Under the pieces are notes generated by a model. That model was not told the DNA's origin. It was given only the letters and a program-made list of their open reading frames with translations, and did not search any database. The position numbers were made by a program, and so were the translations under genes. Source: Gemmatimonadaceae bacterium (GTDB taxonomy: Bacteria > Gemmatimonadota > Gemmatimonadetes > Gemmatimonadales > Gemmatimonadaceae). Taken from it: a stretch of 56,870 nt of DNA. The stretch spans positions 1-56,870 of the forward strand of contig JADZAN010000012.1 in the NCBI GenBank assembly GCA_020852815.1, in the 5' to 3' direction. Positions 1 to 56,870 of the stretch are shown here, in pieces; within the stretch, counting starts at the first letter, position 1; every line of letters begins with the position of its first letter.

Positions 1-1
1 G

Positions 2-118
2 AAGCTCGAAGCGGCGCGCGCCGCGCGGCGCGCCACGCCGTCTACCACTGCACCACGACCACCCGTCACCCCGCGGCACTACACTGAACACCCACCCCAC
101 CTGTCACATTCTCGCTGA
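2..118 (+). CDS. IS3-family transposase orfB, C-terminal fragment
   Basis: An open frame entering from the left edge reads KLEAARAARRATPST and stops with TGA at 116-118, inside the right terminal repeat. Charged KLEAAR-type tails are common at the C-terminus of IS3-group orfB proteins, and such genes usually stop in or next to the right inverted repeat. Only 38 residues are present, so the assignment rests mainly on position within the IS. A second open frame (1-87) also stops here and cannot be excluded. Confidence 0.5.
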   Translation, partial: KLEAARAARRATPSTTAPRPPVTPRHYTEHPPHLSHSR

Positions 119-130
119 ACCAGGACAACT
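103..130. repeat. Right terminal inverted repeat (IRR) of the IS
   Basis: The reverse complement begins AGTTGTCCTG and ends AATGTGAC. It matches the left terminal repeat at 55711-55738 at about 22 of 28 positions by eye: ten identical outer bases, a mismatched patch, TCAG, another patch, then AATGTGAC. This is the expected architecture of imperfect IS3-family ends. Confidence 0.8.
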
Positions 131-390
131 GGCGGACGGGCCATTCCCGAAACCTGCCGCTTGAGCTTGGACCGCCAGCGGCGTGAGGCAGGTTAGGTGC
201 CCCGAGTGAATACCGCTTGCGGATGGTGGGGCTGCGCCGTGTCAGGGGCGGGAACGGTATTAGTGCAACCGACGTTGTGCGCACCCAGCTCACACCACGC
301 TCAGGCAGGTCGGAGCTGTACACTCGCGGCTCGCCGATCGCGTGTATTCGTGTGGCGACCTTGCTTCGCAGACGGACCGCCTCAGTGACG
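131..390. other. No supported gene (260 bp)
   Basis: Between the IS end and the first minus-strand gene I see only overlapping short frames with no recognisable product. The composition is less GC-rich than the centre of the window. The stretch may hold the 3' flank of the lipoprotein gene and the IS target site. Confidence 0.4.
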
Positions 391-882
391 TCAGTGCGCC
401 TCTCTCGAGCCAGTGGTTGGTTCTTGTCCCGGCCGAGGAGCAAGCGGAGCGCCTATCAAGGCGGGCCAAGGCGAAATGGCAGAAACCGCGTCAGAAGTCC
501 GATATCGGAGGAACACAGTGTGGTTCCTATTGGCGAGCCACATCGTGTCACCTGTAACCACGAACGCCTGACACACGAACTGCGGGACCCGAGCTCCAGA
601 CCTTTGCTGTGCCTCCCCGAGGCAGAGTCCGTCGCGCATTAGCGGCGCTCCGATCCTCCAGCGCTCAAGTGGAAACTCCGTGTCATCGAGCCCGTCGGCG
701 CTGCCCTGAATCGTACCATCTGCTCGCAGCACCAGAGTGTCAAGCGCACCGCGAGCGGGAAAGACCTGCACCCACCGGCCCACGAGTGGACTCTGCGGCT
801 TCTCCATTCTTGTCTGCGACTGGCATGAGATGGTACAGAGCAACATCCAGTAGCGGAGAACGCACGGCCACCCGATTCTCAT
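391..882 (-). CDS. Small putative lipoprotein of unknown function
   Basis: A 163-residue protein whose N-terminus has a hydrophobic stretch ending in a cysteine (MLLCTISCQSQ), which looks like a lipoprotein signal. The body reads like a small beta-rich extracytoplasmic domain (RWVQVFPARGALDTLVLRADGTI) followed by a Pro/Arg-rich tail. Its ATG overlaps the stop of the upstream propeller gene by four bases (ATGA), so it should be translated by coupling as the last gene of a three-gene set. No family is recognised. The C-terminal 30 residues are low complexity. Confidence 0.55.
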   Translation of the reverse strand: MRIGWPCVLRYWMLLCTISCQSQTRMEKPQSPLVGRWVQVFPARGALDTLVLRADGTIQGSADGLDDTEFPLERWRIGAPLMRDGLCLGEAQQRSGARVPQFVCQAFVVTGDTMWLANRNHTVFLRYRTSDAVSAISPWPALIGAPLAPRPGQEPTTGSREAH

Positions 883-2183
883 CGGACGTTCGCGCCTAAC
901 GCGTATACGACGACGGACTCTATCCCATCATCATCAGTATGCACGCCGACAAGGTAGTCTCGCCCGACCTCGTACACCCGTACACGCGCGGGTACTACAG
1001 CCGTAGCGACGGCGACGCCTCGCGCGTCAAGAACGAAGGCTGTCGTCGTGCTCTTCGTGTCCTCGTTGAAGAGCACCACCCACATCTCGCGATCTGGACC
1101 CGGCACGAACCGCGAGAATGCCGGCGCTAGTCGTGACTTGGTTTCAATGGCGTGGTCGGCCTCGATTCTCGCCTTTTCATCGCTACCACTGGCTGCGGCG
1201 AGTGCCTCGACACGACGTCTCGACAATGCCGACTTGGTGAATCGGCGCCGGCCGATTGGAAGTGTGGACGCTCCCAAATGCATCCCCGCACCGTCATACC
1301 TATGAATGATGCCGTCGCCCGAATCGCCAATCCAAATACCGTCGGCGCTGCTTCCAACAACGAGCGCTGGCCCGAGCGAATAGCGAGCGGCGGCCACGCG
1401 CACCGGACCTGATGAGAGTGCATAGCTCAGCCACGACGCACTCGGCCAAACACCGATCCACTTCACCTCTCCGGGATTACCTTGGTGCAATATTCCGATA
1501 CGGGTGGAATCGCGCACAACCGTGCCGAAGGGCGGTGGCACAAACGGCCGAAAGCCAGCTGGCACGACGAGAAGGTCACCGCTCGACAGCCGTGCGACTG
1601 CACCGCTTCCGTCGAAGGCGTTGCTGGCTCGCAACGGCCAGCGACGTCGGAATCCTTCCCTAGCGTGAAAGAGGTTCAAGCGACTCTGCGCGGGCGGTTG
1701 CTCTACAACGAAGAGTGAGTCGAGCACGCGAAACAGCGAAGTCGCATTCTCAAGCTCGCCTGGGCCGGCACCTCTCCTGCCGATGCGCCGCAAGAAGTCC
1801 CCTTTCGGCGAGAACACGCGGAGGTCCTGAGACGCGCCGTCGAGCACGACAATCTCGCCGCTTGCGAGGCGCGTCACGCCAGCGATGCGCTCAAATCGTT
1901 TCTCCTCGCTCGATTCATCACCGATGACGAGAAATGGCTCCGTGTCGATGCGCCGATCGTCCAAGCGCCGGTTCTGCTCGCTATTCTGCGCCTCGACCGT
2001 ATGGATGTGCGACGTCGCAAGGAGCGCAAAGAGTACCAGGAACTGCGGGCTAACTCGCACTTGGGAGGCTGTTCGACGGCGAGCGGCAGTAGCTCTCCTC
2101 ACGCGTGCAGCAAGGAGGGCAAGTTCACGCCGACAGAATCCATCGCGTTGTCGAAAGCGATAGAGGGTGGCCAGACATGGCAT
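879..2183 (-). CDS. Six-bladed beta-propeller (NHL/6-bladed type) protein
   Basis: A 434-residue protein with propeller signatures: the segment FSPKGDFLRRIGRRGAGPGELENA is the classical D-x-x-G-x-F-x-x-x-I-G-x-x-G-x-G-P-G-E blade motif, and related blades follow, including VFVLDARGVAV. A hydrophobic segment (FLVLFALLATSHIHTVEAQ) suggests export; it starts about 45 residues in, so a GTG at VRVSPQF is an alternative start. The ATG at 2183 is favoured by a TGATG overlap with the preceding DsbA-like gene. Such propellers are common secreted proteins in Gemmatimonadota. The specific role is unknown. Confidence 0.75.
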   Translation of the reverse strand: MPCLATLYRFRQRDGFCRRELALLAARVRRATAARRRTASQVRVSPQFLVLFALLATSHIHTVEAQNSEQNRRLDDRRIDTEPFLVIGDESSEEKRFERIAGVTRLASGEIVVLDGASQDLRVFSPKGDFLRRIGRRGAGPGELENATSLFRVLDSLFVVEQPPAQSRLNLFHAREGFRRRWPLRASNAFDGSGAVARLSSGDLLVVPAGFRPFVPPPFGTVVRDSTRIGILHQGNPGEVKWIGVWPSASWLSYALSSGPVRVAAARYSLGPALVVGSSADGIWIGDSGDGIIHRYDGAGMHLGASTLPIGRRRFTKSALSRRRVEALAAASGSDEKARIEADHAIETKSRLAPAFSRFVPGPDREMWVVLFNEDTKSTTTAFVLDARGVAVATAVVPARVRVYEVGRDYLVGVHTDDDGIESVVVYALGANVR

Positions 2184-2842
2184 CAGTGCCGACCCACAAG
2201 ATCGAGGATTTCAGCAAGGGAAGCGACGCCGCCGTGCACGCCGCGAGGTGACACGAACGTCGGTGTACCACGCACCATTAGACTGTCGGCCAACGCCGTC
2301 TGCGACGATAGCCGTTTGCGAACCTCTGCGCCGGTCACGCATGCGCCAAAGTTGTCGAGATCGGTAACGCCCGCCGAGGTCGCCTCACGCAGCCAGTCCT
2401 GGCTCTTCTGCCATGCATTCGTTTGCATGAAGTGCGCGTGCAGGCGAGGAAGCTGTCGCACAGACTCCGCACACAATGCGGCCCGTGCGGCTCCGTCGGC
2501 ACTCGGATGGGTCGGACCTGGGTAGTGGAGCAGCGAGATGCGAACTCCCCTTCTGACTGCGGAATCGATTGCCGCCTGAGAGGCCCGACAGAAGGGACAT
2601 TCATAGTCGGAAACCACAACCAACTCCACTTTCTCGCGCGAGTTGAATAGTCGCGAGCCGATATGATCAATCTCACTCCAATGCTGAGTGGCTAACTGCA
2701 CGACCCTTCGGTTGTTCGAATACCGAGCCCAACTCGCGCGAATGAGCGATGACGGTTGCGCGATCAGGAATGCCGCCGCGATGAAGAAGAGGGCCGTCGC
2801 AATATCTGTGAGTCGTCGCACAGATTCCACCTCCGTTGCCAT
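2183..2842 (-). CDS. Membrane-anchored DsbA-like thiol oxidoreductase
   Basis: A 219-residue protein with one N-terminal transmembrane anchor (about residues 15-33, IATALFFIAAAFLIAQ), then a thioredoxin/DsbA fold. It has the redox motif CPFC in VVSDYECPFCRASQ near residue 85 and the cis-proline loop RGTPTFV near the C-terminus. The expected role is periplasmic disulfide formation or isomerisation. It heads a set of three overlapping genes and lies downstream of a six-cysteine secreted miniprotein, a plausible substrate (inference). No strong ribosome binding site is seen at the ATG. Confidence 0.85.
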   Translation of the reverse strand: MATEVESVRRLTDIATALFFIAAAFLIAQPSSLIRASWARYSNNRRVVQLATQHWSEIDHIGSRLFNSREKVELVVVSDYECPFCRASQAAIDSAVRRGVRISLLHYPGPTHPSADGAARAALCAESVRQLPRLHAHFMQTNAWQKSQDWLREATSAGVTDLDNFGACVTGAEVRKRLSSQTALADSLMVRGTPTFVSPRGVHGGVASLAEILDLVGRH

Positions 2843-3114
2843 ACTCGACCGATTCGGTGATGTCGCCGCGCTCGAATGCTGGCGCGTTACGACACGATGT
2901 CGCTCATCCGACGCATTCCGTTGGAAGTCTCCTGGGGCGGCAAGCCTCCCGTCGATCAGTCGTTCGTGGCCACTGCCTCTACCGTCAAATCCACCAGCGC
3001 CCGCTACCCGCTCGCGACGATTGAGATCGATTCGCGACTTGAAGCCATGTCAGGAATGGTCGCCGGCGCCCGCCAGGAGCCGTCGACCATTCATGAGATG
3101 ACCCTTGGCGCTCT

Positions 3115-3324
3115 CTACTGTGGGAGATTACACACGTTCCAAGTGTAGCTGGTACCGTCGCAGTTGTATGTGCAACTCTTGCACTCTGTTCCGGCAGTAT
3201 TGTGACACGATTGACTACCATTCGATAAGTGACTCGGACAGCCGATGGAAAACGCCGACGCTGGTGTGGACGCTACGGCAATCGCAAATACGGACGCGGC
3301 GAATCTCAGCATCTTAACTCTCAT
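3115..3324 (-). CDS. Secreted six-cysteine miniprotein
   Basis: A 69-residue product starting at the ATG preceded by GGAAGGAG; a second ATG lies four codons later. A signal peptide is clear (MLRFAASVFAIAVASTPASA, cleavage after ASA). It leaves a mature peptide of about 45 residues with six cysteines in GCP, SCH, ECK, SCT, NCD and VCN contexts, enough for three disulfides. No family is recognised. A longer frame to 3564 exists, but its extra N-terminus would place the signal peptide internally. The neighbouring DsbA-like gene suggests disulfide-dependent folding outside the cytoplasm. Confidence 0.65.
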   Translation of the reverse strand: MRVKMLRFAASVFAIAVASTPASAFSIGCPSHLSNGSQSCHNTAGTECKSCTYNCDGTSYTWNVCNLPQ

Positions 3325-3656
3325 GACTCCTTCCCTCGGTGATGGTAGGTTCCGTTGTATCTCGTTGCAGCGACTCAGGAGGACGCTGCAGCCGGCGAGC
3401 AGCTGCCGATCGTGAGAAGCACGGTGCTTTCGCCCCGAGTAGCCGTCAATCATCAACATGCGACAGACATGCGACATGGTCGAAGCGCGAGAGGTCGGAC
3501 CTCTGTCTTCGCTCGATCGGCATCCAGCCTGTGGGCGACGACGTTCGTCTGCCCGGAGTCCCAAGCATTGAGTCGCATGCCCGCGACTCGGTGCATCGAC
3601 CAGTTATCCGCGTGCTCCCCTCGCGTGTCGGTGGATCTGAACGCGACCACTTGCCC
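3325..3656. other. Intergenic region without a supported gene
   Basis: These 330 bases separate the miniprotein gene from the esterase stop. They should hold the promoter of the miniprotein on the minus strand, but no convincing -35/-10 pair or hairpin is apparent. Composition shifts here from the lower-GC left block to the GC-rich core. Confidence 0.35.
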
Positions 3657-4715
3657 TCAGCGCCTGGGATGCGCCGCGAAGAACTCCCAGATCAGCGCGG
3701 TCGCGTCGACGGCCGTCCCCGGGTCGTCGCCCATCCGCGTCCCCCGCTTCCCGCCGGGCCAGGCGTGCCCCCCATCCTTCAACGCATAGAGGATCACGTC
3801 GCGCCGGCGCGGACATTCGTACGACGTCACCACGAGGCGCCCCCGGTCGTCGACGCTCGGCGCGCTGGCGCAGCCATTCGCGGCGGCCCAGAACGTCCCT
3901 TGCTGCAGCGCCGGCTTAGTCGGTGTCCCGTCCCAGGCGCGCGCTCCTATCCCGCCCCCCGCGCCCCCGTCGTACGGGACCGACTGGTCCACCATTCCGT
4001 TGAAAACGATGGCCGACACCGGCGACGCCGGTGACGCCTCGTCGCCGAACAGCGCCCCCACCACGGGGGCGATGGCCGCCACGCGATGCGAGAGCGCGAT
4101 CCCCAACCGGTGCGCCATCATCGCGCCGTTGGACATCCCGGTGATGTAGACGCGCGCCGGGTCGATCGTGTACTCCCGTTGCAGCTGCGTGATCAACGCG
4201 TCAATGAAGCCGACGTCGTCCACGCGGTTCTCCATCGCGAAGCCACAGCAGTGGCCGGCGTTCCAGGTGTACATCGACCGCCGGCCGCGCGCGGTCCCCT
4301 CGGGATAGACCACGATGAACCCCTCGCGCCGCCCCTTCTCGCTCCAGGCGAACATTCGCTCGGCGTTGTCCGCATTTCCCCCGCCGCCGTGCAAGACGAC
4401 GACGAGCGGCACCGGCACGTTGCGCCTGGCGACCGCCTCGGGAACGCGCACGACATAGGTGCGATCGCGCCCGCCGTGCTGCAGCACCTCACGCTCGCGC
4501 GGGGCTTCACGCCGGCGCGGCGCCTCACGACCGCGGCGAAGCTGCGCGCCTGCATCGTGGGCATCGAGCAGCGTGGCGGCCACCACGGCGGCAAGGACGG
4601 CGGCGGTGCGCCAAGGCGCACGACGCAGACTCAGCCAAGCGCGTAGCCGCGTCAAAGGGCGTAGCCACGGGGCGGAATGCCACCGCAGCCCTGAGTTGGG
4701 ACGGAACCTCGTCAT
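3657..4715 (-). CDS. Secreted PHB-depolymerase/LpqC-type esterase
   Basis: A 352-residue alpha/beta hydrolase of the polyhydroxybutyrate-depolymerase/feruloyl-esterase type (COG3509). An Arg-rich N-terminus and hydrophobic stretch form a signal peptide (TAAVLAAVVAATLLDAHDAGAQ). Visible elements are the oxyanion loop VLHGGGGN, nucleophile elbow GMSNGAM, acid-loop candidate NGMVDQSVPY and catalytic His in GGHAWPGG. The likely substrate is an extracellular polyester or aryl ester. I chose the ATG at 4715 because earlier in-frame starts would run into the divergent VOC gene. Confidence 0.85.
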   Translation of the reverse strand: MTRFRPNSGLRWHSAPWLRPLTRLRAWLSLRRAPWRTAAVLAAVVAATLLDAHDAGAQLRRGREAPRRREAPREREVLQHGGRDRTYVVRVPEAVARRNVPVPLVVVLHGGGGNADNAERMFAWSEKGRREGFIVVYPEGTARGRRSMYTWNAGHCCGFAMENRVDDVGFIDALITQLQREYTIDPARVYITGMSNGAMMAHRLGIALSHRVAAIAPVVGALFGDEASPASPVSAIVFNGMVDQSVPYDGGAGGGIGARAWDGTPTKPALQQGTFWAAANGCASAPSVDDRGRLVVTSYECPRRRDVILYALKDGGHAWPGGKRGTRMGDDPGTAVDATALIWEFFAAHPRR

Positions 4716-5637
4716 GCCCGGTTCGACGCCGCGCAGGGAAGGTGCGTTAAGCGCCGGCGGGCACTCCCCTCTGGTGCGCGCCCCTCCCCACGCGAAGATT
4801 TTCCGCGCCCATCGTCCCCGTTCGGGCTCACGGTGCGCGCCATCTCGCCCCACAGCCGGAGCCGCTGCCCTGAGCGCCACCCCCCTCGACGCGATTCCCA
4901 ACGGCGTCCACCACCCGATCTCGGTCGTCGTCGTCCCCACGCGCGACTTCGAGGTCGCGCGCCGCTTCTATACGACCGCGTTCGGATGGCACATGCACCA
5001 TCTCACGGAGTCCGTCGCGGTGTCGTTCATGCCGACCGGTCCATCGGTGGTGCTCCGCAGCCGCGATGCCGGCGACGAGACGCCGACTACACCGCTGCTG
5101 CAGGTGGCAGACGTGAACCAGGCGCTTGCCGACGTCGTCGCCAGGGGCGGCGCACAGGTGGCCGCACCCTATGACGTCCCGCTGGGAGGGCGCATCGTCC
5201 GCTTTGCCGACCCGTCGGGGACGGTGTACGGCCTAACGAGCAACATCCCCGCCGGCGCGGTGCCGCAGGTTCCCATCCCCGTGGGCGCCAACCCGCGTCC
5301 CGCCGACGGCACGGTGTGCAGCGTCGAGATGTACACCAGCGACCCCAACGCCACCGCCCACTTCTTCGGCAGCGTCTTTGCCTGGCGCTCGATCCCCACG
5401 CTCCCGCACAGCACCGCTTTCGACCCGGGCGCCGGCATTGCCGGCATCTGGCAGTCGCACACCCCGTCCACCCGCTCGCTCCCCTACATCTACGCAGCAA
5501 GTGTCGAGCAGGCGCTGCGCGACGTGGAGCGGGCCGGCGGCGTGCGCCGCGGCACCCCGACCGTGGTCCCGGGCATGGCCACCTTCGGCTACTTCACCGA
5601 TCCGTCCGGCACGCCGATGGGGATGATGGGCGGCTGA
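4714..5637 (+). CDS. Tandem VOC (glyoxalase-fold) protein
   Basis: Two consecutive VOC modules. The first begins at NGVHHPISVVVVPTRDF and contains YTTAFGWHM. The second begins near CSVEMYTSDPNATAHFFGSVFAW, and each ends in a DPSGT signature. Proteins of this two-module type are often annotated as glyoxalase/bleomycin-resistance proteins; the substrate cannot be read from sequence. The start is uncertain: the in-frame ATG at 4714 gives a 60-residue unconserved leader, GTG at 4774 is the alternative, and conserved sequence only begins near 4890. Confidence 0.75.
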   Translation: MPGSTPRREGALSAGGHSPLVRAPPHAKIFRAHRPRSGSRCAPSRPTAGAAALSATPLDAIPNGVHHPISVVVVPTRDFEVARRFYTTAFGWHMHHLTESVAVSFMPTGPSVVLRSRDAGDETPTTPLLQVADVNQALADVVARGGAQVAAPYDVPLGGRIVRFADPSGTVYGLTSNIPAGAVPQVPIPVGANPRPADGTVCSVEMYTSDPNATAHFFGSVFAWRSIPTLPHSTAFDPGAGIAGIWQSHTPSTRSLPYIYAASVEQALRDVERAGGVRRGTPTVVPGMATFGYFTDPSGTPMGMMGG

Positions 5638-5778
5638 TCACGCGCCCCCCGCCGTTCGCCCCGCGGGACTCCCGCTCACCATACAATAGTATCACCTTAC
5701 TTCCCTGCCTCGGCCGGCACCTGTGGCCCGGTCGTGGCATGCGCGACTCCGTCGGTCCCCTCACCATTGGAGTGCCCC

Positions 5779-6342
5779 ATGAAGACCCGACTGTTCACCC
5801 TCGCCCTTGCACTCGTCAGCGCCACGCCGATGGTTGCCCTCCAGGCGCAAGGCGCGCCGAGTGCCCCGAGCTGGATGGGCGAGATGCACCGCGACGTCAA
5901 CGAGGCGCAGCGCAAGATGATCGGCCTCGCCAACGCCATCCCCGAGAGCGCCTACGACTGGCGCCCGAGCGCCGGCACGCGCACCGTGCGCGAGGTCCTG
6001 CTGCACGTCGCCTCGGACAACTACTTCATCCCCATAGCCATGGGTAAGCCGGCCCCCGAGGCCAGCGGCATCACGAGCGACATGAAGACGGTGGGTACGT
6101 ATGAGAAGCGCGCCCTGTCCAAGGCGCAGGTCGTGGCCGAGCTCGAAGCGTCGTACACGCACCTGCACCAGGCCATGGGGCTCACCACCGACGCCAACGC
6201 CTCGCAGACGATCAAGTTCTTCGGGCAGGACTGGACGCGCATGCGCGCGATGGTGCTTACGGTAACGCACCTGCACGAGCACCTGGGACAGATGATTGCC
6301 TACGCCCGCAGCAACAACGTCGTCCCGCCCTGGAGCAAGTAA
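5779..6342 (+). CDS. Secreted DinB-superfamily protein
   Basis: A 187-residue protein starting at an ATG with a GGAG site a few bases upstream. It has a signal peptide (MKTRLFTLALALVSATPMVALQAQ) and a DinB four-helix bundle: AQRKMIGLANAIPESAYDWRPSAGTRTVREVLLHVASDN and the C-terminal helix HLHEHLGQMIAYAR. The three usual metal-binding histidines are present in LLHVA and HLHEHLG. DinB-like proteins include metal-dependent thiol transferases, but this exported version has no defined substrate. Confidence 0.85.
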   Translation: MKTRLFTLALALVSATPMVALQAQGAPSAPSWMGEMHRDVNEAQRKMIGLANAIPESAYDWRPSAGTRTVREVLLHVASDNYFIPIAMGKPAPEASGITSDMKTVGTYEKRALSKAQVVAELEASYTHLHQAMGLTTDANASQTIKFFGQDWTRMRAMVLTVTHLHEHLGQMIAYARSNNVVPPWSK

Positions 6343-6349
6343 GCGACTG

Positions 6350-6395
6350 CACCGCGCGACGTGCGATCAACAGCCGGCCGCACGTCGCGCCGGTG
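6350..6395. terminator. Bidirectional hairpin between convergent genes
   Basis: Arms at 6350-6365 and 6379-6395 pair over 16 bases (CACC[G]GCGCGACGTGCG) with a single bulged base and a 13-base loop. The hairpin lies just after the DinB-like stop and overlaps the last codons of the opposing VOC gene, a typical place for a shared terminator. There is no clear U-tract. Confidence 0.6.
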
Positions 6396-6771
6396 TGGCA
6401 AAGTCGTGGAAGACACGAAACTGGTTGCCATCCGGGTCGGCAACGGTGAACTCGCGCAGCCCCCAGGGCTTGGACTCCGGGCGCTCGAGCACGATGGCCG
6501 CGCTCGCCTCCCAGGCGCGAAAGAGTGCGTCCACGTCGTCGTTGCTGTCGAGATTGAGCCAGGTGAGCGCCGGCCCCGCCGTGCCGCGCCCCTTCCGGAA
6601 GTCGGCGCTGGCGAGGAACAGCCGGCAGCTGCCTGACGAGAGCCCCGCCAGGCCGATGGTCGGATCGTTCCAGTCGATGGTGAAGCCGAGCCGGGAGGCG
6701 TAGTAGGCAACGGCGCGCTCGAGATTCTCGACCGGGAGTTCGGGGACGGGGCGCGGGAGGGCGGGAGGCAT
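6367..6771 (-). CDS. VOC-family (glyoxalase/bleomycin-resistance type) protein
   Basis: A 134-residue single-domain VOC protein. VPELPVENLERAVAYYASRLGF is the standard N-terminal strand-helix, and REFTVADPDGNQFRVFHDF is the C-terminal DPDGN signature with a metal-ligand-type Glu/His arrangement. Proteins of this size dimerise to form the active site. It is convergent with the DinB-like gene and divergent from the serine hydrolase. Substrate unknown. Confidence 0.85.
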   Translation of the reverse strand: MPPALPRPVPELPVENLERAVAYYASRLGFTIDWNDPTIGLAGLSSGSCRLFLASADFRKGRGTAGPALTWLNLDSNDDVDALFRAWEASAAIVLERPESKPWGLREFTVADPDGNQFRVFHDFATPARRAAGC

Positions 6772-6983
6772 GGCGAAGTCGCGGCTGGAGGGTGCCTAAC
6801 GCTTGCCGGGCGTGTGAGCGGCCGGACGGCGATTGCGGTACGGCGGCGGGCGAAGGCGTCGCGCCGAAAGCGGCGTACACCCGACGCCCGTGGATCCTCT
6901 CCCACTCTACCGCGCGGTCACGCCAGACGCGACTTTCGCGGGCGACACGGTACCCTGCATTCCCCGTTCGCCCGCCGACTGCC

Positions 6984-8438
6984 ATGCGTCCGATGATCCG
7001 ACTGTGCGTTGCCGCCGCCCTCCTGGCAACCACCACGCCGCTCCTTCCGGCCCAAACGACTTCCCCGCAGCTCGCGCCGGCGACGGCGGCGGCAATCGAC
7101 TCGCTCTTCACTCCCATGTCGCACGCCGGCTCTCCCGGCTGCGCGGTGGCGGTCTACCAGAACGGCGCGATTGCCTTCGCGCGGGGCTACGGCTTCGCGA
7201 ACCTCACGCACGACGTCCCGATCACCCCCGCCACGCGCTTCACCGTGGGGTCGGTCTCCAAGCAGTTCACCGCGGCGTCGATTGCGTTGCTGGTGCGCGC
7301 GGGGAAGCTGTCGCTCGACGACGACGTGCGGCGCTACATCCCCGAGATGAACGCGACCCCCACCCCGGTGCGGGTGCGGCACCTGGTGCACCACACGAGC
7401 GGGCTGCGCGACTTCTGGGAGCTGGTGGGGCTGGCGGGTGTTCGCTACGACGACGGCTACACCTCGCAGGACATGCTGGCGCTGGCCGCCCGGCAGAAAG
7501 GGCTCAACTTCCCGCCCGGCGCCGAGTATCGCTACAGCAACACCGGCTACCTGGCGTTGGGGGTGATCGTGCAGCGCGTCACGGGGCAGTCGCTGCGGCG
7601 CTTTGCCGACTCGGCGATCTTCCAGCCGTTAGGCATGCAGGAGACGCTCTTCCTCGACGACCATACCGAGGTGGTGGCCGGGCGGGCCATGGCGTACTCG
7701 CCGGTGGGGGGTGCCGGCGGGCGGTGGAAGGTCGATGTGTGGAACAACGACATCGTGGGCCAGGGCGGAGTCGTGACGTCGCTGGCCGACCTGCAGAAGT
7801 GGGACGAGAACTTCTACACCGGGAAGGTAGGGGGGCGCGAGTTCCTGGAGCTCATGCACCAGGTGGAGCCGCTCACCTCCGGCGCGAGCAACGCCTACGC
7901 CTTCGGGATCTCGGTGGGGAACTACCGCGGACAGCGCCTGGTGGAGCACACCGGCGCCACCGGTGGCTATCGCGCGGCGCTGTTCCGCTTCCCCGACCAG
8001 CACACCTCGTTCGCGATGCTGTGCAACCGCAGCATCACCAACACGACGCAGCTCTCGCTCCACATGGCCGATGCCGTGCTGCGCGCGTCGCTCGGCGCGC
8101 CCTCGCCCCGCGGCTCCACGGCGGGCGAGGAAGCGAGTGCGCCGCGCAAGGCCGGGACGCCGCGCGTGCGCGAGCACGCCGCCATCGCGGGACGCTATGC
8201 AAGCCCGGAGCTGATGGGCGCCGTGTATGAGATAGCCGTCGCCCCCGATGGCACGCTCCAGCTCACGCGCCCGCGCGCGACGTCGGTTGCGCTCTCGCCG
8301 CTGGAGCCGGAGCGCGCCTACGTGGCGGGCGGGCTCCTGACGCTGACGTTCGATGCGCCGGTCAAGGGGAAGTCGCCGGGTTTCCGCCTCGATGCCAACC
8401 GGGTGCAGAACATACGCTTTGACCGCTTGGCGCCGTAG
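6984..8438 (+). CDS. Secreted class C beta-lactamase-fold serine hydrolase
   Basis: A 484-residue protein with signal peptide (RLCVAAALLATTTPLLPAQ) and the serine beta-lactamase/D-peptidase fold. The SxxK motif is SVSK in FTVGSVSKQFTAASIA, and the second motif is YSN in YRYSNTGYLALG. Leads such as HLVHHTSGLRDFW and a C-terminal HTGATGGYRA (the KTG-like position, HTG) complete the set. A C-terminal beta-rich domain follows (about 390-484). Such proteins are usually esterases or D-amino peptidases rather than true beta-lactamases. An earlier in-frame start is rejected because it would bury the signal peptide. Confidence 0.85.
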   Translation: MRPMIRLCVAAALLATTTPLLPAQTTSPQLAPATAAAIDSLFTPMSHAGSPGCAVAVYQNGAIAFARGYGFANLTHDVPITPATRFTVGSVSKQFTAASIALLVRAGKLSLDDDVRRYIPEMNATPTPVRVRHLVHHTSGLRDFWELVGLAGVRYDDGYTSQDMLALAARQKGLNFPPGAEYRYSNTGYLALGVIVQRVTGQSLRRFADSAIFQPLGMQETLFLDDHTEVVAGRAMAYSPVGGAGGRWKVDVWNNDIVGQGGVVTSLADLQKWDENFYTGKVGGREFLELMHQVEPLTSGASNAYAFGISVGNYRGQRLVEHTGATGGYRAALFRFPDQHTSFAMLCNRSITNTTQLSLHMADAVLRASLGAPSPRGSTAGEEASAPRKAGTPRVREHAAIAGRYASPELMGAVYEIAVAPDGTLQLTRPRATSVALSPLEPERAYVAGGLLTLTFDAPVKGKSPGFRLDANRVQNIRFDRLAP

Positions 8439-8565
8439 CGCGCTCGTGCCGGCGCGCTGCGGCTGGCGGCCGCGGCGCGAGCGAATGGCAGCCACGACCA
8501 TAACGAGCGACACCGTCATCGCGCGACGCATGAAGGTTTCGCAAGGCCGGTCGGCCCTGCCGCGC

Positions 8566-8620
8566 GCTGCCTGACGCTGCCTGACGACGCCTGACGACAG
8601 TGATCGTGCCTGACGACGCC
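8566..8620. repeat. Short tandem GCCTGACG-type repeat
   Basis: The word GCCTGACG occurs four times within 55 bases (GCTGCCTGACG, twice GACGCCTGACGAC, then GTGCCTGACGAC) in the intergenic region between the serine hydrolase and the Ig-repeat lipoprotein. No coding function is seen; it could be slippage-derived. Confidence 0.6.
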
Positions 8621-8749
8621 CTCGCTGGATTCGCGAGCGCGCGTCGTGTATCGTGCAACGCGCGGGCGTGACGTCGGGCACGGTTGCGCCGCGACATTCG
8701 TTGCATCATCCGCTCGTTAGTGCCACCCTCACGCGGATCCTGGGGAGCC

Positions 8750-11023
8750 ATGTCAGCCTTGCGCCGTCGATTCACACCGCCTGTCGACCGAAGCTCGCCG
8801 TCGTGGCGAGTCACGCGATCACCGCTCGCCGTTGTCCTTGCCGCCACCCAGCTCGTGTGGCTGGCGGCCTGCGGCGAGACTACCATCAACGATCCGCTTG
8901 CCGCCGGCACGGTGGCCTCGGTGTCCGGCAACGGACAAGTAGGGGTCGCGGGGCAGGCGCTCGCGGCCCCCGTGCAGGTGCGCGTTTTGGGGAGCGACAA
9001 CCAGCCGCTCCCCGGTGCGCCGGTCACCTTCACGGTCACCACCGGCGGTGGCACCGTCTCACCGGCCAATGCCACGACCGACGCCAATGGAGTGGCGAGC
9101 ACCGCCTGGACGCTGGGAAAGACCGCCGGGAACAACGTCCTCACGGTGGCGTCGGGGACCGCCAGCACGACGATCGCCGCCAGCGGCATCGCCGCGCGCG
9201 CGGCTTCGGTGAGCGGCATAACGGGTGACAACCAGACGGCCGCGGCCAACACGGCCGTCACCCTCTCCCCCGCCGTGCGCGTCAACGACGCCAACGGCAA
9301 CGCGGTCGAAGGAGTCGCCGTGACCTTCGCCGTTGCGTCTGGCGGAGGGCGCGTCACGAACGGCTTCGTGCGCACCAACGCACAGGGGGTGGCTACGGTG
9401 GGGAGCTGGGTCCTGGGGGCAACCGCCGGGACGCAGACCCTCACCGCGCGCGTGGAAGAGAGCGGGGTGACCAACAACCCGGTCCTCTTCACCGCCACCG
9501 CCACGGCGGGACCGGCCGCGCTCGTGAGCGCCGCCACCGCCACCACACAGTCGGCGCGCGTGGGGACGGCCGTCGGCACACCACCCGGCGTTCGCGTTAC
9601 CGACGCCGGCGGGAACCCGGTGGCCGGCGCGCAGGTCACGTTCGCCATCACATCGGGAAATGGAACGGTCGCCCCGCAGGCGGCGGCCACCAACGCACAA
9701 GGACTGGCCACCGTCACCAGCTGGACGCTGGGCCCAGTGGCCGGTGCGCAGCAGCTGACGGCCACCGTCACCGGCCTGACGCCGGTGACCTTCAGCGCCA
9801 CGGCCACCGCCGGCGCCGCATCGCAAATGACGATCGCCGCCGGCAACAACCAGCGTGCGCAAACGACGCGTCCGGTCACGATCCCGCCGTCGGTCATCGT
9901 ACGCGACGCGCTGGGGAACGCGGTCGCTGGCGCCGTTGTCACCTTCACCGTTGCCTCTGGCGGCGGCTCGGTCGTCGGCGGCCGCCAGGTGACCGATGCC
10001 ACGGGAACGGCCGAAGTGGGCGGGTGGTTCCTGGGCGATACGCCGGGAACCAACACGCTCACGGCGTCCACGCCTAACGTCGCGTCGGTGACCTTCACCG
10101 CAGTCGGCGATCCGGGGCGCGCGGTGTCGATGGTCGCCAATTCATCGGTCTCGCAGAGCGCCGCCGCGGGAGCCACGGTCGCCCAACCGCCCAGCGTGGT
10201 CGTGCGCGATCTTGCCGGCAACCCGGTCTCGGGAGTCGCCGTGACCTTCGCGGTAACCGCGGGCGGCGGCGCTGTCGCCGGCTCGCCCGTCACCACCAAC
10301 GCCAGCGGTGTGGCCACCGTCACCTCGTGGACGCTGGGGAGCACGACGGGGAGCAACACGGTCGTGGCCAGCGCCACCGGCCTTCCCAGCGTGACGTTCA
10401 CAGCGTCGGCCACCGCCGGGCCGCCCGCCAACGTGGCCGTCGTCTCGGGTAACAATGAAGTGGCCGTGCAAGGCACGGCCGTCGCCAACCGCCCCACGGT
10501 GCGGGTGACGGATGCACACGGCAACGTGGTGAGCGGCGCAACGGTGACCTTCGCCGTCACCGCCGGAGGAGGAACACTCACCGGCGTGACGCAAGTGACC
10601 GACGCGGCCGGCGATGCCACGGTCGGCAGCTGGACGTTAGGCTCGGCGTCACCCAACACCGTCACAGCGACCGTGACCGGCGCGGGGATCAGCGGCAACC
10701 CGGTGACGTTCACGGCGCAGAGCGTGACCGACATCGACCTGACGAGCGTCCCCACTGGGCCCATCACGCTGGGGACCGACTTCACCATCACCGTGCAGCT
10801 GCGTGATTCCGTGGCCGCGGCGGCGCCCAAGGCCGGCATCACCCTCACCATCGCCATCGCGTCCGGAGGCGGCACGCTCAACGGAACGCTCACCGCCGTC
10901 ACCAACGCATCTGGCGTGGCCACCTTCACGGTCAACGTCACGGGAGCGGTGGGGGCGCGCACCTTCTCCATCACCGGTACCGGCCTCACCACGGCGACCA
11001 CCGCGGCGATCACCTTCAATTGA
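8750..11023 (+). CDS. Big-1 (invasin-type) Ig-repeat lipoprotein, seven repeats
   Basis: A 757-residue protein opening at ATG with GGGGAG directly upstream. The leader ends in a lipobox (LVWLAAC, modified Cys about residue 42). The rest is seven head-to-tail repeats of about 95-100 residues. Each has the pattern VRVxDAxGNxVxGxxVTFxVxxGGG, then TNAxGVATVxSWTLGxxxGxNTLTA and VTFTAxATAG. This is the bacterial Big-1 immunoglobulin-like fold of invasins and intimins. It is probably a cell-surface fibre. Its stop overlaps the start of the next gene (TGATG), suggesting a secreted pair. Confidence 0.9.
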   Translation: MSALRRRFTPPVDRSSPSWRVTRSPLAVVLAATQLVWLAACGETTINDPLAAGTVASVSGNGQVGVAGQALAAPVQVRVLGSDNQPLPGAPVTFTVTTGGGTVSPANATTDANGVASTAWTLGKTAGNNVLTVASGTASTTIAASGIAARAASVSGITGDNQTAAANTAVTLSPAVRVNDANGNAVEGVAVTFAVASGGGRVTNGFVRTNAQGVATVGSWVLGATAGTQTLTARVEESGVTNNPVLFTATATAGPAALVSAATATTQSARVGTAVGTPPGVRVTDAGGNPVAGAQVTFAITSGNGTVAPQAAATNAQGLATVTSWTLGPVAGAQQLTATVTGLTPVTFSATATAGAASQMTIAAGNNQRAQTTRPVTIPPSVIVRDALGNAVAGAVVTFTVASGGGSVVGGRQVTDATGTAEVGGWFLGDTPGTNTLTASTPNVASVTFTAVGDPGRAVSMVANSSVSQSAAAGATVAQPPSVVVRDLAGNPVSGVAVTFAVTAGGGAVAGSPVTTNASGVATVTSWTLGSTTGSNTVVASATGLPSVTFTASATAGPPANVAVVSGNNEVAVQGTAVANRPTVRVTDAHGNVVSGATVTFAVTAGGGTLTGVTQVTDAAGDATVGSWTLGSASPNTVTATVTGAGISGNPVTFTAQSVTDIDLTSVPTGPITLGTDFTITVQLRDSVAAAAPKAGITLTIAIASGGGTLNGTLTAVTNASGVATFTVNVTGAVGARTFSITGTGLTTATTAAITFN

Positions 11024-11706
11024 TGACCTCCTCCATGAGACGTGAATCGAGCATGACGGCGCGCCTCGCCCTGACACTCGTTGCAGCGCTGGCCGGCGCA
11101 GCCCTCGTCGCCTCGGACGCCGTGGCGCAGGCACCGACGACCGAACGACGCATCGGCGAGGAGATCTGGCGTATCACGGCGTCCACCGGCGCCTATGTCC
11201 CGCGCTCGGCGATTATTGTCGGCGCCGATGGCAAGGACACACGCCTTGGCGCGGGACCCAGCTTCGCCATCGATGTGCAGTACCTGCTGTCGGAGTACGG
11301 CGCCGTGTACGCCAACGGGAGCATGGGCTTCACGCACATCACGCTCGGCACCGCCATCCGACCCACCACCACCGGGCCGTCAGACCAGGTCACCGTGATG
11401 GGCGGGACCGCGGGGGTGATGCTGAGCGCCCCCTTGGGGAAGAACTTCCATCCCACGCTGCGGCTCGGCGGTGGCTTCAAGGGATACTCGTTCAACCTCA
11501 CCGACGCCGAGAACCAGTGGCGCCCCACGGCCGACATCGGCGTCGGCTTTCGCGGTGTAGGGAGCGGGCCGTTGGAGATCAGCGCCGAGGTGCGCTACCT
11601 CCCCAGTTCGTTCGACCAGGGGAAGCTTCCCATTCGCGGCATCACACCGCAGGCGCAGCGACAGACCGACCTGGTGTTCAGTGTGGGAGTGAGCATTCGG
11701 CCGTAG
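11023..11706 (+). CDS. Outer-membrane beta-barrel-like protein
   Basis: A 227-residue protein with a signal peptide (MTARLALTLVAALAGAALVASDAVAQ from the in-frame ATG at 11053). Amphipathic strands with alternating pattern follow (VYANGSMGFTHITLG, PLEISAEVRYLPSS), ending in an aromatic-free C-terminal strand LVFSVGVSIRP. This fits a small OmpW/outer-membrane barrel-type fold, though no family signature is decisive. The ATG at 11023 shares bases with the stop of the Ig lipoprotein, so coupling is likely; the 11053 start is equally plausible. A strong hairpin follows. Confidence 0.7.
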   Translation: MTSSMRRESSMTARLALTLVAALAGAALVASDAVAQAPTTERRIGEEIWRITASTGAYVPRSAIIVGADGKDTRLGAGPSFAIDVQYLLSEYGAVYANGSMGFTHITLGTAIRPTTTGPSDQVTVMGGTAGVMLSAPLGKNFHPTLRLGGGFKGYSFNLTDAENQWRPTADIGVGFRGVGSGPLEISAEVRYLPSSFDQGKLPIRGITPQAQRQTDLVFSVGVSIRP

Positions 11707-11726
11707 ATCGCTGTCGGGGTGCCGAT

Positions 11727-11773
11727 AGCAAGCGAGGGGCGACGCCGCGGGGTGCGGTGTTGCCCCTCTTGCT
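11727..11773 (+). terminator. Hairpin after the Ig lipoprotein/barrel pair
   Basis: Arms AGCAAG(CG)AGGGGC at 11727-11740 and GCCCCTCTTGCT at 11762-11773 form a 12-bp stem with a two-base bulge. It begins 20 bases after the stop codon and is followed by CTTGGG rather than a U-tract. Confidence 0.6.
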
Positions 11774-11965
11774 CTTGGGACGGGGATGGGGGACGGGAGT
11801 CCGGGGGAGGGTGCAGGGGCGCGCGGGGCGCATGCGGTGGGGGCGCGTGGCGGACGGGCGCGTGGTGTCGCACATTGTGCCGGCGCTACCCCCGCTCGGG
11901 TCACCCGGCGCGCGATGCACCGTCCCGTGGCCGCACTGCAGCTGCAAACCTTTGGAGAACGATCG

Positions 11966-13822
11966 ATGTCGACACCCGACGAACTGCTTGAGGAGATGGA
12001 AGAGGGACTGCTCGCCGCGGACCATGGTTTCGACCTGGCTGCGGGCGAGTGGACCGGCGGACGCGACATCGACCGGCGGCACTTCATGTTCGTCTCGCTG
12101 GTGACGGCGGCGGCGAGTACGCTGGGCGCGGCGAGCGCGCTCCGTGCGCAGGAGACGAGTGCCGGGAGCGGACGCGACCGCCGGCCGCAAAGTTCGCAGC
12201 AACAGCAACAGCCCCAGCAGCCGCCGCTCCCGCTGGGGAACGGTGAGGCGCCGGCGTTGCAGTTCCAGCCGTATCCGGCGGGGACCGGGGCGCTCATGGA
12301 GCGACTGGCGAGCGAGCGCGGGCGCGCCGCCTTCGACCGCGCCACGTTCGACGTGCCGAAGTGGTCGGGTCCGGTGCCGACGTCGCCGGACGACCTCGCG
12401 TTCCTTCCGGCTCATCGCCTGGCGGCGCTGCTGCGCGCCCGCAAGGTCACGTCGTTGCAACTGACGGAACTCTACCTGGCCCGGCTCGAACGGCTCAACC
12501 CAACGCTCAACTGCGTCGTCACGCTCATGGCCGCCCAGGCGCGCGCCGAGGCGCAGCGCGCCGACGCGGAGATCGCGGCGGGCAAGTGGCGCGGCCCGCT
12601 GCACGGCCTCCCCTACGGCGTGAAGGACCTGTTCTCGACCAGGGGCGTACCGACCACGTGGGGGGCGGCCGACTTCAAGGACCGCATCATCGACGAGGAC
12701 GCGGAGATCGTCGTCAGGTTGCGCGAGGCGGGGGCCATCCTGGTGGCGAAGCTGTCCACCGGGCTCTTCGCGCAGAACGACTGGTGGTTCGGCGGGCGCA
12801 CCAACAACCCGTGGAATCTCTCGCAGGGCTCGAGCGGGTCGTCGGCTGGCCCATCGTCGGCGGTCGCCGCGGGGTGTGTCGCCTTTGCCATCGGGACCGA
12901 GACGCAGGGGTCGATCGTCTCGCCCGCGGTGCGTTGCGGCCTCACCGCACTGCGTCCGACCTTTGGTCGCGTCTCGCGTCATGGCGGGATGGTGCTGGCC
13001 TGGTCGCAGGATCGCGTGGGGCCGATGTGCCGCACCGCCGAGGATTGCGCGATGGTCTTCAACGTCCTGCACGGCGTCGACGAGAAGGATCCGTCGACGG
13101 TGACGACGCCGTTCCACTTCGAGCGCGGGGTCAAGCTGTCGGCGTTGCGCATCGGTGTGGATCCCAATGCGCCGAAGGAACTGGTGGCGAAGCTGCGCGA
13201 GCTGGGGATGAATCCGCGCGAGATCGGCGCGCGCCCGACCGTCGCGGGGATGCAAGGGGGCGGGTTGGGGGTGGAGTACGCCGCCGCCTTCGACGCCTAC
13301 GTGCAGCGCAAGGCGAAGGAGACCGGTCTCGACCTGGACAATCTTCCCCCGCTCCCGCCGCCCGCGGCTCCGAGCGCTCCGGGCGCTGCCGCGGCGCCGG
13401 CGCCTAACGCCGCACCATCCAACCCGATGGCCCCCGCCGACTGGAACCCGCGCTTCGTGAACGGGCGTCGCACGCGTGGCTTCGACTTCCTCCAGGTGCA
13501 ACGCCGACGCTACGCCATGATCGTCAAGTGGGGGGAGTTCATGCGCGACCTCGACATGTTCATCGCCGCGCCCATGGCCGACGTCGGGGCCAACGCGCAG
13601 ACCGGGCATCCCTGCGTGGTCTTCCCCTACAAGTTCGACGTCCCGCCGGCGCAGCAGTTCGCTCAGCGCGCGCCGGCCGACACCACGCCGGCGCCGAAGC
13701 TCAACGCGCAACCCATCTGTGCCACCATCGTCGGCGCGCTCTACGCCGACGATCGCATCCTTTCCGTCGCGCACCAGTTCCAGCAGGCGACCGACTTCCA
13801 CGCCCGGCGGCCGGTGCTGTAG
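11966..13822 (+). CDS. Exported amidase-signature (AS) family hydrolase
   Basis: A 618-residue protein with a GGAGAA ribosome site before ATG. After about 35 acidic residues comes a Tat-like segment (DRRHFMFVSLVTAAAST). The AS fold carries its Ser-cisSer-Lys triad: Lys in GLPYGVKDLFSTRG, the cis-Ser region GSSGSSAGPSSAVAAG and the nucleophile in GTETQGSIVSPA. A Pro/Ala-rich insertion (PPLPPPAAPSAPGAAAAPAPN) lies near residue 470. It is unlikely to be GatA: it is exported, longer and not with gatB/C. The amide substrate is unknown. Confidence 0.9.
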   Translation: MSTPDELLEEMEEGLLAADHGFDLAAGEWTGGRDIDRRHFMFVSLVTAAASTLGAASALRAQETSAGSGRDRRPQSSQQQQQPQQPPLPLGNGEAPALQFQPYPAGTGALMERLASERGRAAFDRATFDVPKWSGPVPTSPDDLAFLPAHRLAALLRARKVTSLQLTELYLARLERLNPTLNCVVTLMAAQARAEAQRADAEIAAGKWRGPLHGLPYGVKDLFSTRGVPTTWGAADFKDRIIDEDAEIVVRLREAGAILVAKLSTGLFAQNDWWFGGRTNNPWNLSQGSSGSSAGPSSAVAAGCVAFAIGTETQGSIVSPAVRCGLTALRPTFGRVSRHGGMVLAWSQDRVGPMCRTAEDCAMVFNVLHGVDEKDPSTVTTPFHFERGVKLSALRIGVDPNAPKELVAKLRELGMNPREIGARPTVAGMQGGGLGVEYAAAFDAYVQRKAKETGLDLDNLPPLPPPAAPSAPGAAAAPAPNAAPSNPMAPADWNPRFVNGRRTRGFDFLQVQRRRYAMIVKWGEFMRDLDMFIAAPMADVGANAQTGHPCVVFPYKFDVPPAQQFAQRAPADTTPAPKLNAQPICATIVGALYADDRILSVAHQFQQATDFHARRPVL

Positions 13823-13825
13823 CGA

Positions 13826-13861
13826 GTGTCGTGTCGCGGGGCGCGTGGCGCGACGCGGCAC
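13826..13861 (+). terminator. Hairpin after the amidase gene
   Basis: Arms at 13826-13838 (GTGTCGTGTCGCG) and 13849-13861 (CGCGACGCGGCAC) pair at 11 of 13 positions around a ten-base loop, starting three bases after the stop codon. Confidence 0.5.
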
Positions 13862-13948
13862 ATTCGCGACATGAGGGCGGTACCATGATCTCTCACACGC
13901 TCGACCGTCGAACCGTCGCACACTCTCCCTTCCTCTCATCAACGGACC

Positions 13949-14368
13949 ATGACTATCCAGGCCGCCACGCCCTACCTCATCCTCAACGGCCGCGCCGACG
14001 AGGCCATTGCGCATTACGGCCAGGCGCTCGGCGCCACGGTGACCTCGCTGCAGCGCTTCGGCGACAACAATCCCAACTGTCCAGAGGCGCTGCGGGACAA
14101 CGTGATGCATGCCGTGCTGCAGGTGGGAACCGCACTGGTGATGCTGAGCGACGGTCCTGGGCACGGCGCGGTGCCGGCCGAGGGGGCGGTGAACGTTGCT
14201 TTGCAGCTGGACGACGCCGCACAGGCGCACCGCGCCTTTGGTGTCCTTGCCGAAGGCGGCAAGGCCGTGCAGCCGCTCATCGCCGCGCCCTGGGGCGCCC
14301 TGTACGGCGCCGTGGTCGATCGCTATGGCGTGTCGTGGATGTTCAACTGCGAGGAGAAGAAGGGGTAG
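13949..14368 (+). CDS. PhnB-like VOC protein
   Basis: A 139-residue protein of the PhnB/VOC type. It opens with TPYLILNGRADEAIAHYGQALGA, contains MHAVLQVGTALVMLSDGPG and ends with WGALYGAVVDRYGVSWMFNCE, the usual C-terminal signature. Proteins of this group are widespread and mostly uncharacterised; they are not reliable indicators of phosphonate metabolism. The 3' end overlaps the opposing membrane-protein gene by about 26 bases. Confidence 0.85.
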   Translation: MTIQAATPYLILNGRADEAIAHYGQALGATVTSLQRFGDNNPNCPEALRDNVMHAVLQVGTALVMLSDGPGHGAVPAEGAVNVALQLDDAAQAHRAFGVLAEGGKAVQPLIAAPWGALYGAVVDRYGVSWMFNCEEKKG

Positions 14369-14798
14369 CCGCGCCGCCCTGCGCTCGCGCGTTGTAGCGC
14401 CTGGCGGCGTTCGCGCCATCCACGACGCTGAAGAGCCACCCGCCCACCACCACCACGCCCCCCACCTTCCCCACCGTATCGGTGCGCCCCCCGCGCACCA
14501 TGAGGTAGCCGGTCCAGTACGCCGCCATCAGGAGCCACCCGCGGTTCACCTCCCCCGCGTACAGGTGCCCCACGCCGGGCACCATGCCTAACGCCGCCGC
14601 CACGCCCGGCGACTTGCGCTGGGGCGCCGCATCTGGCGGAGCGCCTGGTGCCGGCGCCGGCGCCGCGCGCGGCGCCGTCAGCGTGTCGAGCGCCGCCGGT
14701 ACAGCGCGCTGCGCCGCCAGCTGCACCGGCACCGCCAACGCCCCCGCGAGCAGCAGCACGGCGCTCGCCCGCGCCAGCGGCCCCGGAATCACGGCCAC
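14343..14798 (-). CDS. Small membrane protein of TM2/DUF5683-like type
   Basis: A 151-residue protein with a signal-like N-terminus (ASAVLLLAGALAVPVQLAAQ), a Pro/Ala linker and two membrane segments. The motif PGVAAALGMVPGVGHLYAGEVNRGWLLMAAYW is characteristic of the TM2/DUF5683-like group (G-x-G-x-x-Y-x-G). Its start overlaps the end of the upstream metalloprotease gene by ten bases, so the two form an operon. Function unknown. The C-terminal residues overlap the convergent VOC gene. Confidence 0.7.
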   Translation of the reverse strand: MAVIPGPLARASAVLLLAGALAVPVQLAAQRAVPAALDTLTAPRAAPAPAPGAPPDAAPQRKSPGVAAALGMVPGVGHLYAGEVNRGWLLMAAYWTGYLMVRGGRTDTVGKVGGVVVVGGWLFSVVDGANAARRYNARAQGGAATPSSPRS

Positions 14799-17209
14799 GG
14801 GAGCGGGATCACCCGGAAGCGCGAACGCGTCGCGGGGTCGTCGTCGCCAGCGAAGTAGCGGGCAATGTCGCGCCGTGCACGGGTGCGAAACGCTTCGTCG
14901 GCGAGCGTGAACGTGGTGGGCTGCGGCGCCAGGAGGCTATCGAGCTGCGCCAGCGCCCACTCCGCCGCCAGCCGCACCTCCGCCAACGCCTGCTTGTCCC
15001 CCGCGCGATCGAGCAAGGTGTTGAGCACCACCAGCCGCACCGTGCGACGCAGCGCCTGCGCATTGGGATCGCGCGAAAGCGGCGCCCCCCACGTGCGCTC
15101 GATCACGCGCATCAGCACCTCCTGCACCGACGGGTTTGCCGCGTTGCGCGCGCTGAACTGCGCGAGTCGCGCCAACCGCTCGCGGTGCATGATCCCCTCC
15201 ACCACCTCCGTTGCCAGCCCGCCGGCGAGCGAGATCTGGTCGAAGCCGCCCCCCGAGGCCGACTCCATCCACGCCAGCGACTCGTCGCCACCGAACGGGA
15301 CGGGGGGAATCAGCTTCATCACGCGCTCGGGGACGGCCAACGCCGCCGGCTCCAGCGCGTCGAGCGCCACGCCTAACGCCTTGCGCTGCAGTGCGGCGGG
15401 AAGGATCGTCGTCGGTACCTGCCCATCGCCGCGCATCGCATAGCGGAAGTCCATCCCGCCGATGTACTTGATCACCCCTTCCAGCGAGTAGCGGTGGTGC
15501 AGGTAGACGTGGGTAAAGCGCATGTTGAGGAGGTACATCGGCTCGCCGGGCTTGATGGCGCGCTCGTCGAACTTGTCGATCAGGAGCTTGCGCACCGCGC
15601 TCGTGCGCTCGACGGCGTCGAACATCGTCTTCCCTTCCACCCAGCGCGTGACCTCGGGGATCGACCCCTCGGCGCCGGCGTCCTGGTCGGCGACGAAGCG
15701 CACGTTGCGGTCGAGCATCTCCTTGACGGTCGTGGCCAGGCCGGCGCGCTCGGCGCCCTCGTCCGGATACCAGCGATAGCCGTACTGGATGGCGAGCGAG
15801 TCCCACGCGCCGGCAAACGGTGCGTAGGCCTTGGAGAGGTCGAGGTTCCCCTTGGCATCGAGGGAAATGAGCGGGAAGGGATAGGCCATCACGCTCGTGC
15901 GCCCCTGCGAGCCGGCGATGTAGTTGTGCGACAGCCCCAGCGTGTGACCAATCTCGTGCGCCGCGTGCTGTCGCCGGCGCGCCATGGCAAAGTCGTCGGC
16001 GCTCACATTGAGCCCGTTGGGGCCAGCCGCCGGGAGCAGCCCCGCATAGATGTTGCAGTCGACCAGCGATCGCCACGCGTCCATGCGGACCACGGTGCGC
16101 AGGATCTCGCCCGTGCGCGGGTCGCTGAGCGACGGGCCCACGCTGGGCCCCGGACCATTGCGATGGATCCAGTACATCATCGCATAACGCGCATCCATGG
16201 GATCGGCGCCAACGGGGAGATCCTGCACGCTGAACGCATTCCGGAAGCCCGCCCCTTCAAAGACCTTCCCCCACCAATTTCCCCCTTCGCGAAGCGCCGT
16301 GCGATACGGCTCGGGGATTCCAGGGTCGAGGTAGTAGACGATCGGCTTCACCGGCTCCACCAGCTCGCCGCGCAGGTACGCCGCGGAGTCCTTGGGCACC
16401 AGGCGCCAGCGGTTGATGTAGCCGTCGCTGTACGTCCCCTCAAACGTCTGGTTGAAGTCGAAGAAGCGCGGCCCGAAGAAGCCGGCGCGCGGATCGGCCT
16501 CGCGCGCACGCCAGCCATTGGCCTCGGGGAGCGCTACCAGCGAATGGTGCAGCTCGAACGTCGGCGACTGCGGCTCGGGAGCGGCGCGGCGCAGCACCAT
16601 TCCCGGGTTGTCGACCCCGAAGGTGAGGACCGCGTGGATCTCGGTGTTGATGGGGAAGGCCTTCGTGCGTGCAGCGTCGATCCACGACCGATTGGCGTCG
16701 ACGCGCGCGTTCCCCCCTTGCGAGCGACGGATCGATTCGGCGATCCCGTACGTATCCGCCAGGAACAACGACGTCGCATCGACGGTGAGCACCCCGCTTG
16801 CCTCCCCCTCGATCGGGAACGCGGCGATGACCGAGGTCGGGAACGCCTCTCGCGCCGCGCGCTCCCCCGCCTCGCTGGCCCCAAGCGCGCGCACGCTCCA
16901 GTTGTCGCGCACGAGCACCAGGCGCTTCCCGCGCCGCTCCAGGCGCACGACCGCACTCCCGCCCGTCTGCCCGCGATCGAGCCCCAGCGCCACCACACCA
17001 CCGCCAGTTGCAAGGACGGTCTGGTGCAGGAAGTCCTTCCCGATGCGATCGGGGGCAACCTCGAGCAGGACCTTGTTGCGATCCTGGTCGACGCGCACAC
17101 CAATGAAAGGACGCTCCTGGGCACGCCCCGCGAACGGCACCAGCAACGTGAGGGCGAAGACCAGAACGGAAAGCACGCGGATTCGAAGCATGAAACGCAT
17201 GATATTCAT
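14789..17209 (-). CDS. Secreted zinc metalloprotease (DUF5117/DUF5118 type)
   Basis: An 806-residue protein with a signal peptide (VLSVLVFALTLLVPFAGRAQ). The long zincin motif HEIGHTLGLSHN near residue 417 provides three zinc histidines and the catalytic Glu. The flanking regions match the DUF5117-(zincin)-DUF5118 architecture: a beta-rich N-terminus with LVLVRDNWSVRAL, a mid segment PIVYYLDPGIPEPYRTALREGGNWW preceding the active site, and a helical C-terminal domain. Length is normal for the family. The likely role is extracytoplasmic peptide degradation. Confidence 0.9.
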   Translation of the reverse strand: MNIMRFMLRIRVLSVLVFALTLLVPFAGRAQERPFIGVRVDQDRNKVLLEVAPDRIGKDFLHQTVLATGGGVVALGLDRGQTGGSAVVRLERRGKRLVLVRDNWSVRALGASEAGERAAREAFPTSVIAAFPIEGEASGVLTVDATSLFLADTYGIAESIRRSQGGNARVDANRSWIDAARTKAFPINTEIHAVLTFGVDNPGMVLRRAAPEPQSPTFELHHSLVALPEANGWRAREADPRAGFFGPRFFDFNQTFEGTYSDGYINRWRLVPKDSAAYLRGELVEPVKPIVYYLDPGIPEPYRTALREGGNWWGKVFEGAGFRNAFSVQDLPVGADPMDARYAMMYWIHRNGPGPSVGPSLSDPRTGEILRTVVRMDAWRSLVDCNIYAGLLPAAGPNGLNVSADDFAMARRRQHAAHEIGHTLGLSHNYIAGSQGRTSVMAYPFPLISLDAKGNLDLSKAYAPFAGAWDSLAIQYGYRWYPDEGAERAGLATTVKEMLDRNVRFVADQDAGAEGSIPEVTRWVEGKTMFDAVERTSAVRKLLIDKFDERAIKPGEPMYLLNMRFTHVYLHHRYSLEGVIKYIGGMDFRYAMRGDGQVPTTILPAALQRKALGVALDALEPAALAVPERVMKLIPPVPFGGDESLAWMESASGGGFDQISLAGGLATEVVEGIMHRERLARLAQFSARNAANPSVQEVLMRVIERTWGAPLSRDPNAQALRRTVRLVVLNTLLDRAGDKQALAEVRLAAEWALAQLDSLLAPQPTTFTLADEAFRTRARRDIARYFAGDDDPATRSRFRVIPLPWP

Positions 17210-17317
17210 TCAGGGAGCTCGTGATTCAGGAAACCACCAACCGGTCGATACACCAAGACAACAACCATCAAGCAACAAAACGTCCGCCCCACCGATTCCG
17301 CTGCCTCGCACACCGCC

Positions 17318-17421
17318 CTCCTCCGTTCACCTCCGTGATACCTCCGTATACCTCTGTGTCAAGCTTCTGAAAAGCACGACACGGAGGTACACGGAGGCGG
17401 CACGGAGGAGCACGGAGAAAA
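17318..17421. repeat. Intergenic long palindrome built of CACGGAGG/CCTCCGTG units
   Basis: The left half repeats CCTCCGT (CTCCGTTCACCTCCGTG, then TACCTCCGTATACCTCTGTG). The right half repeats ACGGAGG (ACACGGAGGTACACGGAGG, then GCACGGAGGAGCACGGAG). Together they fold into a long imperfect hairpin around AAGCTTCTGAAAAGC. It sits between the metalloprotease start and the end of the serine hydrolase, which are both on the minus strand. It looks like a dispersed palindromic repeat rather than a simple terminator. Confidence 0.65.
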
Positions 17422-17433
17422 GCCTCTGATAGG

Positions 17434-18825
17434 CTACTTGCGCTGCAGCACGTTGTTCTGCGACCCGCCATCGACGCGGACGGCGCTGACAATCCCTACG
17501 TTCTCCCGGAAGACGAAGCGGACGCCGCTCCACACGAAGGTGTTGTTGCCGACGTATGTCAACGCGCGCCTGGCGCCGCGGAACTGGGCCGACACGACGC
17601 CCTTCTCCACGATCACGGTGAGCAACTGCGGGCCACCGCGGCCGCGCCCTGCATACGTCCCGGCAAATCGATTCACGTCGCCATCGACCGGAACCGCCGG
17701 CACCGGCACCGCACCCAGCACCGCCTCGGCGATCGCCTCGGCCGCCTCGCTCGGCCCCCTGGGACCGGAGACGTTGTAGAGGACTACGATGCTCAGCGAC
17801 TCGTTGGGGAAGTACAGGTTCTCCGACGTCCACCCGTTGATTCCGCCGCCATGGCGAATCGCCTTGCGCCCCATCACGCGCGGAAAGGCGAGCCCCTTCG
17901 CGTAGCCGACGCGGTAGCCGTCGTTGAGCGTGTCGGGCGAGAGCATCTCCTGGTAGGCGGCCGCGCCGAGGATCTTGCGCGTGCGATGCAGCGCCTCGTT
18001 CCACGCCACGAGATCGTGCGCCGTGCTGCATAACGAGCCAGCCGCGAACGGCCACACGTGACTCATCGCACGCTTCTGGATGGCGCCCTTGCTCCCCCAG
18101 TCGTAACCGCTGGTCTTGTTGGGCCGCACGTCGACTTCACTGCAGTAGTGCGACGCGCTCATCCCCGCCGGGGCAAACAGCTTCTGCTGCACATACGCGG
18201 CGTACGGCATCCCGCTCGCCTTCTCGATCACGAGCCCCATGAGGAAGAATGCCGAGTTGTTGTAGATCTGCTCCTCGCCCGGCTCGAAGTCATACGGCCA
18301 CTTCTCGATCAGGCGCAGCAGCGTGTCCCTGGGGAGCGCCAGCGGGAAGAGCGCGCGCGCCTCGGGAATCTCGGTGTAGCTGCGAATGCCCGACGTGTGA
18401 TCGAGGAGGCGGCGCAGCGGGATCTTCCGCCCCTTGGTGTTGAACTCGGGGACCCATTTCCCGATGTCGTCATCGAGCGAGAGCCTCCCCTGTTCCACCA
18501 GCTGCATCACGGCGGCGCCGGTGAACTGCTTGGTGACCGAGCCGATCTCGTAGATGGCACCTGGCGGGGTGGCGACGCCGAGTTCGAGGTTTGCCTTGCC
18601 GTATCCCTTCGCGGCGATCGTGTCGCGCCCGCGCACGACGGCGATCGAGGCACCCACAACCTGTCCGCTGGCGATTTGCGCCTGCATGATCGAATCGATG
18701 CGCGAGGCGAGTTGCGCCGCCGGTGCGCGCGCCGGTCGCTGCGCCGCCGCCTGGATTGTCGTGAGGGCCGCCGCCGCGAGCGCGAACAGGGCGGTAGTTC
18801 GGGCGATGTGGCACACGGGGCGCAT
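17434..18825 (-). CDS. Secreted class C beta-lactamase-fold serine hydrolase (second copy)
   Basis: A 463-residue protein with a signal peptide (LFALAAAALTTIQAAAQ) and the serine beta-lactamase/PBP4-like fold. Motifs are SVTK in EIGSVTKQFTGAAVM, YNN in EQIYNNSAFFLMG where YSN or YAN is usual, and HGGGINGW in the third-motif region. A beta-barrel-like C-terminal domain follows (from about residue 365). It is only distantly similar to the hydrolase at 6984-8438. An upstream in-frame start at 18891 exists but would displace the signal peptide. Confidence 0.85.
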   Translation of the reverse strand: MRPVCHIARTTALFALAAAALTTIQAAAQRPARAPAAQLASRIDSIMQAQIASGQVVGASIAVVRGRDTIAAKGYGKANLELGVATPPGAIYEIGSVTKQFTGAAVMQLVEQGRLSLDDDIGKWVPEFNTKGRKIPLRRLLDHTSGIRSYTEIPEARALFPLALPRDTLLRLIEKWPYDFEPGEEQIYNNSAFFLMGLVIEKASGMPYAAYVQQKLFAPAGMSASHYCSEVDVRPNKTSGYDWGSKGAIQKRAMSHVWPFAAGSLCSTAHDLVAWNEALHRTRKILGAAAYQEMLSPDTLNDGYRVGYAKGLAFPRVMGRKAIRHGGGINGWTSENLYFPNESLSIVVLYNVSGPRGPSEAAEAIAEAVLGAVPVPAVPVDGDVNRFAGTYAGRGRGGPQLLTVIVEKGVVSAQFRGARRALTYVGNNTFVWSGVRFVFRENVGIVSAVRVDGGSQNNVLQRK

Positions 18826-18974
18826 GGGGGCGGGGACGAGTGGTGAAGCGAAGGCCAGCGCGGCTCGAATATGCCGGCCGCGCCAGCGCACGGCGAGCGT
18901 GGCGCGTTTCGGATGGTGACTCGTGCCGCCGTCACCGTCTGGTCGCGCGAGCGTCGCCGCCCCATGTTCTCCCC

Positions 18975-20315
18975 ATGAAGACTCGTCGCGATTTCGTGCA
19001 TCACGCCGCCGTCCTCACGGCCGCCTCGGTCGCTTCCGTCACCGCGGCCAACTCGCTCGCCGCAGCCCCGCCAATGGACGCCGATGAGGCGCGCGCGCTG
19101 CTCGACGCCCCGCTGGCCCCGCCGGAGGGCGATCCCGGCCAGACGGCACGTGATGAGGCGTATTGGCGCAAGGTCGCGGCCCGCTATCGCATCCTCGACG
19201 CCCCGGTGAACCTCGAGGCCGGCTACTTCGGGATGATGGCGGCGCCGGTGTTGGCGTCGTATCACCAGGCCATCGACCAGGTGAACCGCGCCAGTTCGTA
19301 CTTCGCGCGCCGAGAGTATCCGCGGCTGTTCGCGGCGGCGCGCGACCGCGTGGCATCGGCGTTAGGTGTTGCTCCTGGCGAGGTCGCGCTCACGCGCGGG
19401 GCCACCGAGGCGTTGCAGGCACTCATCGGGCAGTACAACGGCGTCAGGGCGGGCGATCGCGTCCTGTACGCGGATCTCGACTACAACGCGATGCAGTGGG
19501 CAATGAACGCCCTCGCGCAGCGCACCGGCGCGACGGTGGCCAGGTTCGACATCCCGGAGCCGGCCACCTTCGACAACGTGATTGCAGCGTATGAGGCGGC
19601 GCTCGACGCCAACCCGCGCACGCGACTCCTCCTCCTCACGCACTGCAACAACAAGACGGGGCTCATCATCCCCGTGAAGGAAATCGCGGCGCTCGCCCAT
19701 GCGCGCGGCGTGGACGTGGTCGTGGATGCGGCGCATTCGTTCGGGCAGGTCCCGCTTTCGCTCGCCGACCTCGGCGCCGACTTCGTGGGGATCAACCTGC
19801 ACAAGTGGATCGGGGCGCCGGTCGGCGCCGGCGCCCTGTACATCCGCGCCGACAAGCTCGAGCGCATCGACCGCGCGCATGCCGACGAGAGTGCCCCGCT
19901 CACCAGCATCGCGTCGCGCATCCACACCGGGACGACGCACTTTGCCACCGTGATGACGATTCCCGCCGCCCTCGACTTCCAGGCGTCGATCGGGATCGAG
20001 CACAAGTCGGCGCGCCTGCGCTTCCTGCGCGACCGCTGGGCGGTACCGGCGCGAGCCATTGCAGGTGTCGACGTGCTCACCCCCGACGACCCGCGCATGG
20101 TCGGTGCGCTCACCGCGTTCCGCATCCGGGGGCGTGGCGACCGCGACTCCAACCTCGCGCTCGCGCGCACGCTCCTCGACGAGTTCGGGATCTTCACGTT
20201 CGCGCGCACCGGGATCGCCAGGGGCGACTGCGTGCGCGTCACCCCCGCCCTCTACAACACGCCTGCCGACGCCGACCGCCTGGTGCGCGCGTTGCAGCTC
20301 CTCGCTACCCGTTAG
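18975..20315 (+). CDS. Exported class V aminotransferase/cysteine-desulfurase-fold PLP enzyme
   Basis: A 446-residue PLP protein with a Tat-like N-terminus (KTRRDFVHHAAVLTAASVASV). Fold-type I features are a phosphate-binding GATEALQALI loop, the cofactor Asp in VDVVVDAAHSFGQ and the Schiff-base Lys in GINLHKWIGAPVGAG. The sequence resembles isopenicillin-N-epimerase-like members of class V more than NifS/IscS, and no desulfurase cysteine loop is visible. Export of a PLP enzyme is unusual and implies folding with cofactor before Tat transport. The substrate is unknown. Confidence 0.85.
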   Translation: MKTRRDFVHHAAVLTAASVASVTAANSLAAAPPMDADEARALLDAPLAPPEGDPGQTARDEAYWRKVAARYRILDAPVNLEAGYFGMMAAPVLASYHQAIDQVNRASSYFARREYPRLFAAARDRVASALGVAPGEVALTRGATEALQALIGQYNGVRAGDRVLYADLDYNAMQWAMNALAQRTGATVARFDIPEPATFDNVIAAYEAALDANPRTRLLLLTHCNNKTGLIIPVKEIAALAHARGVDVVVDAAHSFGQVPLSLADLGADFVGINLHKWIGAPVGAGALYIRADKLERIDRAHADESAPLTSIASRIHTGTTHFATVMTIPAALDFQASIGIEHKSARLRFLRDRWAVPARAIAGVDVLTPDDPRMVGALTAFRIRGRGDRDSNLALARTLLDEFGIFTFARTGIARGDCVRVTPALYNTPADADRLVRALQLLATR

Positions 20316-20321
20316 GCTCCC

Positions 20322-21992
20322 ATGTCCCGCACTTGCACCCGGCCCTCCCACCTCGCGCTGGCCGCCGTGGTGTCGTTCGCCCTCGCCACGCCGGCCGTCA
20401 CCGCGCAACCGCCGCGCTTCGAGGTCTCGGTGGCCTCGGCCACGCGCGCCGAGCCGCTCACGGGGCGACTCGTCGTCGTCCTGGCCAAGGCCGAATCGCC
20501 CGAGCCGCGCATGCTCATCGCCCCGCAGGGGCCGGCGCTCTTCGCCATCGACCTCGAGCAGCTCCCGGCGGGACAACGCGCCATCGTCGACACGCGCGCG
20601 CTGGGCTACCCGTTCCCCCTCGCCTCGCTCCCACCGGGCGACTACTTCGCCCAGGCCGTCGTCGACGTGTACACGCGCGTGACACGCGCCGACGGCAAGC
20701 GCCCCTGGCTGCACATCAACGATGGAACGCAGCAGGTGATGCAGATTGCCCCCGGCAACCTGTACAGCGCCGTGCAACGCGTGCACGTGGGCAACGGCGG
20801 GACGGTCTCGCTCACCCTCGACAAGGTGATCACCGCGCAACCGCGCCCGGGCGACACACCATGGGTCAAGCGCGTCCGCATCCAGAGCCGCAAGCTCTCG
20901 GCGTTTTGGGGTTATCCCGTGTACTTCCACGCCACCGTCCTCCTCCCCAAGGGCTACGCCGAGCATCCGGAGGCGCGCTATCCCACCGTCTTCACCTTTG
21001 GCCACAGCGTCCCCTTCAGCTTCAACCCCGACTCCACGCGCGTGCGCGGCGTGGGACAGATCAATCCGGTCACGGGTGTCGAGAGCGGTTTCGACTTCTA
21101 CAAGGCGTGGAACGGCGACGCCTTCCCGCGCGTGATCGCCGTCTCGTTCGAGCAGGCCACCCCCTTCTTCCTCGACGGCTATTCCGTCAACTCGGCCAAC
21201 AACGGCCCCTATGGCGATGCCATGGTGGAGGAGGTCATTCCCGAGCTGGAGCGCCAGTTCCGCATGATCGGCAAACCCTACGCGCGGCTTGCCGAAGGCG
21301 CCTCCACGGGGGGATGGCAGACGCTCGCGTTGCAGCTCAAGTACCCGGACTTCTTTGGCGGCGCCTGGGTGCTGCAACCCGACCCGATCGACTTCCGCCG
21401 CTACCAGATGGTCGACATCTACGCCGACACCAACGCGTTCGTCGTCCCCAACACGATGTTCACCACCACCGAACGCCCCTTCCGGCGCTCGCCCGAAGGG
21501 CAGGTGCAATGGAGCCTGCGCCAGCTCTCGCTCTTCGAGGAGGTGCTGGGCACGCGCGGCCGGGCCAACTACCAGCTTGAGGGATGGGAGGCGATCTACG
21601 GCCCCTCGGATGCCGACGGCTACCCACGCCCCCTCTGGAACAAGCTCACGGGGACGATCAACCGCGACGTGGCAACCTACTACCGCGACAACGGCTACGA
21701 CCTGCGCGACTTCGCGGAGCGCAACTGGGCCACGTTAGGCCCCAAGGTGGCGCACAAGCTGCATTTCTTTGCTGGGGACATGGACGACTTCTACCTCAAC
21801 CTCGCCGTCTATCGCTTCGAGACCTTCCTCAAGAGCGCCACGCCGGGAAAGGAAGTCCCGTTCACCTACGGCCGCCCGGCCAAGGGACACTCATGGCACG
21901 CCTTCCCGTGGGCCGAGCTGGTGCGGCAGATGGGGGCGCACGTGAAGAAGTACGCACCGCCCGGTGAGGACGGCGCGCGCTGGTCGTACTGA
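20322..21992 (+). CDS. Secreted alpha/beta-hydrolase-type putative esterase
   Basis: A 556-residue protein with a signal peptide (LALAAVVSFALATPAVTAQ), an N-terminal beta-sandwich-like region (about 30-200) and a C-terminal putative esterase region. YPTVFTFGHSVPF lies near the first catalytic strand, the nucleophile-like elbow is EGASTGGWQTLAL, and a late His lies in GHSWHAFPW. It resembles the secreted esterase-D/Fes-like enzymes found in this phylum. It starts six bases after the PLP enzyme stop, so the two are likely cotranscribed. Confidence 0.7.
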   Translation: MSRTCTRPSHLALAAVVSFALATPAVTAQPPRFEVSVASATRAEPLTGRLVVVLAKAESPEPRMLIAPQGPALFAIDLEQLPAGQRAIVDTRALGYPFPLASLPPGDYFAQAVVDVYTRVTRADGKRPWLHINDGTQQVMQIAPGNLYSAVQRVHVGNGGTVSLTLDKVITAQPRPGDTPWVKRVRIQSRKLSAFWGYPVYFHATVLLPKGYAEHPEARYPTVFTFGHSVPFSFNPDSTRVRGVGQINPVTGVESGFDFYKAWNGDAFPRVIAVSFEQATPFFLDGYSVNSANNGPYGDAMVEEVIPELERQFRMIGKPYARLAEGASTGGWQTLALQLKYPDFFGGAWVLQPDPIDFRRYQMVDIYADTNAFVVPNTMFTTTERPFRRSPEGQVQWSLRQLSLFEEVLGTRGRANYQLEGWEAIYGPSDADGYPRPLWNKLTGTINRDVATYYRDNGYDLRDFAERNWATLGPKVAHKLHFFAGDMDDFYLNLAVYRFETFLKSATPGKEVPFTYGRPAKGHSWHAFPWAELVRQMGAHVKKYAPPGEDGARWSY

Positions 21993-22014
21993 TGCTCGCC
22001 AGCCGCAACCTCTC

Positions 22015-23088
22015 GTGAGCCACGCCTATCGCATTGCCGCGATTCCCGGCGACGGCATCGGGACGGAAGTCCTCCCCGAGGGAATCCGCGTGGTGGACGC
22101 GGTGGCGCGCCGCCACGGCATTGCCATCTCGTGGGAGCACAAGCCGTGGGCGAGTTGCGCCTGGTACGCCAGGCACGGCGCGATGATGCCGGATGACTGG
22201 CACGCGCAGCTCGAACCGCTCGACGCGATCTACTTCGGCGCGGTAGGGTGGCCGGCCACGGTCCCCGATCACGTCTCGCTGTGGGGATCGCTCCTCAGCA
22301 TCCGGCGCGACTTCGACCAGTACGTGAACCTGCGCCCCTGTCGCCTGATGCCGGGCGTCCCCTCGCCACTGGCCGGACGTGCACCTGGCGACATCGATTT
22401 CTATGTGGTGCGCGAGAACACCGAGGGAGAATACTCCAACGTCGGCGGGCGACTCTTTGCCGGGACCGATCGCGAGATGGTGATGCAGGAGACGGTGATG
22501 ACGCGCGTTGGCATCGATCGCGTGGCACGCTTCGCCTTCGAGCTCGCCGCGCGCCGCCCGCGTCGTCGCCTCACCTCGGCGACCAAGAGCAACGGCATCT
22601 CGATCACGATGCCGTACTGGGACGAACGCATCGCGGCCATCGCCGAGGAGTATCCCGGCGTGCGCGTGGACAAGTTCCACATCGATATCCTCACCGCGCA
22701 CTTCGTCTTGCACCCCGACTGGTTCGACGTGGTGGTGGCCAGCAACCTGTTCGGCGACATCCTCTCCGACCTCGGCCCCGCCTGCACCGGGACGATCGGG
22801 ATCGCGCCCAGCGCCAACATCAACCCGGAACGCCGCTTTCCGTCGTTGTTCGAACCGGTGCACGGCTCCGCCCCCGACATCGCCGGGCGCGGGATCGCCA
22901 ACCCGATCGGGATGATCTGGTCTGGGGCGCTGATGCTGGAGCACCTGGGGCACGCCGAGGCGTCGGCCGAACTCGTGGCCGCCATCGAACGCGTCCTCGC
23001 CGATGCGAAGGCGCCGCGCACGCCCGACCTCGGCGGGAACGCCACGACCGTCGAGCTGGGCTCGGCGATTGCCGCCGCCGTGCGTTAG
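22015..23088 (+). CDS. Tartrate/D-malate-type dehydrogenase (isocitrate/isopropylmalate family)
   Basis: A 357-residue member of the metal-dependent decarboxylating dehydrogenase family. Visible are IAAIPGDGIGTEVLPE (N-terminal), YVVRENTEGEYSNVGG, the Lys/Asn region TSATKSNGISITM, the metal aspartates in SNLFGDILSDLG and the NAD-binding EPVHGSAPDIAGRGIANP. The acidic VRENTEGEYS and overall length fit tartrate dehydrogenase/D-malate dehydrogenase rather than leucine-pathway LeuB, and no leu genes are nearby. The start is GTG, since no ATG in frame follows the upstream stop. Confidence 0.85.
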   Translation: MSHAYRIAAIPGDGIGTEVLPEGIRVVDAVARRHGIAISWEHKPWASCAWYARHGAMMPDDWHAQLEPLDAIYFGAVGWPATVPDHVSLWGSLLSIRRDFDQYVNLRPCRLMPGVPSPLAGRAPGDIDFYVVRENTEGEYSNVGGRLFAGTDREMVMQETVMTRVGIDRVARFAFELAARRPRRRLTSATKSNGISITMPYWDERIAAIAEEYPGVRVDKFHIDILTAHFVLHPDWFDVVVASNLFGDILSDLGPACTGTIGIAPSANINPERRFPSLFEPVHGSAPDIAGRGIANPIGMIWSGALMLEHLGHAEASAELVAAIERVLADAKAPRTPDLGGNATTVELGSAIAAAVR

Positions 23089-23107
23089 GCACGCTTCGCC
23101 CAGTCGT

Positions 23108-24685
23108 ATGACTTTCAAGCGCCTTACCTACCTCACGCACCGCTGGATCGGGATCGTCCTCGGACTCCTGGTCTTTGCATGGTTCGCGAGCGGGATCGCG
23201 CTGATGTACTACCCGTGGCCATCCCCTACGCACGACGAGCAGCTGGCGATGCGACCGCCACTGGCGTTGGGGAGCGACTCGCTGGCGGGCTTCGGCGCGG
23301 CGTGGGAGGCTGGGCACGACTACCTCGCGTCGCATCCCGAGCTGGCCATTCCCCCGGGCGATCTGGCGGGCGGGCGGCTGCAACAGTGGAACGGGCGCCC
23401 CATGTACGAGCTGTGGCGCCAGCGCGGTGGGCACCATGAACCGGCGCTCCTCGTCGACGGGCGCACCGGCGCGGTCCACTTCCCCGTCACCGACGCCGAG
23501 GCGCGACTCGCGGCAGAGGAGCAGCTCCCGTCGTTAGGGTTGGCCACCGGAAGCGCGGCGCTCGCGCGCGGCGATCACTTCATGATGGCAACCGAGTACG
23601 AGCGCGACTTCCCCGCCTGGCGCGTCGACTTCGGCGACGGCGAGGCGACGTCGGCCTATGTGTCGCGCCGCAGCGGACGCCTGTTCGGGATCATCACCAC
23701 GCAGGCACGCATCACCACGTGGACCGGCGCCGTCCCGCACTGGCTCTACTTCCAGTGGCTGCACGACCATCACACCGCGTGGACGTGGAGCAACTACCTC
23801 CTCCCCGCCATCGCCTGTCTCATCGCACTCTCGGGAATCGTGCTGGGGCTCTGGCAGCTCTTCCCGCACCGGCGGCGCGGCAAATGGCAGGCGAGCGGCT
23901 ATCGCGGCATGAGCCAGTGGCATCACATCTCGGGCGTCGTGTTCGGCTTCCTCATCCTGGCCTGGACTTTCACCGGTGTGCTGGAGATGCTGGGTCCCGG
24001 GCTCGCGCCACCGCGTGCGATGATGGATCGCGCGCAACGCACCGGGAGCGCGCGACAGGTCGCCATCTCAGAGCGCGCCGCCATTGCCGCCGCGCAGCTC
24101 ATCACCGGCTCCCGCGGCCCCGTGCGCGCCGTGGACCTGCACTGGGCAGGTGGCGCACCCGGCTTCGTCGTGCACCTGACGGACACGTCGGCCTTTGTCG
24201 ACGCCACCACGGGCGCGGTACGCGGGGCACTCCCCGACTCGGCGCTGCGGGCCATGGCGCAGCGCGCCGCGGGAGCGCCTGTGGCCATCACCGGCGTCAC
24301 GCCGATGGCGGCGTCCGACGACTACTACTATGCCGGGCACGGGCGCGGCGTGGCGCTCCCCGTGGTGCGCGTGCAGCTGGCGGATGCGGCGCACAGCGCG
24401 CTCTATCTCGACCCGCGCACCGGGCTCCCGCTCGGAGTGGTGAATGCGTCGTCGCGGCAGTGGCGCTGGTGGCGCGATGCGCTGCATACCTTCGACATCC
24501 CCGCACTCAACAACCAGCGCCCGCTCTGGGACATCGTGACGCTCATCCCGATGCTCGGTGGGACGATCGCCGCCTTTACCGGCGTCTGGCTACTCGTGAC
24601 ACGGCTGGGGCTCATGCTGGGGTGGAAGCCGGCGCGCCGCCGCCCGCGCGCGACCGCTCGCGCCGCCAACCCCGCGGCGCGCTGA
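23108..24685 (+). CDS. PepSY-associated transmembrane protein
   Basis: A 525-residue membrane protein. The first transmembrane helix follows a PepSY_TM start (KRLTYLTHRWIGIVLGLLVFAWFASGIALMYY). A periplasmic PepSY-like domain follows, then a helix pair (LLPAIACLIALSGIVLGLWQLF and HHISGVVFGFLILAWTFTGVLEM), a second periplasmic domain and a final helix (IPMLGGTIAAFTGVWLL). The His-bearing helices resemble the family linked to iron or flavin-dependent ferric reductase systems. It starts 20 bases after the dehydrogenase. Confidence 0.85.
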   Translation: MTFKRLTYLTHRWIGIVLGLLVFAWFASGIALMYYPWPSPTHDEQLAMRPPLALGSDSLAGFGAAWEAGHDYLASHPELAIPPGDLAGGRLQQWNGRPMYELWRQRGGHHEPALLVDGRTGAVHFPVTDAEARLAAEEQLPSLGLATGSAALARGDHFMMATEYERDFPAWRVDFGDGEATSAYVSRRSGRLFGIITTQARITTWTGAVPHWLYFQWLHDHHTAWTWSNYLLPAIACLIALSGIVLGLWQLFPHRRRGKWQASGYRGMSQWHHISGVVFGFLILAWTFTGVLEMLGPGLAPPRAMMDRAQRTGSARQVAISERAAIAAAQLITGSRGPVRAVDLHWAGGAPGFVVHLTDTSAFVDATTGAVRGALPDSALRAMAQRAAGAPVAITGVTPMAASDDYYYAGHGRGVALPVVRVQLADAAHSALYLDPRTGLPLGVVNASSRQWRWWRDALHTFDIPALNNQRPLWDIVTLIPMLGGTIAAFTGVWLLVTRLGLMLGWKPARRRPRATARAANPAAR

Positions 24686-24720
24686 CGCGCGCCGAGCTGC
24701 GCCGAGCCCCGCCGCGCATC

Positions 24721-27087
24721 GTGTCACCATCTGCGCAGGACGAATGGCTGTGGGGATGGGACCCCACGCCGGGCATCGTCTCCGTCTGGGGTGACACCAG
24801 CGGACGCGTCGCCCTCTGGAGGCGCTTTCCGGCGAATGGGGCGCTGCTGCGCGAGCACGTGCGCTTTCGGCCGTGGATCCTCCTGGCCCGCCTCGATGAC
24901 CTGCGACACCTGGGGCGCTCACTCGTCCCCGCCGGCGAGGGCGCCGCGCGCGACCCGTCGTGCGTCACCTGGCGAGAGCTGGAGGGATCGGGGGAGCTGC
25001 GCTTCCTCGTGCGCGCGCGAGACCTGCCCACCATCACTAAGGCCGTGTTGCAGGGGGCGGCGCGGCGGCTCGGGGAGCGCCCGCGCCACATCCGCGCGCT
25101 GGGCGACCACGAGGTGCTCGTCCTCCCGCCGGAGGAACAGTATCTCGTCGCCACGGGGCGCACGTACTTCCGCGACCTCGCCTTCGATCAGCTGCAGCGA
25201 CTCCAGTTCGACCTCGAGACCACGGGGCTCGACGCCACGCGCGACCGCATCTTCCTCGTCGCCGTGCGACTTCCCAACGGAACCGTCGAACTACTCGAAG
25301 CGCCTTCCGTCGACGACGCGGGCGAGTCAGCGCTCATCGGTGCGCTCGCGCAGACCATCGTGCGCGCCGATCCCGACGTCATCGAGAACCACAACCTGCA
25401 CGGCTTCGACCTCCCCTTCCTGCGCGAGCGGGCGCGCCGACTCGGCGTCCCGCTCGCGCTGGGGCGCATCGGCGGCGCAGGTCTGCGCGAGCGCGCCGCG
25501 ATGCGCGGCGTTCTGGCCGGCGACGACAGCGCGCGCCGAGTGCGCTACATCGTTCCCGGGCGCGAACTGATCGACACGCTCGATGCCGTGCGTCGTCACG
25601 ACTTCTCGGCGCGCGACCTCCCGGGGCACGGCCTCAAGGCGGTGGCGCGCCACTTTGGCCTCGCGCGCGACGACCGCGTGGAGATCCGCGGCGATCGCAT
25701 CTTCACTGTGTACCAGCGCGATCCGGCGCGCGTGCGTCGCTACGCCACCTCCGACGTGGAGGAGGTGGCCGGCTTGTCGCGTGTGTTAGGCGGCGCCGCC
25801 TTCGCCCTCGCGCGCATGGCGCCGCGCCGCTACGAACGCCTGGCCGACGCCGGCGCCGCGACCGGCGTGATCGATCCGCTGCTCGTGCGCGCCTATCTCC
25901 GCGCCGGCGTCGCGCTCCCCGCGCACGCGCCGGCCCCCGCCATCGAGCACAAGGGGGCGGCGTTGCACCTGTTCGCCGCCGGCGTGGCGCACCGCGTGGT
26001 GAAGGCCGACGTGGCCTCGCTCTATCCGTCGCTCATGCGCGCCTATCGCATTGGCCCGCGGCGCGATCACCTGCAGGCGCTGCTCGCCCTCGTCGACGGA
26101 TTGGTCACGCAACGACTCGCCGCCAAGGCCGAGGCACGACGCCACCCCGCCGGCTCGGCCGAGCGCTTCGGACAGGAGGCCATCTCGGCGGCGATGAAGA
26201 TCGTGGTGAACTCCGCCTACGGCTACCTTGCGGCTGGCGGCGGCCTCACGCGCTTTGCCGACGTGCGCGCCGCCAACGAGGTCACGCGGCGCGGGCGTGA
26301 ACTGCTCGACCTCCTCTGCCGCGAACTCGCCGCACGCGGCGTCACGCTCCTGGAGGCCGACACCGACGGTGTGTACTTCGCCGTCCCGCCGGCGTGGAGC
26401 GAAGCCGATGAGCGACGCGTCGTTGCCGAAGTGGCGGCGTTGCTCCCGCCGCTGGTGCAGCTCGAGTTCGAGGGGCGCTACGCCGCCATGCTGTCGCACG
26501 AGCCGAAGAACTACGCCCTCCTCACCTACGACGGGCGTCTTCTGCTACGTGGCGTTGCCTTCCGTTCTAGTCGCGCCGAGCCGTTCGCCAACGACTTCCT
26601 GGCGCGCGCCATCGGGGCGTTGCTGCGCGGCGACATTGCGGGCGTGCGCGCCGAGTATGTGGAGACGGTGCGCAAGCTACGCGAGCGCGCCTACTCAACG
26701 CTGGAGGTGTCGTCGCGCGTGCGTCTCACCAAGTCGCCAGCGCAGTACCTCGCCGTGCGCGACAAGCGGCGCGAACTCACCTACGAGGCGCTGCTTGCCA
26801 GCGGGCGCACCACATGGAGCACGGGCGAGCGCGTGCGCGTGTACCGCACCGCGACTGGCTACGGCGGCGTGGTGCGCGAGTACGATGCGGATGAAGTCGC
26901 GCCCACCGACCCTCGCGACTACGACGTCGCGCACTACCGGCGCGTCCTGCGCGACACCTACGCCGCGCGACTCGAACGCGCCTTTGCCCCCGCCGACTTC
27001 GACACCGTCTTTGCCGACCCGGAGCAGCCCTCGCTCTGGAGCGGGTCGCTGGCCGGGGTGCGAACCGTGCTTACCCCGACGCGTTAG
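24721..27087 (+). CDS. Family B DNA polymerase with 3'-5' exonuclease
   Basis: A 788-residue B-family polymerase starting at GTG 35 bases after the PepSY gene. Exonuclease motifs are intact: Exo I FDLETTGLD (D164/E166), Exo II ENHNLHGFD (about 222-230) and Exo III YATSDVEEV. Polymerase motifs are also intact: A DVASLYPS (D430), B KIVVNSAYG (from K493) and C DTD (from D547). Length and motif spacing are closer to compact archaeal/phage-like B-family enzymes than to enterobacterial Pol II. No phage genes surround it. A role in repair or lesion bypass is inferred. Confidence 0.9.
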   Translation: MSPSAQDEWLWGWDPTPGIVSVWGDTSGRVALWRRFPANGALLREHVRFRPWILLARLDDLRHLGRSLVPAGEGAARDPSCVTWRELEGSGELRFLVRARDLPTITKAVLQGAARRLGERPRHIRALGDHEVLVLPPEEQYLVATGRTYFRDLAFDQLQRLQFDLETTGLDATRDRIFLVAVRLPNGTVELLEAPSVDDAGESALIGALAQTIVRADPDVIENHNLHGFDLPFLRERARRLGVPLALGRIGGAGLRERAAMRGVLAGDDSARRVRYIVPGRELIDTLDAVRRHDFSARDLPGHGLKAVARHFGLARDDRVEIRGDRIFTVYQRDPARVRRYATSDVEEVAGLSRVLGGAAFALARMAPRRYERLADAGAATGVIDPLLVRAYLRAGVALPAHAPAPAIEHKGAALHLFAAGVAHRVVKADVASLYPSLMRAYRIGPRRDHLQALLALVDGLVTQRLAAKAEARRHPAGSAERFGQEAISAAMKIVVNSAYGYLAAGGGLTRFADVRAANEVTRRGRELLDLLCRELAARGVTLLEADTDGVYFAVPPAWSEADERRVVAEVAALLPPLVQLEFEGRYAAMLSHEPKNYALLTYDGRLLLRGVAFRSSRAEPFANDFLARAIGALLRGDIAGVRAEYVETVRKLRERAYSTLEVSSRVRLTKSPAQYLAVRDKRRELTYEALLASGRTTWSTGERVRVYRTATGYGGVVREYDADEVAPTDPRDYDVAHYRRVLRDTYAARLERAFAPADFDTVFADPEQPSLWSGSLAGVRTVLTPTR

Positions 27088-27380
27088 GCGTCGCGTGCCG
27101 CCAGGAGCCGCTTGCGCTCGGCCGTGTAGTCCCACCACGCGCGCGGCGGTGCGCCATCCATGAAGCGGGTGATGCTCATCAGCGTATCGAGCACGCACGG
27201 GTCCTGCCGGCTGTGCGTGAGTTCGCACAGCCGGTCGTAGAGCTGTACCGGATCCTTCCCCCTGAGTTCTGCCGGCGAGGTGAAGCCGAGCAGGCGCAGG
27301 TCCTCCGCGAACGACTTGCCGACATTGGGGAGGTCGGTGAAGGTGCGGAGCGAGCGTCGGTTGACCTTGGAGGGATGCAC
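27084..27380 (-). CDS. Cdd1-like helix-hairpin-helix protein
   Basis: A 98-residue protein starting at GTG just after the upstream propeller-amidohydrolase stop. It carries a helix-hairpin-helix region (FTDLPNVGKSFAEDLRLLGFTSPAELRGKDPVQLYDRLC) and the C-terminal WWDYTAERK segment typical of the Cdd1/'pathogenicity locus' family. It probably binds DNA or mediates protein contact; the physiological role is not established. Its stop overlaps the opposing polymerase stop by four bases. Confidence 0.8.
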   Translation of the reverse strand: MHPSKVNRRSLRTFTDLPNVGKSFAEDLRLLGFTSPAELRGKDPVQLYDRLCELTHSRQDPCVLDTLMSITRFMDGAPPRAWWDYTAERKRLLAARDA

Positions 27381-27385
27381 GGTAC

Positions 27386-30300
27386 CTAACGAAGCCCCGC
27401 ATTCACCGCAGGCGCCGGCTGCCGCCACGGCTGCGGCGGCAACGCACGCTGCCGCGGCCACACCTCGTCCAGCGTGTCGCCGTTGTACAGCCGCCCGTTC
27501 CGCATCACTTGACGAATGGTGTTGCTGTTGCGGATGCTGGCCAGCGGATCGCCGTCGAGGACGAGGAGGTCGGCGAGCTTCCCCGGTTCCAGCGACCCCA
27601 AATCGCGGTCCAGCCCCAGCGCCTCGGCGCCCATGATCGTCGCCACGCGCAACGCCTCGTGGTTCGAGAGGCCGCCCGAGGCCACGGTCCACAGCTCCCA
27701 GTGGTAGCCCAGCCCTTGCAGTTGGCCGTGCGAGCCGATCCCGGCCTTGCCGCCGGCTGCAATCAGGTCGCGGATCACCTTCGCGTGCTCGGTGAAGTTG
27801 TACTCCTCGTCGAGGAACCAGCCCGCAGGGCCGGGCGAGCCACCGGCCCCCTGCCCGCGGCGCCGAGTCTTGGAGTCGAGGTCGTCGTCCGGGGTGAAGC
27901 GGCGCAGCTTGGGATCCTTGTTGGGATTCTCCTTCGTGTAGTAGTAGTTCTCCACCCACGGCCCGCCGTACGTCACGAGGAGCGTCGGCGTGGACACCGT
28001 CCCCGACGCCGCGAAGAGCTTGATCACGTCGTCGAAGAGCGGGGTGATGGGAAGGTTGTGTTCCACGCCGCTGTAGCCGTCCAGCGCCATCGTGACGTTG
28101 GTGCGGAAGGCGAGCCCTGCCTCGGTGGTCGGCATGAGGCGCAGCTCCTTGGCCGCCATCATGATCCACTGCCGCACCTGGCGATTGCCGGCCCCGTACA
28201 TCTTGATCGTGTTGGTGTGGTAGTAGTCGCTGTAGCGCTTGAGGACGTTGCGCGTCTGCTCGAGCGAGCGCAGGCGCTCACCGGCAAAGACGCCGGGACC
28301 CGTGGAGTAGATGCGCGGTCCCACCAGGTCCCCCGTCGTCACGCGATCGGCGTAGCTCAGGACGTCGGTACTCCCGGTTTGCGGGTCGCGCGTGGTCGTC
28401 ACCCCATAGGCGAGGTTGGCCAGCAACGCCCACGGCTGCACCGTGTGGATGTCGGGCGAATGGCGGAAGTGCGCGTGCGTGTCGACAAAGCCCGGGATGA
28501 TCGTCTTTCCCGTCACGTCGATGATGCGCGCCCCCTGTGGCACCTCGACGCTGCCGCGCTTCGCTACGGCCACGATGCGGTTGTCGCGCACGATGACGTC
28601 GGCGTCCTCGATCACCTCGTTCCCCTTCATGGTGATCGCCTTGGCCCCGCGCAGCACCACGGTGCCGCGCGGGATGTCGCGCTGGCCGGCGACGTTGACG
28701 CGAATCTCTGTCGGCTTGTAGGTCGCCGTGGTCGTGTCGCGCGGCGCCGGGCGGCGCGACGTGTCGCCGGGAGTTGCCGGCGCGGCCGCCGCGCGCCGCG
28801 CCTGGCGCACCGAGTCGTCGAACGCCTTGGCGCGATCGAGGTCGTAGGTGACGAGCGCGTTCCCGATCGACCAGTGCACCACGCGCCCGCTTGCCTGCCA
28901 TGCGGGGAACTCGCCGCCGATGTCCGAGAGGCGGCGCACCGGGGTCGGCGCGCTCTCCGGTGTCGCGACGGAGATGGTCGGCACCTGCCCGCCGATCACC
29001 GGCACGGTCACGACGTAGAAGTCAGAGCCCACCTCGGCCAGCGCCAGGTCGCCCCTGGGTGCCATGCGCACCGTGTTGGCGTTAGGCGCTGGGCCGCCCC
29101 CTGGTGCCGCCGCTCCCGTCACCTTCACGTGCGAGCGCAGGTCGCTGCCATCCCAGCGGAACGAGACGAGCCCCTCGTTCCTTCCATACGCGTAGATGCG
29201 CGTGGCGTCGCTGGTGAAGTGCGGGTCGGCCAGCGCGCCGGCGTCGCGAATGCGCGTGATGGCACCGCCGTCGGCGCTGACCCAGACGAACCGCGCCGCC
29301 TGTCCGCCGCCAAAGCGCTGCAGCGTCTCGCGCAGTTCGCGCGCGTCGGCCTGCATGGCGAGGATGCGCGCGCCGTCCGGAGCCCATTGCGTGGCATAGT
29401 ATGTGGCCGCGTCACGCGTGAGGCGCACCGGCTGGCCGCGCCCGTCGGCGCGCACCTTGTAGATGTGCCCCCCGTCGTTGGTCCAGGTGACATACGCGAT
29501 CCAGAGCCCATCGGGAGACCACGCGGGATGGAACTCCCCCTCAGGCGAGGCAACGACCTTGCGCGGCTCGCCGCCGGGCAGGTCCATGACATACAGATCG
29601 CCTAACGCCGAGAAGGCGTAGCGCTTGCCGTCCGGGGAAGGAACGCCGTCGCGAATCTGCGTGGCGACGATGGTCGGCGTGTCCTCGATCGGATACTGGA
29701 ACTTCACCTCGGGGCCGATCGCGACGTCGACATCGATGGTGAAGGGGATCTTCGTCGCCGCGCTTCCGTCCACGGGAACGCGCCAGATCTCGCCGCCGTA
29801 GGAGATGACCACCGCCTTGCTGTCCGGGGTGAAGTCGTAGCCCGGGAGCGCGTCGGTCTCCAGCATCGCCTCCTGGTTGTCGCGCTGGATGGGATAGGCG
29901 AGCCAGCGCTCCTCACCCGACGCGAGGTCGCGCAGGCGCAACCCGGTCTTGTTCTCGTAGCGCGAGCCGTACGCGAGCAGCTTCCCGTCGGGCGAGACCG
30001 CCGGGCGGAAGGCGGCGCCGTAGCGCGACGTCATCGTCGTCACCGTCCCCAGCTCGCGGTCGTACGCCGCCAGCTGGAACGAGGGGAAGATCTGGTTGTA
30101 GGAAAAGACGCCCTGTCGCGTGGCGTACCACAGCGTGCGCCCATCGGGGGAGAAAGCGGCACCTAACGCCGACTGCGCGGCCGGCTCGCGGATCACCTGG
30201 ATTCCCGCGCCACCGTCCACATGGTAGAGGAAGATCTTGGGCGCCCCCTGCACCGAGCGCGTCACGGCGACGTACTTCCCGTCCGGCGTCCACTCGGGAG

Positions 30301-30751
30301 AGACGAACAGGTCGTCGGTCGTCCTCGACAGTTGCAACGTGTCGCGCCCGTCGGCCGCAATCACCCAGAGATTGTTCCCTCCGCTGCGGTCGCTGATGAA
30401 GGCAATGCGCTTCCCGTCCGGGCTCCAGCGCGGCTGCGCGTCGTGCGCCATCCCGCTCGTCAGGCGCGTTGCCGCACCGCCGGCCATGGGAATGGTGTAG
30501 AGATCGCCCAACAGGTCGACGACGAGCCGCGAGCCGTCCGGGCTCACGTCGACCGACATCCAGCTCCCCTTGCTCGCCGTGAAGCGCAGGTGGCGCGCCT
30601 CCTCCAGCGGGAGCGGGGCGCGGCTGGCGGGGCGCGCCGGCGCCTGCGCGCTGGCCAACGCAGGCGGAAGCGCGGGCGCGAGCGCAAAGGCAATTGCAGT
30701 CGCCGCGCACGCTGCGCGCGGGAGCCGGTTCAGGCGGATGGCATGCATCAT
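27386..30751 (-). CDS. PD40/TolB-propeller fused to amidohydrolase, secreted
   Basis: A 1121-residue protein with a signal peptide (ATAIAFALAPALPPALASAQ). Residues 50-620 hold TolB-like PD40 propeller repeats (VDVSPDGSRLVVDLLGDLYTIP, PRWSPDGKRIAFISDRSG, PEWTPDGKYVAVTRS). A metal-dependent amidohydrolase follows, with a urease-like beta-sandwich (GAKAITMKGNEVIEDADVIVRDN), the metal motif DTHAHFRH near residue 755 and a late LADLLVLDGDPL. This fusion is common in Gemmatimonadota and Bacteroidota and is thought to act on peptides or cyclic amides outside the cytoplasm. Double ATG at the start. Confidence 0.9.
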   Translation of the reverse strand: MMHAIRLNRLPRAACAATAIAFALAPALPPALASAQAPARPASRAPLPLEEARHLRFTASKGSWMSVDVSPDGSRLVVDLLGDLYTIPMAGGAATRLTSGMAHDAQPRWSPDGKRIAFISDRSGGNNLWVIAADGRDTLQLSRTTDDLFVSPEWTPDGKYVAVTRSVQGAPKIFLYHVDGGAGIQVIREPAAQSALGAAFSPDGRTLWYATRQGVFSYNQIFPSFQLAAYDRELGTVTTMTSRYGAAFRPAVSPDGKLLAYGSRYENKTGLRLRDLASGEERWLAYPIQRDNQEAMLETDALPGYDFTPDSKAVVISYGGEIWRVPVDGSAATKIPFTIDVDVAIGPEVKFQYPIEDTPTIVATQIRDGVPSPDGKRYAFSALGDLYVMDLPGGEPRKVVASPEGEFHPAWSPDGLWIAYVTWTNDGGHIYKVRADGRGQPVRLTRDAATYYATQWAPDGARILAMQADARELRETLQRFGGGQAARFVWVSADGGAITRIRDAGALADPHFTSDATRIYAYGRNEGLVSFRWDGSDLRSHVKVTGAAAPGGGPAPNANTVRMAPRGDLALAEVGSDFYVVTVPVIGGQVPTISVATPESAPTPVRRLSDIGGEFPAWQASGRVVHWSIGNALVTYDLDRAKAFDDSVRQARRAAAAPATPGDTSRRPAPRDTTTATYKPTEIRVNVAGQRDIPRGTVVLRGAKAITMKGNEVIEDADVIVRDNRIVAVAKRGSVEVPQGARIIDVTGKTIIPGFVDTHAHFRHSPDIHTVQPWALLANLAYGVTTTRDPQTGSTDVLSYADRVTTGDLVGPRIYSTGPGVFAGERLRSLEQTRNVLKRYSDYYHTNTIKMYGAGNRQVRQWIMMAAKELRLMPTTEAGLAFRTNVTMALDGYSGVEHNLPITPLFDDVIKLFAASGTVSTPTLLVTYGGPWVENYYYTKENPNKDPKLRRFTPDDDLDSKTRRRGQGAGGSPGPAGWFLDEEYNFTEHAKVIRDLIAAGGKAGIGSHGQLQGLGYHWELWTVASGGLSNHEALRVATIMGAEALGLDRDLGSLEPGKLADLLVLDGDPLASIRNSNTIRQVMRNGRLYNGDTLDEVWPRQRALPPQPWRQPAPAVNAGLR

Positions 30752-30865
30752 CGAACGAATCGTGGGGGAGTGGTACTCGACGACAACGGCACGGGCGCCG
30801 CAGAACATCGTTCCGCGGCGCCCGATGCGCCACCTGCTCAACGCGGAGACGAGCTACGCCTCGCG

Positions 30866-30929
30866 CGCACTCCCCGCGCACTCCCCGCGCACGCCCCGCG
30901 CACTCCCCGCGCACGCCCCGCGCGCTCCC
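30866..30929. repeat. 11-bp tandem repeat (CCGCGCACTCC)
   Basis: About six imperfect copies of the 11-base unit CCGCGCACTCC/CCGCGCACGCC lie between the start region of the propeller-amidohydrolase and the end of the BNR protein. The unit length is not a multiple of the coding period and no gene is supported across it. It lies about 120 bases upstream of the amidohydrolase start. Confidence 0.7.
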
Positions 30930-30933
30930 TTCG

Positions 30934-32346
30934 CTACGGCACGCGCGCGACTCCGATCGAACTGGGCGCGCCTGACGGAGTCCGCACCCACGCCAGGAGC
31001 GTCCCCACCGCCGCCGTCGCCACCGTCGGGCTCTTTCCCGGGCCTACGTCCGGCCCCGCCAGCGTTGCGATCACGGCGTTCCCACCCTTCTCGACGCGAA
31101 CCCGCGCGAGCCTCACGCGTCGTGTCCCATTGCCGACTTCATCCCACGCCAGGAGCACGTCGCCACCCGCTTCCGTCGCCAACTGCGCATGGCCGGGCAG
31201 TCCCTTCGCCGGAACACGAACACGCGTCGTGAACGTGCGGGCATCGCTCGACGTCGCGTGATAGAGGACCATCTTCGACGGATCGCCCCCCGCCTCGGGC
31301 GTCACCCACGCAACATGCACGCGCTTGGCCCCGTCGACCGCAACCGCCGGACCGTTGTCAGGGCAGCCATCGAAGACCCACCGGTCGTTGCTCACGCGCG
31401 TCGGCTCGCCGAACTTCTCCCCGCCGTCACGCGACGCGGCGATGGCGATGTCGCGCTGGTTGCCGGGAAAGACATGGCGCCAGACGACGTAGACGTCACG
31501 CCCCGACGACGTCATCGAGGTCTTGCAGCAGTAGCACACGCTGCGCGCAATCGCGCGCGGCGCGGCGCCGCCGAGCGTCGTGGCGTAGAGTTGCGAGTGC
31601 CCCGCCATGCGCTCGGATTCCGACATCTCGTCACCCGGTGACGCGTGCGCGTGCGCCCCCATCGGCGCCGCAGTGGAGACCTTCGGCGCGTTAGGCGCCG
31701 CCGAGCTTTTGCCGTCGCCCGTCGCGCGCTTCGTCGACGAACGCGCGACCCCTTCCAGTTCGCGATGATCGAGCCAGGCCACGACCACACGTCCCGCGGC
31801 ATCCACGGCAATCGACTCCCATCCTCGGCTCCCCCCTTCCCCGCTTCCGGGAACGATCGCCGTGGCGCCGAAGCTGCGCGCGCCGTCGCTCGAGCGAGCC
31901 ACGAGCAGTCGCCACCCCTGCTCTTCCTTGTTGGTCCAGACCACCACGACTTCGGGTTCGCGCCCCCCGCCCGCGCGCGGAACCAGGGCGACGCGCGGCG
32001 GCATCTCCGCGTTCACGCGCGCGCGGCCCGGCGTGTCGTTCACACGCACCGGCGCGCTGAACGTGGCCCCGCCGTCGCGGCTCGCCGCGGCATAGATGTC
32101 CACCACCCCCGTCCCCGCCGCCGACCACGACACCGCGACGAACCGCCCGCTCGCGGCAATGGACACGTTGTCGCTCGACCGTCCGTCCACGGACAACGAC
32201 GCGACCCCCGCGCGCGCCTGCGCCGCAACGACGCGCACCTCCCCCGCGGCCAAGACAACCAAGGCAGCCGCCAGCACTGCCCACGCGCGCCTAACGCGCG
32301 CCGGCGTGCCCGCGGCCGCCAGCCACACGCCCGACTCAGAACGCAT
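30934..32346 (-). CDS. BNR/sialidase-fold secreted protein with Cys cluster
   Basis: A 470-residue exported protein (signal AWAVLAAALVVLAAGEVRVVAAQ) with Asp-box propeller repeats (AASRDGGATFSAPVRV, ARSSDGARSFG, AASRDGGEKFGEPTRV). A short metal-binding-looking cluster, SVCYCCKTSM, occurs mid-protein next to a Met/His-containing loop (DEMSESERMAGHS). The catalytic Arg triad of true sialidases is not evident, so a binding role is more likely. Its start overlaps the stop of the TonB receptor gene by 11 bases, so it is the last gene of that operon. Confidence 0.8.
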   Translation of the reverse strand: MRSESGVWLAAAGTPARVRRAWAVLAAALVVLAAGEVRVVAAQARAGVASLSVDGRSSDNVSIAASGRFVAVSWSAAGTGVVDIYAAASRDGGATFSAPVRVNDTPGRARVNAEMPPRVALVPRAGGGREPEVVVVWTNKEEQGWRLLVARSSDGARSFGATAIVPGSGEGGSRGWESIAVDAAGRVVVAWLDHRELEGVARSSTKRATGDGKSSAAPNAPKVSTAAPMGAHAHASPGDEMSESERMAGHSQLYATTLGGAAPRAIARSVCYCCKTSMTSSGRDVYVVWRHVFPGNQRDIAIAASRDGGEKFGEPTRVSNDRWVFDGCPDNGPAVAVDGAKRVHVAWVTPEAGGDPSKMVLYHATSSDARTFTTRVRVPAKGLPGHAQLATEAGGDVLLAWDEVGNGTRRVRLARVRVEKGGNAVIATLAGPDVGPGKSPTVATAAVGTLLAWVRTPSGAPSSIGVARVP

Positions 32347-34645
32347 AACGCACGCTCGTGCTGAGGGTTCGCTGCGGGAACGGGTGAAAGAGGAAGTACT
32401 TGCGATTCAGCAGGTTGTCGACGCCTAACGTCGCATGCACGTTGTGCATCAGGCGCACATTGGCCACCGCGTCGGCCACGAACCAGCCGCTGAAGCCCTG
32501 GTACGTGTTGGGATTCACGTCGGCGTTGTCGAGCGTGGTCCAGAGCGGCCCGCTGTAGCGCCCGGCCAGCGTCACCCCCACGCGCTCCCCCGGCCGGTAC
32601 GTCGCCACGAAGTTCGCGCGCCAGTCGGGAATGTTGGGGAGATGCTTCCCGATGGCCGCGCTGGCCGGCGCCGTTGCGCTCGCGCGCCCAGACGTGGCGA
32701 GCGTGCGGGCATTGAGATAGGTCACGCTCCCCGACAGCTCGAGCCCGCGCACCACGAGGTCGCGCCCGTTGAGCACCAGCTCCGCGCCGCGCGAGCGCAC
32801 GTGGTCCACGTTGGAGACGTAGGAGTACAGCGTCGACGACCCGGCCACGAGCGGCTTGAACTGCGAGATGATGGCGTCATGCACGTCGTCGTTGAACAGC
32901 GCCAGTTGCACGCGCCCGCGCGCGAGCTGGCGCTCCACGCGGAGTTCGCTCGCCAGTACGTTGTCCGGCTTGAGGTTAGGGTCGGGGGAGGTGAACGTCG
33001 CCCCCGTCGTCACGAGCTGGTACAGCTCCGCCGCCGTCGCAAAGCGATACGCCTTGCCCAACGACGCCGTCACCTTCCAGTCGCGCGCGCCGTTCCAGGC
33101 CAGCAACGCCTTGGGGGAGAACTTGGTCGCCTCGACCTCCGGCTGCCGCACGGTGGTCGCACCATTCACGTTCACGCCGTCGTAGCCGCGCCACGTCTCC
33201 CAGCGCCCACCCACCGTCAGGCGCAACGCCGGCGCCAGTTGCCAGGCATCCTGCGCCCACAGCGCGCTGGTCCGCGTCTTCCCGTCGCCGCGGGTGGCAA
33301 CCCCGGTGTAGGGCTCCCCGCTGGTCCAGTCGGCGGTCGTATACGTCGGGTTCACCAGTTCGTATCGGTCGTGATGCGCACCGAAGGAGACGGTGTGCGC
33401 CGCGCTGAGCCCTCCACGGTGCCAAGTCCCCTTGAGGTCGAGCGTCTCCCACCCGGTCCCGCTCAGCACCGCCACCCGGCCGGCCGCCCCGAACGTCGTC
33501 CCCGTCGCCGATGCCGACGTGGGGAAGCGCTGCCGGTCGGTGCCGAAGTCGTAGCGCGTCCCCACCACCTCGAAGTCCCAGTCACGGCGCGTGTCGCGAC
33601 GCACGGAGAGCGACTGCGAGCTGTGGCGCTGCAGCAGGTTGTAGTTCCCGCTGGCAAAGCCCGACTGGCCGGCGAAGGTCGCATCGCCCGAGCGCTGCAG
33701 GTAGCTGTCGACGCCAGCGTTGGCGTCGTTCTCCCACCATCCATAGGTGTACGCCGCCCGCACGTTCGGCGTCAGGTCATAGGCAACCTTCGCCTTGGCG
33801 TTGGTCATCTGCGAGTGCAGGAGCCCCGAGGCACCAAGGATGTTGGCCGCCGCGTTGAGCTTGTTGAGCCCAGCGACCCCGCCGGTCGTGTTGGCCGGGA
33901 ACGTGGCACTCGTCACGTAGGTGAGCGGCTGCGAGTGCGAATCCTGGTAGTTGCCGCTCACGACAAACGAGAGCTTGCCGAAGCGATTGCCGAACCGCGC
34001 CGACGTCTGCGTCGTCCCGAAGGTGCGGTCGGTACCATACAGGGAGAACGCCTGCCACGCCTGCCCCTGCGTGACGCTCCCCTCGAAACGTTCCGGCATG
34101 CGCGTCGTGATCTCCATGACGGCCCCCATGGAGTTCCCCGCGTAGGCGGCCGAGAACGGACCGTACATCATGTCGATGCGCGCGATTTCCTCCGGCGCCA
34201 CGAGCCCCCAGCGCGGACCACCGATGGTGTTGTTGTTGGCGATGAGCGCGGTGAGCGGAACACCATCGGCGTAGATGAGCGAGCGCGCGCTGGAACTCAC
34301 CCCCCACGTGCGCGTGGCCATCACCGCCTGCGTGTCGCCGTTGTTGCGCTTCCTGATGAAGACGCTGGGGAGGTACTTCACCGCATCGGGCGTGTCGACG
34401 AGGTTGACGGTCTCACGCACCCGTTGCGCGGTGATGCTGGCGGTAACCGGAAGCGTTAGGCGCGTGATGGCCGCCCTGGTATCGCGCTCGGCGGTCACGC
34501 GCACGCCGGCAATCGTGGTCGCCGAATCGCGCGTGGCCGCGCTGTCGCGCCCAGCAGAGGTGGGGCGCTGTGCATCGAGGTCGCGAGCGCCGCTGGCCAT
34601 CAGCGCGAGCGCGACGCTCACGGTAGGAAGCAGAATGGAACGCAT
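32336..34645 (-). CDS. TonB-dependent outer-membrane receptor
   Basis: A 769-residue receptor with a signal peptide (SVALALMASGARDLDAQ). A TonB-box-like stretch (IAGVRVTAERD) precedes the plug domain (DAVKYLPSVFIRKRNNGDTQ, then VPLTALIANN and IDMMYGPFSAAYAGNSMGAV). A 22-strand-type barrel follows, ending in the terminal aromatic motif TLSTSVRYAF. The plug is of the siderophore/copper-receptor type and there is no SusD partner. The adjacent His-rich DUF2946-like gene and Cys-cluster BNR gene point to a metal or metal-complex substrate (inference). Confidence 0.9.
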   Translation of the reverse strand: MRSILLPTVSVALALMASGARDLDAQRPTSAGRDSAATRDSATTIAGVRVTAERDTRAAITRLTLPVTASITAQRVRETVNLVDTPDAVKYLPSVFIRKRNNGDTQAVMATRTWGVSSSARSLIYADGVPLTALIANNNTIGGPRWGLVAPEEIARIDMMYGPFSAAYAGNSMGAVMEITTRMPERFEGSVTQGQAWQAFSLYGTDRTFGTTQTSARFGNRFGKLSFVVSGNYQDSHSQPLTYVTSATFPANTTGGVAGLNKLNAAANILGASGLLHSQMTNAKAKVAYDLTPNVRAAYTYGWWENDANAGVDSYLQRSGDATFAGQSGFASGNYNLLQRHSSQSLSVRRDTRRDWDFEVVGTRYDFGTDRQRFPTSASATGTTFGAAGRVAVLSGTGWETLDLKGTWHRGGLSAAHTVSFGAHHDRYELVNPTYTTADWTSGEPYTGVATRGDGKTRTSALWAQDAWQLAPALRLTVGGRWETWRGYDGVNVNGATTVRQPEVEATKFSPKALLAWNGARDWKVTASLGKAYRFATAAELYQLVTTGATFTSPDPNLKPDNVLASELRVERQLARGRVQLALFNDDVHDAIISQFKPLVAGSSTLYSYVSNVDHVRSRGAELVLNGRDLVVRGLELSGSVTYLNARTLATSGRASATAPASAAIGKHLPNIPDWRANFVATYRPGERVGVTLAGRYSGPLWTTLDNADVNPNTYQGFSGWFVADAVANVRLMHNVHATLGVDNLLNRKYFLFHPFPQRTLSTSVRYAF

Positions 34646-34863
34646 GATCGAAGTCGATCCGGAAGGTGAGGGGAACGGACGACATCGCACCTCGCCGGAC
34701 AGCCGGGATGCAGCGGATCGCGCCTGCCATATGCACGCGCCCGCGCGATCTCGGGCCGTCGCCGGGATCGATCGTCGTCACCTGATGATGTGGGAGCTGC
34801 CTGCCGGCGCGCCGGTGCCGCGTTAGGCGCGCACCAGTGCTCGGCGGTACTCAGGCGCGGTAC

Positions 34864-35343
34864 TCAGGCGACGATCGGGGGACCGTTCGCGAAGGGGAGG
34901 GTGTGGTCGCGCCACTCCCGCGACTCGGCGCGCTGCACCACCGGCGCGACAGCGTCCTCATGCACCTCGCGCGCGACGGCCACCTCGACCACCGCGGGGG
35001 TCGTGACCGGCGCGGCGGTGCAGCACTGTCCCAGGCACGTGCAGCAGCCGTGCGTGGCATCGCCCGATGGCGCGTCAGCGAGCGCAGCCGCCGATGCATG
35101 CGCGGCCGGTGTGGTGTGCGCGCCCTGCGCGCCATGCGCCCCATGCGCCCCATGCGCCCCATGCGCCCCATGCGCCCCATGCGAGGCCGACGTCGACGTC
35201 GCGAGCGGCTCCCCGTGCTGCGCGCTCGCCGCCGCGTTCCCATGCATCGCGCACGCGAGGATTCCCGCCGGCTCTATGAGCGCCGTGGCAAACCATACTC
35301 CCCACAGCAGCGTGAGGACGCGAATCCAGACCGGGCGATGCAT
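34864..35343 (-). CDS. His-rich DUF2946-like exported protein
   Basis: A 159-residue protein with an N-terminal membrane/signal segment (VLTLLWGVWFATALIEPAG). It has a tandem His-Gly-Ala tract (seven near-perfect three-residue units) and a compact cysteine motif HGCCTCLGQCC. DUF2946-like proteins with such motifs are usually found beside TonB-type copper receptors. The combination suggests binding of Cu or another soft metal at the cell envelope. It precedes the receptor gene on the same strand with a 218-base gap. Confidence 0.7.
   Translation of the reverse strand: MHRPVWIRVLTLLWGVWFATALIEPAGILACAMHGNAAASAQHGEPLATSTSASHGAHGAHGAHGAHGAHGAQGAHTTPAAHASAAALADAPSGDATHGCCTCLGQCCTAAPVTTPAVVEVAVAREVHEDAVAPVVQRAESREWRDHTLPFANGPPIVA
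35134..35185. repeat. 9-bp coding tandem repeat (GCGCCCCAT)
   Basis: Five to six nearly identical copies of a nine-base unit within the His-rich protein gene encode the repeated His-Gly-Ala triplet on the minus strand. The unit is a multiple of three, so copy-number change by slippage would alter the number of histidines without a frameshift. Confidence 0.8.
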
Positions 35344-35420
35344 GAATCAAGTTTATCCTGCGCGCTCCCCCCCGGTAGGGTCAACTCACCTATCGAGAGG
35401 GATGCTGCAGCGAGTCGTCC

Positions 35421-36635
35421 CTACTTCGGCCACCCCGACTGCGGGAGCCCGCCAGTGATTCTCAGCGCGTTGCCGAAGTACACCTTCTTCAGCACCGCAT
35501 CTGGCAGGTCGATCCCGTACAGCTTCCAGAAGGCGTGGTACGGGCGGTAGTAGTCGAAGTAGTCGTCACGCGTCTCGAAAACGCGCCAGTAGTATGGATA
35601 CTCCTCGGGCTGGAACGAGTCCTTCCCGAAGAGGATGCGGTCCTGGTACTTGATGAAGAAATCGTGCGCGGCGCGCGGCTGCCTGGCGATGTCGTACAGC
35701 ACCGCTCCCACCTCGGTGAGGAGGTTGGGATTGGCGTCGAACATCTTCCCCAGTCGCTCCAGGTCGTTGGCGTGCCACCCCATGTGCGCAATCACGAAGG
35801 TCGTCTTCGGGTTGCGCTTGATCATGTTGTCGCGCTCGGTCATCAACGTCTCGAACGACGGATACTGATCGGCGGGGTAGCGTCGCCCGGGAAAGAGGGC
35901 GAGTTCGAGCCAGCGCTCGTTGTTGTAGTCGATCGTCTCCCAGAACTCCTGCGGGTCGGCGGTGTGAACGAAGACGGGGATCCTGAGTCGCGCCGCCGCC
36001 TGCCACACCGGGTCGAGCGCCGGATCGTCGATCGACAGGCGTGAACCATCGGCCTTCCTGGTCGACAGCCCCAGCCCCTTGCCGATTTCCCCCACGCCGA
36101 CAGCGCCAGCTGCAACGTCGGCCTCCAGTTGCGCCACCGCCTTCTCCGCCCACCCCGGCCCCACGCCCCGGAAGTCGATCCCGGTCAGGATGCGCACGCG
36201 GTCCTTCATGCGCGGCGACGACTGCACGAGGGCTATCTGCCGCTTGAGCGACTCGCCAGAGACGTTGTTGGCCGCTACCATCACGCGCACGTTGAGCGCG
36301 TCGAGATCATCGCCGAGCTGGTTCAATCCCTCAGGCGAGGAGAGCTGCGACGTGGGATGACCGTGGTAGTCGATGGCGGGAAACTTCGCCTTCGGCACCT
36401 TGTGCGCCACGGTCTTGAGCGTGTTCCTCGGTCGATAATCGAGGATGCTCGGCGGCGGCATGGTGGGCGCCTGGCAGTTGCGCGGACGCACCTCGGTCAT
36501 CCCGGGCGGACAGTGTTCACCCGGCTGGATCGGCGTCCCTTGTCGCCCCGGCGGTCCCTGGGCAGCGAGGAGCGCGGGGACGAGGAGCGACGAGATGAAA
36601 GCCGCCGAAACGGCGCGAGGGATCGCGAGACGCAT
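35421..36635 (-). CDS. Secreted amidohydrolase-2-family TIM-barrel protein
   Basis: A 404-residue protein with a signal peptide (AVSAAFISSLLVPALLAAQ) and an amidohydrolase-related (PF04909-type) barrel. Elements are FPAIDYHGHPTSQL with the HxH metal pair, VFVHTADPQEFWETIDY, TTFVIAHMGWHANDLERLG and ILFGKDSFQ with the late Asp. Members include decarboxylases such as ACMSD-like enzymes and hydrolases; the substrate is unknown. It lies at the far end of the reductase cluster on the same strand, separated by 98 bases from the cupin gene, and probably is not part of that operon. Confidence 0.85.
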   Translation of the reverse strand: MRLAIPRAVSAAFISSLLVPALLAAQGPPGRQGTPIQPGEHCPPGMTEVRPRNCQAPTMPPPSILDYRPRNTLKTVAHKVPKAKFPAIDYHGHPTSQLSSPEGLNQLGDDLDALNVRVMVAANNVSGESLKRQIALVQSSPRMKDRVRILTGIDFRGVGPGWAEKAVAQLEADVAAGAVGVGEIGKGLGLSTRKADGSRLSIDDPALDPVWQAAARLRIPVFVHTADPQEFWETIDYNNERWLELALFPGRRYPADQYPSFETLMTERDNMIKRNPKTTFVIAHMGWHANDLERLGKMFDANPNLLTEVGAVLYDIARQPRAAHDFFIKYQDRILFGKDSFQPEEYPYYWRVFETRDDYFDYYRPYHAFWKLYGIDLPDAVLKKVYFGNALRITGGLPQSGWPK

Positions 36636-36733
36636 GAGGGGGTCCGAGCGGGTGAAGGAAGAAATCTGTACCCGTGCGAGCAACCTCGCGATCCGTGCTA
36701 CGCCCGCGCCGCGGCGCCCCTTGGTTCGGGAGC

Positions 36734-37111
36734 CTACCTCGGCGCGCCCCCCGACTCCGGCATCGCCACCGTGAGCAGGAAGGTCACCCCCGTCGCACTC
36801 GTCACCGCGTGGCGCACGTGCGCCCCCACCGTCACGATCGAGCCGGGCCCCAGGTCGTAGCCGGTGTCGTCGACCGTGAAGTGCATCGTCCCTTCGATGG
36901 GTTGCACCGTGATGGGGCCGGCCGCCGCGTGCTCGGGGAGCACGCCACCCGGAGCCAGGGAGATGAGCGTGAGGCGCAGCGCCCCGCTCTTGAGGATGGT
37001 GCGGGCGGTGCGGCCGTGCTTGTCGGGAAGGAGCGCGTGCATTTGCGCGTGCTCGTGCTCGAGGTCGAGGACGAGCGCTTCCCCGTCGAGCGGGCGATCG
37101 AGCGATGACAT
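36734..37111 (-). CDS. Single-domain cupin protein
   Basis: A 125-residue cupin with the two conserved motifs: GVLPEHAAAGPITVQPIEGTMHF (G-x5-H-x-H-type, with only one His) and DLGPGSIVTVGAHVRHAV (G-x5-P-x-G-x2-H-x3 type). Its position, 29 bases after the DUF2249 gene on the same strand, suggests it belongs to the reductase cluster. Cupins of this kind occur beside NO-related genes, but a function cannot be assigned. Confidence 0.8.
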   Translation of the reverse strand: MSSLDRPLDGEALVLDLEHEHAQMHALLPDKHGRTARTILKSGALRLTLISLAPGGVLPEHAAAGPITVQPIEGTMHFTVDDTGYDLGPGSIVTVGAHVRHAVTSATGVTFLLTVAMPESGGAPR

Positions 37112-37140
37112 GCGGATAACCGGGGGGAGGGGTTGAGTCG

Positions 37141-37647
37141 TTAGGCCTGCGCGCGCGCAGGGCCCGCGCGCTTGATGAACACGTGCACACGGTTCTCGCC
37201 AAGCTTCTGCACGTCGTACGAGAAGCCCTGCTCTTCCAGTCGCGGCAGGAGCATCATGGGGACGCGCGCGTTGACCTGCACGAGCGTCACCTCGTCGGGG
37301 AGGTCGCGGAGCGCGGCCAGCGTGTACGAGAGCGGCTCCGGCGGCTCCATCCCGCGCACGTCGAGCACAGGCGTTGCGCGATAGAACCAGATCATCCAGT
37401 CGTCAGGCGCCAGTTGCTCGGTGTAGTGCGCCAGGCCGTGCCTCGTCATGACGGAATAGAGCGGGACGGGCTCGAAGATCGCGCGCACGCAGAGCGCCCC
37501 ACCCTCCTGCACCTCGCCCCGTGCCGCCATGAGCCGTGCGAACGGTTCGCGCCCCTGGCGCAGGTCTTCGCGCACATCGCACTCGACGACTTTCGATGGA
37601 TCCACGACTTGCAGCGCCAACGGCAGGTCATCTCGTAACAGGTTCAT
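37141..37647 (-). CDS. Tandem DUF2249 protein
   Basis: A 168-residue protein with two TusA-like DUF2249 units. The first contains [18 protein letters not shown] and LRVIF-type strand [17 protein letters not shown]. The second contains [24 protein letters not shown] and ends NRVHVFIKR. The start is well set: AGGAGGG precedes the ATG, which overlaps the DUF59 stop by four bases (ATGA). DUF2249 genes recur in clusters for nitric oxide or nitrogen-oxide respiration in many bacteria; the biochemical role is not defined. Confidence 0.85.
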
Positions 37648-37946
37648 GGCCGACCCTCCTGGATCAGGCCCGGGTGCCATGCGGGCTCCCACACCAACGT
37701 GGGAACGACGCGCGTGACTCCAGGGACGCGCGAGATCGCCTGGACGATCCCGGACGTGATGTGTGCCCTCATGGGGCAATGGCGTGTCGTGAGGGTATAG
37801 GTGACGCCCACCGCCCCGTCAGCAGCAACAGTGACGTCGTAGACGAGCCCCATCGTGCGCACGTCGAGCCCCACCTCGGGGTCTATCACCGTGGACAGCG
37901 CGTCGAGCACCCCCTGCTCGAGCGCGGTGGGGAGAGGATCACTCAT
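37644..37946 (-). CDS. DUF59/MIP18-type metal-sulfur cluster assembly factor
   Basis: A 100-residue DUF59 protein with [23 protein letters not shown] near the N-terminus and the conserved Cys motif [13 protein letters not shown]. Family members (SufT, PaaD, MIP18) help build or insert Fe-S clusters. Here it sits between an NnrS-like membrane protein and the DUF2249 gene, and may serve the cluster regulator or the Fe-S/cytochrome b fusion protein encoded divergently (inference). Confidence 0.85.
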
Positions 37947-37970
37947 GAACGTTCCTTCACGGACGTACTC

Positions 37971-39260
37971 TCACGGACGTTTTCTGAAGAGCGCCACCAC
38001 CTGAATGCTGGTCACCAGCGCACCCGCGGCAAAGAGGGCAGCGCCTGTACGAACGCCCAGCGTGATCCCCATGGCGGCGCTGGCGACCAGCACCACGCTC
38101 CCGCTCGCATAGAGCCACGCCGCGCTCCACGCCCCCCGGGCCGAGTAGAGCTCGCCAACCCTGGGCAACGGTCGCGTCCCCGCCAGCGGCCCGAAGCGGT
38201 GATTCCACACCAGGAACGGGACGATCTTGTAGAAGTGCGCGGCCACGAAAGCGCTCACGCTGGTGAGCACCAGCGCCACATACGCCACCTGCACGCGCGG
38301 CGGCGCGAGCCCCGCCACGGTGACGAGCGCAAGCGGCAGCGCAACGCCGAGGCCGGTGAGTGCCACCGCCGCGAGTCGCATCCCCACGTCCAGCGCCTTG
38401 CGGAAGCGATGCGCGTAGTACTCGCGCACCTGCAGGAGAAAGGCAACCACGCCGCTGACGATGAGGACGGCGGGGAGCCAGCGCCCGGCGATGGGGACGT
38501 GATGCAGTACCGCCAGTGCGCCCGCCCCGGCAGCCGTGAGGCGCACCGCCCAGGGCGCGTAGCGATCGCTCCCGCCATGGCTCAGCAGGAACATGGGGAA
38601 GAGGCGCTGCGACACCCCAATGATCGACAGCAGGACCCAGCCGGCCAGCGCGATGTGCAGGTGCGCGCCGAGCGCGATGGGGCGCGCCACGCCCAGGAAG
38701 GCAAGGCGCAGGTTGGCGCTCAGCGCGGCGCCCAGCACCAGCGTCACGACGAGGAAGACCAGCGCGCACGCCAGCGCCAGCCAGAGCGGGTCGCGCGTGG
38801 TGGCTCGGCGCAGCGTGACCGCCGCGTTGGCCACGAACAGCGTCGCCCCCGTCACCAGCGCCACCACCCCCGCCAGGAGCAACGTCTGGCGATCCAGCGC
38901 CAGCCCAACCGTGAAGGCCAGCACCCCCGGGGCATAGCAGGCAAAGCTCACATGGGCCAGGCGCTCCGATGCGATGGGAACGCCCACGGCAACCGGGAGA
39001 AACTGGTACATCGCCCCCATGATGGAGGTCGTGAGCCACCCCAAGGTGACGCAATGGACCACCGCCAGCACCTGGTGCGCCGAATAGCCGCCCACGGCGA
39101 GCATCGGCGCCTGCCACACCGCGCCAACGCCGGCCAACACGAGGAAAACCAGCGCCGTGGCGAAGTGCTCGCCCGGGAGGAGGAAGCGTGGTCCGCTGGT
39201 CACCGAAACTGGAGGCGACACGGGAGCCGATGCGGGTGTCGCTTTGGGAACCGCCGACAC
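37971..39260 (-). CDS. NnrS-like polytopic membrane protein with conserved histidines
   Basis: A 429-residue protein of about 11-12 membrane helices. Histidines lie in predicted helices: HQVLAVVHCVTLGWLTTSIMGAMYQFLP, ALGAHLHIALAGWVLL and AAHFYKIVPFLVWNHRFG. These resemble NnrS and heme-copper subunit I-like proteins seen in denitrification loci. The GTG at 39260 lies just after the SCO stop and gives a natural start, while the ATG at 39311 would overlap SCO by 44 bases. The likely role is NO handling or heme-copper reductase maturation; no direct evidence. Confidence 0.7.
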   Translation of the reverse strand: MSAVPKATPASAPVSPPVSVTSGPRFLLPGEHFATALVFLVLAGVGAVWQAPMLAVGGYSAHQVLAVVHCVTLGWLTTSIMGAMYQFLPVAVGVPIASERLAHVSFACYAPGVLAFTVGLALDRQTLLLAGVVALVTGATLFVANAAVTLRRATTRDPLWLALACALVFLVVTLVLGAALSANLRLAFLGVARPIALGAHLHIALAGWVLLSIIGVSQRLFPMFLLSHGGSDRYAPWAVRLTAAGAGALAVLHHVPIAGRWLPAVLIVSGVVAFLLQVREYYAHRFRKALDVGMRLAAVALTGLGVALPLALVTVAGLAPPRVQVAYVALVLTSVSAFVAAHFYKIVPFLVWNHRFGPLAGTRPLPRVGELYSARGAWSAAWLYASGSVVLVASAAMGITLGVRTGAALFAAGALVTSIQVVALFRKRP

Positions 39261-39267
39261 GCCGCGC

Positions 39268-40200
39268 CTACGGTGTGGCCAGAAGCTCTCGCATGCGGTC
39301 GATCCCTCCATCGAGGCGCGCCGTCAGGCGGCCATTGGCGGCGACGAGGAAGGCCACCGCCGCATGCGAGATGTCGCCGGTGGCTCCGTCACGGGCACGT
39401 CCAATTCCCCATCCATCGAGTACGGCCGTCACCTCGTCCACGCTCCCGCTCAGCACCTTGTCGCCCGCATCCATGCTCCACTGCTTGGCGATGTGCGGGA
39501 GCCGTTCGGGGACGTCGCGCCACGGATCGAGCGTGACGACCACGATGGGCACTTCGCGCGTTGCCTGCGCTCTCGCCTCGCGAAGCTGGTGCACCAGCGT
39601 GGGGCACACGTCGGCACAGTGCGCAAAGGCGAAGGTGACGATGACGGGCGTCCCCTTGGCCTGCGCCAGGTCGAAGCGCCCCCCCGTCTGGTCGGTGAGG
39701 ACCAGCGGCGGCGCCTCGAGGTCGAGGCGCGGCACCGGCTGCGCCGCGGCGTTCACGTCGAAGGCGGCGGGCCCCGCGAGGTCGAGTGCGCCCAGCACCC
39801 GCTGCGCGGCCAGCACGCCCCCCCACGCCAGGGCGCCTAACGTCGACAGCATCGCCACCTTCCCCCACCCGCGCGCGGCCAGCCACGCGAGGTCGCTCCG
39901 CAATGCCTTTCCCCACACGGCCATGAGCGTCCCGATCATCCCGATGGGTTCGCCGATGAGGAGCACCCAGCCGCCCGCCGACGGGAGGCCGGAGCCTACC
40001 GATCCGAAGCAGGCGGCGCGCGTGCGCACCACCCACGCCGGCGGCGCCTGTCCCAACGGCATCAAGGCCAGCGCCCACCACCCGGCAGTGATCACCAGGA
40101 GGAGCGCCAGCGTCACGACCGCGATGCCACGCCCGGGAGTCCTTCCCCGGGCGCGCGCATCGACCGTCGTCTGTTCGAGTGTTGCTACCCGACCTTCCAC
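39268..40200 (-). CDS. SCO1/SenC-type copper chaperone with membrane extension
   Basis: A 310-residue protein. The C-terminal half is a SCO thioredoxin fold with the copper/redox motif FAHCADVCPTLVHQL (two Cys near residue 193) and the distal His in GDISHAAVAF. The N-terminal 130 residues add about three transmembrane segments (VVTLALLLVITAGWWALAL, GGWVLLIGEPIGMIGTLMAVWG, KVAMLSTLGALAWGG), unlike ordinary SCO proteins, which have one. It overlaps the catalytic subunit gene by 16 bases and should deliver copper to CuA or CuB. Confidence 0.9.
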   Translation of the reverse strand: MEGRVATLEQTTVDARARGRTPGRGIAVVTLALLLVITAGWWALALMPLGQAPPAWVVRTRAACFGSVGSGLPSAGGWVLLIGEPIGMIGTLMAVWGKALRSDLAWLAARGWGKVAMLSTLGALAWGGVLAAQRVLGALDLAGPAAFDVNAAAQPVPRLDLEAPPLVLTDQTGGRFDLAQAKGTPVIVTFAFAHCADVCPTLVHQLREARAQATREVPIVVVTLDPWRDVPERLPHIAKQWSMDAGDKVLSGSVDEVTAVLDGWGIGRARDGATGDISHAAVAFLVAANGRLTARLDGGIDRMRELLATP

Positions 40201-41945
40201 AGCACGCTCAGGAGCTTCCAGTTGGTGAAGTAGTACACCACGAACGCCGCGAGGAAGATGCCGACCAGCGCCATGGTCCCCGGCGTCGGCCCGATCCAGC
40301 TCGGGTTCTCGCGATGCAACCGCTCGTTGACCTCATCCACGTTGGCGGGATGCACCGGCGGATTGGTCAACCCCTGCGGCACGCCGGCCACGGCCCGCCC
40401 CGGGACGATCTCCCCCAGCGGCTCACCGAAGAATACCGACTTGACCGCGATCGCGATGAACAGAAGTGCACCGGTCACCGCCATGATCCCGCCAATGCCC
40501 ATCACGGCAAGGACGAGGTCGACGGCCGGGTTGAACTGCACGCTGAACGGCGCCTGCGAGAACGAGATGTCCCAGTGCCGCCGCGGAACCCCGAACGAGC
40601 CGGCAAACGTCATCCCCATGGAGAGCAGGAGCATCCCGATGGCGAAGAGATACGGCTGGATCTTCGCCGCTCCCCAGAACGCAACCTTGCGACGGAAGAC
40701 GAGCGGGAGGAGGTAGTACGTCGCCGCCATGAACGCCATCGCCGTCCCGCTCACCACCGTGGCATGGAAGTGCCCCGGGATGCGCATGGTGTTGTGCGCG
40801 ATGATGTTGATCTGCTCGGTCCCGATGGTCACGCCGGTGATCCCTCCCACGAAACCGAAGACGACGACGGAGAAGACCATGCCGCTGAAGCCCGGGTCGC
40901 CCCACGGCGCGCGCCGCAGCCAGCCAAACAGCCCCTGCGTGTAACCGCGCAGTCGCATCCCGAGCTCCATCCCCGCCGGAACCGTGAAGCCGTGGATCAT
41001 CGACGCCAGCACCGCCATGTACATGAAGTACGACGTGTTCACCACCTTCCACGCCGGCCCGAACCCCGGATCGACCAGGAGATGGTGCGCCGACGCCATG
41101 GAGATGAACAACACGTAGAGCACGAACGCCGAGCGGCTCACCTTCTCGTTGAGCACCACGCCGCCCACGGTAAGCGCCGAGAGCATGTACCACACCGCCA
41201 CCATCGCCGCGACGTTGATCTGCTGCGAGGAGTGACCAAGCGCCCACCAGATCATGCGATAGATCTGCGGATCGACCGACTTGATCACGCCGATGGACCA
41301 GAGGAAGGTCGGGATGTAGATGATGGCACCGTGCAGGAGCGTGATCACGGCGATGATCGCCGCGGTCATTGCGCCGTACACCACCAGCGGCAGCGACCCC
41401 TCATACGTCTTCTCGCGCTTGGCGATCACCAGCGTGGCAAAGAACTGCGCCACGACCAGCAGCGCCCCAACCGCGAACAGGATGATGCCAAGGTAGAAGA
41501 TCGGGTGCGCCTTGAGCGGCGGATACGATGTGAAGAGGACGTCGGCCTTGCCACTCCACTGCATCCACTCGACCAGGATCGTCCCCAGGAGCATCAACCC
41601 GAAGTTCACCCACCCCAGTTTGGGATTGGCCGGCCGCGCATTGAGCAGCGCGGTCGAGGTGAACCAGAGCACCGCCATCTCGAAGTAGATGATGAAGAAG
41701 ATGAGCATGTTCATCCCGTGCACCCCGAGGATGCGGTAGTACCACACCGCGGGGAGGAGATGCACGGCCTGCCAGCGCGTGAGCACCAGCAGGAGGGCCG
41801 CGATCGCGCCAATGAGGAGCGAGACGACGGCGACGACGGCGTTGGCCTTGACGAGCGCCTCTGCCTGACGATGGATGCGGCGGCCGGTGAACGCGCAGGT
41901 ACGGAACGCGTCGGCCGCGCCGGATGCTGTCAGCGTGGCGCTCAT
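40185..41945 (-). CDS. Heme-copper reductase catalytic subunit lacking the active-site Tyr (probable NO reductase)
   Basis: A 586-residue subunit I with about 13-14 helices and B-family (ba3-like) character. Low-spin heme His is H76 (LGVHGMNM), the CuB histidines are H238 (WWALGHSSQQ) and H287-H288 (AHHLLVDPG), and the heme pair is H392/H394 (IPGHFHATV). Oxygen reductases have GHPxxY here, with the Tyr cross-linked to His; position 242 is Gln. Heme-copper NO reductases lack that Tyr, so NO is the favoured substrate. GGAG lies eight bases before ATG. The gene overlaps the CuA gene by four bases. Confidence 0.9.
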   Translation of the reverse strand: MSATLTASGAADAFRTCAFTGRRIHRQAEALVKANAVVAVVSLLIGAIAALLLVLTRWQAVHLLPAVWYYRILGVHGMNMLIFFIIYFEMAVLWFTSTALLNARPANPKLGWVNFGLMLLGTILVEWMQWSGKADVLFTSYPPLKAHPIFYLGIILFAVGALLVVAQFFATLVIAKREKTYEGSLPLVVYGAMTAAIIAVITLLHGAIIYIPTFLWSIGVIKSVDPQIYRMIWWALGHSSQQINVAAMVAVWYMLSALTVGGVVLNEKVSRSAFVLYVLFISMASAHHLLVDPGFGPAWKVVNTSYFMYMAVLASMIHGFTVPAGMELGMRLRGYTQGLFGWLRRAPWGDPGFSGMVFSVVVFGFVGGITGVTIGTEQINIIAHNTMRIPGHFHATVVSGTAMAFMAATYYLLPLVFRRKVAFWGAAKIQPYLFAIGMLLLSMGMTFAGSFGVPRRHWDISFSQAPFSVQFNPAVDLVLAVMGIGGIMAVTGALLFIAIAVKSVFFGEPLGEIVPGRAVAGVPQGLTNPPVHPANVDEVNERLHRENPSWIGPTPGTMALVGIFLAAFVVYYFTNWKLLSVLWKVG

Positions 41946-42547
41946 GGGGTGGCTCCGTTGCCCAGGCGGGCGTTGGCGTTGTCACTCACGCGTTGGCCCG
42001 CCTTGTCGAGCACGATCACGCGTCCCACCATCGTGTGGTGGCCAATACCGCAGAACTCGTTGCAGATGATGCGGAAGTCACCCGAGGCCGTGGGCGTCAC
42101 CTCGAGCGCGTAGTCGTAGCCGGGAACGATCTGGAAGTTCACGTTCAGCGGATACAGGCTGAAGCCGTGGTTCACGTCCAGCGCCGACAGGTGCAAACGG
42201 TACGTCTCGCCCTGCGTGAGCTGCAGGATGGGATACCACTGGAAGGTGAGCGCGGTCATGTACACGTCGCTCCCAGCCGGCGGCTGCACGATGGGGAGCC
42301 CGCGGTCGGTCCCCACCTGGTATTGCTTGGCAAACTCCTGCGTGCGGGCATAGAACGCCCGCGGCTCCACCCGGCGCCTGATCCCCGACGGGTTCTGCCC
42401 GCCGCGCCAGTGCCACAGCGGCATCATGGCAAACAGCACCATGCACCAGGCGAAGGCAATCGCCACCCACACCTTCTCGGCCTTGTGCGCCGGCTTCCAC
42501 CATACGCCGGGGGCCGCATCCAGTCCGGTATGAACCTTGGTCAGCAT
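41942..42547 (-). CDS. CuA-containing heme-copper reductase subunit II
   Basis: A 201-residue subunit with one N-terminal membrane anchor (KVWVAIAFAWCMVLFAMMPLW) and a periplasmic cupredoxin domain. The complete CuA ligand set is present: H127 (DVNHGFSL), then C162-x3-C166-x3-H170-x2-M173 in CNEFCGIGHHTM. This indicates electron entry from a cytochrome c or cupredoxin. A strong GAGGGGAG site precedes the ATG and overlaps the stop of the small subunit upstream. Classical cNOR and qNOR lack CuA; B-family-derived NO reductases and oxidases have it. Confidence 0.92.
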   Translation of the reverse strand: MLTKVHTGLDAAPGVWWKPAHKAEKVWVAIAFAWCMVLFAMMPLWHWRGGQNPSGIRRRVEPRAFYARTQEFAKQYQVGTDRGLPIVQPPAGSDVYMTALTFQWYPILQLTQGETYRLHLSALDVNHGFSLYPLNVNFQIVPGYDYALEVTPTASGDFRIICNEFCGIGHHTMVGRVIVLDKAGQRVSDNANARLGNGATP

Positions 42548-42554
42548 GCTCCCC

Positions 42555-42719
42555 TCACGGTAAGGTGCCTTGCGGCATCGACAGGATCTCCCACATCCCC
42601 CACCCGGTGTAGACGATGAACATCACGACGATGCCAAGCGCCAGCAGCAGGAACACATTGTCGAAGAGCCGCTGCATCAAGGGCGGCGACTCGTCAGGCG
42701 GTGACGCATGATCGGACAC
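42555..42719 (-). CDS. 54-residue single-helix membrane subunit
   Basis: A tiny gene between the regulator and the CuA subunit starting at GTG. It encodes an acidic, Pro-rich N-terminus (SDHASPPDESPP), one transmembrane helix (NVFLLLALGIVVMFIVYTGWGMW) and a short tail. Size and position match the subunit IIa-type helix that replaces the missing second helix of subunit II in ba3-like oxidases. The stop lies seven bases before the CuA start. An in-frame ATG at MQRLFDN is an alternative start. Confidence 0.7.
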   Translation of the reverse strand: MSDHASPPDESPPLMQRLFDNVFLLLALGIVVMFIVYTGWGMWEILSMPQGTLP

Positions 42720-42754
42720 GGAGGACCTCGGGGAGGAAGGTGGTACGGCAGGGA

Positions 42755-43387
42755 CTAGCCACGGCGCGTGCGCGTGGCGGGAGACTGCTTCACGGCGGCC
42801 TGCTTCGCGGACGCCCGCGCGGCAGGCGACTGCTTCGAGGGGGTGGTCTTGGAGGGGGATGACCTGGCGGCAGCCTTCTTCGCGCCGGCGCGCGACGCCG
42901 CCGGCACACCGGGCGTGGGGCCGCGCGTGGGGACACGATGCTCGTGCAACGCGAGGTCGTGCCGCGGCGCCATGGCCGGCTGCTCGGCGATCTCGCCCAG
43001 CAGGTCGGCGATCGTCGTGCGCCGGAAGAACTCGCGCTGCGCATGCGAGATGGCCTCCCAGCGCGGATGCGCCGAGCAGGGGTTCTTCCAGCCGCAACTC
43101 GTGCGCCCCAGGATGCACTTGCTCTCCTCGACGTCGTCGAAGGGAGCGGCCACATCGCCCAGCGTGAGGTCGCGCGCCGCGCGTGCAAGGCGAAAGCCGC
43201 CGCGCGGACCGCGCCCGGATGTGAGCACCCCCGCGCGCGCGAGAGCATGCAGCGTCTTCGAGAGATAGTTGCGCGGAACGCGCAGGTCGGCGGCAATGGC
43301 GTCGACCGGCACGGGATAGTTGGTCCCATGTTCGGCGACGTACAAGACCGCGCGCAAGGCGTATTGCGTGGTGCTGCTCAGCGGCAT
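42755..43387 (-). CDS. Rrf2-family (NsrR/IscR-like) Fe-S transcriptional regulator
   Basis: A 210-residue regulator. The Rrf2 winged-helix domain fills residues 1-85 (TTQYALRAVLYVAEHG, LRVPRNYLSKTLHALARAGVL, GRGPRGGFRLAR). Three cysteines, C91, C98 and C104 (CILGRTSCGWKNPC), sit where IscR and NsrR bind their cluster. A Lys/Ala/Ser/Pro-rich C-terminal tail of about 55 residues is unusual and looks histone H1-like. It is divergent from the cytochrome b fusion gene with an inverted repeat between them. NO sensing is inferred. Confidence 0.88.
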   Translation of the reverse strand: MPLSSTTQYALRAVLYVAEHGTNYPVPVDAIAADLRVPRNYLSKTLHALARAGVLTSGRGPRGGFRLARAARDLTLGDVAAPFDDVEESKCILGRTSCGWKNPCSAHPRWEAISHAQREFFRRTTIADLLGEIAEQPAMAPRHDLALHEHRVPTRGPTPGVPAASRAGAKKAAARSSPSKTTPSKQSPAARASAKQAAVKQSPATRTRRG

Positions 43388-43459
43388 GCGGGTTCGGCGA
43401 GTGCGACGAGCGGAGCGAGTGTGGCGGCGGCGGGTGCAGCGGGGTCGGGCTGCGTTGCA

Positions 43460-43481
43460 TTTATCATGTGAATATGATAAA
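43460..43481. promoter_or_regulatory. Perfect inverted repeat, probable Rrf2 operator
   Basis: TTTATCAT-N6-ATGATAAA, eight-base perfect arms in an AT-rich island of a GC-rich region. It lies 73 bases upstream of the regulator start and about 30 bases upstream of the divergent operon. The size and dyad symmetry fit an Rrf2-family dimer site. It could control both operons and itself. It differs from the TTGAT-N4-ATCAA FNR/DNR box. Confidence 0.7.
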
Positions 43482-43512
43482 CTCGCCGCAAGAGGGACTT
43501 CACCCCGCCGCA

Positions 43513-45129
43513 ATGCTGTCGGCCGTGGCACGGTCCCCGTCCACTCGCCCAGCTGGCATGCGGTCGCTCGAACGCTCCGCCCTTCGCCTCGTCCGCGCTC
43601 TCGACAGCGCGTGTCATCGCCTGCTTGGATGGCGCTACAACCCGCTGCACCAGAGCGGCGCCATCGCAGTCGCCCTCCTCACGGTCCTCATCGTCACCGG
43701 GCTCTACCTGCTCATCTTCTATAGAGTGAGCGCCCCCTGGGAATCGGTGGCTCGCCTGCAGGCCGACCCCTTCATCGGGCGATGGATGCGCGGCGTACAT
43801 CGCTTTGCCTCCGATGCGCTCGTGGTGGCAATCGTCGCACACGTCATCCGCCTTTTCGCGCAGGCGCGCAGTTGGGGGCCGCGCACGCTGGCGTGGGTCT
43901 CCGGCGTCGTCCTCCTCCTCCTCTTATTCACGAGCGGGTGGACAGGATTCGTGATGGTGTGGGACACCTTCGGCGCCCAGCTCGCCCTCGCCGGCGCGCG
44001 CCTGCTCGATGCGCTCCCCGTCCTCTCCGAGCCGGTGTCGCGCACCTTCGCCGGCGATCGCCCCATCCCCTCAGCCTTCTTCTTCCTCAACCTCTTCCTG
44101 CACGTCGCCCTCCCACTCGGCGCCGGCGCCGGCATCTGGTTGCACGTCTCGCGCATTGCGCGCCCCACGCTCCTCCCGCCGCGCCCGTTGCTCTGGGGGA
44201 TGATCGGCGGTCTCGTGGCGCTGGCGCTCCTCCTCCCCGCACCGCTCCCGCCGCACGCCGATCCGTTCGTCGTACCGTCAGAGGTCCCGCTCAACCTCTT
44301 CTATGCGTTCTGGCTCCCGCTCGCCGCCAAGCTTCCGGTGTGGGGGGCGTGGAGCGGAGCCGTGGGCACGTTCGTCTTGCTCCTGCTGGTGCCGCGCCTA
44401 ACGCGGCGCCCACGCGAGGGCTCGTTCGCACCCAGCGTGGTCGATCCGCGCCTGTGCACCGGCTGCAACCAGTGCCCGCAGGATTGCCCGTGGGAAGCGA
44501 TCACGATGCGCAAGCGCGACGACGATCGCCCCACGCTCGTGGCGCACGTCGATCCCGCGTTATGCGTGAGCTGCGGCATCTGCGCCGGCTCGTGCGCGCC
44601 GATGGGCGTGGGACCACTGCATCGCACTGGGCGCGACCAGATTTCCGACATTCGCGTGCTGGCGCGCGACATCTTGCATGTCACCTCGCGCCCGCAGGTG
44701 CTGGCCATCTGTTGTGAGAACGCCGCGCCGGCGCAGCTCGATGCGCTGCGTCGCGAAGGGGCGGTGGTGCAAGGCGTGCCATGCAGCGGCAACCTGCACT
44801 CGTCGGTGGTGGAGCTTGCGCTGCGCGGTGGAGCCGCCGGCGTGATCGTCTTCTCCTGTCCGCCGCGCGACTGCCGCGGGAAGGAGGGACCGCGTTGGCT
44901 GGAGGAGCGCCTGTACAACGAGCGCGAAGCCGAGCTGCAGGCACGCGTCGACCGTCGCCGTGTGTCCACCGCCATCATGGTCATCGGCGACCAGGCGGCT
45001 ACGCTCACCGCGTTCCGCGACTTCCGCGATTCGCTCCTGCCATTGGGAATCGTTGCACCTGAGGAGCTGGAAGACCCCGACGCGCTGTGCGAGCCCGTCC
45101 CACCTGCCGCCACCAAGGAGGGGAGATGA
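43513..45129 (+). CDS. Cytochrome b / 2x[4Fe-4S] / MvhD-like fusion protein
   Basis: A 538-residue three-part protein. Residues 15-300 are a QcrB-like cytochrome b with two His pairs, each 14 apart (HRFASDALVVAIVAH and HVALPLGAGAGIWLH), for two hemes. Residues about 315-365 are a two-cluster ferredoxin (CTGCNQCPQDCP and CVSCGICAGSC). Residues 395-460 resemble the MvhD/hydrogenase delta subunit (AICCEN, CSGNLHSS, CPPRDC). A route from quinol or a soluble donor to a membrane chain is likely. The start is uncertain: GTG 43468 or ATG 43474 would lie in the operator. Confidence 0.85.
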   Translation: MLSAVARSPSTRPAGMRSLERSALRLVRALDSACHRLLGWRYNPLHQSGAIAVALLTVLIVTGLYLLIFYRVSAPWESVARLQADPFIGRWMRGVHRFASDALVVAIVAHVIRLFAQARSWGPRTLAWVSGVVLLLLLFTSGWTGFVMVWDTFGAQLALAGARLLDALPVLSEPVSRTFAGDRPIPSAFFFLNLFLHVALPLGAGAGIWLHVSRIARPTLLPPRPLLWGMIGGLVALALLLPAPLPPHADPFVVPSEVPLNLFYAFWLPLAAKLPVWGAWSGAVGTFVLLLLVPRLTRRPREGSFAPSVVDPRLCTGCNQCPQDCPWEAITMRKRDDDRPTLVAHVDPALCVSCGICAGSCAPMGVGPLHRTGRDQISDIRVLARDILHVTSRPQVLAICCENAAPAQLDALRREGAVVQGVPCSGNLHSSVVELALRGGAAGVIVFSCPPRDCRGKEGPRWLEERLYNEREAELQARVDRRRVSTAIMVIGDQAATLTAFRDFRDSLLPLGIVAPEELEDPDALCEPVPPAATKEGR

Positions 45130-45788
45130 GCCCCACTCCCGCCCGCGCGGTCGCCGTCGGTGCCGCCAGCGTCCTCTTTCTCGTCGCCCTGCGCGCCGCC
45201 TCCTTCATCCCCACCACCGATGCGCGCGGCGACTCGGCGTGGGTGCGCCTGAGTTGGAGCGCGCGCCCGGAGCGCGTGGAGCATTGTCGCCGCCTCTCGG
45301 ACGAGGAGCTGGAAGCGCGGCCTGCGCACATGCGCCTTCGCTTCGAGTGCGAGGGGCGCTTTGCGCGCTACGAATTGCGACTGACGGTTGACGATTCCGT
45401 CGCCGTGCGCGACGTGGTGCAGGGCGACGGGCTGCGCCACGACCGCCCCATGCACGTGCTGCGCGAGCACGCGCTCCGCCCCGGCGAGCGGCACCTGCTG
45501 GTCACGCTCGCTCGCCTGGACTCGGCCACCGCCACGGCGCAGGACTCCATTGCCGGGACCACCGGCGTCACCGGCGAGCAAGTGCGCCCGGGCGCTGAGT
45601 CGGACACCGTGCTGGGTGAACGCGAGGGGCGGGAGCGGGAGGAACGCGCCCGCCGGGCCGCCGAGTCGATTCCGGCGCGCCTTTCGCTCGACACCACGAT
45701 TACACTTGGGGCGGGGCGCGTCGTCCTCGTCACGTACGACGGCGCGCGCCGCGTGCTCGTGGCGCGGACCGGGAGTGCGAGCCCGTGA
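45126..45788 (+). CDS. Membrane-anchored protein of unknown function
   Basis: A 220-residue protein. An N-terminal anchor (AVAVGAASVLFLVALRAASF) is followed by a soluble extracytoplasmic part with paired cysteines (VEHCRR, FECEG) and two beta-rich stretches (RYELRLTVDDSVAVRDVV, ITLGAGRVVLVTYDGARRVLV). A charged Glu/Arg segment joins them. It overlaps the fusion gene (ATGA, with AAGGAGGGGAG upstream) and the heme A synthase gene (GTGA). Such tight coupling implies a role in the same complex or its assembly. No family recognised. Confidence 0.8.
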   Translation: MSPTPARAVAVGAASVLFLVALRAASFIPTTDARGDSAWVRLSWSARPERVEHCRRLSDEELEARPAHMRLRFECEGRFARYELRLTVDDSVAVRDVVQGDGLRHDRPMHVLREHALRPGERHLLVTLARLDSATATAQDSIAGTTGVTGEQVRPGAESDTVLGEREGREREERARRAAESIPARLSLDTTITLGAGRVVLVTYDGARRVLVARTGSASP

Positions 45789-46957
45789 CCTCGATCCGTC
45801 CCTCGATCGACTCCGCGCCCGGCGTTGCGCACACACCGTGGCGCACGACCAGCGTTGAAGACATCGACGTGACCTACATCCCCTCTGCCGCCAACGATCG
45901 CGCCGTGAGGCGGTGGCTGTATGCCACCATGTTGTCCGTCCTCGCCGTCCTCGTCGTCGGCGGGATCACGCGACTCACCGAGAGCGGGCTTTCGATCACC
46001 GTCTGGAAGCCCATCACCGGCGTCCTCCCCCCGCTCTCCGAGTCGGCGTGGGAGCATGCGTTCGCGCAGTACCAGCAGATCCCCGAGGCGCAGACCGTTC
46101 ACGCCGGAATCACGCTCCAGAAGTTCAAGTCGCTCTTCTTCTGGGAGTGGGCGCACCGCCTGGTGGCGCGCCTGGTGGGGCTCGTCATCGCCGTTCCGTT
46201 CTTCGTCTTGTTGCTGCGCGGGCGCATTCGCCCGTCGCTGCGGCTGCGCATGGCCAACCTGCCGCTCCTCGTCACGTTGCAGGGGGCCATGGGGTGGTAC
46301 ATGGTGCAGAGCGGGCTGTCGGAGCGGACTTCGGTGTCGCAGTACCGCCTAACGGCACACCTGGCGCTGGCCGTCGTCATCTATGTCGTGGCGGCGTGGA
46401 CCGCCTTTCGTCTGCTTCCCGCCAGCGAGGGCGACGCCGCGGCCACCGATCACACCGAACCCAACGGCGGCGCGCTGGCGCTCTCGGCGCTCGTCTTCGT
46501 CGTCATTCTCAGTGGCGGATTCGTGGCCGGGCTCGATGCGGGGCTGGTGTACAACACCTTCCCGCTGATGGGGGGGAGCGTACTTCCGCCCACGTATGGC
46601 GACCTGACGCCGATGTGGCGCAACTGGTTCGAGAACCCGGCCGCGGTGCAGTTCCATCACCGCACGCTCGCGCTCGTGACGCTTGGGCTCGCGCTCTGGT
46701 ATGCGTGGCGGCGCCGGTCGGCGCTCGCCGACGCCAAGGCGCGTCAAGCGTGGGGCTTCGTGCAGCTGGCGGCGGCGGTGCAGGTGTCGCTGGGGGTGGC
46801 GACGCTTCTGCTTCACGTCCCGATATCGCTGGCGGCGCTGCACCAGGCTGGGGCGCTGGGGTTGCTGACGGCGACGCTGTATGCGGGGGCGCGGGATGGG
46901 GTGGCGGTACCGCGTGCCGCCCGCACTACCGCTATCGAGGGCGCCGCGGCCAATTGA
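45785..46957 (+). CDS. ctaA: Heme A synthase (CtaA/COX15 type)
   Basis: A 390-residue membrane protein with eight predicted helices. COX15/CtaA signatures are GGITRLTESGLSITVWKPITG, FFWEWAHRLVARLVG, LTAHLALAV, VQFHHRTLALV and LAALHQAGALG, giving the heme-ligand histidines. It converts heme O to heme A. Its presence in the operon suggests that the neighbouring reductase uses an A-type heme, whereas cNOR and qNOR use heme b. The GTG start overlaps the previous stop by four bases. No ctaB (heme O synthase) lies in the window. Confidence 0.9.
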   Translation: MTSIRPSIDSAPGVAHTPWRTTSVEDIDVTYIPSAANDRAVRRWLYATMLSVLAVLVVGGITRLTESGLSITVWKPITGVLPPLSESAWEHAFAQYQQIPEAQTVHAGITLQKFKSLFFWEWAHRLVARLVGLVIAVPFFVLLLRGRIRPSLRLRMANLPLLVTLQGAMGWYMVQSGLSERTSVSQYRLTAHLALAVVIYVVAAWTAFRLLPASEGDAAATDHTEPNGGALALSALVFVVILSGGFVAGLDAGLVYNTFPLMGGSVLPPTYGDLTPMWRNWFENPAAVQFHHRTLALVTLGLALWYAWRRRSALADAKARQAWGFVQLAAAVQVSLGVATLLLHVPISLAALHQAGALGLLTATLYAGARDGVAVPRAARTTAIEGAAAN

Positions 46958-47033
46958 GCGAGGCGTGATCGCACGTCATCTTCGTGTAGTGCCGTTCGCT
47001 ACACGATGGACGTTCGACCGCTGACACGCTCCC

Positions 47034-48119
47034 ATGCCCCTCGTCGCACACTCCTCGCTCCCCTCCTTCGACGACCTGCGCCACGCCGGCCATGAGGTGC
47101 TGTCGCTGGACGGTGCGCTCCACCAGGACATCCGCGAGCTGCACATCGGGCTTCTGAACATGATGCCCGACGCCGCGCTCCGCGTCACCGAGCGCCAGTT
47201 CCTGCGCATGGTGGGGAACTCCAACAAGATCGTGCAGATGTACGTGCACCTGTTCACGGTCCCGGGCATCGAGCGCAACGCGGAGACGCGCGCGTACATC
47301 GACCGGCACTACACCACCTTCGACGCGCTGCGCACCGAGGGGCTGGACGCGCTCATCATCACCGGCGCCAACGTCGCCAACCCGGCGCTCGACGAGGAAC
47401 CGTTCTGGCAGCCGCTCGAGGACGTCGTCGAGTGGGCATCGGAGCACGTGACGTCTGTCCTCTGCTCCTGCCTTGCCACGCACTCCCTCCTCAAGCACCT
47501 CCACGGGATCGACCGCGTCCTGCTGCCGGCCAAGCGCTGGGGGGTGTACGACCACCGCGTGACCAGGCCGGGGCACCCCCTGCTGCGCGACGTCAACACG
47601 CGCTTCAACGTCCCGCATTCCCGGAACAACGACATCGACCGTTCGCAGTTCGAGCGGGCCGGACTCACCGTGCTCGCCGAGAGCGCCGATGGCGGCGTGC
47701 ACCTGGCGGTGAGCGCCGATCAGTTCCGTGTCGTCTACTTCCAGGGGCATCCCGAGTACGACATCAACTCCCTGCTCAAGGAGTACGTCCGCGAGGCGCA
47801 CCGCTGGTTCGCCGGCGAGCGTGACGACGTTCCCCCGTACCCCGAGCACTACATCTCCGAGGCAGCCGCCGTCGTCATCGAGCGATGGTGGGAAAAGGCG
47901 CGCGCGGCACATCGCTCGGGCGCGCCGCTCCCCAACTTCCCGGAGCAGGACGTGGTGCAGCTCCTGGACAACACCTGGGGCGACAGCGGCAAGGCGTTCT
48001 TCAACAACTGGCTCGGCGCCGTCTACAAGCTCACCCACCGCGACCGCGGGCGCGTCTTCGACGACGGCGTGGACCCCGAGGATCCGTTGGGACTCCTCAA
48101 GCGCGGCGACGCGCCGTGA
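47034..48119 (+). CDS. metA: Homoserine O-succinyl/acetyltransferase (MetA family)
   Basis: A 361-residue MetA-family enzyme (PF04204). Visible are LHIGLLNMMPDAALRVTERQFLRM, DALIITGANV, the nucleophile Cys in SVLCSCLATHSLLKHLHGI (second Cys aligns with the catalytic Cys of MetA) and YFQGHPEYDINSLLKEYVRE with the catalytic His/Glu. It activates homoserine for methionine synthesis. Acyl specificity (succinyl or acetyl) cannot be read reliably. It is longer than Escherichia coli MetA by about 50 residues, mainly at the ends. It is convergent with the metZ-like gene. Confidence 0.88.
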   Translation: MPLVAHSSLPSFDDLRHAGHEVLSLDGALHQDIRELHIGLLNMMPDAALRVTERQFLRMVGNSNKIVQMYVHLFTVPGIERNAETRAYIDRHYTTFDALRTEGLDALIITGANVANPALDEEPFWQPLEDVVEWASEHVTSVLCSCLATHSLLKHLHGIDRVLLPAKRWGVYDHRVTRPGHPLLRDVNTRFNVPHSRNNDIDRSQFERAGLTVLAESADGGVHLAVSADQFRVVYFQGHPEYDINSLLKEYVREAHRWFAGERDDVPPYPEHYISEAAAVVIERWWEKARAAHRSGAPLPNFPEQDVVQLLDNTWGDSGKAFFNNWLGAVYKLTHRDRGRVFDDGVDPEDPLGLLKRGDAP

Positions 48120-48137
48120 TGGCCTGATACCGCGCGG

Positions 48138-49307
48138 CTACCGGGACGCGACAAGCGCCTGGTCCAGATCCGCGATCACGTCCTCGATCGCCTCCAGCCC
48201 CACCGACACCCTAACGAGTCCCGGCGTGATGCCCACCGCCAATCGCTCGGCTTCGCTGAGTTTGGCGTGCGTGGTTGATGCCGGATGCGTCGCGATCGTC
48301 CTCGTGTCGCCCAGGTTCGCCGTCAGCGAGCACAGGCGGAGCGCGTTGAGGAAGCGGCGTCCCCGGTCGATCCCACCCTTCACCGTGAACGCCACCAGCC
48401 CGCCCCCCGCCGACATCTGCAGGCGAGCGACGTCGTACTGCGGATGCGACGGGAGGAAGGGATAGCGCACCTGCTCCAGGTCCGGGCTGCTTTCCAGGTG
48501 TTGCGCGACCGCCAGCGCGTTCGCCGAGTGACGCTCCATGCGCAGCGAGAGCGTCTCCAGGCTCTTGGAGAGCACCCACGCATTGAACGGCGAGAGTGCG
48601 GGCCCCGTGCTGCGGCAGAAGGCGTAGATCTGCTGGATGAGATCCTCGCGCCCCACCACCACGCCCCCCATCACCCGCCCCTGCCCGTCGATGAACTTGG
48701 TCGCCGAGTGTACCGAGAGGTGCGCCCCGTACCTAAGCGGTTGTTGCAGCACTGGAGTCGCCATGCAGTTGTCCACCACGAGCAGCACCCCCCGCGCCGC
48801 CGCGAGTGCGCCCAGCGCCTCCAGGTCCGCGATCTCCAGCCCCGGATTCGTCGGCGTCTCCACGTAGATCATGCGCGTGGCCGGCGTGATCGCCCTCTCC
48901 CACCCTTTGGTCCCGTCGGCGACGTCAACGTAGGTGTGCGTGATCCCGAAGCGGGGCAGGATCTTCGTGAGGATCGTGTGCGTCGACCCGAAGATCGCGC
49001 GCCCCGAGACGATGTGGTCTCCCGTGCCGAGTAGTCCTGCGAAGGTGGCAAAGACCGCCGCCATCCCCGTGGCCGTGGCGTAGCCTGCCTCCGCGCCCTC
49101 GAGCTGGCACATCTTGTCGACGAACTCCGTGACGTTCGGGTTCGTGAAGCGGGAGTAGATATTGCGTTCGATCTCGTCGGCGAACGCGGCGCGCATCTCT
49201 TCGGCGTCGTCGAAGACGAACGAGGAGGTGAGGTAGACGGGGACCGAGTGCTCCTTGTGGGGGGAGCGGTCGGCCTGGGTGCGGATGGGGGGGGTGTTGT
49301 TAGGCAT
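48138..49307 (-). CDS. metZ: O-succinylhomoserine sulfhydrylase-like PLP enzyme (MetZ type)
   Basis: A 389-residue gamma-family PLP enzyme. Characteristic segments are SVPVYLTSSFVFDDAEEM, NIYSRFTNPNVTEFVDKM, ATATGMAAVF, YVETPTNPGLEIADLEALGA, VVDNCMATP (PLP aspartate) and the Schiff-base Lys in SVHSATKFIDGQGRVMGG. YSRFTNPN and the lack of the cystathionine-synthase lid fit MetZ or cystathionine gamma-synthase types. With the metA-like gene it could give direct sulfhydrylation to homocysteine. The two genes are convergent, 18 bases apart, so not one operon. Confidence 0.88.
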   Translation of the reverse strand: MPNNTPPIRTQADRSPHKEHSVPVYLTSSFVFDDAEEMRAAFADEIERNIYSRFTNPNVTEFVDKMCQLEGAEAGYATATGMAAVFATFAGLLGTGDHIVSGRAIFGSTHTILTKILPRFGITHTYVDVADGTKGWERAITPATRMIYVETPTNPGLEIADLEALGALAAARGVLLVVDNCMATPVLQQPLRYGAHLSVHSATKFIDGQGRVMGGVVVGREDLIQQIYAFCRSTGPALSPFNAWVLSKSLETLSLRMERHSANALAVAQHLESSPDLEQVRYPFLPSHPQYDVARLQMSAGGGLVAFTVKGGIDRGRRFLNALRLCSLTANLGDTRTIATHPASTTHAKLSEAERLAVGITPGLVRVSVGLEAIEDVIADLDQALVASR

Positions 49308-49478
49308 GCGGTGGGGTGTTCGATGGGAGTGAAGGTATGCGAGCGGCCGCTACCATGTCCGCGCGCTTGGCGGCGTCCACCGCGACTGTCGGCAACGTGT
49401 AGTTGGTGGGGCGGCACCATCGAAGGCATCACCGGCGACGCCACGATCGCCGTGCTCTCCATCCCGCGTAGTGCACGA

Positions 49479-52400
49479 CTACTCCTGCACCACCCGCGGC
49501 TTCAACGTCTTCCCAATCGCCCCGATCCCGGCGTCCGACAGCTTCCGGTCGAGCGCCGGAATGTCCTCGTTGACCATCGCCTCGGCCCGCGCCTTGAGCG
49601 CCGCCCACGTCTTGTCGAGTTCCACCCGACGGTCCTTGGCGGGCTGGTTCACCTGCGGGCGCTCGCTCTCCGTCTGGTTCAGGAGGAAGATGTAATGCGC
49701 GGTGAACTTCTGCGGGAAGTTCTCCACGTCGTCGTAGACCTTCGTGCGGCGCTGGACCATCTCCTCGTCCCACGTCTTGAGCTTCGCAAGGAGCGCCTCG
49801 CCCTCGCGCCTGATGGCGGCGTATGCGTCGCCGGCTGGCAGCTCCGCGAGCACTGCCGTCAGCCGCTCCTGCGTCGGGTTCAGCCGGTTGACCGTCTCGT
49901 GCATCTGGGTGAATTCGCGCTCCATCGCCGACATGAAGGCGTCGTACTCCGCATAGCCCGCAGCATCCGTCGCGACCAGTGGGTTCGCGAGGATCGCCGC
50001 CTCGGTCGTGACGGTCCTGCTCCCCATGGTCAGCGCGAAGCGATACGACCCCGGCGACGCCTTGTGCCCACGGTAGTTCGCTTCCATGTGCAGACCGGGC
50101 ACTCCCGGTAGCGTCGCATGACGGAGATCCCAGACGATGCGGTTGAGCCCCGTGGCGGTTGCGAGCACCGGATCGGACGGCGGGGCGCTCGCCCACTTCT
50201 TCGCCGTCGTGTCCTGCTTGGACGAGTAGCGGCGCACGAGCGCCCCCGCCGCGTTGCGCACCTCGAGCGTCACGCTGTCGCTCTTCTCCAGCTTCGGCAG
50301 CCGGTAGTACAGCACGATGCCGCTTGCCGGGTTCACGCCGCGCGTTGGGTTGGCACCGGTGAATTCCTCCTTCGAGTCATCCAGCTCGCTCCCACTGTTC
50401 GTCAGCACCACATCCGCCGGACGATAGAGCGCCAACTCTTGCCCCTCGGCGCGATACTGCCGAAGCAGCGCCAGGTCGTCCAGCACCCAGAGGCCGCGCC
50501 CCGCGGTCGACGCGATCAGGTTGCCGCGATGGATCTTGAGGTCGGTGATCGGCGTGACGGGCAGGTTGCGCTGGAACGGCGCCCACTCCTTCCCGCCGTT
50601 CCACGAGACGTAGAGACCCAGCTCAGTCCCCGCGAAGAGCAGGTCCCGCCGCACGTCGTCCTCGCGCACCACGCGGGTGAACGCGTTAGGCGAGATCCCC
50701 GTGTTGATGCGCGTCCACGTCTGCCCGTAGTCCGTCGTCTTGTAGAGCCCAGGCGTGTGGTCGTTGAACTTGTAGCGCGTCGTCGCGATGTACGCCGTCC
50801 CCTTGTCGAACGGTGACACCTCGATGGCATTGATCAGGCACTCGGCGAGCCCCGCGGGGGTCACGTTCTTCCATGTCGCCCCGCCGTCGCGCGTGAGGTG
50901 GACCAGTCCATCGTCGCTCCCCGTCCAGATCACGCCGCGCTCGTGCGGCGACTCCGCCACGTACGCCAGCACGCCGTAGTTCTCGGCCCCCACGCCTTCA
51001 TTCGTGTAGGGGACGCCGGCCTTGCCTTGCTTCTCCTTGTCGTTCCGCGTCAGGTCGGGGGAGACTTCCTTCCACGTCTTGCCGAGGTCACTCGTCTTGA
51101 GCAGGAGCTGCGCGCCGTGATAGAAGGTGTTGGGCTCATGCCTGCTCCAGATGACCGGCGCGTTCCAGTTGTAGCGGTACTTCATGTCCTTCGCGTCCAT
51201 GCTCTGGTACTGTATCGGCGCCGCCATGATGCTCGTCCCCACGTGCGCCTTCGTATCCAGCACGTCGATCGTCCCCGCGTAGCTCCCGCCCAGCACGTAG
51301 CGCGGGTCGTTTGGATCGAAGGCCAGGAACGCGCTCTCGCCGCCCGCGGACGCACTCCAGCTCGCGGTTGTGATGCCACCGCCGCCGAGCTCCTGGCTCG
51401 CGATCCGCACCGACGAGTTGTCCTGCTGCGCCGCGTAGATGCGGTAGGGAAACTCGTTGTCGACGTTGAGCCGGTAGAACTGCCCCGTGGGCTGGTTCAT
51501 CAGCGTGCTCCAGCTCTTGCCGCGGTCGAACGAGATTGCGGAGCCGCCGTCGTCGGAGAGGATGAAGTTGTCCGAATCGTCAGGGTTGATCCACAGGTTG
51601 TGCGTGTCGCCGTGCTGCGTCGGCACCTCCTCCCACGTCTTCCCCCCGTCGTTGGAGCGGAGCGCCGGTGCGCTCAGCACGTAAAGCCGGTTCTCGTCCT
51701 TGGGGTCGATGAACAGCTCGATGTAGTACCACGCGCGCTGCAGCAAGCGCGGCTCGTTGGTCACCTGGCTCCAGCTCTTGCCGGCGTCGGTCGACATGTA
51801 GAGGCCGCGCGCCGCGCTGTAGGAGTCGCTCTCGATCAGGGCATACACCTTGTCCGGGTTCGAGCGGCTCACGGCGATCGCCATCTTCCCCATTTTGTCG
51901 GGGAGCCCCTTGGTCATCTTCTCCCAGGTCTCGCCACCATCTGTGGACTTGTAGAGACCACTCCCCGGCCCGCCGCTGATGACCTGCCACGGACGCCGCC
52001 CATGCTCCCACATGGCGGCGTACAGCACGCGCGGGTTGTGCGCATCCATCGACAGCTCGGCCGCCCCCGTCTTCTCGTCCACGAAGAGCGTGTTCTTCCA
52101 CGTCACGCCACCGTCGGTCGACTTGAAGACGCCGCGCATCTTGGACGGCGCATAGAGCGCCCCCTGCGCCGCGACGAAGACGACGTCCGGATTGCGCGGA
52201 TCGACGATGATGCGCGAGATGTGGCGGCTGTCGTCGAGCCCGATCTTCTTCCAACTGCGCCCCGCGTCAGTGGAGCGATAGACCCCGTCGCCCGAGCTGG
52301 TCATCACGCCACGCACCGCGTGCTCCCCCATGCCGACGTACACCACGTTCGGGTCCGACTCGGCCACCGCGATCGCGCCGACTGTGGCAGTCTTGAACCA

Positions 52401-52727
52401 GCCGTCGGAGATGTTCCGCCAGGTGATCCCCATGTTGTCGGTCTTCCACACGCCGCCGCCAACGGTCCCCATGTAGTACGTCCTGGGGTCGCCCACGACG
52501 CCCGTGGCGGCGACCGAGCGTCCGCCGCGGAACGGGCCGATCGAGCGCCACTTCACCGGCTTGAACACACTGTCGAGGGGCATCGCACCGGGTTCCGGCG
52601 CTGCGTCGGCGGTGCGCGCCCTGGCGGCGCCGGCGCTTGCCGTCTGCGCGGCGGATTGGCCAAGCGGCATCAACGCCGCCGCGAGGGCGACAGCGAGCGG
52701 AAGGGATCGACAGGGGAGGGCTCGCAT
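49479..52727 (-). CDS. Large secreted VPS10/BNR-repeat propeller protein
   Basis: A 1082-residue exported protein (signal [20 protein letters not shown]). It has the sortilin/VPS10-like, BNR-repeat propeller of the 'glycosyl hydrolase' annotation group: [64 protein letters not shown] and several further S-x-D-x-G-x-T-W units. The C-terminal 250 residues form a helical/beta domain with a coiled-coil-like [16 protein letters not shown]. This architecture is very frequent in Gemmatimonadota and Acidobacteriota, and no enzymatic activity has been shown. Clean ATG start. Confidence 0.9.
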
Positions 52728-53340
52728 CGGGAGTTTCCGGGCTTGGGAGGTAGGCCATGATATTCGGCTACCGTGGGGGGCGCCCGCCAGTCGGTCGGCT
52801 CGGGGAAGTGAACGGGCGTCGAGGTGCGCTCCGCGGGGGGCACGCGGCGCGGCGACCCGAGGTCCGATGCCGGGCGTGCGTGGCGTGGGGGGGAGGCATC
52901 CCGCAGCTGCTACTCGAGTCGCTACTTGCGGAAACCGGCGGACCTGCCGTGGCTCCAGTGCTCGATGCGGCTGCAGGGGCGCGTGCGAACCCGAGCTCTC
53001 GGATCCTGCTCCAGACTAGCGCAGGCTCCTCGTTGGCAGGTACTTCGTGGATTCGCCGTCGCCTGACTCGTGCTCAGCAGACTACGTAAACCCGCGTCGC
53101 AGCGATGGATCATTGAACCATGGCGACGCATTTACGACACCGCGCGCCCGCATCGCAGCTTGAACGGAGGTGTACCCCTGCAGGCATTTGCCAATCTCAG
53201 GCCTCTAACCCCAACCCGACTGTTAACCAAACACCGGACCTAACAAGGGGCTACACGCCGCGCCACTATCTCTCAAGCACACCAGAGTGACACCGAGAAC
53301 CCAACACGTGGCCTCGTTTTCGGGGTCCATCTCCTAACGA
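52728..53340. other. 613-bp region with no supported gene
   Basis: Composition falls from the GC-rich core to a more balanced one. Short plus-strand frames exist but have no conserved features, and no tRNA, hairpin or IS end is visible. It is the transition into the accessory block next to the right-hand IS and may hold the promoter of the VPS10 gene on the minus strand near 52750. Confidence 0.4.
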
Positions 53341-54846
53341 TTAGGGAACAGACCGAACGGGCTCAGTCGACTCGATGCTTGTCGGCTGCCAAGCCTCGAC
53401 GCCCCCAAGTCGGCCAATACCGATCGCGCCTCGAGCATTGTTGCCCCAGCAATACAGGGTGGCCAAGCGAGACACCGCGCACGAATGGTCCCCGCTAGCG
53501 GCACTTATGCGTGAAAAGAGTACGTCGGACATCACGCGGACAGGTTCCGGACGAATCAGGTCGCTCAGAATGGGGAAAGGCGTAGTGGAGCCTCCGTCGC
53601 CGAGTTGGCCGCGGTCGTCAAGCCCCCAACAGTAGGCTGCGCCCGATGCAACTACTCCACAAGTGTGCCTCGTTCCAGCCGAAATCTGAACGAAGTCTCC
53701 AACATTCCGAACCGCGGTCGGCACGCTCGTCGACAGAAACTCGCCGGAGCCGAGTATGCCTCCATCCCCTAGGCCCCAGCATCGTCCTTCGCCTGGTGCG
53801 GTCACGCCACAAGTGTACCGAGTGCCGGCAGACACGGCCCGATACCGCTCGTTGCTTCTAATTGGGGTTGGAAGACTGCGTCCCATTCGATCGCCGAGCC
53901 CCAACTGCCCCTCGTCATTGTTGCCCCAACAGTAAGCGCGACCGACGTTGTCAACCGCGCATGAATGGTTGTAGCCGCTGCTAACCTCAACAAATCTCTC
54001 ACCTGGAGACTGCAGCCACGCGAAGGCACCGGTTCCACGCCCCCAGCACGCTATACGGCCAGTCACACCCATAGCGCAGGTGTGATCACCTCCCGCGCTA
54101 ACTGCAATAACCGTCTCCGCAAGCGAGATCGAAACCGGTGTAGCGTATACTCCACTCGTGCCGGGTTTCACCTGTCCAAACCGTCCGTCGCCCCAACACC
54201 ACACAACGCCGAAGTCGTCCAGTGCGCAAGTGTGATTCGTGCCTGCCGAAATTGCTTGGGCCGATCGTAGAACAACAACGCGGTTTGGAGCAGCCGTTAC
54301 GGTGTACTTGCGCAATACCCCACTTCCTAGCTGCCCAGACCAATCGTTTCCCCAGCAATACACCATACGGTCGACTCCAAGCGCGCAAACATGGGAACCT
54401 CCGCCAGCGACAGACACGAAAGACCGCGTCGCGGCCGTCGCTCCGCGTACGACGAGCGAGAAAGAATCAGCGGCCCCCGCCGCAAACCCGCGAAGGACGA
54501 CATGACCCGGGGCGACCGCGGTCAACGTGTTCGAAGAATCGACGGTCGCGATCCGCTCGTCTGGCGATGCCCAAGCAACTGAAACTCCCGTCGGCAGTGG
54601 ATCTGCCAGATCCGTGTGTCCCGACTGATACAACTTCCCATCTCGCTCAACGAAGAGACCAAGAGCGAGCTTCTCGCCTGGGCCGAGTATCAAGTTGGTG
54701 GCGCTCGCATAAACCCGGCTCGCGCTGCGTGGCTCTGATGCTGCGGAGCAGTTCACCAAGACAAGAGCGCCGACCAACCTGAGCGGGCGCGCGCGTGCGA
54801 TTGTCCAGGTTCTCGCAGGAGCTCCAACTGTCCTAGAAGGGAGCAT
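53341..54846 (-). CDS. RCC1-repeat lipoprotein with Cys pairs in each blade
   Basis: A 501-residue protein with a lipobox-like leader (LRLVGALVLVNC). A Big-2-like N-terminal part follows (VSVAWASPDERIATVDSSNTLTAVAPG), then about seven RCC1 repeats. Each repeat has the pattern SAGxxHTCAL...VYCWG, then a Gly-rich turn such as GQLGLGD, so every blade carries two cysteines. Secreted bacterial RCC1 proteins form seven-bladed propellers. I set the start at ATG 54846, eight bases after the upstream gene, since the longer frame would read into it. Ligand unknown. Confidence 0.85.
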   Translation of the reverse strand: MLPSRTVGAPARTWTIARARPLRLVGALVLVNCSAASEPRSASRVYASATNLILGPGEKLALGLFVERDGKLYQSGHTDLADPLPTGVSVAWASPDERIATVDSSNTLTAVAPGHVVLRGFAAGAADSFSLVVRGATAATRSFVSVAGGGSHVCALGVDRMVYCWGNDWSGQLGSGVLRKYTVTAAPNRVVVLRSAQAISAGTNHTCALDDFGVVWCWGDGRFGQVKPGTSGVYATPVSISLAETVIAVSAGGDHTCAMGVTGRIACWGRGTGAFAWLQSPGERFVEVSSGYNHSCAVDNVGRAYCWGNNDEGQLGLGDRMGRSLPTPIRSNERYRAVSAGTRYTCGVTAPGEGRCWGLGDGGILGSGEFLSTSVPTAVRNVGDFVQISAGTRHTCGVVASGAAYCWGLDDRGQLGDGGSTTPFPILSDLIRPEPVRVMSDVLFSRISAASGDHSCAVSRLATLYCWGNNARGAIGIGRLGGVEAWQPTSIESTEPVRSVP

Positions 54847-54853
54847 TGTCGCT

Positions 54854-55309
54854 TCATCCTGCGGAATCGCGATTCTTCGGGGAACTCTTCGCCGCCCGAA
54901 GCAGCGCAGCAACTCCGGCACCGACTACGCCCCCGACGATGGCGCCAAGGGTTCGTGCGCTACCGGGGGAGAGTGCGGCCTCGTTCCCTGGATATCCATG
55001 TGACGCCCGTTCGCCAATCCAAATACCACCAACGATTGCGCCGAGCAATGCACCGGTTACCACGTATCGAAACGTTGACCTTGGTTCCGCCAGCAAGGGT
55101 GTCGCCGGTGGGCCGAAAATGGTACGGACCGACCCTGCCGTACCCGTCTCAGTCCCCGAGAGATCCAGACCTTTGATGTCAGGCCTCAAGAGGTCAAACG
55201 TCCGAGAGGCCCGCTCCTGTCCTGCCAGCGGTAGGGCTGCAGCAGTTATCAGTAGCACGGTACGCAGGGCCAGGCGTGCTCGAACTGCAAACCAGATCCG
55301 GATGAGCAT
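54854..55309 (-). CDS. Glycine-zipper membrane protein
   Basis: A 151-residue protein with a signal-like N-terminus (LRTVLLITAAALPLAGQ). Two glycine-zipper segments follow, VVTGALLGAIVGGIWIGE and LGAIVGGVVGAGVAALLRA, which are G-x3-G helices that pack in membranes. The middle contains a short polar domain. It is eight bases upstream of the RCC1 gene and probably cotranscribed. Function unknown. Confidence 0.7.
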   Translation of the reverse strand: MLIRIWFAVRARLALRTVLLITAAALPLAGQERASRTFDLLRPDIKGLDLSGTETGTAGSVRTIFGPPATPLLAEPRSTFRYVVTGALLGAIVGGIWIGERASHGYPGNEAALSPGSARTLGAIVGGVVGAGVAALLRAAKSSPKNRDSAG

Positions 55310-55498
55310 ACGACAACGAGACTAGTAAACGGACGTCTTCGAACACGCTCGGATTCGCTCGCGATCGACGTCCGATGGTCGGCCTAGGTACGGCTTCGGT
55401 CGATGGCCTTGAACAGAGCGACGATCGTCGATTTGCCAATGAACGCATCCTCTCGACGATTGCATCTGCGGCGAAGAGGCGCCTGTCGGCCATCTTCC

Positions 55499-55710
55499 TT
55501 ATACGCAAGTGGGGCAAGAAACATCTAGGTCCTCGACTTGCACTTGCACGCTGTAGGATCGAGCAGGAAGAGTTACGCCAGTATCACGCACCTGAACCGT
55601 GATCGTGGTCGTGTACTGGCCTCGTGAAAAGGTGATCGACCGGCAAGTGCCGTGCGATCCGTCACCCCAGGTAATCTGTATAGCGCCTACTCCACCGGTC
55701 GGGTTCGTGC
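55499..55710 (-). pseudogene. 3' remnant of a secreted beta-rich protein gene cut by the IS
   Basis: An open frame on the minus strand reads from inside the IS left end (a GTG-type start at 55744 lies within the element). It ends in CPTCV then TAA at 55499. Native sequence, from 55710 on, is a beta-rich domain (GAIQITWGDGSHGTCRSITFSRGQYTTTITVQVRDTG) like a PKD or Ig-like strand pattern. The N-terminal part is missing because the IS has inserted. The remaining piece has no recognised function. Confidence 0.7.
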
Positions 55711-55738
55711 AGTTGTCCTGCCTCAGTTGAAATGTGAC
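55711..55738. repeat. Left terminal inverted repeat (IRL) of the IS
   Basis: AGTTGTCCTG at the outer edge and AATGTGAC at the inner edge match the inverted repeat at 103-130. About 22 of 28 positions agree by eye. One further base outwards (C) also matches. Confidence 0.8.
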
Positions 55739-55778
55739 TCCCAACCGCTCACTCTATGCCGTGAGCTCGGAGGAGTCC

Positions 55779-56120
55779 ATGAGTCGACCGAATGGCAAGA
55801 AGAAAGCTCGGCGACAGTTCACGCCGGATGAGAAGGCCACGATCCTACGCCGCCATCTCGTCGACAAGGTCCCGGTCTCGGACCTGTGTGACGAGTACGC
55901 CATCCAGCCCACGCTCTTCTACCTCTGGCAGCGTCAGGCCTTCGAGCACCTGGGCGCCGCGCTGCAGGACGGGCGCTCGCAACGGGGCGCGGCGCAGGCC
56001 GGGGCGGCCGAACGGGCACGCGTCGCGGCGCTCGAGGCGAAGCTCGCGAAGAAGGATGCGGTGATCGCCGAGGTGTCGGAGGAGTACCTCGCCCTGAAAA
56101 AAAAACTTGGGGCGCCCTGA
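55779..56120 (+). CDS. IS3-family transposase orfA
   Basis: A 113-residue protein starting at ATG with a strong GGAGGAG site. The helix-turn-helix region is RRQFTPDEKATILRRHLVDKVPVSDLCDEYAIQPTLFYLWQRQAFE. It is followed by a heptad-rich helix (AERARVAALEAKLAKKDAVIAEVSEEYLALKKK) that should be the leucine zipper for dimerisation. The frame ends with TGA at 56118-56120, just after the A9 tract, so the orfA product is the unshifted protein. Confidence 0.9.
   Translation: MSRPNGKKKARRQFTPDEKATILRRHLVDKVPVSDLCDEYAIQPTLFYLWQRQAFEHLGAALQDGRSQRGAAQAGAAERARVAALEAKLAKKDAVIAEVSEEYLALKKKLGAP
56097..56105 (+). promoter_or_regulatory. A9 slippery tract for -1 frameshifting
   Basis: Nine adenines in CTG-AAA-AAA-AAA-CTT at the end of orfA. 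Slipping back one base joins the orfA frame to orfB (AAA-ACT-TGG-GGC-GCC), giving the orfAB fusion transposase. This placement and sequence are typical of IS3-family programmed -1 frameshifting. Confidence 0.8.
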
Positions 56121-56870
56121 GCGACCGATGGGTCCCGCCCGATCTCCGCGACGCGGTCGTCGACTTCGTGTCGACGTTCAGTGCGCGCACCGAACAGTCG
56201 GTGCGCTGGGTGCTGGCGCGCCTGGGCCTGGCCCCGACGCAGTACTATCGCTGGACCGCGCGCTACGGGATGGCCAACACGCCCGCCGGCCCCGTGCCGC
56301 GCGACCACTGGCTGCAGCCGGCGGAGCGGCAGGCGATTCTCGCGTACCACGACACGCATGCGCCGGAGGGCTATCGCCGCATGACCTACCGGATGCTCGA
56401 CGCGAACATCGTGGCGGTGAGTCCCGCGACGGTGTATCGCGTGCTGCGGGCGGCCGGGGTGCTCGACCGGTGGAACCGGACGCCGTCGACGAAGGGCACG
56501 GGCTTCGTGCAGCCGACCGCGCCGCACGAGCATTGGCACATCGACATCAGCTACCTCAATATTGCGGGGACGTTCTCCTACCTGTGCGCGCTCCTCGACG
56601 GCGCCACGCGCTTCCTCGTGCATTGGGAGCTGCGCGAACGCATGACCACCGCCGACGTCGAGACGATCCTGCAGCGGGCGCGCGAGCAGTATCCCGACGC
56701 CCGCCCGCGGATCATCTCGGACAATGGGCCGCAGTTCATCGCCCGCGACTTCAAGGAGTTCGTGCGGCTGGCGGGGATGACGCACGTGCGGACGTCGCCC
56801 TACTATCCGCAGTCGAACGGCAAGCTCGAACGCTGGCACCAGACGCTCAAGGTCACCACGATCCGGCCGC
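56105..56870 (+). CDS. IS3-family transposase orfB (DDE integrase domain, partial)
   Basis: Read in the -1 frame from 56105 to the window edge, about 255 residues. The N-terminus SDRWVPPDLRDAVVDFVSTFS and the HTH-like EGYRRMTYRMLDAN region precede the integrase core. The core has HWHIDISYLN (first Asp), PRIISDNGPQFIARDFKEFV (second Asp) and TSPYYPQSNGKLERWHQTLK (Glu), so the DDE triad is complete. The C-terminal part lies beyond the window. There is no obvious separate start, in line with production by frameshift from orfA. Confidence 0.88.

Follow-up and report, generated by a model that had tools for sequence, protein, structure and literature searches.

In heme-copper oxidases, a cross-linked tyrosine is the electron source for O2 splitting. 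At the same position, Gln is the signature of eNOR, while sNOR and CuA-NOR (bNOR) carry Asn, gNOR carries Asp, and cNOR and qNOR carry Glu (PMC8756737). eNOR is an already named and described family, listed as biochemically characterized and related to the B family (PMC11388526). bNOR, the CuA-NOR of Bacillus azotoformans, is likewise derived from the B family and has CuA, and it is known only from Bacillota (PMC11388526). In the sNOR of ammonia oxidizers (norSY-senC), the genes for a cupredoxin subunit II, subunit I, and SenC/SCO are clustered. cNOR and qNOR belong to the same superfamily, but they are related to the C family, have an active-site Glu, and lack a CuA subunit.

The window analyzed here is a stretch of 56,870 nucleotides from a Gemmatimonadaceae bacterium. 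The enzyme encoded at 40185-42719 is very probably an eNOR-type nitric oxide reductase of Gemmatimonadota, a member of the known family; the basis of this assignment is the published residue rule together with lineages. It resembles eNOR in the Gln at the Tyr position, the six His ligands, the cupredoxin/CuA subunit II, and the B-family fold, and we find no difference that would distinguish the two. The original prediction read this span as a pair of subunits. Both are present, and the end at 42719 includes a third gene that had gone unnamed (Table 1).

Table 1 Features of the locus, by position in the window
Feature	Position	Strand	Remarks
Cupin	36734-37111	-	Trails operon
FeS_assembly_P/DUF2249/cupin stretch	36734-37946	-	Trailing genes, not conserved eNOR neighbors
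DUF2249	37141-37647	-	Trails operon
FeS_assembly_P	37644-37946	-	Trails operon
12-TM COX1-like protein without known function	37971-39311	-	Likely same operon here
SCO1/SenC copper chaperone	39268-40200	-	CADVC motif; N-terminal extension; overlaps end of subunit I
Heme-copper subunit I of the probable eNOR, 586 aa	40185-41945	-	B-family (ba3-like); six ligand His; Gln242
Cupredoxin subunit II of the probable eNOR	41942-42547	-	Complete CuA site
54-aa single-helix small subunit, SU-IIa-like	42555-42719	-	GTG start; upstream of subunit II
Rrf2-family Fe-S regulator	42755-43387	-	First gene of operon; C-ILGRTS-C-GWKNP-C
Perfect palindrome, 8-bp arms, TTTATCAT-N6-ATGATAAA	43460-43481		Between divergent transcription units
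Cytochrome b (N-terminal)/two 4Fe-4S/FlpD fusion, eNOR-linked electron-transfer protein	43468-45129	+	
CtaA heme A synthase	45785-46957	+	Possible heme supply

Subunit I retains all six metal-binding histidines (H76, H238, H287, H288, H392, and H394), as stated in the original prediction. Residue Q242, in the context H238-S-S-Q-Q242, replaces the cross-linked Tyr of oxidases and aligns with Tyr237 of T. thermophilus ba3 (phmmer, E ~1e-51). Canonical B-family oxidases carry Tyr four residues after the helix-VI CuB His; here this residue is Gln242. All 115 homologs have Gln at position 242, whereas the remaining B-family rows have Tyr (29 of 29), indicating that Q242 is neither a chance substitution nor a sequencing error, and the predicted loss of the active-site Tyr is borne out. 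The QQxN motif is invariant in the 115 Gln-type homologs. The helix-VIII His (H318) and the helix-II Glu (E89) are also invariant (115/115 Gln-type rows) and are eNOR-specific. In cbb3 oxidases, the cross-linked Tyr comes from another helix and precedes the His-His pair by six residues. Subunit I has I281 instead of Tyr at this position, six residues before H287, and this check of the original prediction came out in its favor. The cbb3 proteins of the same genome (L002 and L003) do have Tyr there.

In the subunit I tree, which contains no sNOR, bNOR, gNOR, nNOR, or archaeal eNOR and no published eNOR accession (Rhodothermus, Natronomonas) among its rows, all 34 Gln rows fall on a single branch (support 100/100), apart from the 25 Tyr rows. 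The Gln-type enzymes are separate from Tyr-type ba3 oxidases, including those of the same phylum, which places subunit I outside the canonical ba3 oxidases and is a second check in favor of the original prediction. The Gln clade unites enzymes from Thermus, Thermomicrobia, Accumulibacter, and proteobacteria (100/100). Rooting with an A-family protein (L001) is unreliable because its branch is very long. Among solved structures, ba3-type oxidases of the B family are nearest by sequence, and the PDB sequence search returns no cNOR or qNOR chain at E 1e-3 or better. Together with the tree, this agrees with the B-family descent in the original prediction. The AlphaFold model of subunit I has a usable fold (mean pLDDT 74.8; residues 373-389 below 50). 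It superimposes on ba3 chains over ~460-490 residues with Z ~31, a tie with A-family oxidases, and no NO reductase chain is among the structure matches listed, an absence that carries no weight on its own. Four haloarchaeal plasmid matches (L041, L042, L048, and L049) were considered as archaeal eNOR and rejected, all being Tyr-containing and ba3-type. The Burkholderiales genomes searched for sNOR or bNOR anchors yielded eNOR and Tyr-type ba3 enzymes and, besides these, only two unusual homologs poor in ligands.

Subunit II has the complete CuA site claimed for it, with the ligands H127 and C162-NEF-C166-GIG-H170-HT-M173. None of these five ligands (H127, C162, C166, H170, and M173) varies across 113 sequences of subunit II. 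The original prediction of a CuA NO reductase evolved from the B family is thus right as to descent and CuA. However, the Tyr position is occupied by Asn, not Gln, in sNOR and in bNOR, the CuA-NOR proper. Therefore, the Gln242 enzyme very probably represents a different B-derived NO reductase, eNOR.

The T. thermophilus ba3 cytochrome c oxidase is similar in identity (~25-27% across the whole fold), in the single-helix SU-IIa, in CuA, and in part of the K-channel. In contrast to the enzyme here, it has the cross-linked Tyr237, a Trp at the position of N244, and Thr312 at the position of H318. Of the ba3 K-channel, Y253, S315, and T321 of subunit I are retained, as is E24 of subunit II, which aligns with the entrance Glu of ba3 subunit II. 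V249 and H318 stand where ba3 has Y244 and T312, respectively, and the position of ba3 Y133 is F, M, or Y in the aligned rows. For eNOR, a single proton channel is predicted.

The 54-residue one-helix protein corresponds to the SU-IIa subunit known from B-family oxidases (PMC8780969). Such a small subunit adjoins eNOR in 75 of 80 loci, a SCO gene lies beside it in 54, and a CtaA gene lies nearby in 16. The 12-TM protein, FeS_assembly_P, DUF2249, and cupin were considered as parts of the system and dropped: with the exception of single FeS_assembly_P and DUF2249 hits, none of their homologs occurs near eNOR in the 80 loci, indicating that these trailing genes are not core. In other loci, hemerythrin or DUF542 genes neighbor eNOR.

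A periplasmic donor (cytochrome c or a cupredoxin) would deliver electrons to CuA of subunit II, from which they would travel via the low-spin heme (H76/H394) to the site formed by the high-spin heme (H392) and CuB (H238, H287, and H288). NO would be the substrate: lacking the cross-linked Tyr, the heme/CuB site would couple two NO to N2O and water, presumably the same reaction as in cNOR and qNOR. Protons would probably come from the cytoplasm through the remodeled K-channel.

The genome encodes NirK and clade II NosZ, both over the cut-offs, and no recognizable cNOR or qNOR is among its COX1-family matches. Therefore, eNOR would supply the missing NO-to-N2O step, connecting NirK (nitrite to NO) with NosZ (N2O to N2). 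Across 395 Gemmatimonadota genomes, eNOR co-occurs preferentially with NirK and with NosZ (odds ratios 3.1 and 2.5, respectively), kinship being ignored in these values. In four genomes (G166, G167, G217, and G238), NirK and eNOR are less than 6 kb apart, and NirK, NosZ, and eNOR occur together in ten sampled genomes, including this one. Family matches for these enzymes here are to CtaD/COX1 only, or to "cbb3-type" on plasmids. As standard annotation calls them cytochrome oxidases, a genome of this kind can be credited with nitrite and N2O reductases while seeming to lack an NO reductase. In a 2025 survey, eNOR was included, and 13% of Gemmatimonadota are still placed among genomes with nir and nosZ and without nor (PMC12569097). 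This affects how soil bacteria are classified, whether as complete denitrifiers or as sources and sinks of N2O.

Neither NirK nor NosZ is found in 30 of the 84 eNOR genomes of the phylum. Therefore, eNOR may serve detoxification or another role in some of them. Here, too, it is conceivable, though less likely, that eNOR mainly removes toxic NO under micro-oxic conditions instead of respiring it. The adjoining Rrf2 Fe-S regulator and the hemerythrin or DUF542 neighbors elsewhere are consistent with this, whereas the NirK and NosZ of this genome fit respiration. The two roles are not mutually exclusive, and detoxification is a sub-case of the eNOR assignment.

It is unlikely that the enzyme is instead a B-family high-affinity oxygen reductase that uses another residue as electron donor in place of the cross-linked Tyr. 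The metal ligands, CuA, and SCO are all kept, as in an oxidase, and an O2-reductase role has been argued from transcript data for the sNOR of Nitrosomonas europaea (PMC6967387). Several tyrosines are conserved, three of which (Y277, Y306, and Y309) are specific to the Gln clade in the alignment of Gln-type with Tyr-type rows. However, neither known cross-link position has Tyr, and the genome already encodes other COX1-family enzymes, namely aa3 and cbb3 oxidases, plus a cbb3-like protein in which the cbb3 Tyr is present. The association with NirK and NosZ, sometimes with NirK close by, and the listing of eNOR as a characterized NO reductase (PMC11388526) also argue for NO reduction. An sNOR, our initial candidate from the II-I-SenC order that recalls norSY and senC of ammonia oxidizers, is highly improbable and was rejected, given that sNOR has Asn in the published residue table (PMC8756737) and that the membrane protein encoded after SCO is not a conserved neighbor of Gln-type enzymes.

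The divergent gene, which encodes the cytochrome b/ferredoxin/FlpD fusion, shows a genetic link to eNOR: it is present in 79 of 84 eNOR genomes versus 3 of 311 others in Gemmatimonadota. The listed GTG probably lies upstream of its true start, and a single-sequence structure model of the protein is unusable (pLDDT 43). We found no report linking eNOR to such a fusion or describing a palindrome or this context, including Rrf2, beside an eNOR operon; the link and the palindrome are what this analysis adds to a described family. Tentatively, the fusion could be a dedicated eNOR partner, either a membrane module feeding the NO reductase or one linking the quinone pool to a cytoplasmic Fe-S/flavin partner by electron exchange. 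It would be co-regulated with eNOR through one operator, and eNOR would then belong to a larger respiratory complex or pathway not yet described. This partner and the single-site operator offer concrete handles on the feeding and control of eNOR. The palindrome, situated between the fusion gene and the Rrf2-led operon, is a probable operator. Bound there, the Rrf2 regulator would probably control the operon and the divergent gene jointly, and regulation of the operon may be NO-dependent. The palindrome (0 expected) is the sole copy in the 5.4 Mb genome and is kept in most of the nearest relatives.

All the subunit I residues named in the original prediction (H76, H238, H287, H288, H392, H394, and Q242) are found in the ORF as described. 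The closest relatives of known structure are the ba3 chains of T. thermophilus (E about 1e-51), and in the alignment with these chains the cross-linked Tyr237 of ba3 lies opposite Q242. As tabulated in PMC8756737 (Table A4), the active-site residue is Tyr in oxygen reductases, Glu in cNOR and qNOR, Asn in sNOR and CuA-NOR, Asp in gNOR, and Gln in eNOR; the same paper treats Gln as diagnostic of eNOR. Since Gln242 fits this rule, the protein is, judged by its sequence, a Gemmatimonadota member of an already known NO reductase family, eNOR. The Gln at the active-site Tyr position rules out the other assignments: sNOR and bNOR (CuA-NOR) have Asn there, cNOR and qNOR use Glu as the active-site residue, and oxygen reductases retain Tyr. 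eNOR is related to the B family and is one of four biochemically characterised NO reductase families (PMC11388526), and many of its genes are apparently misannotated as cytochrome c oxidase (PMC8756737). The Gln substitution is real and meaningful, and reading it as the mark of a B-family-derived NO reductase was sound. Subunit II, whose gene overlaps that of subunit I by four bases, has the full CuA site that had been predicted, with every ligand present.

Features of the eNOR locus
Feature	Position	Strand	Description
FeS_assembly_P, DUF2249, and cupin genes	36734-37946	-	same strand, after the eNOR operon
12-TM protein	37971-39311	-	COX1 match below threshold (20 bits); only copy in genome
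eNOR subunit I	40185-41945	-	586 aa; PF00115 (COX1) 208 bits, cut-off 34.8
Subunit II	41942-42547	-	CuA ligands H127, C162, C166, H170, M173
Third gene	42555-42719	-	single helix, 54 aa; corresponds to SU-IIa of B-family oxidases, described in PMC8780969
Rrf2-family gene	42755-43387	-	first gene of the eNOR operon; conserved C-x6-C-x5-C
Palindrome	43460-43481		perfect, 8-bp arms, TTTATCAT-N6-ATGATAAA; between Rrf2 gene and P0006
P0006	43468-45129	+	cytochrome b N-terminal domain, two 4Fe-4S motifs, FlpD domain; true start probably downstream of the listed GTG

The subunit I sequences collected by searches comprise 115 of the Gln type, which come from many phyla, and 29 Tyr-type members of the B family. 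Residues H238, Q241, Q242, N244, H287, H288, H392, H318, and E89 are invariant across the Gln set, whereas the Tyr set carries V, Y, W, and T at the columns of Q241, Q242, N244, and H318, respectively. The only exceptions to an otherwise invariant H394 are sequences on plasmids of two T. thermophilus strains (L039:9821-11506 and L040:7821-9503), in which this second helix-X His, the low-spin heme ligand, is Lys (GHFK). Genes nearby encode a multicopper oxidase, a cytochrome c, and Rrf2 and DUF542 proteins, plus cytochrome P460 in L039. In a maximum-likelihood tree of 60 rows, all 34 Gln rows fall on one side of a 100/100 branch and the query groups with Gemmatimonadota sequences, not inside canonical ba3. 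References for sNOR, bNOR, gNOR, nNOR, and archaeal eNOR are absent from the tree, so its bearing on eNOR membership is limited. Tyr-type ba3 oxidases (about 28-36% identity) also occur in Gemmatimonadota; therefore, the Gln type is not merely a local form of ba3. One divergent Gemmatimonadota eNOR subunit I (L139, 42% identity to the query) has a long branch close to the Thermus sequences, and its genome is without the cytochrome b/FlpD partner. Burkholderiales genomes with eNOR also carry two divergent COX1-like proteins (L172:2018-3709 and L173:3308-5077). These retain the Tyr (HNMHY), but Tyr has also taken the place of one of the CuB histidines (YH for HH) and of the His that binds the high-spin heme (GYFH for GHFH).

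In cbb3 oxidases, the cross-linked Tyr comes from a different helix and precedes the His-His pair by six residues. Tyr is present there in the genome's own cbb3 proteins (L002 and L003), and the query has I281. Residues Y277, Y306, and Y309 are specific to the Gln clade (115 Gln and 29 Tyr rows), but in the sequence alignment none of the three coincides with a known cross-link position. The AlphaFold model of subunit I (mean pLDDT 74.8, pTM 0.81) has ba3 chains as its best Foldseek match (TM 0.70-0.76 over the query), and VIA-align matches it to ba3 and A-family oxidases alike (Z about 31-33).

Of the ba3 K-channel, the subunit II entrance Glu (E24, 112 of 113), Y253, S315, and T321 (T or S) are retained, whereas Y244 is replaced by V249 and T312 by the invariant H318. 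The column of ba3 Y133 is F, M, or Y in the Gln set. This pattern is compatible with the single proton channel predicted for eNOR (PMC8756737), without proving it.

What a specialist would find surprising is not so much the enzyme itself as its almost obligate genetic partner, P0006, and the putative private operator. P0006 is found in 79 of 84 eNOR genomes versus 3 of 311 others in the phylum (Fisher P 7e-73, kinship ignored). Of the 80 named eNOR loci, 62 have it near eNOR, and the association spans several phyla. In Gemmatimonadota it is divergent from eNOR, and in Pseudomonadota it follows downstream in the same orientation, mostly at a distance of 2-5 kb. Among 58 homologs, the invariant residues include four His and eleven Cys, of which eight Cys are 4Fe-4S ligands; one further Cys is nearly invariant. 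A literature search found no report linking P0006 to eNOR; our guess is that it might feed electrons or provide a cytoplasmic Fe-S link.

The chance expectation in the window for a palindrome like that upstream of the Rrf2 gene is zero, and its 20-base core has no second copy in the 5.4 Mb genome with up to 2 mismatches allowed. Most of the nearest relatives (e.g., L008-L014, L021, L025, and L063) have the same element ahead of eNOR, at times in degenerate form. It is probably a single dedicated operator for both the eNOR operon and P0006, and family resemblance suggests NO as the regulatory signal. No counterpart of the 12-TM protein turned up next to other eNOR genes.

Besides eNOR, the COX1 family is represented in the genome by an A-family aa3, a CcoN-CcoO fusion, a CcoN-like protein that has the cbb3 Tyr, and a weak split match. 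None of these is recognisable as a cNOR or qNOR, which leaves eNOR as the sole candidate for a respiratory NO reductase. NirK (371.6 bits, cut-off 296.3) and clade II NosZ (923.9 bits, cut-off 625) are present, and a cytochrome-d1 (NirS) domain match is marginal. Among 395 Gemmatimonadota genomes, 84 have eNOR. Both NirK (22/84 versus 32/311 without eNOR, P 0.0005) and NosZ (42/84 versus 89/311, P 0.0004) are more frequent in eNOR genomes, in counts that ignore kinship. In four genomes (G166, G167, G217, and G238), NirK lies <6 kb from eNOR.

Follow-up and report, generated by a model that had tools for sequence, protein, structure and literature searches.

A single gene in the window (the whole 56,870-nucleotide stretch of Gemmatimonadaceae DNA that was analyzed) encodes a fusion of a diheme cytochrome b, a two-cluster ferredoxin, and an FlpD/MvhD domain. 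It lies divergent from a gene cluster predicted to encode an NO reductase of the poorly studied eNOR type, and the fusion probably serves that enzyme as a dedicated electron-transfer accessory, in supply or in assembly. The parts are known, and their combination has been listed once before, undiscussed in the available part of the source (PMC8756737); comparison across genomes shows it here as a conserved partner of eNOR. A literature search that combined cytochrome b, FlpD, and NO reductase returned only that paper.

Domain architecture of the fusion protein

The fusion gene (43558..45129, + strand) encodes 523 residues in one uninterrupted frame. The initial annotation had started it at 43513, which would give 538 residues. 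Met16 (window position 43558) shares its alignment column with a Met in many homologues, so 43558 is probably the start and 43513 is less likely. Each of the three domains proposed in that annotation had matches above the Pfam cut-offs. The cytochrome b domain (43627..44415, + strand; PF00033/PF13631 over residues 47–217) has six helices. Its heme ligands, H96/H110 and H197/H211 (numbered from 43513), form the two expected pairs, each with a spacing of 14, and are invariant in 23 homologues. The ferredoxin domain (44434..44610, + strand; 4Fe-4S dicluster at residues ∼309–362) has eight Cys, in C315–C325 and C351–C361. The FlpD domain (44698..45048, + strand; PF02662 over residues 396–512) scored 44.6 bits against a gathering score of 22.3 and has C401, C424, C449, and C454. 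The eight-Cys ferredoxin and the MvhD-type Cys domain are thus as first described, and their Cys are at least 90% conserved in the 23 homologues. Nine sequences aligned over the C-terminal part of the fusion show the four FlpD Cys and the six covered ferredoxin Cys as invariant. Loss of ligands in homologues, named at the outset as an observation that would speak against the proposal, was looked for in the same 23 sequences; heme and Cys ligands were kept. On its score and conserved Cys, the C-terminal domain belongs to the FlpD/MvhD family and is a putative [2Fe-2S] cluster site. In one genome of the Bdellovibrionia (G153; loci L029 and L066), the fusion frame is only 460 aa long and matches the window protein no farther than the cytochrome b part; loss, splitting, or interruption of the iron-sulfur end may account for this.

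AlphaFold2 was used to model the fusion from 23 sequences (mean pLDDT 79, pTM 0.75). The model matched bc1 cytochrome b with a Z of ∼21 over ∼258 residues, through helices E and F to the end of helix F. This fold and the two His pairs place the protein in the cytochrome b superfamily. The earlier label "QcrB-like" therefore holds for the fold; it does not hold for the PEWY-equivalent region, which reads PLNLFY in the window protein and varies among homologues, the PEWY glutamate being unconserved. Such a degenerate and variable region leaves normal Qo chemistry unsupported for the fusion. The protein shares the six-helix core and heme ligands with the cytochrome b of bc1/b6f complexes, but it does not keep PEWY and carries C-terminal iron-sulfur domains, and neither a Rieske nor a cytochrome c1 gene was seen in its cluster; we do not assign it to that group. 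The FlpD part of the model matched MvhD of the Hdr-hydrogenase complex (5odc_D, TM-score 0.69 by target length), and its Cys in the motifs VPCSGN and SCPPRDC fall on MvhD positions in the alignment. Three of the four conserved Cys align to 5odc_D and the fourth to 7bkb_F; MvhD proteins carry a further Cys beyond these four. The NCBIfam model of the HdrA2 C-terminal end (NF040770) matches residues 308–511, so that the fusion has both the ferredoxin-then-FlpD order and the MvhD fold in common with HdrA2-FlpD and the MvhD of Hdr complexes. Unlike these, it is membrane-bound and has neither a flavin domain nor HdrBC. Cytochrome b topology would place the iron-sulfur and FlpD parts in the cytoplasm.

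The next open reading frame (45126..45788, + strand) overlaps the fusion stop codon with its start (ATGA) and is kept downstream of the fusion across loci. Its product, the partner protein, has one predicted N-terminal helix, a putative β-sandwich, and two invariant Cys. A search for a Pfam family returned none, and structure comparison gave weak β-sandwich matches (best Z 8.9), among which the Ig-like domain of CcoG did not appear. A partner-homologous domain lies within the fusion polypeptide itself in other lineages, by BLAST match in loci L063 and L064 and by alignment in the L058–L062 group; judged by these homologies, the partner belongs to the unit of the fusion. The gene after it encodes CtaA, the heme A synthase (45785..46957, + strand; Pfam), and ctaA holds this position in several linked loci.

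The divergent cluster and its candidate operator

On the − strand, an Rrf2-family regulator (42755..43387) adjoins the fusion gene. The cluster continues with a small single-helix subunit (42555..42719, start approximate), subunit II (41942..42547), the catalytic subunit (40185..41945), and a copper-center assembly protein of the SCO/SenC family (39268..40200). In alignments, the catalytic subunit has the metal-binding His of the heme-copper fold in GH, HH, and HFH motifs, and reads GHSSQQ where B-type oxidases carry GHxxVY. Gln242 (41220–41222) thus replaces the oxidase Tyr, which agrees with the proposal that the fusion is divergent from a Tyr-less heme-copper cluster. All 26 clade members have GHSSQQ or a closely similar motif, and four related B-type oxidases have Tyr. 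A tree set the 26 Gln-bearing sequences, including those of Thermus and Thermomicrobium, apart from the four Tyr-bearing ones with 100/100 support. Subunit II has a CuA motif and COX2 matches. By the criterion of PMC8756737, eNOR carries Gln where oxidases have the cross-linked Tyr, and the eNOR clusters of Chloroflexi, Thermus, and others have a catalytic subunit of this kind and a cupredoxin subunit II in common. From the residue and the clade, we therefore predict that the neighboring cluster encodes an NO reductase of the eNOR type, a family with a characterized member in Rhodothermus marinus. The replacement of Tyr by Gln and the separation of the clade disfavor an oxygen reductase, and the published sNOR residue, which is Asn where Gln stands here, speaks against an sNOR. 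Farther along the − strand (37971–39311) is a membrane protein of 446 aa whose COX1 match (20 bits) falls below the threshold. It has no relative in 29 compared loci and was left out of the unit; a 28%-identical relative was noted in locus L059 (14395–15696).

A palindrome, TTATCATGTGAATATGATAA (43461..43480), sits between the Rrf2 gene and the fusion gene. No chance matches are expected in shuffles of the window, and the pattern TTATCAT-N6-ATGATAA has one exact place in the 5.38-Mb genome. Most Gemmatimonadota loci keep the palindrome, somewhat varied, at the equivalent place. These observations support the shared control site of the initial annotation and make the palindrome a candidate operator, to which the Rrf2 protein would bind. 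The regulator has the Rrf2 fold (PF02082) and three conserved Cys columns, as looked for in an NsrR, and its score against the NsrR model NF008240 (45.8 bits) is below the cut-off of 182; that it senses NO is a guess. Two Thermus eNOR clusters have their own Rrf2 regulator together with a DUF542 protein (L033, 9556–10223; L081, 7559–8230), a combination that would fit NO-stress control of eNOR. A second Rrf2-family regulator of the host is divergent from its clade II nosZ (L074, 9346–9876; genome G000, contig C35).

Co-occurrence with eNOR and the respiratory context

Co-occurrence was examined in the phyla reached through the loci. Among 150 Gemmatimonadota genomes, 38 have the fusion, 37 the eNOR subunit, and 36 both (Fisher p ∼4e-31, uncorrected for relatedness), nearly always on the same contig and within ∼2 kb. 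In a second phylum (that of locus L025; Myxococcota according to the tree tool), fusion and eNOR are carried by the same 10 of 52 genomes, and the sets are identical even where the genes lie on separate contigs. A strong fusion match was found in six of 191 Bdellovibrionota genomes, with eNOR genes adjoining in the same direction. An alphaproteobacterial (Defluviimonas) plasmid has the order small subunit, II, I, cyoE, SCO, fusion, hypothetical, hemerythrin; the gene of the hemerythrin family (L031, 13538–13942) closes the run. Linkage to reductase clusters in related genomes, which had been predicted, thus recurs in each of these groups, and co-occurrence and the conserved operator rule out chance linkage. 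As for exceptions, the fusion match of genome G141 is a partial frame (residues 247–530). Genome G108 (97% complete; L065, C2:200000–216000) has the fusion with intact ligands, the partner, and ctaA, and a search of that genome found no eNOR.

The fusion and its partner protein are absent from the eNOR clusters of Thermus and Thermomicrobium that were examined. A coarse scan of open reading frames found clusters with the fusion to be mostly without a cytochrome c gene. Such a gene is present in the Thermus eNOR clusters and in two B-type oxidase clusters from bacteria; two from archaea carry halocyanin. Median identity to the window proteins is 58% for the fusion, 80 and 76% for the core subunits, and 46% for SCO.

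The host is a soil-type bacterium with NirK and clade II NosZ, so that, with eNOR, the genome encodes the path from nitrite to N2. A search of the genome for a second PF00033 cytochrome b found none; the fusion is the sole match, which rules out a bc1 complex. A run of host genes fits alternative complex III (pentaheme cytochrome, molybdopterin-type iron-sulfur protein, NrfD, and cytochrome c), and a route from quinol to cytochrome c therefore exists. A search for a second FlpD protein also found none, ruling out a soluble MvhD-HdrA partner elsewhere in the host.

Proposed electron supply and its alternatives

The combination had been called no standard respiratory subunit, a fair description, although Table A3 of PMC8756737 lists a similar protein. 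By its listed domains, this Chloroflexi ORF (RME88945.1) joins cytochrome b6, a DMSOR-beta-like part, and FlpD, as the fusion does, and has an additional cytochrome c domain.

The fusion travels with eNOR almost without exception, so it probably feeds the enzyme or helps to build it. We lean, tentatively and at somewhat less than even odds, toward the supply of catalytic electrons to eNOR by a transmembrane relay, which we place slightly ahead of a reductase that serves assembly alone. In such a relay, the FlpD and iron-sulfur parts would dock a soluble dehydrogenase in the cytoplasm. Electrons would pass from FlpD to the [4Fe-4S] clusters, on to the two hemes b, and then to the periplasmic face or to quinone, from where they would reach eNOR with the aid of the anchored β-sandwich partner. 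The initial annotation had likewise suggested that the fusion may carry electrons between a soluble low-potential donor and either the quinone pool or the reductase. This reading draws on the full cofactor chain with its conserved ligands, the near-perfect co-occurrence in Gemmatimonadota and the second phylum, and the single gene runs of the Bdellovibrionota loci and the Defluviimonas plasmid. The single conserved candidate operator between the divergent units and the occurrence, in other lineages, of partner and relay in one polypeptide point the same way. So do the scarcity of cytochrome c genes in fusion clusters, set against the Thermus eNOR and B-type oxidase clusters, and the cytochrome c domain that Table A3 gives within the ORF of the Chloroflexi relative. 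However, the alternative complex III of the host, with its cytochrome c subunits, could feed subunit II without the need for a further donor. The fusion is missing from the clusters of Thermus and Thermomicrobium, the G108 genome retains fusion, partner, and ctaA with no eNOR detected, and the fusion gene often adjoins the assembly genes SCO, cyoE, and ctaA.

Some of these same facts suit an assembly reductase, which would carry electrons to the periplasm so that the copper centers of eNOR can form. Its substrate there would be Cu(II) or else thiols in SCO and subunit II. We regard this role as a real possibility, if a doubtful one. CcoG, a cupric reductase, has two tetranuclear clusters and a periplasmic Ig-like domain (PMC7558416). 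The fusion unit parallels CcoG/FixG in its membrane part, cytoplasmic 2[4Fe-4S] ferredoxin, putative periplasmic β-sandwich, and tie to a heme-copper enzyme cluster, and by analogy it may act as a cupric reductase. The neighboring SCO, ctaA, and cyoE, the two invariant Cys of the partner, the G108 locus with ctaA beside the fusion, and the complex III already present in the host are consistent with assembly, as is a fusion identity between those of the core subunits and SCO. There is also a precedent in Bordetella, where CrpH, a PepSY_TM membrane protein with a heme motif, supports heme-copper enzymes (PMC13038864). Yet a cytochrome b fold with a quinone-site region and an FlpD docking domain exceed the needs of a copper reductase, and neither domain belongs to CcoG/FixG. 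The β-sandwich is here usually a separate protein that matches no Pfam family, no copper-binding motif has come to light, and other eNORs manage without the fusion. No CcoG family is among the Pfam matches of the fusion or the 25 of its 33 NCBIfam matches that are listed. In the opposite direction, quinol oxidation would drive electrons into the hemes b and clusters, and FlpD would hand them to a low-potential acceptor in the cytosol; the high-potential electrons would go to eNOR. Such inward flow would suit the bc1-type fold and the archaeal role of FlpD/MvhD in feeding bifurcating HdrA complexes (PMC9012536). The unconserved PEWY glutamate, the lack of a visible Rieske gene in the cluster, and a host genome with no other FlpD make it improbable. 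About as improbable, or slightly more so, is a fusion that shares its control with eNOR but works elsewhere, perhaps by donating electrons to CtaA for heme A synthesis. The position of ctaA as next gene in several loci and its retention with the fusion and partner in G108 would fit, but ctaA lies away from the fusion in many linked loci and eNOR is nearly always present.

Relay supply to eNOR would have familiar counterparts. NosR and NapGH serve their own reductases as electron suppliers, and the proposed arrangement of cytoplasmic ferredoxin, membrane domain, and periplasmic domain recalls NosR and NapH, although the membrane domain of the fusion differs. It is conceivable, if unlikely, that the fusion is a separately built version of the NosR/CcoG layout, through which cytosolic dehydrogenases of several bacterial phyla would pass electrons straight to a CuA-type NO reductase, bypassing the quinol-cytochrome c route.

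With their clade II nosZ, Gemmatimonadota are of importance for the removal of N2O. One survey of genomes with denitrification genes classed 13% of the Gemmatimonadota among them as having nir and nosZ and no nor (PMC12569097). A dedicated relay, if true, would account for the way in which such bacteria power eNOR, and the fusion would then be a marker for its eNOR subgroup. In a host with no other FlpD protein, it becomes testable whether FlpD functions outside Hdr-type complexes.
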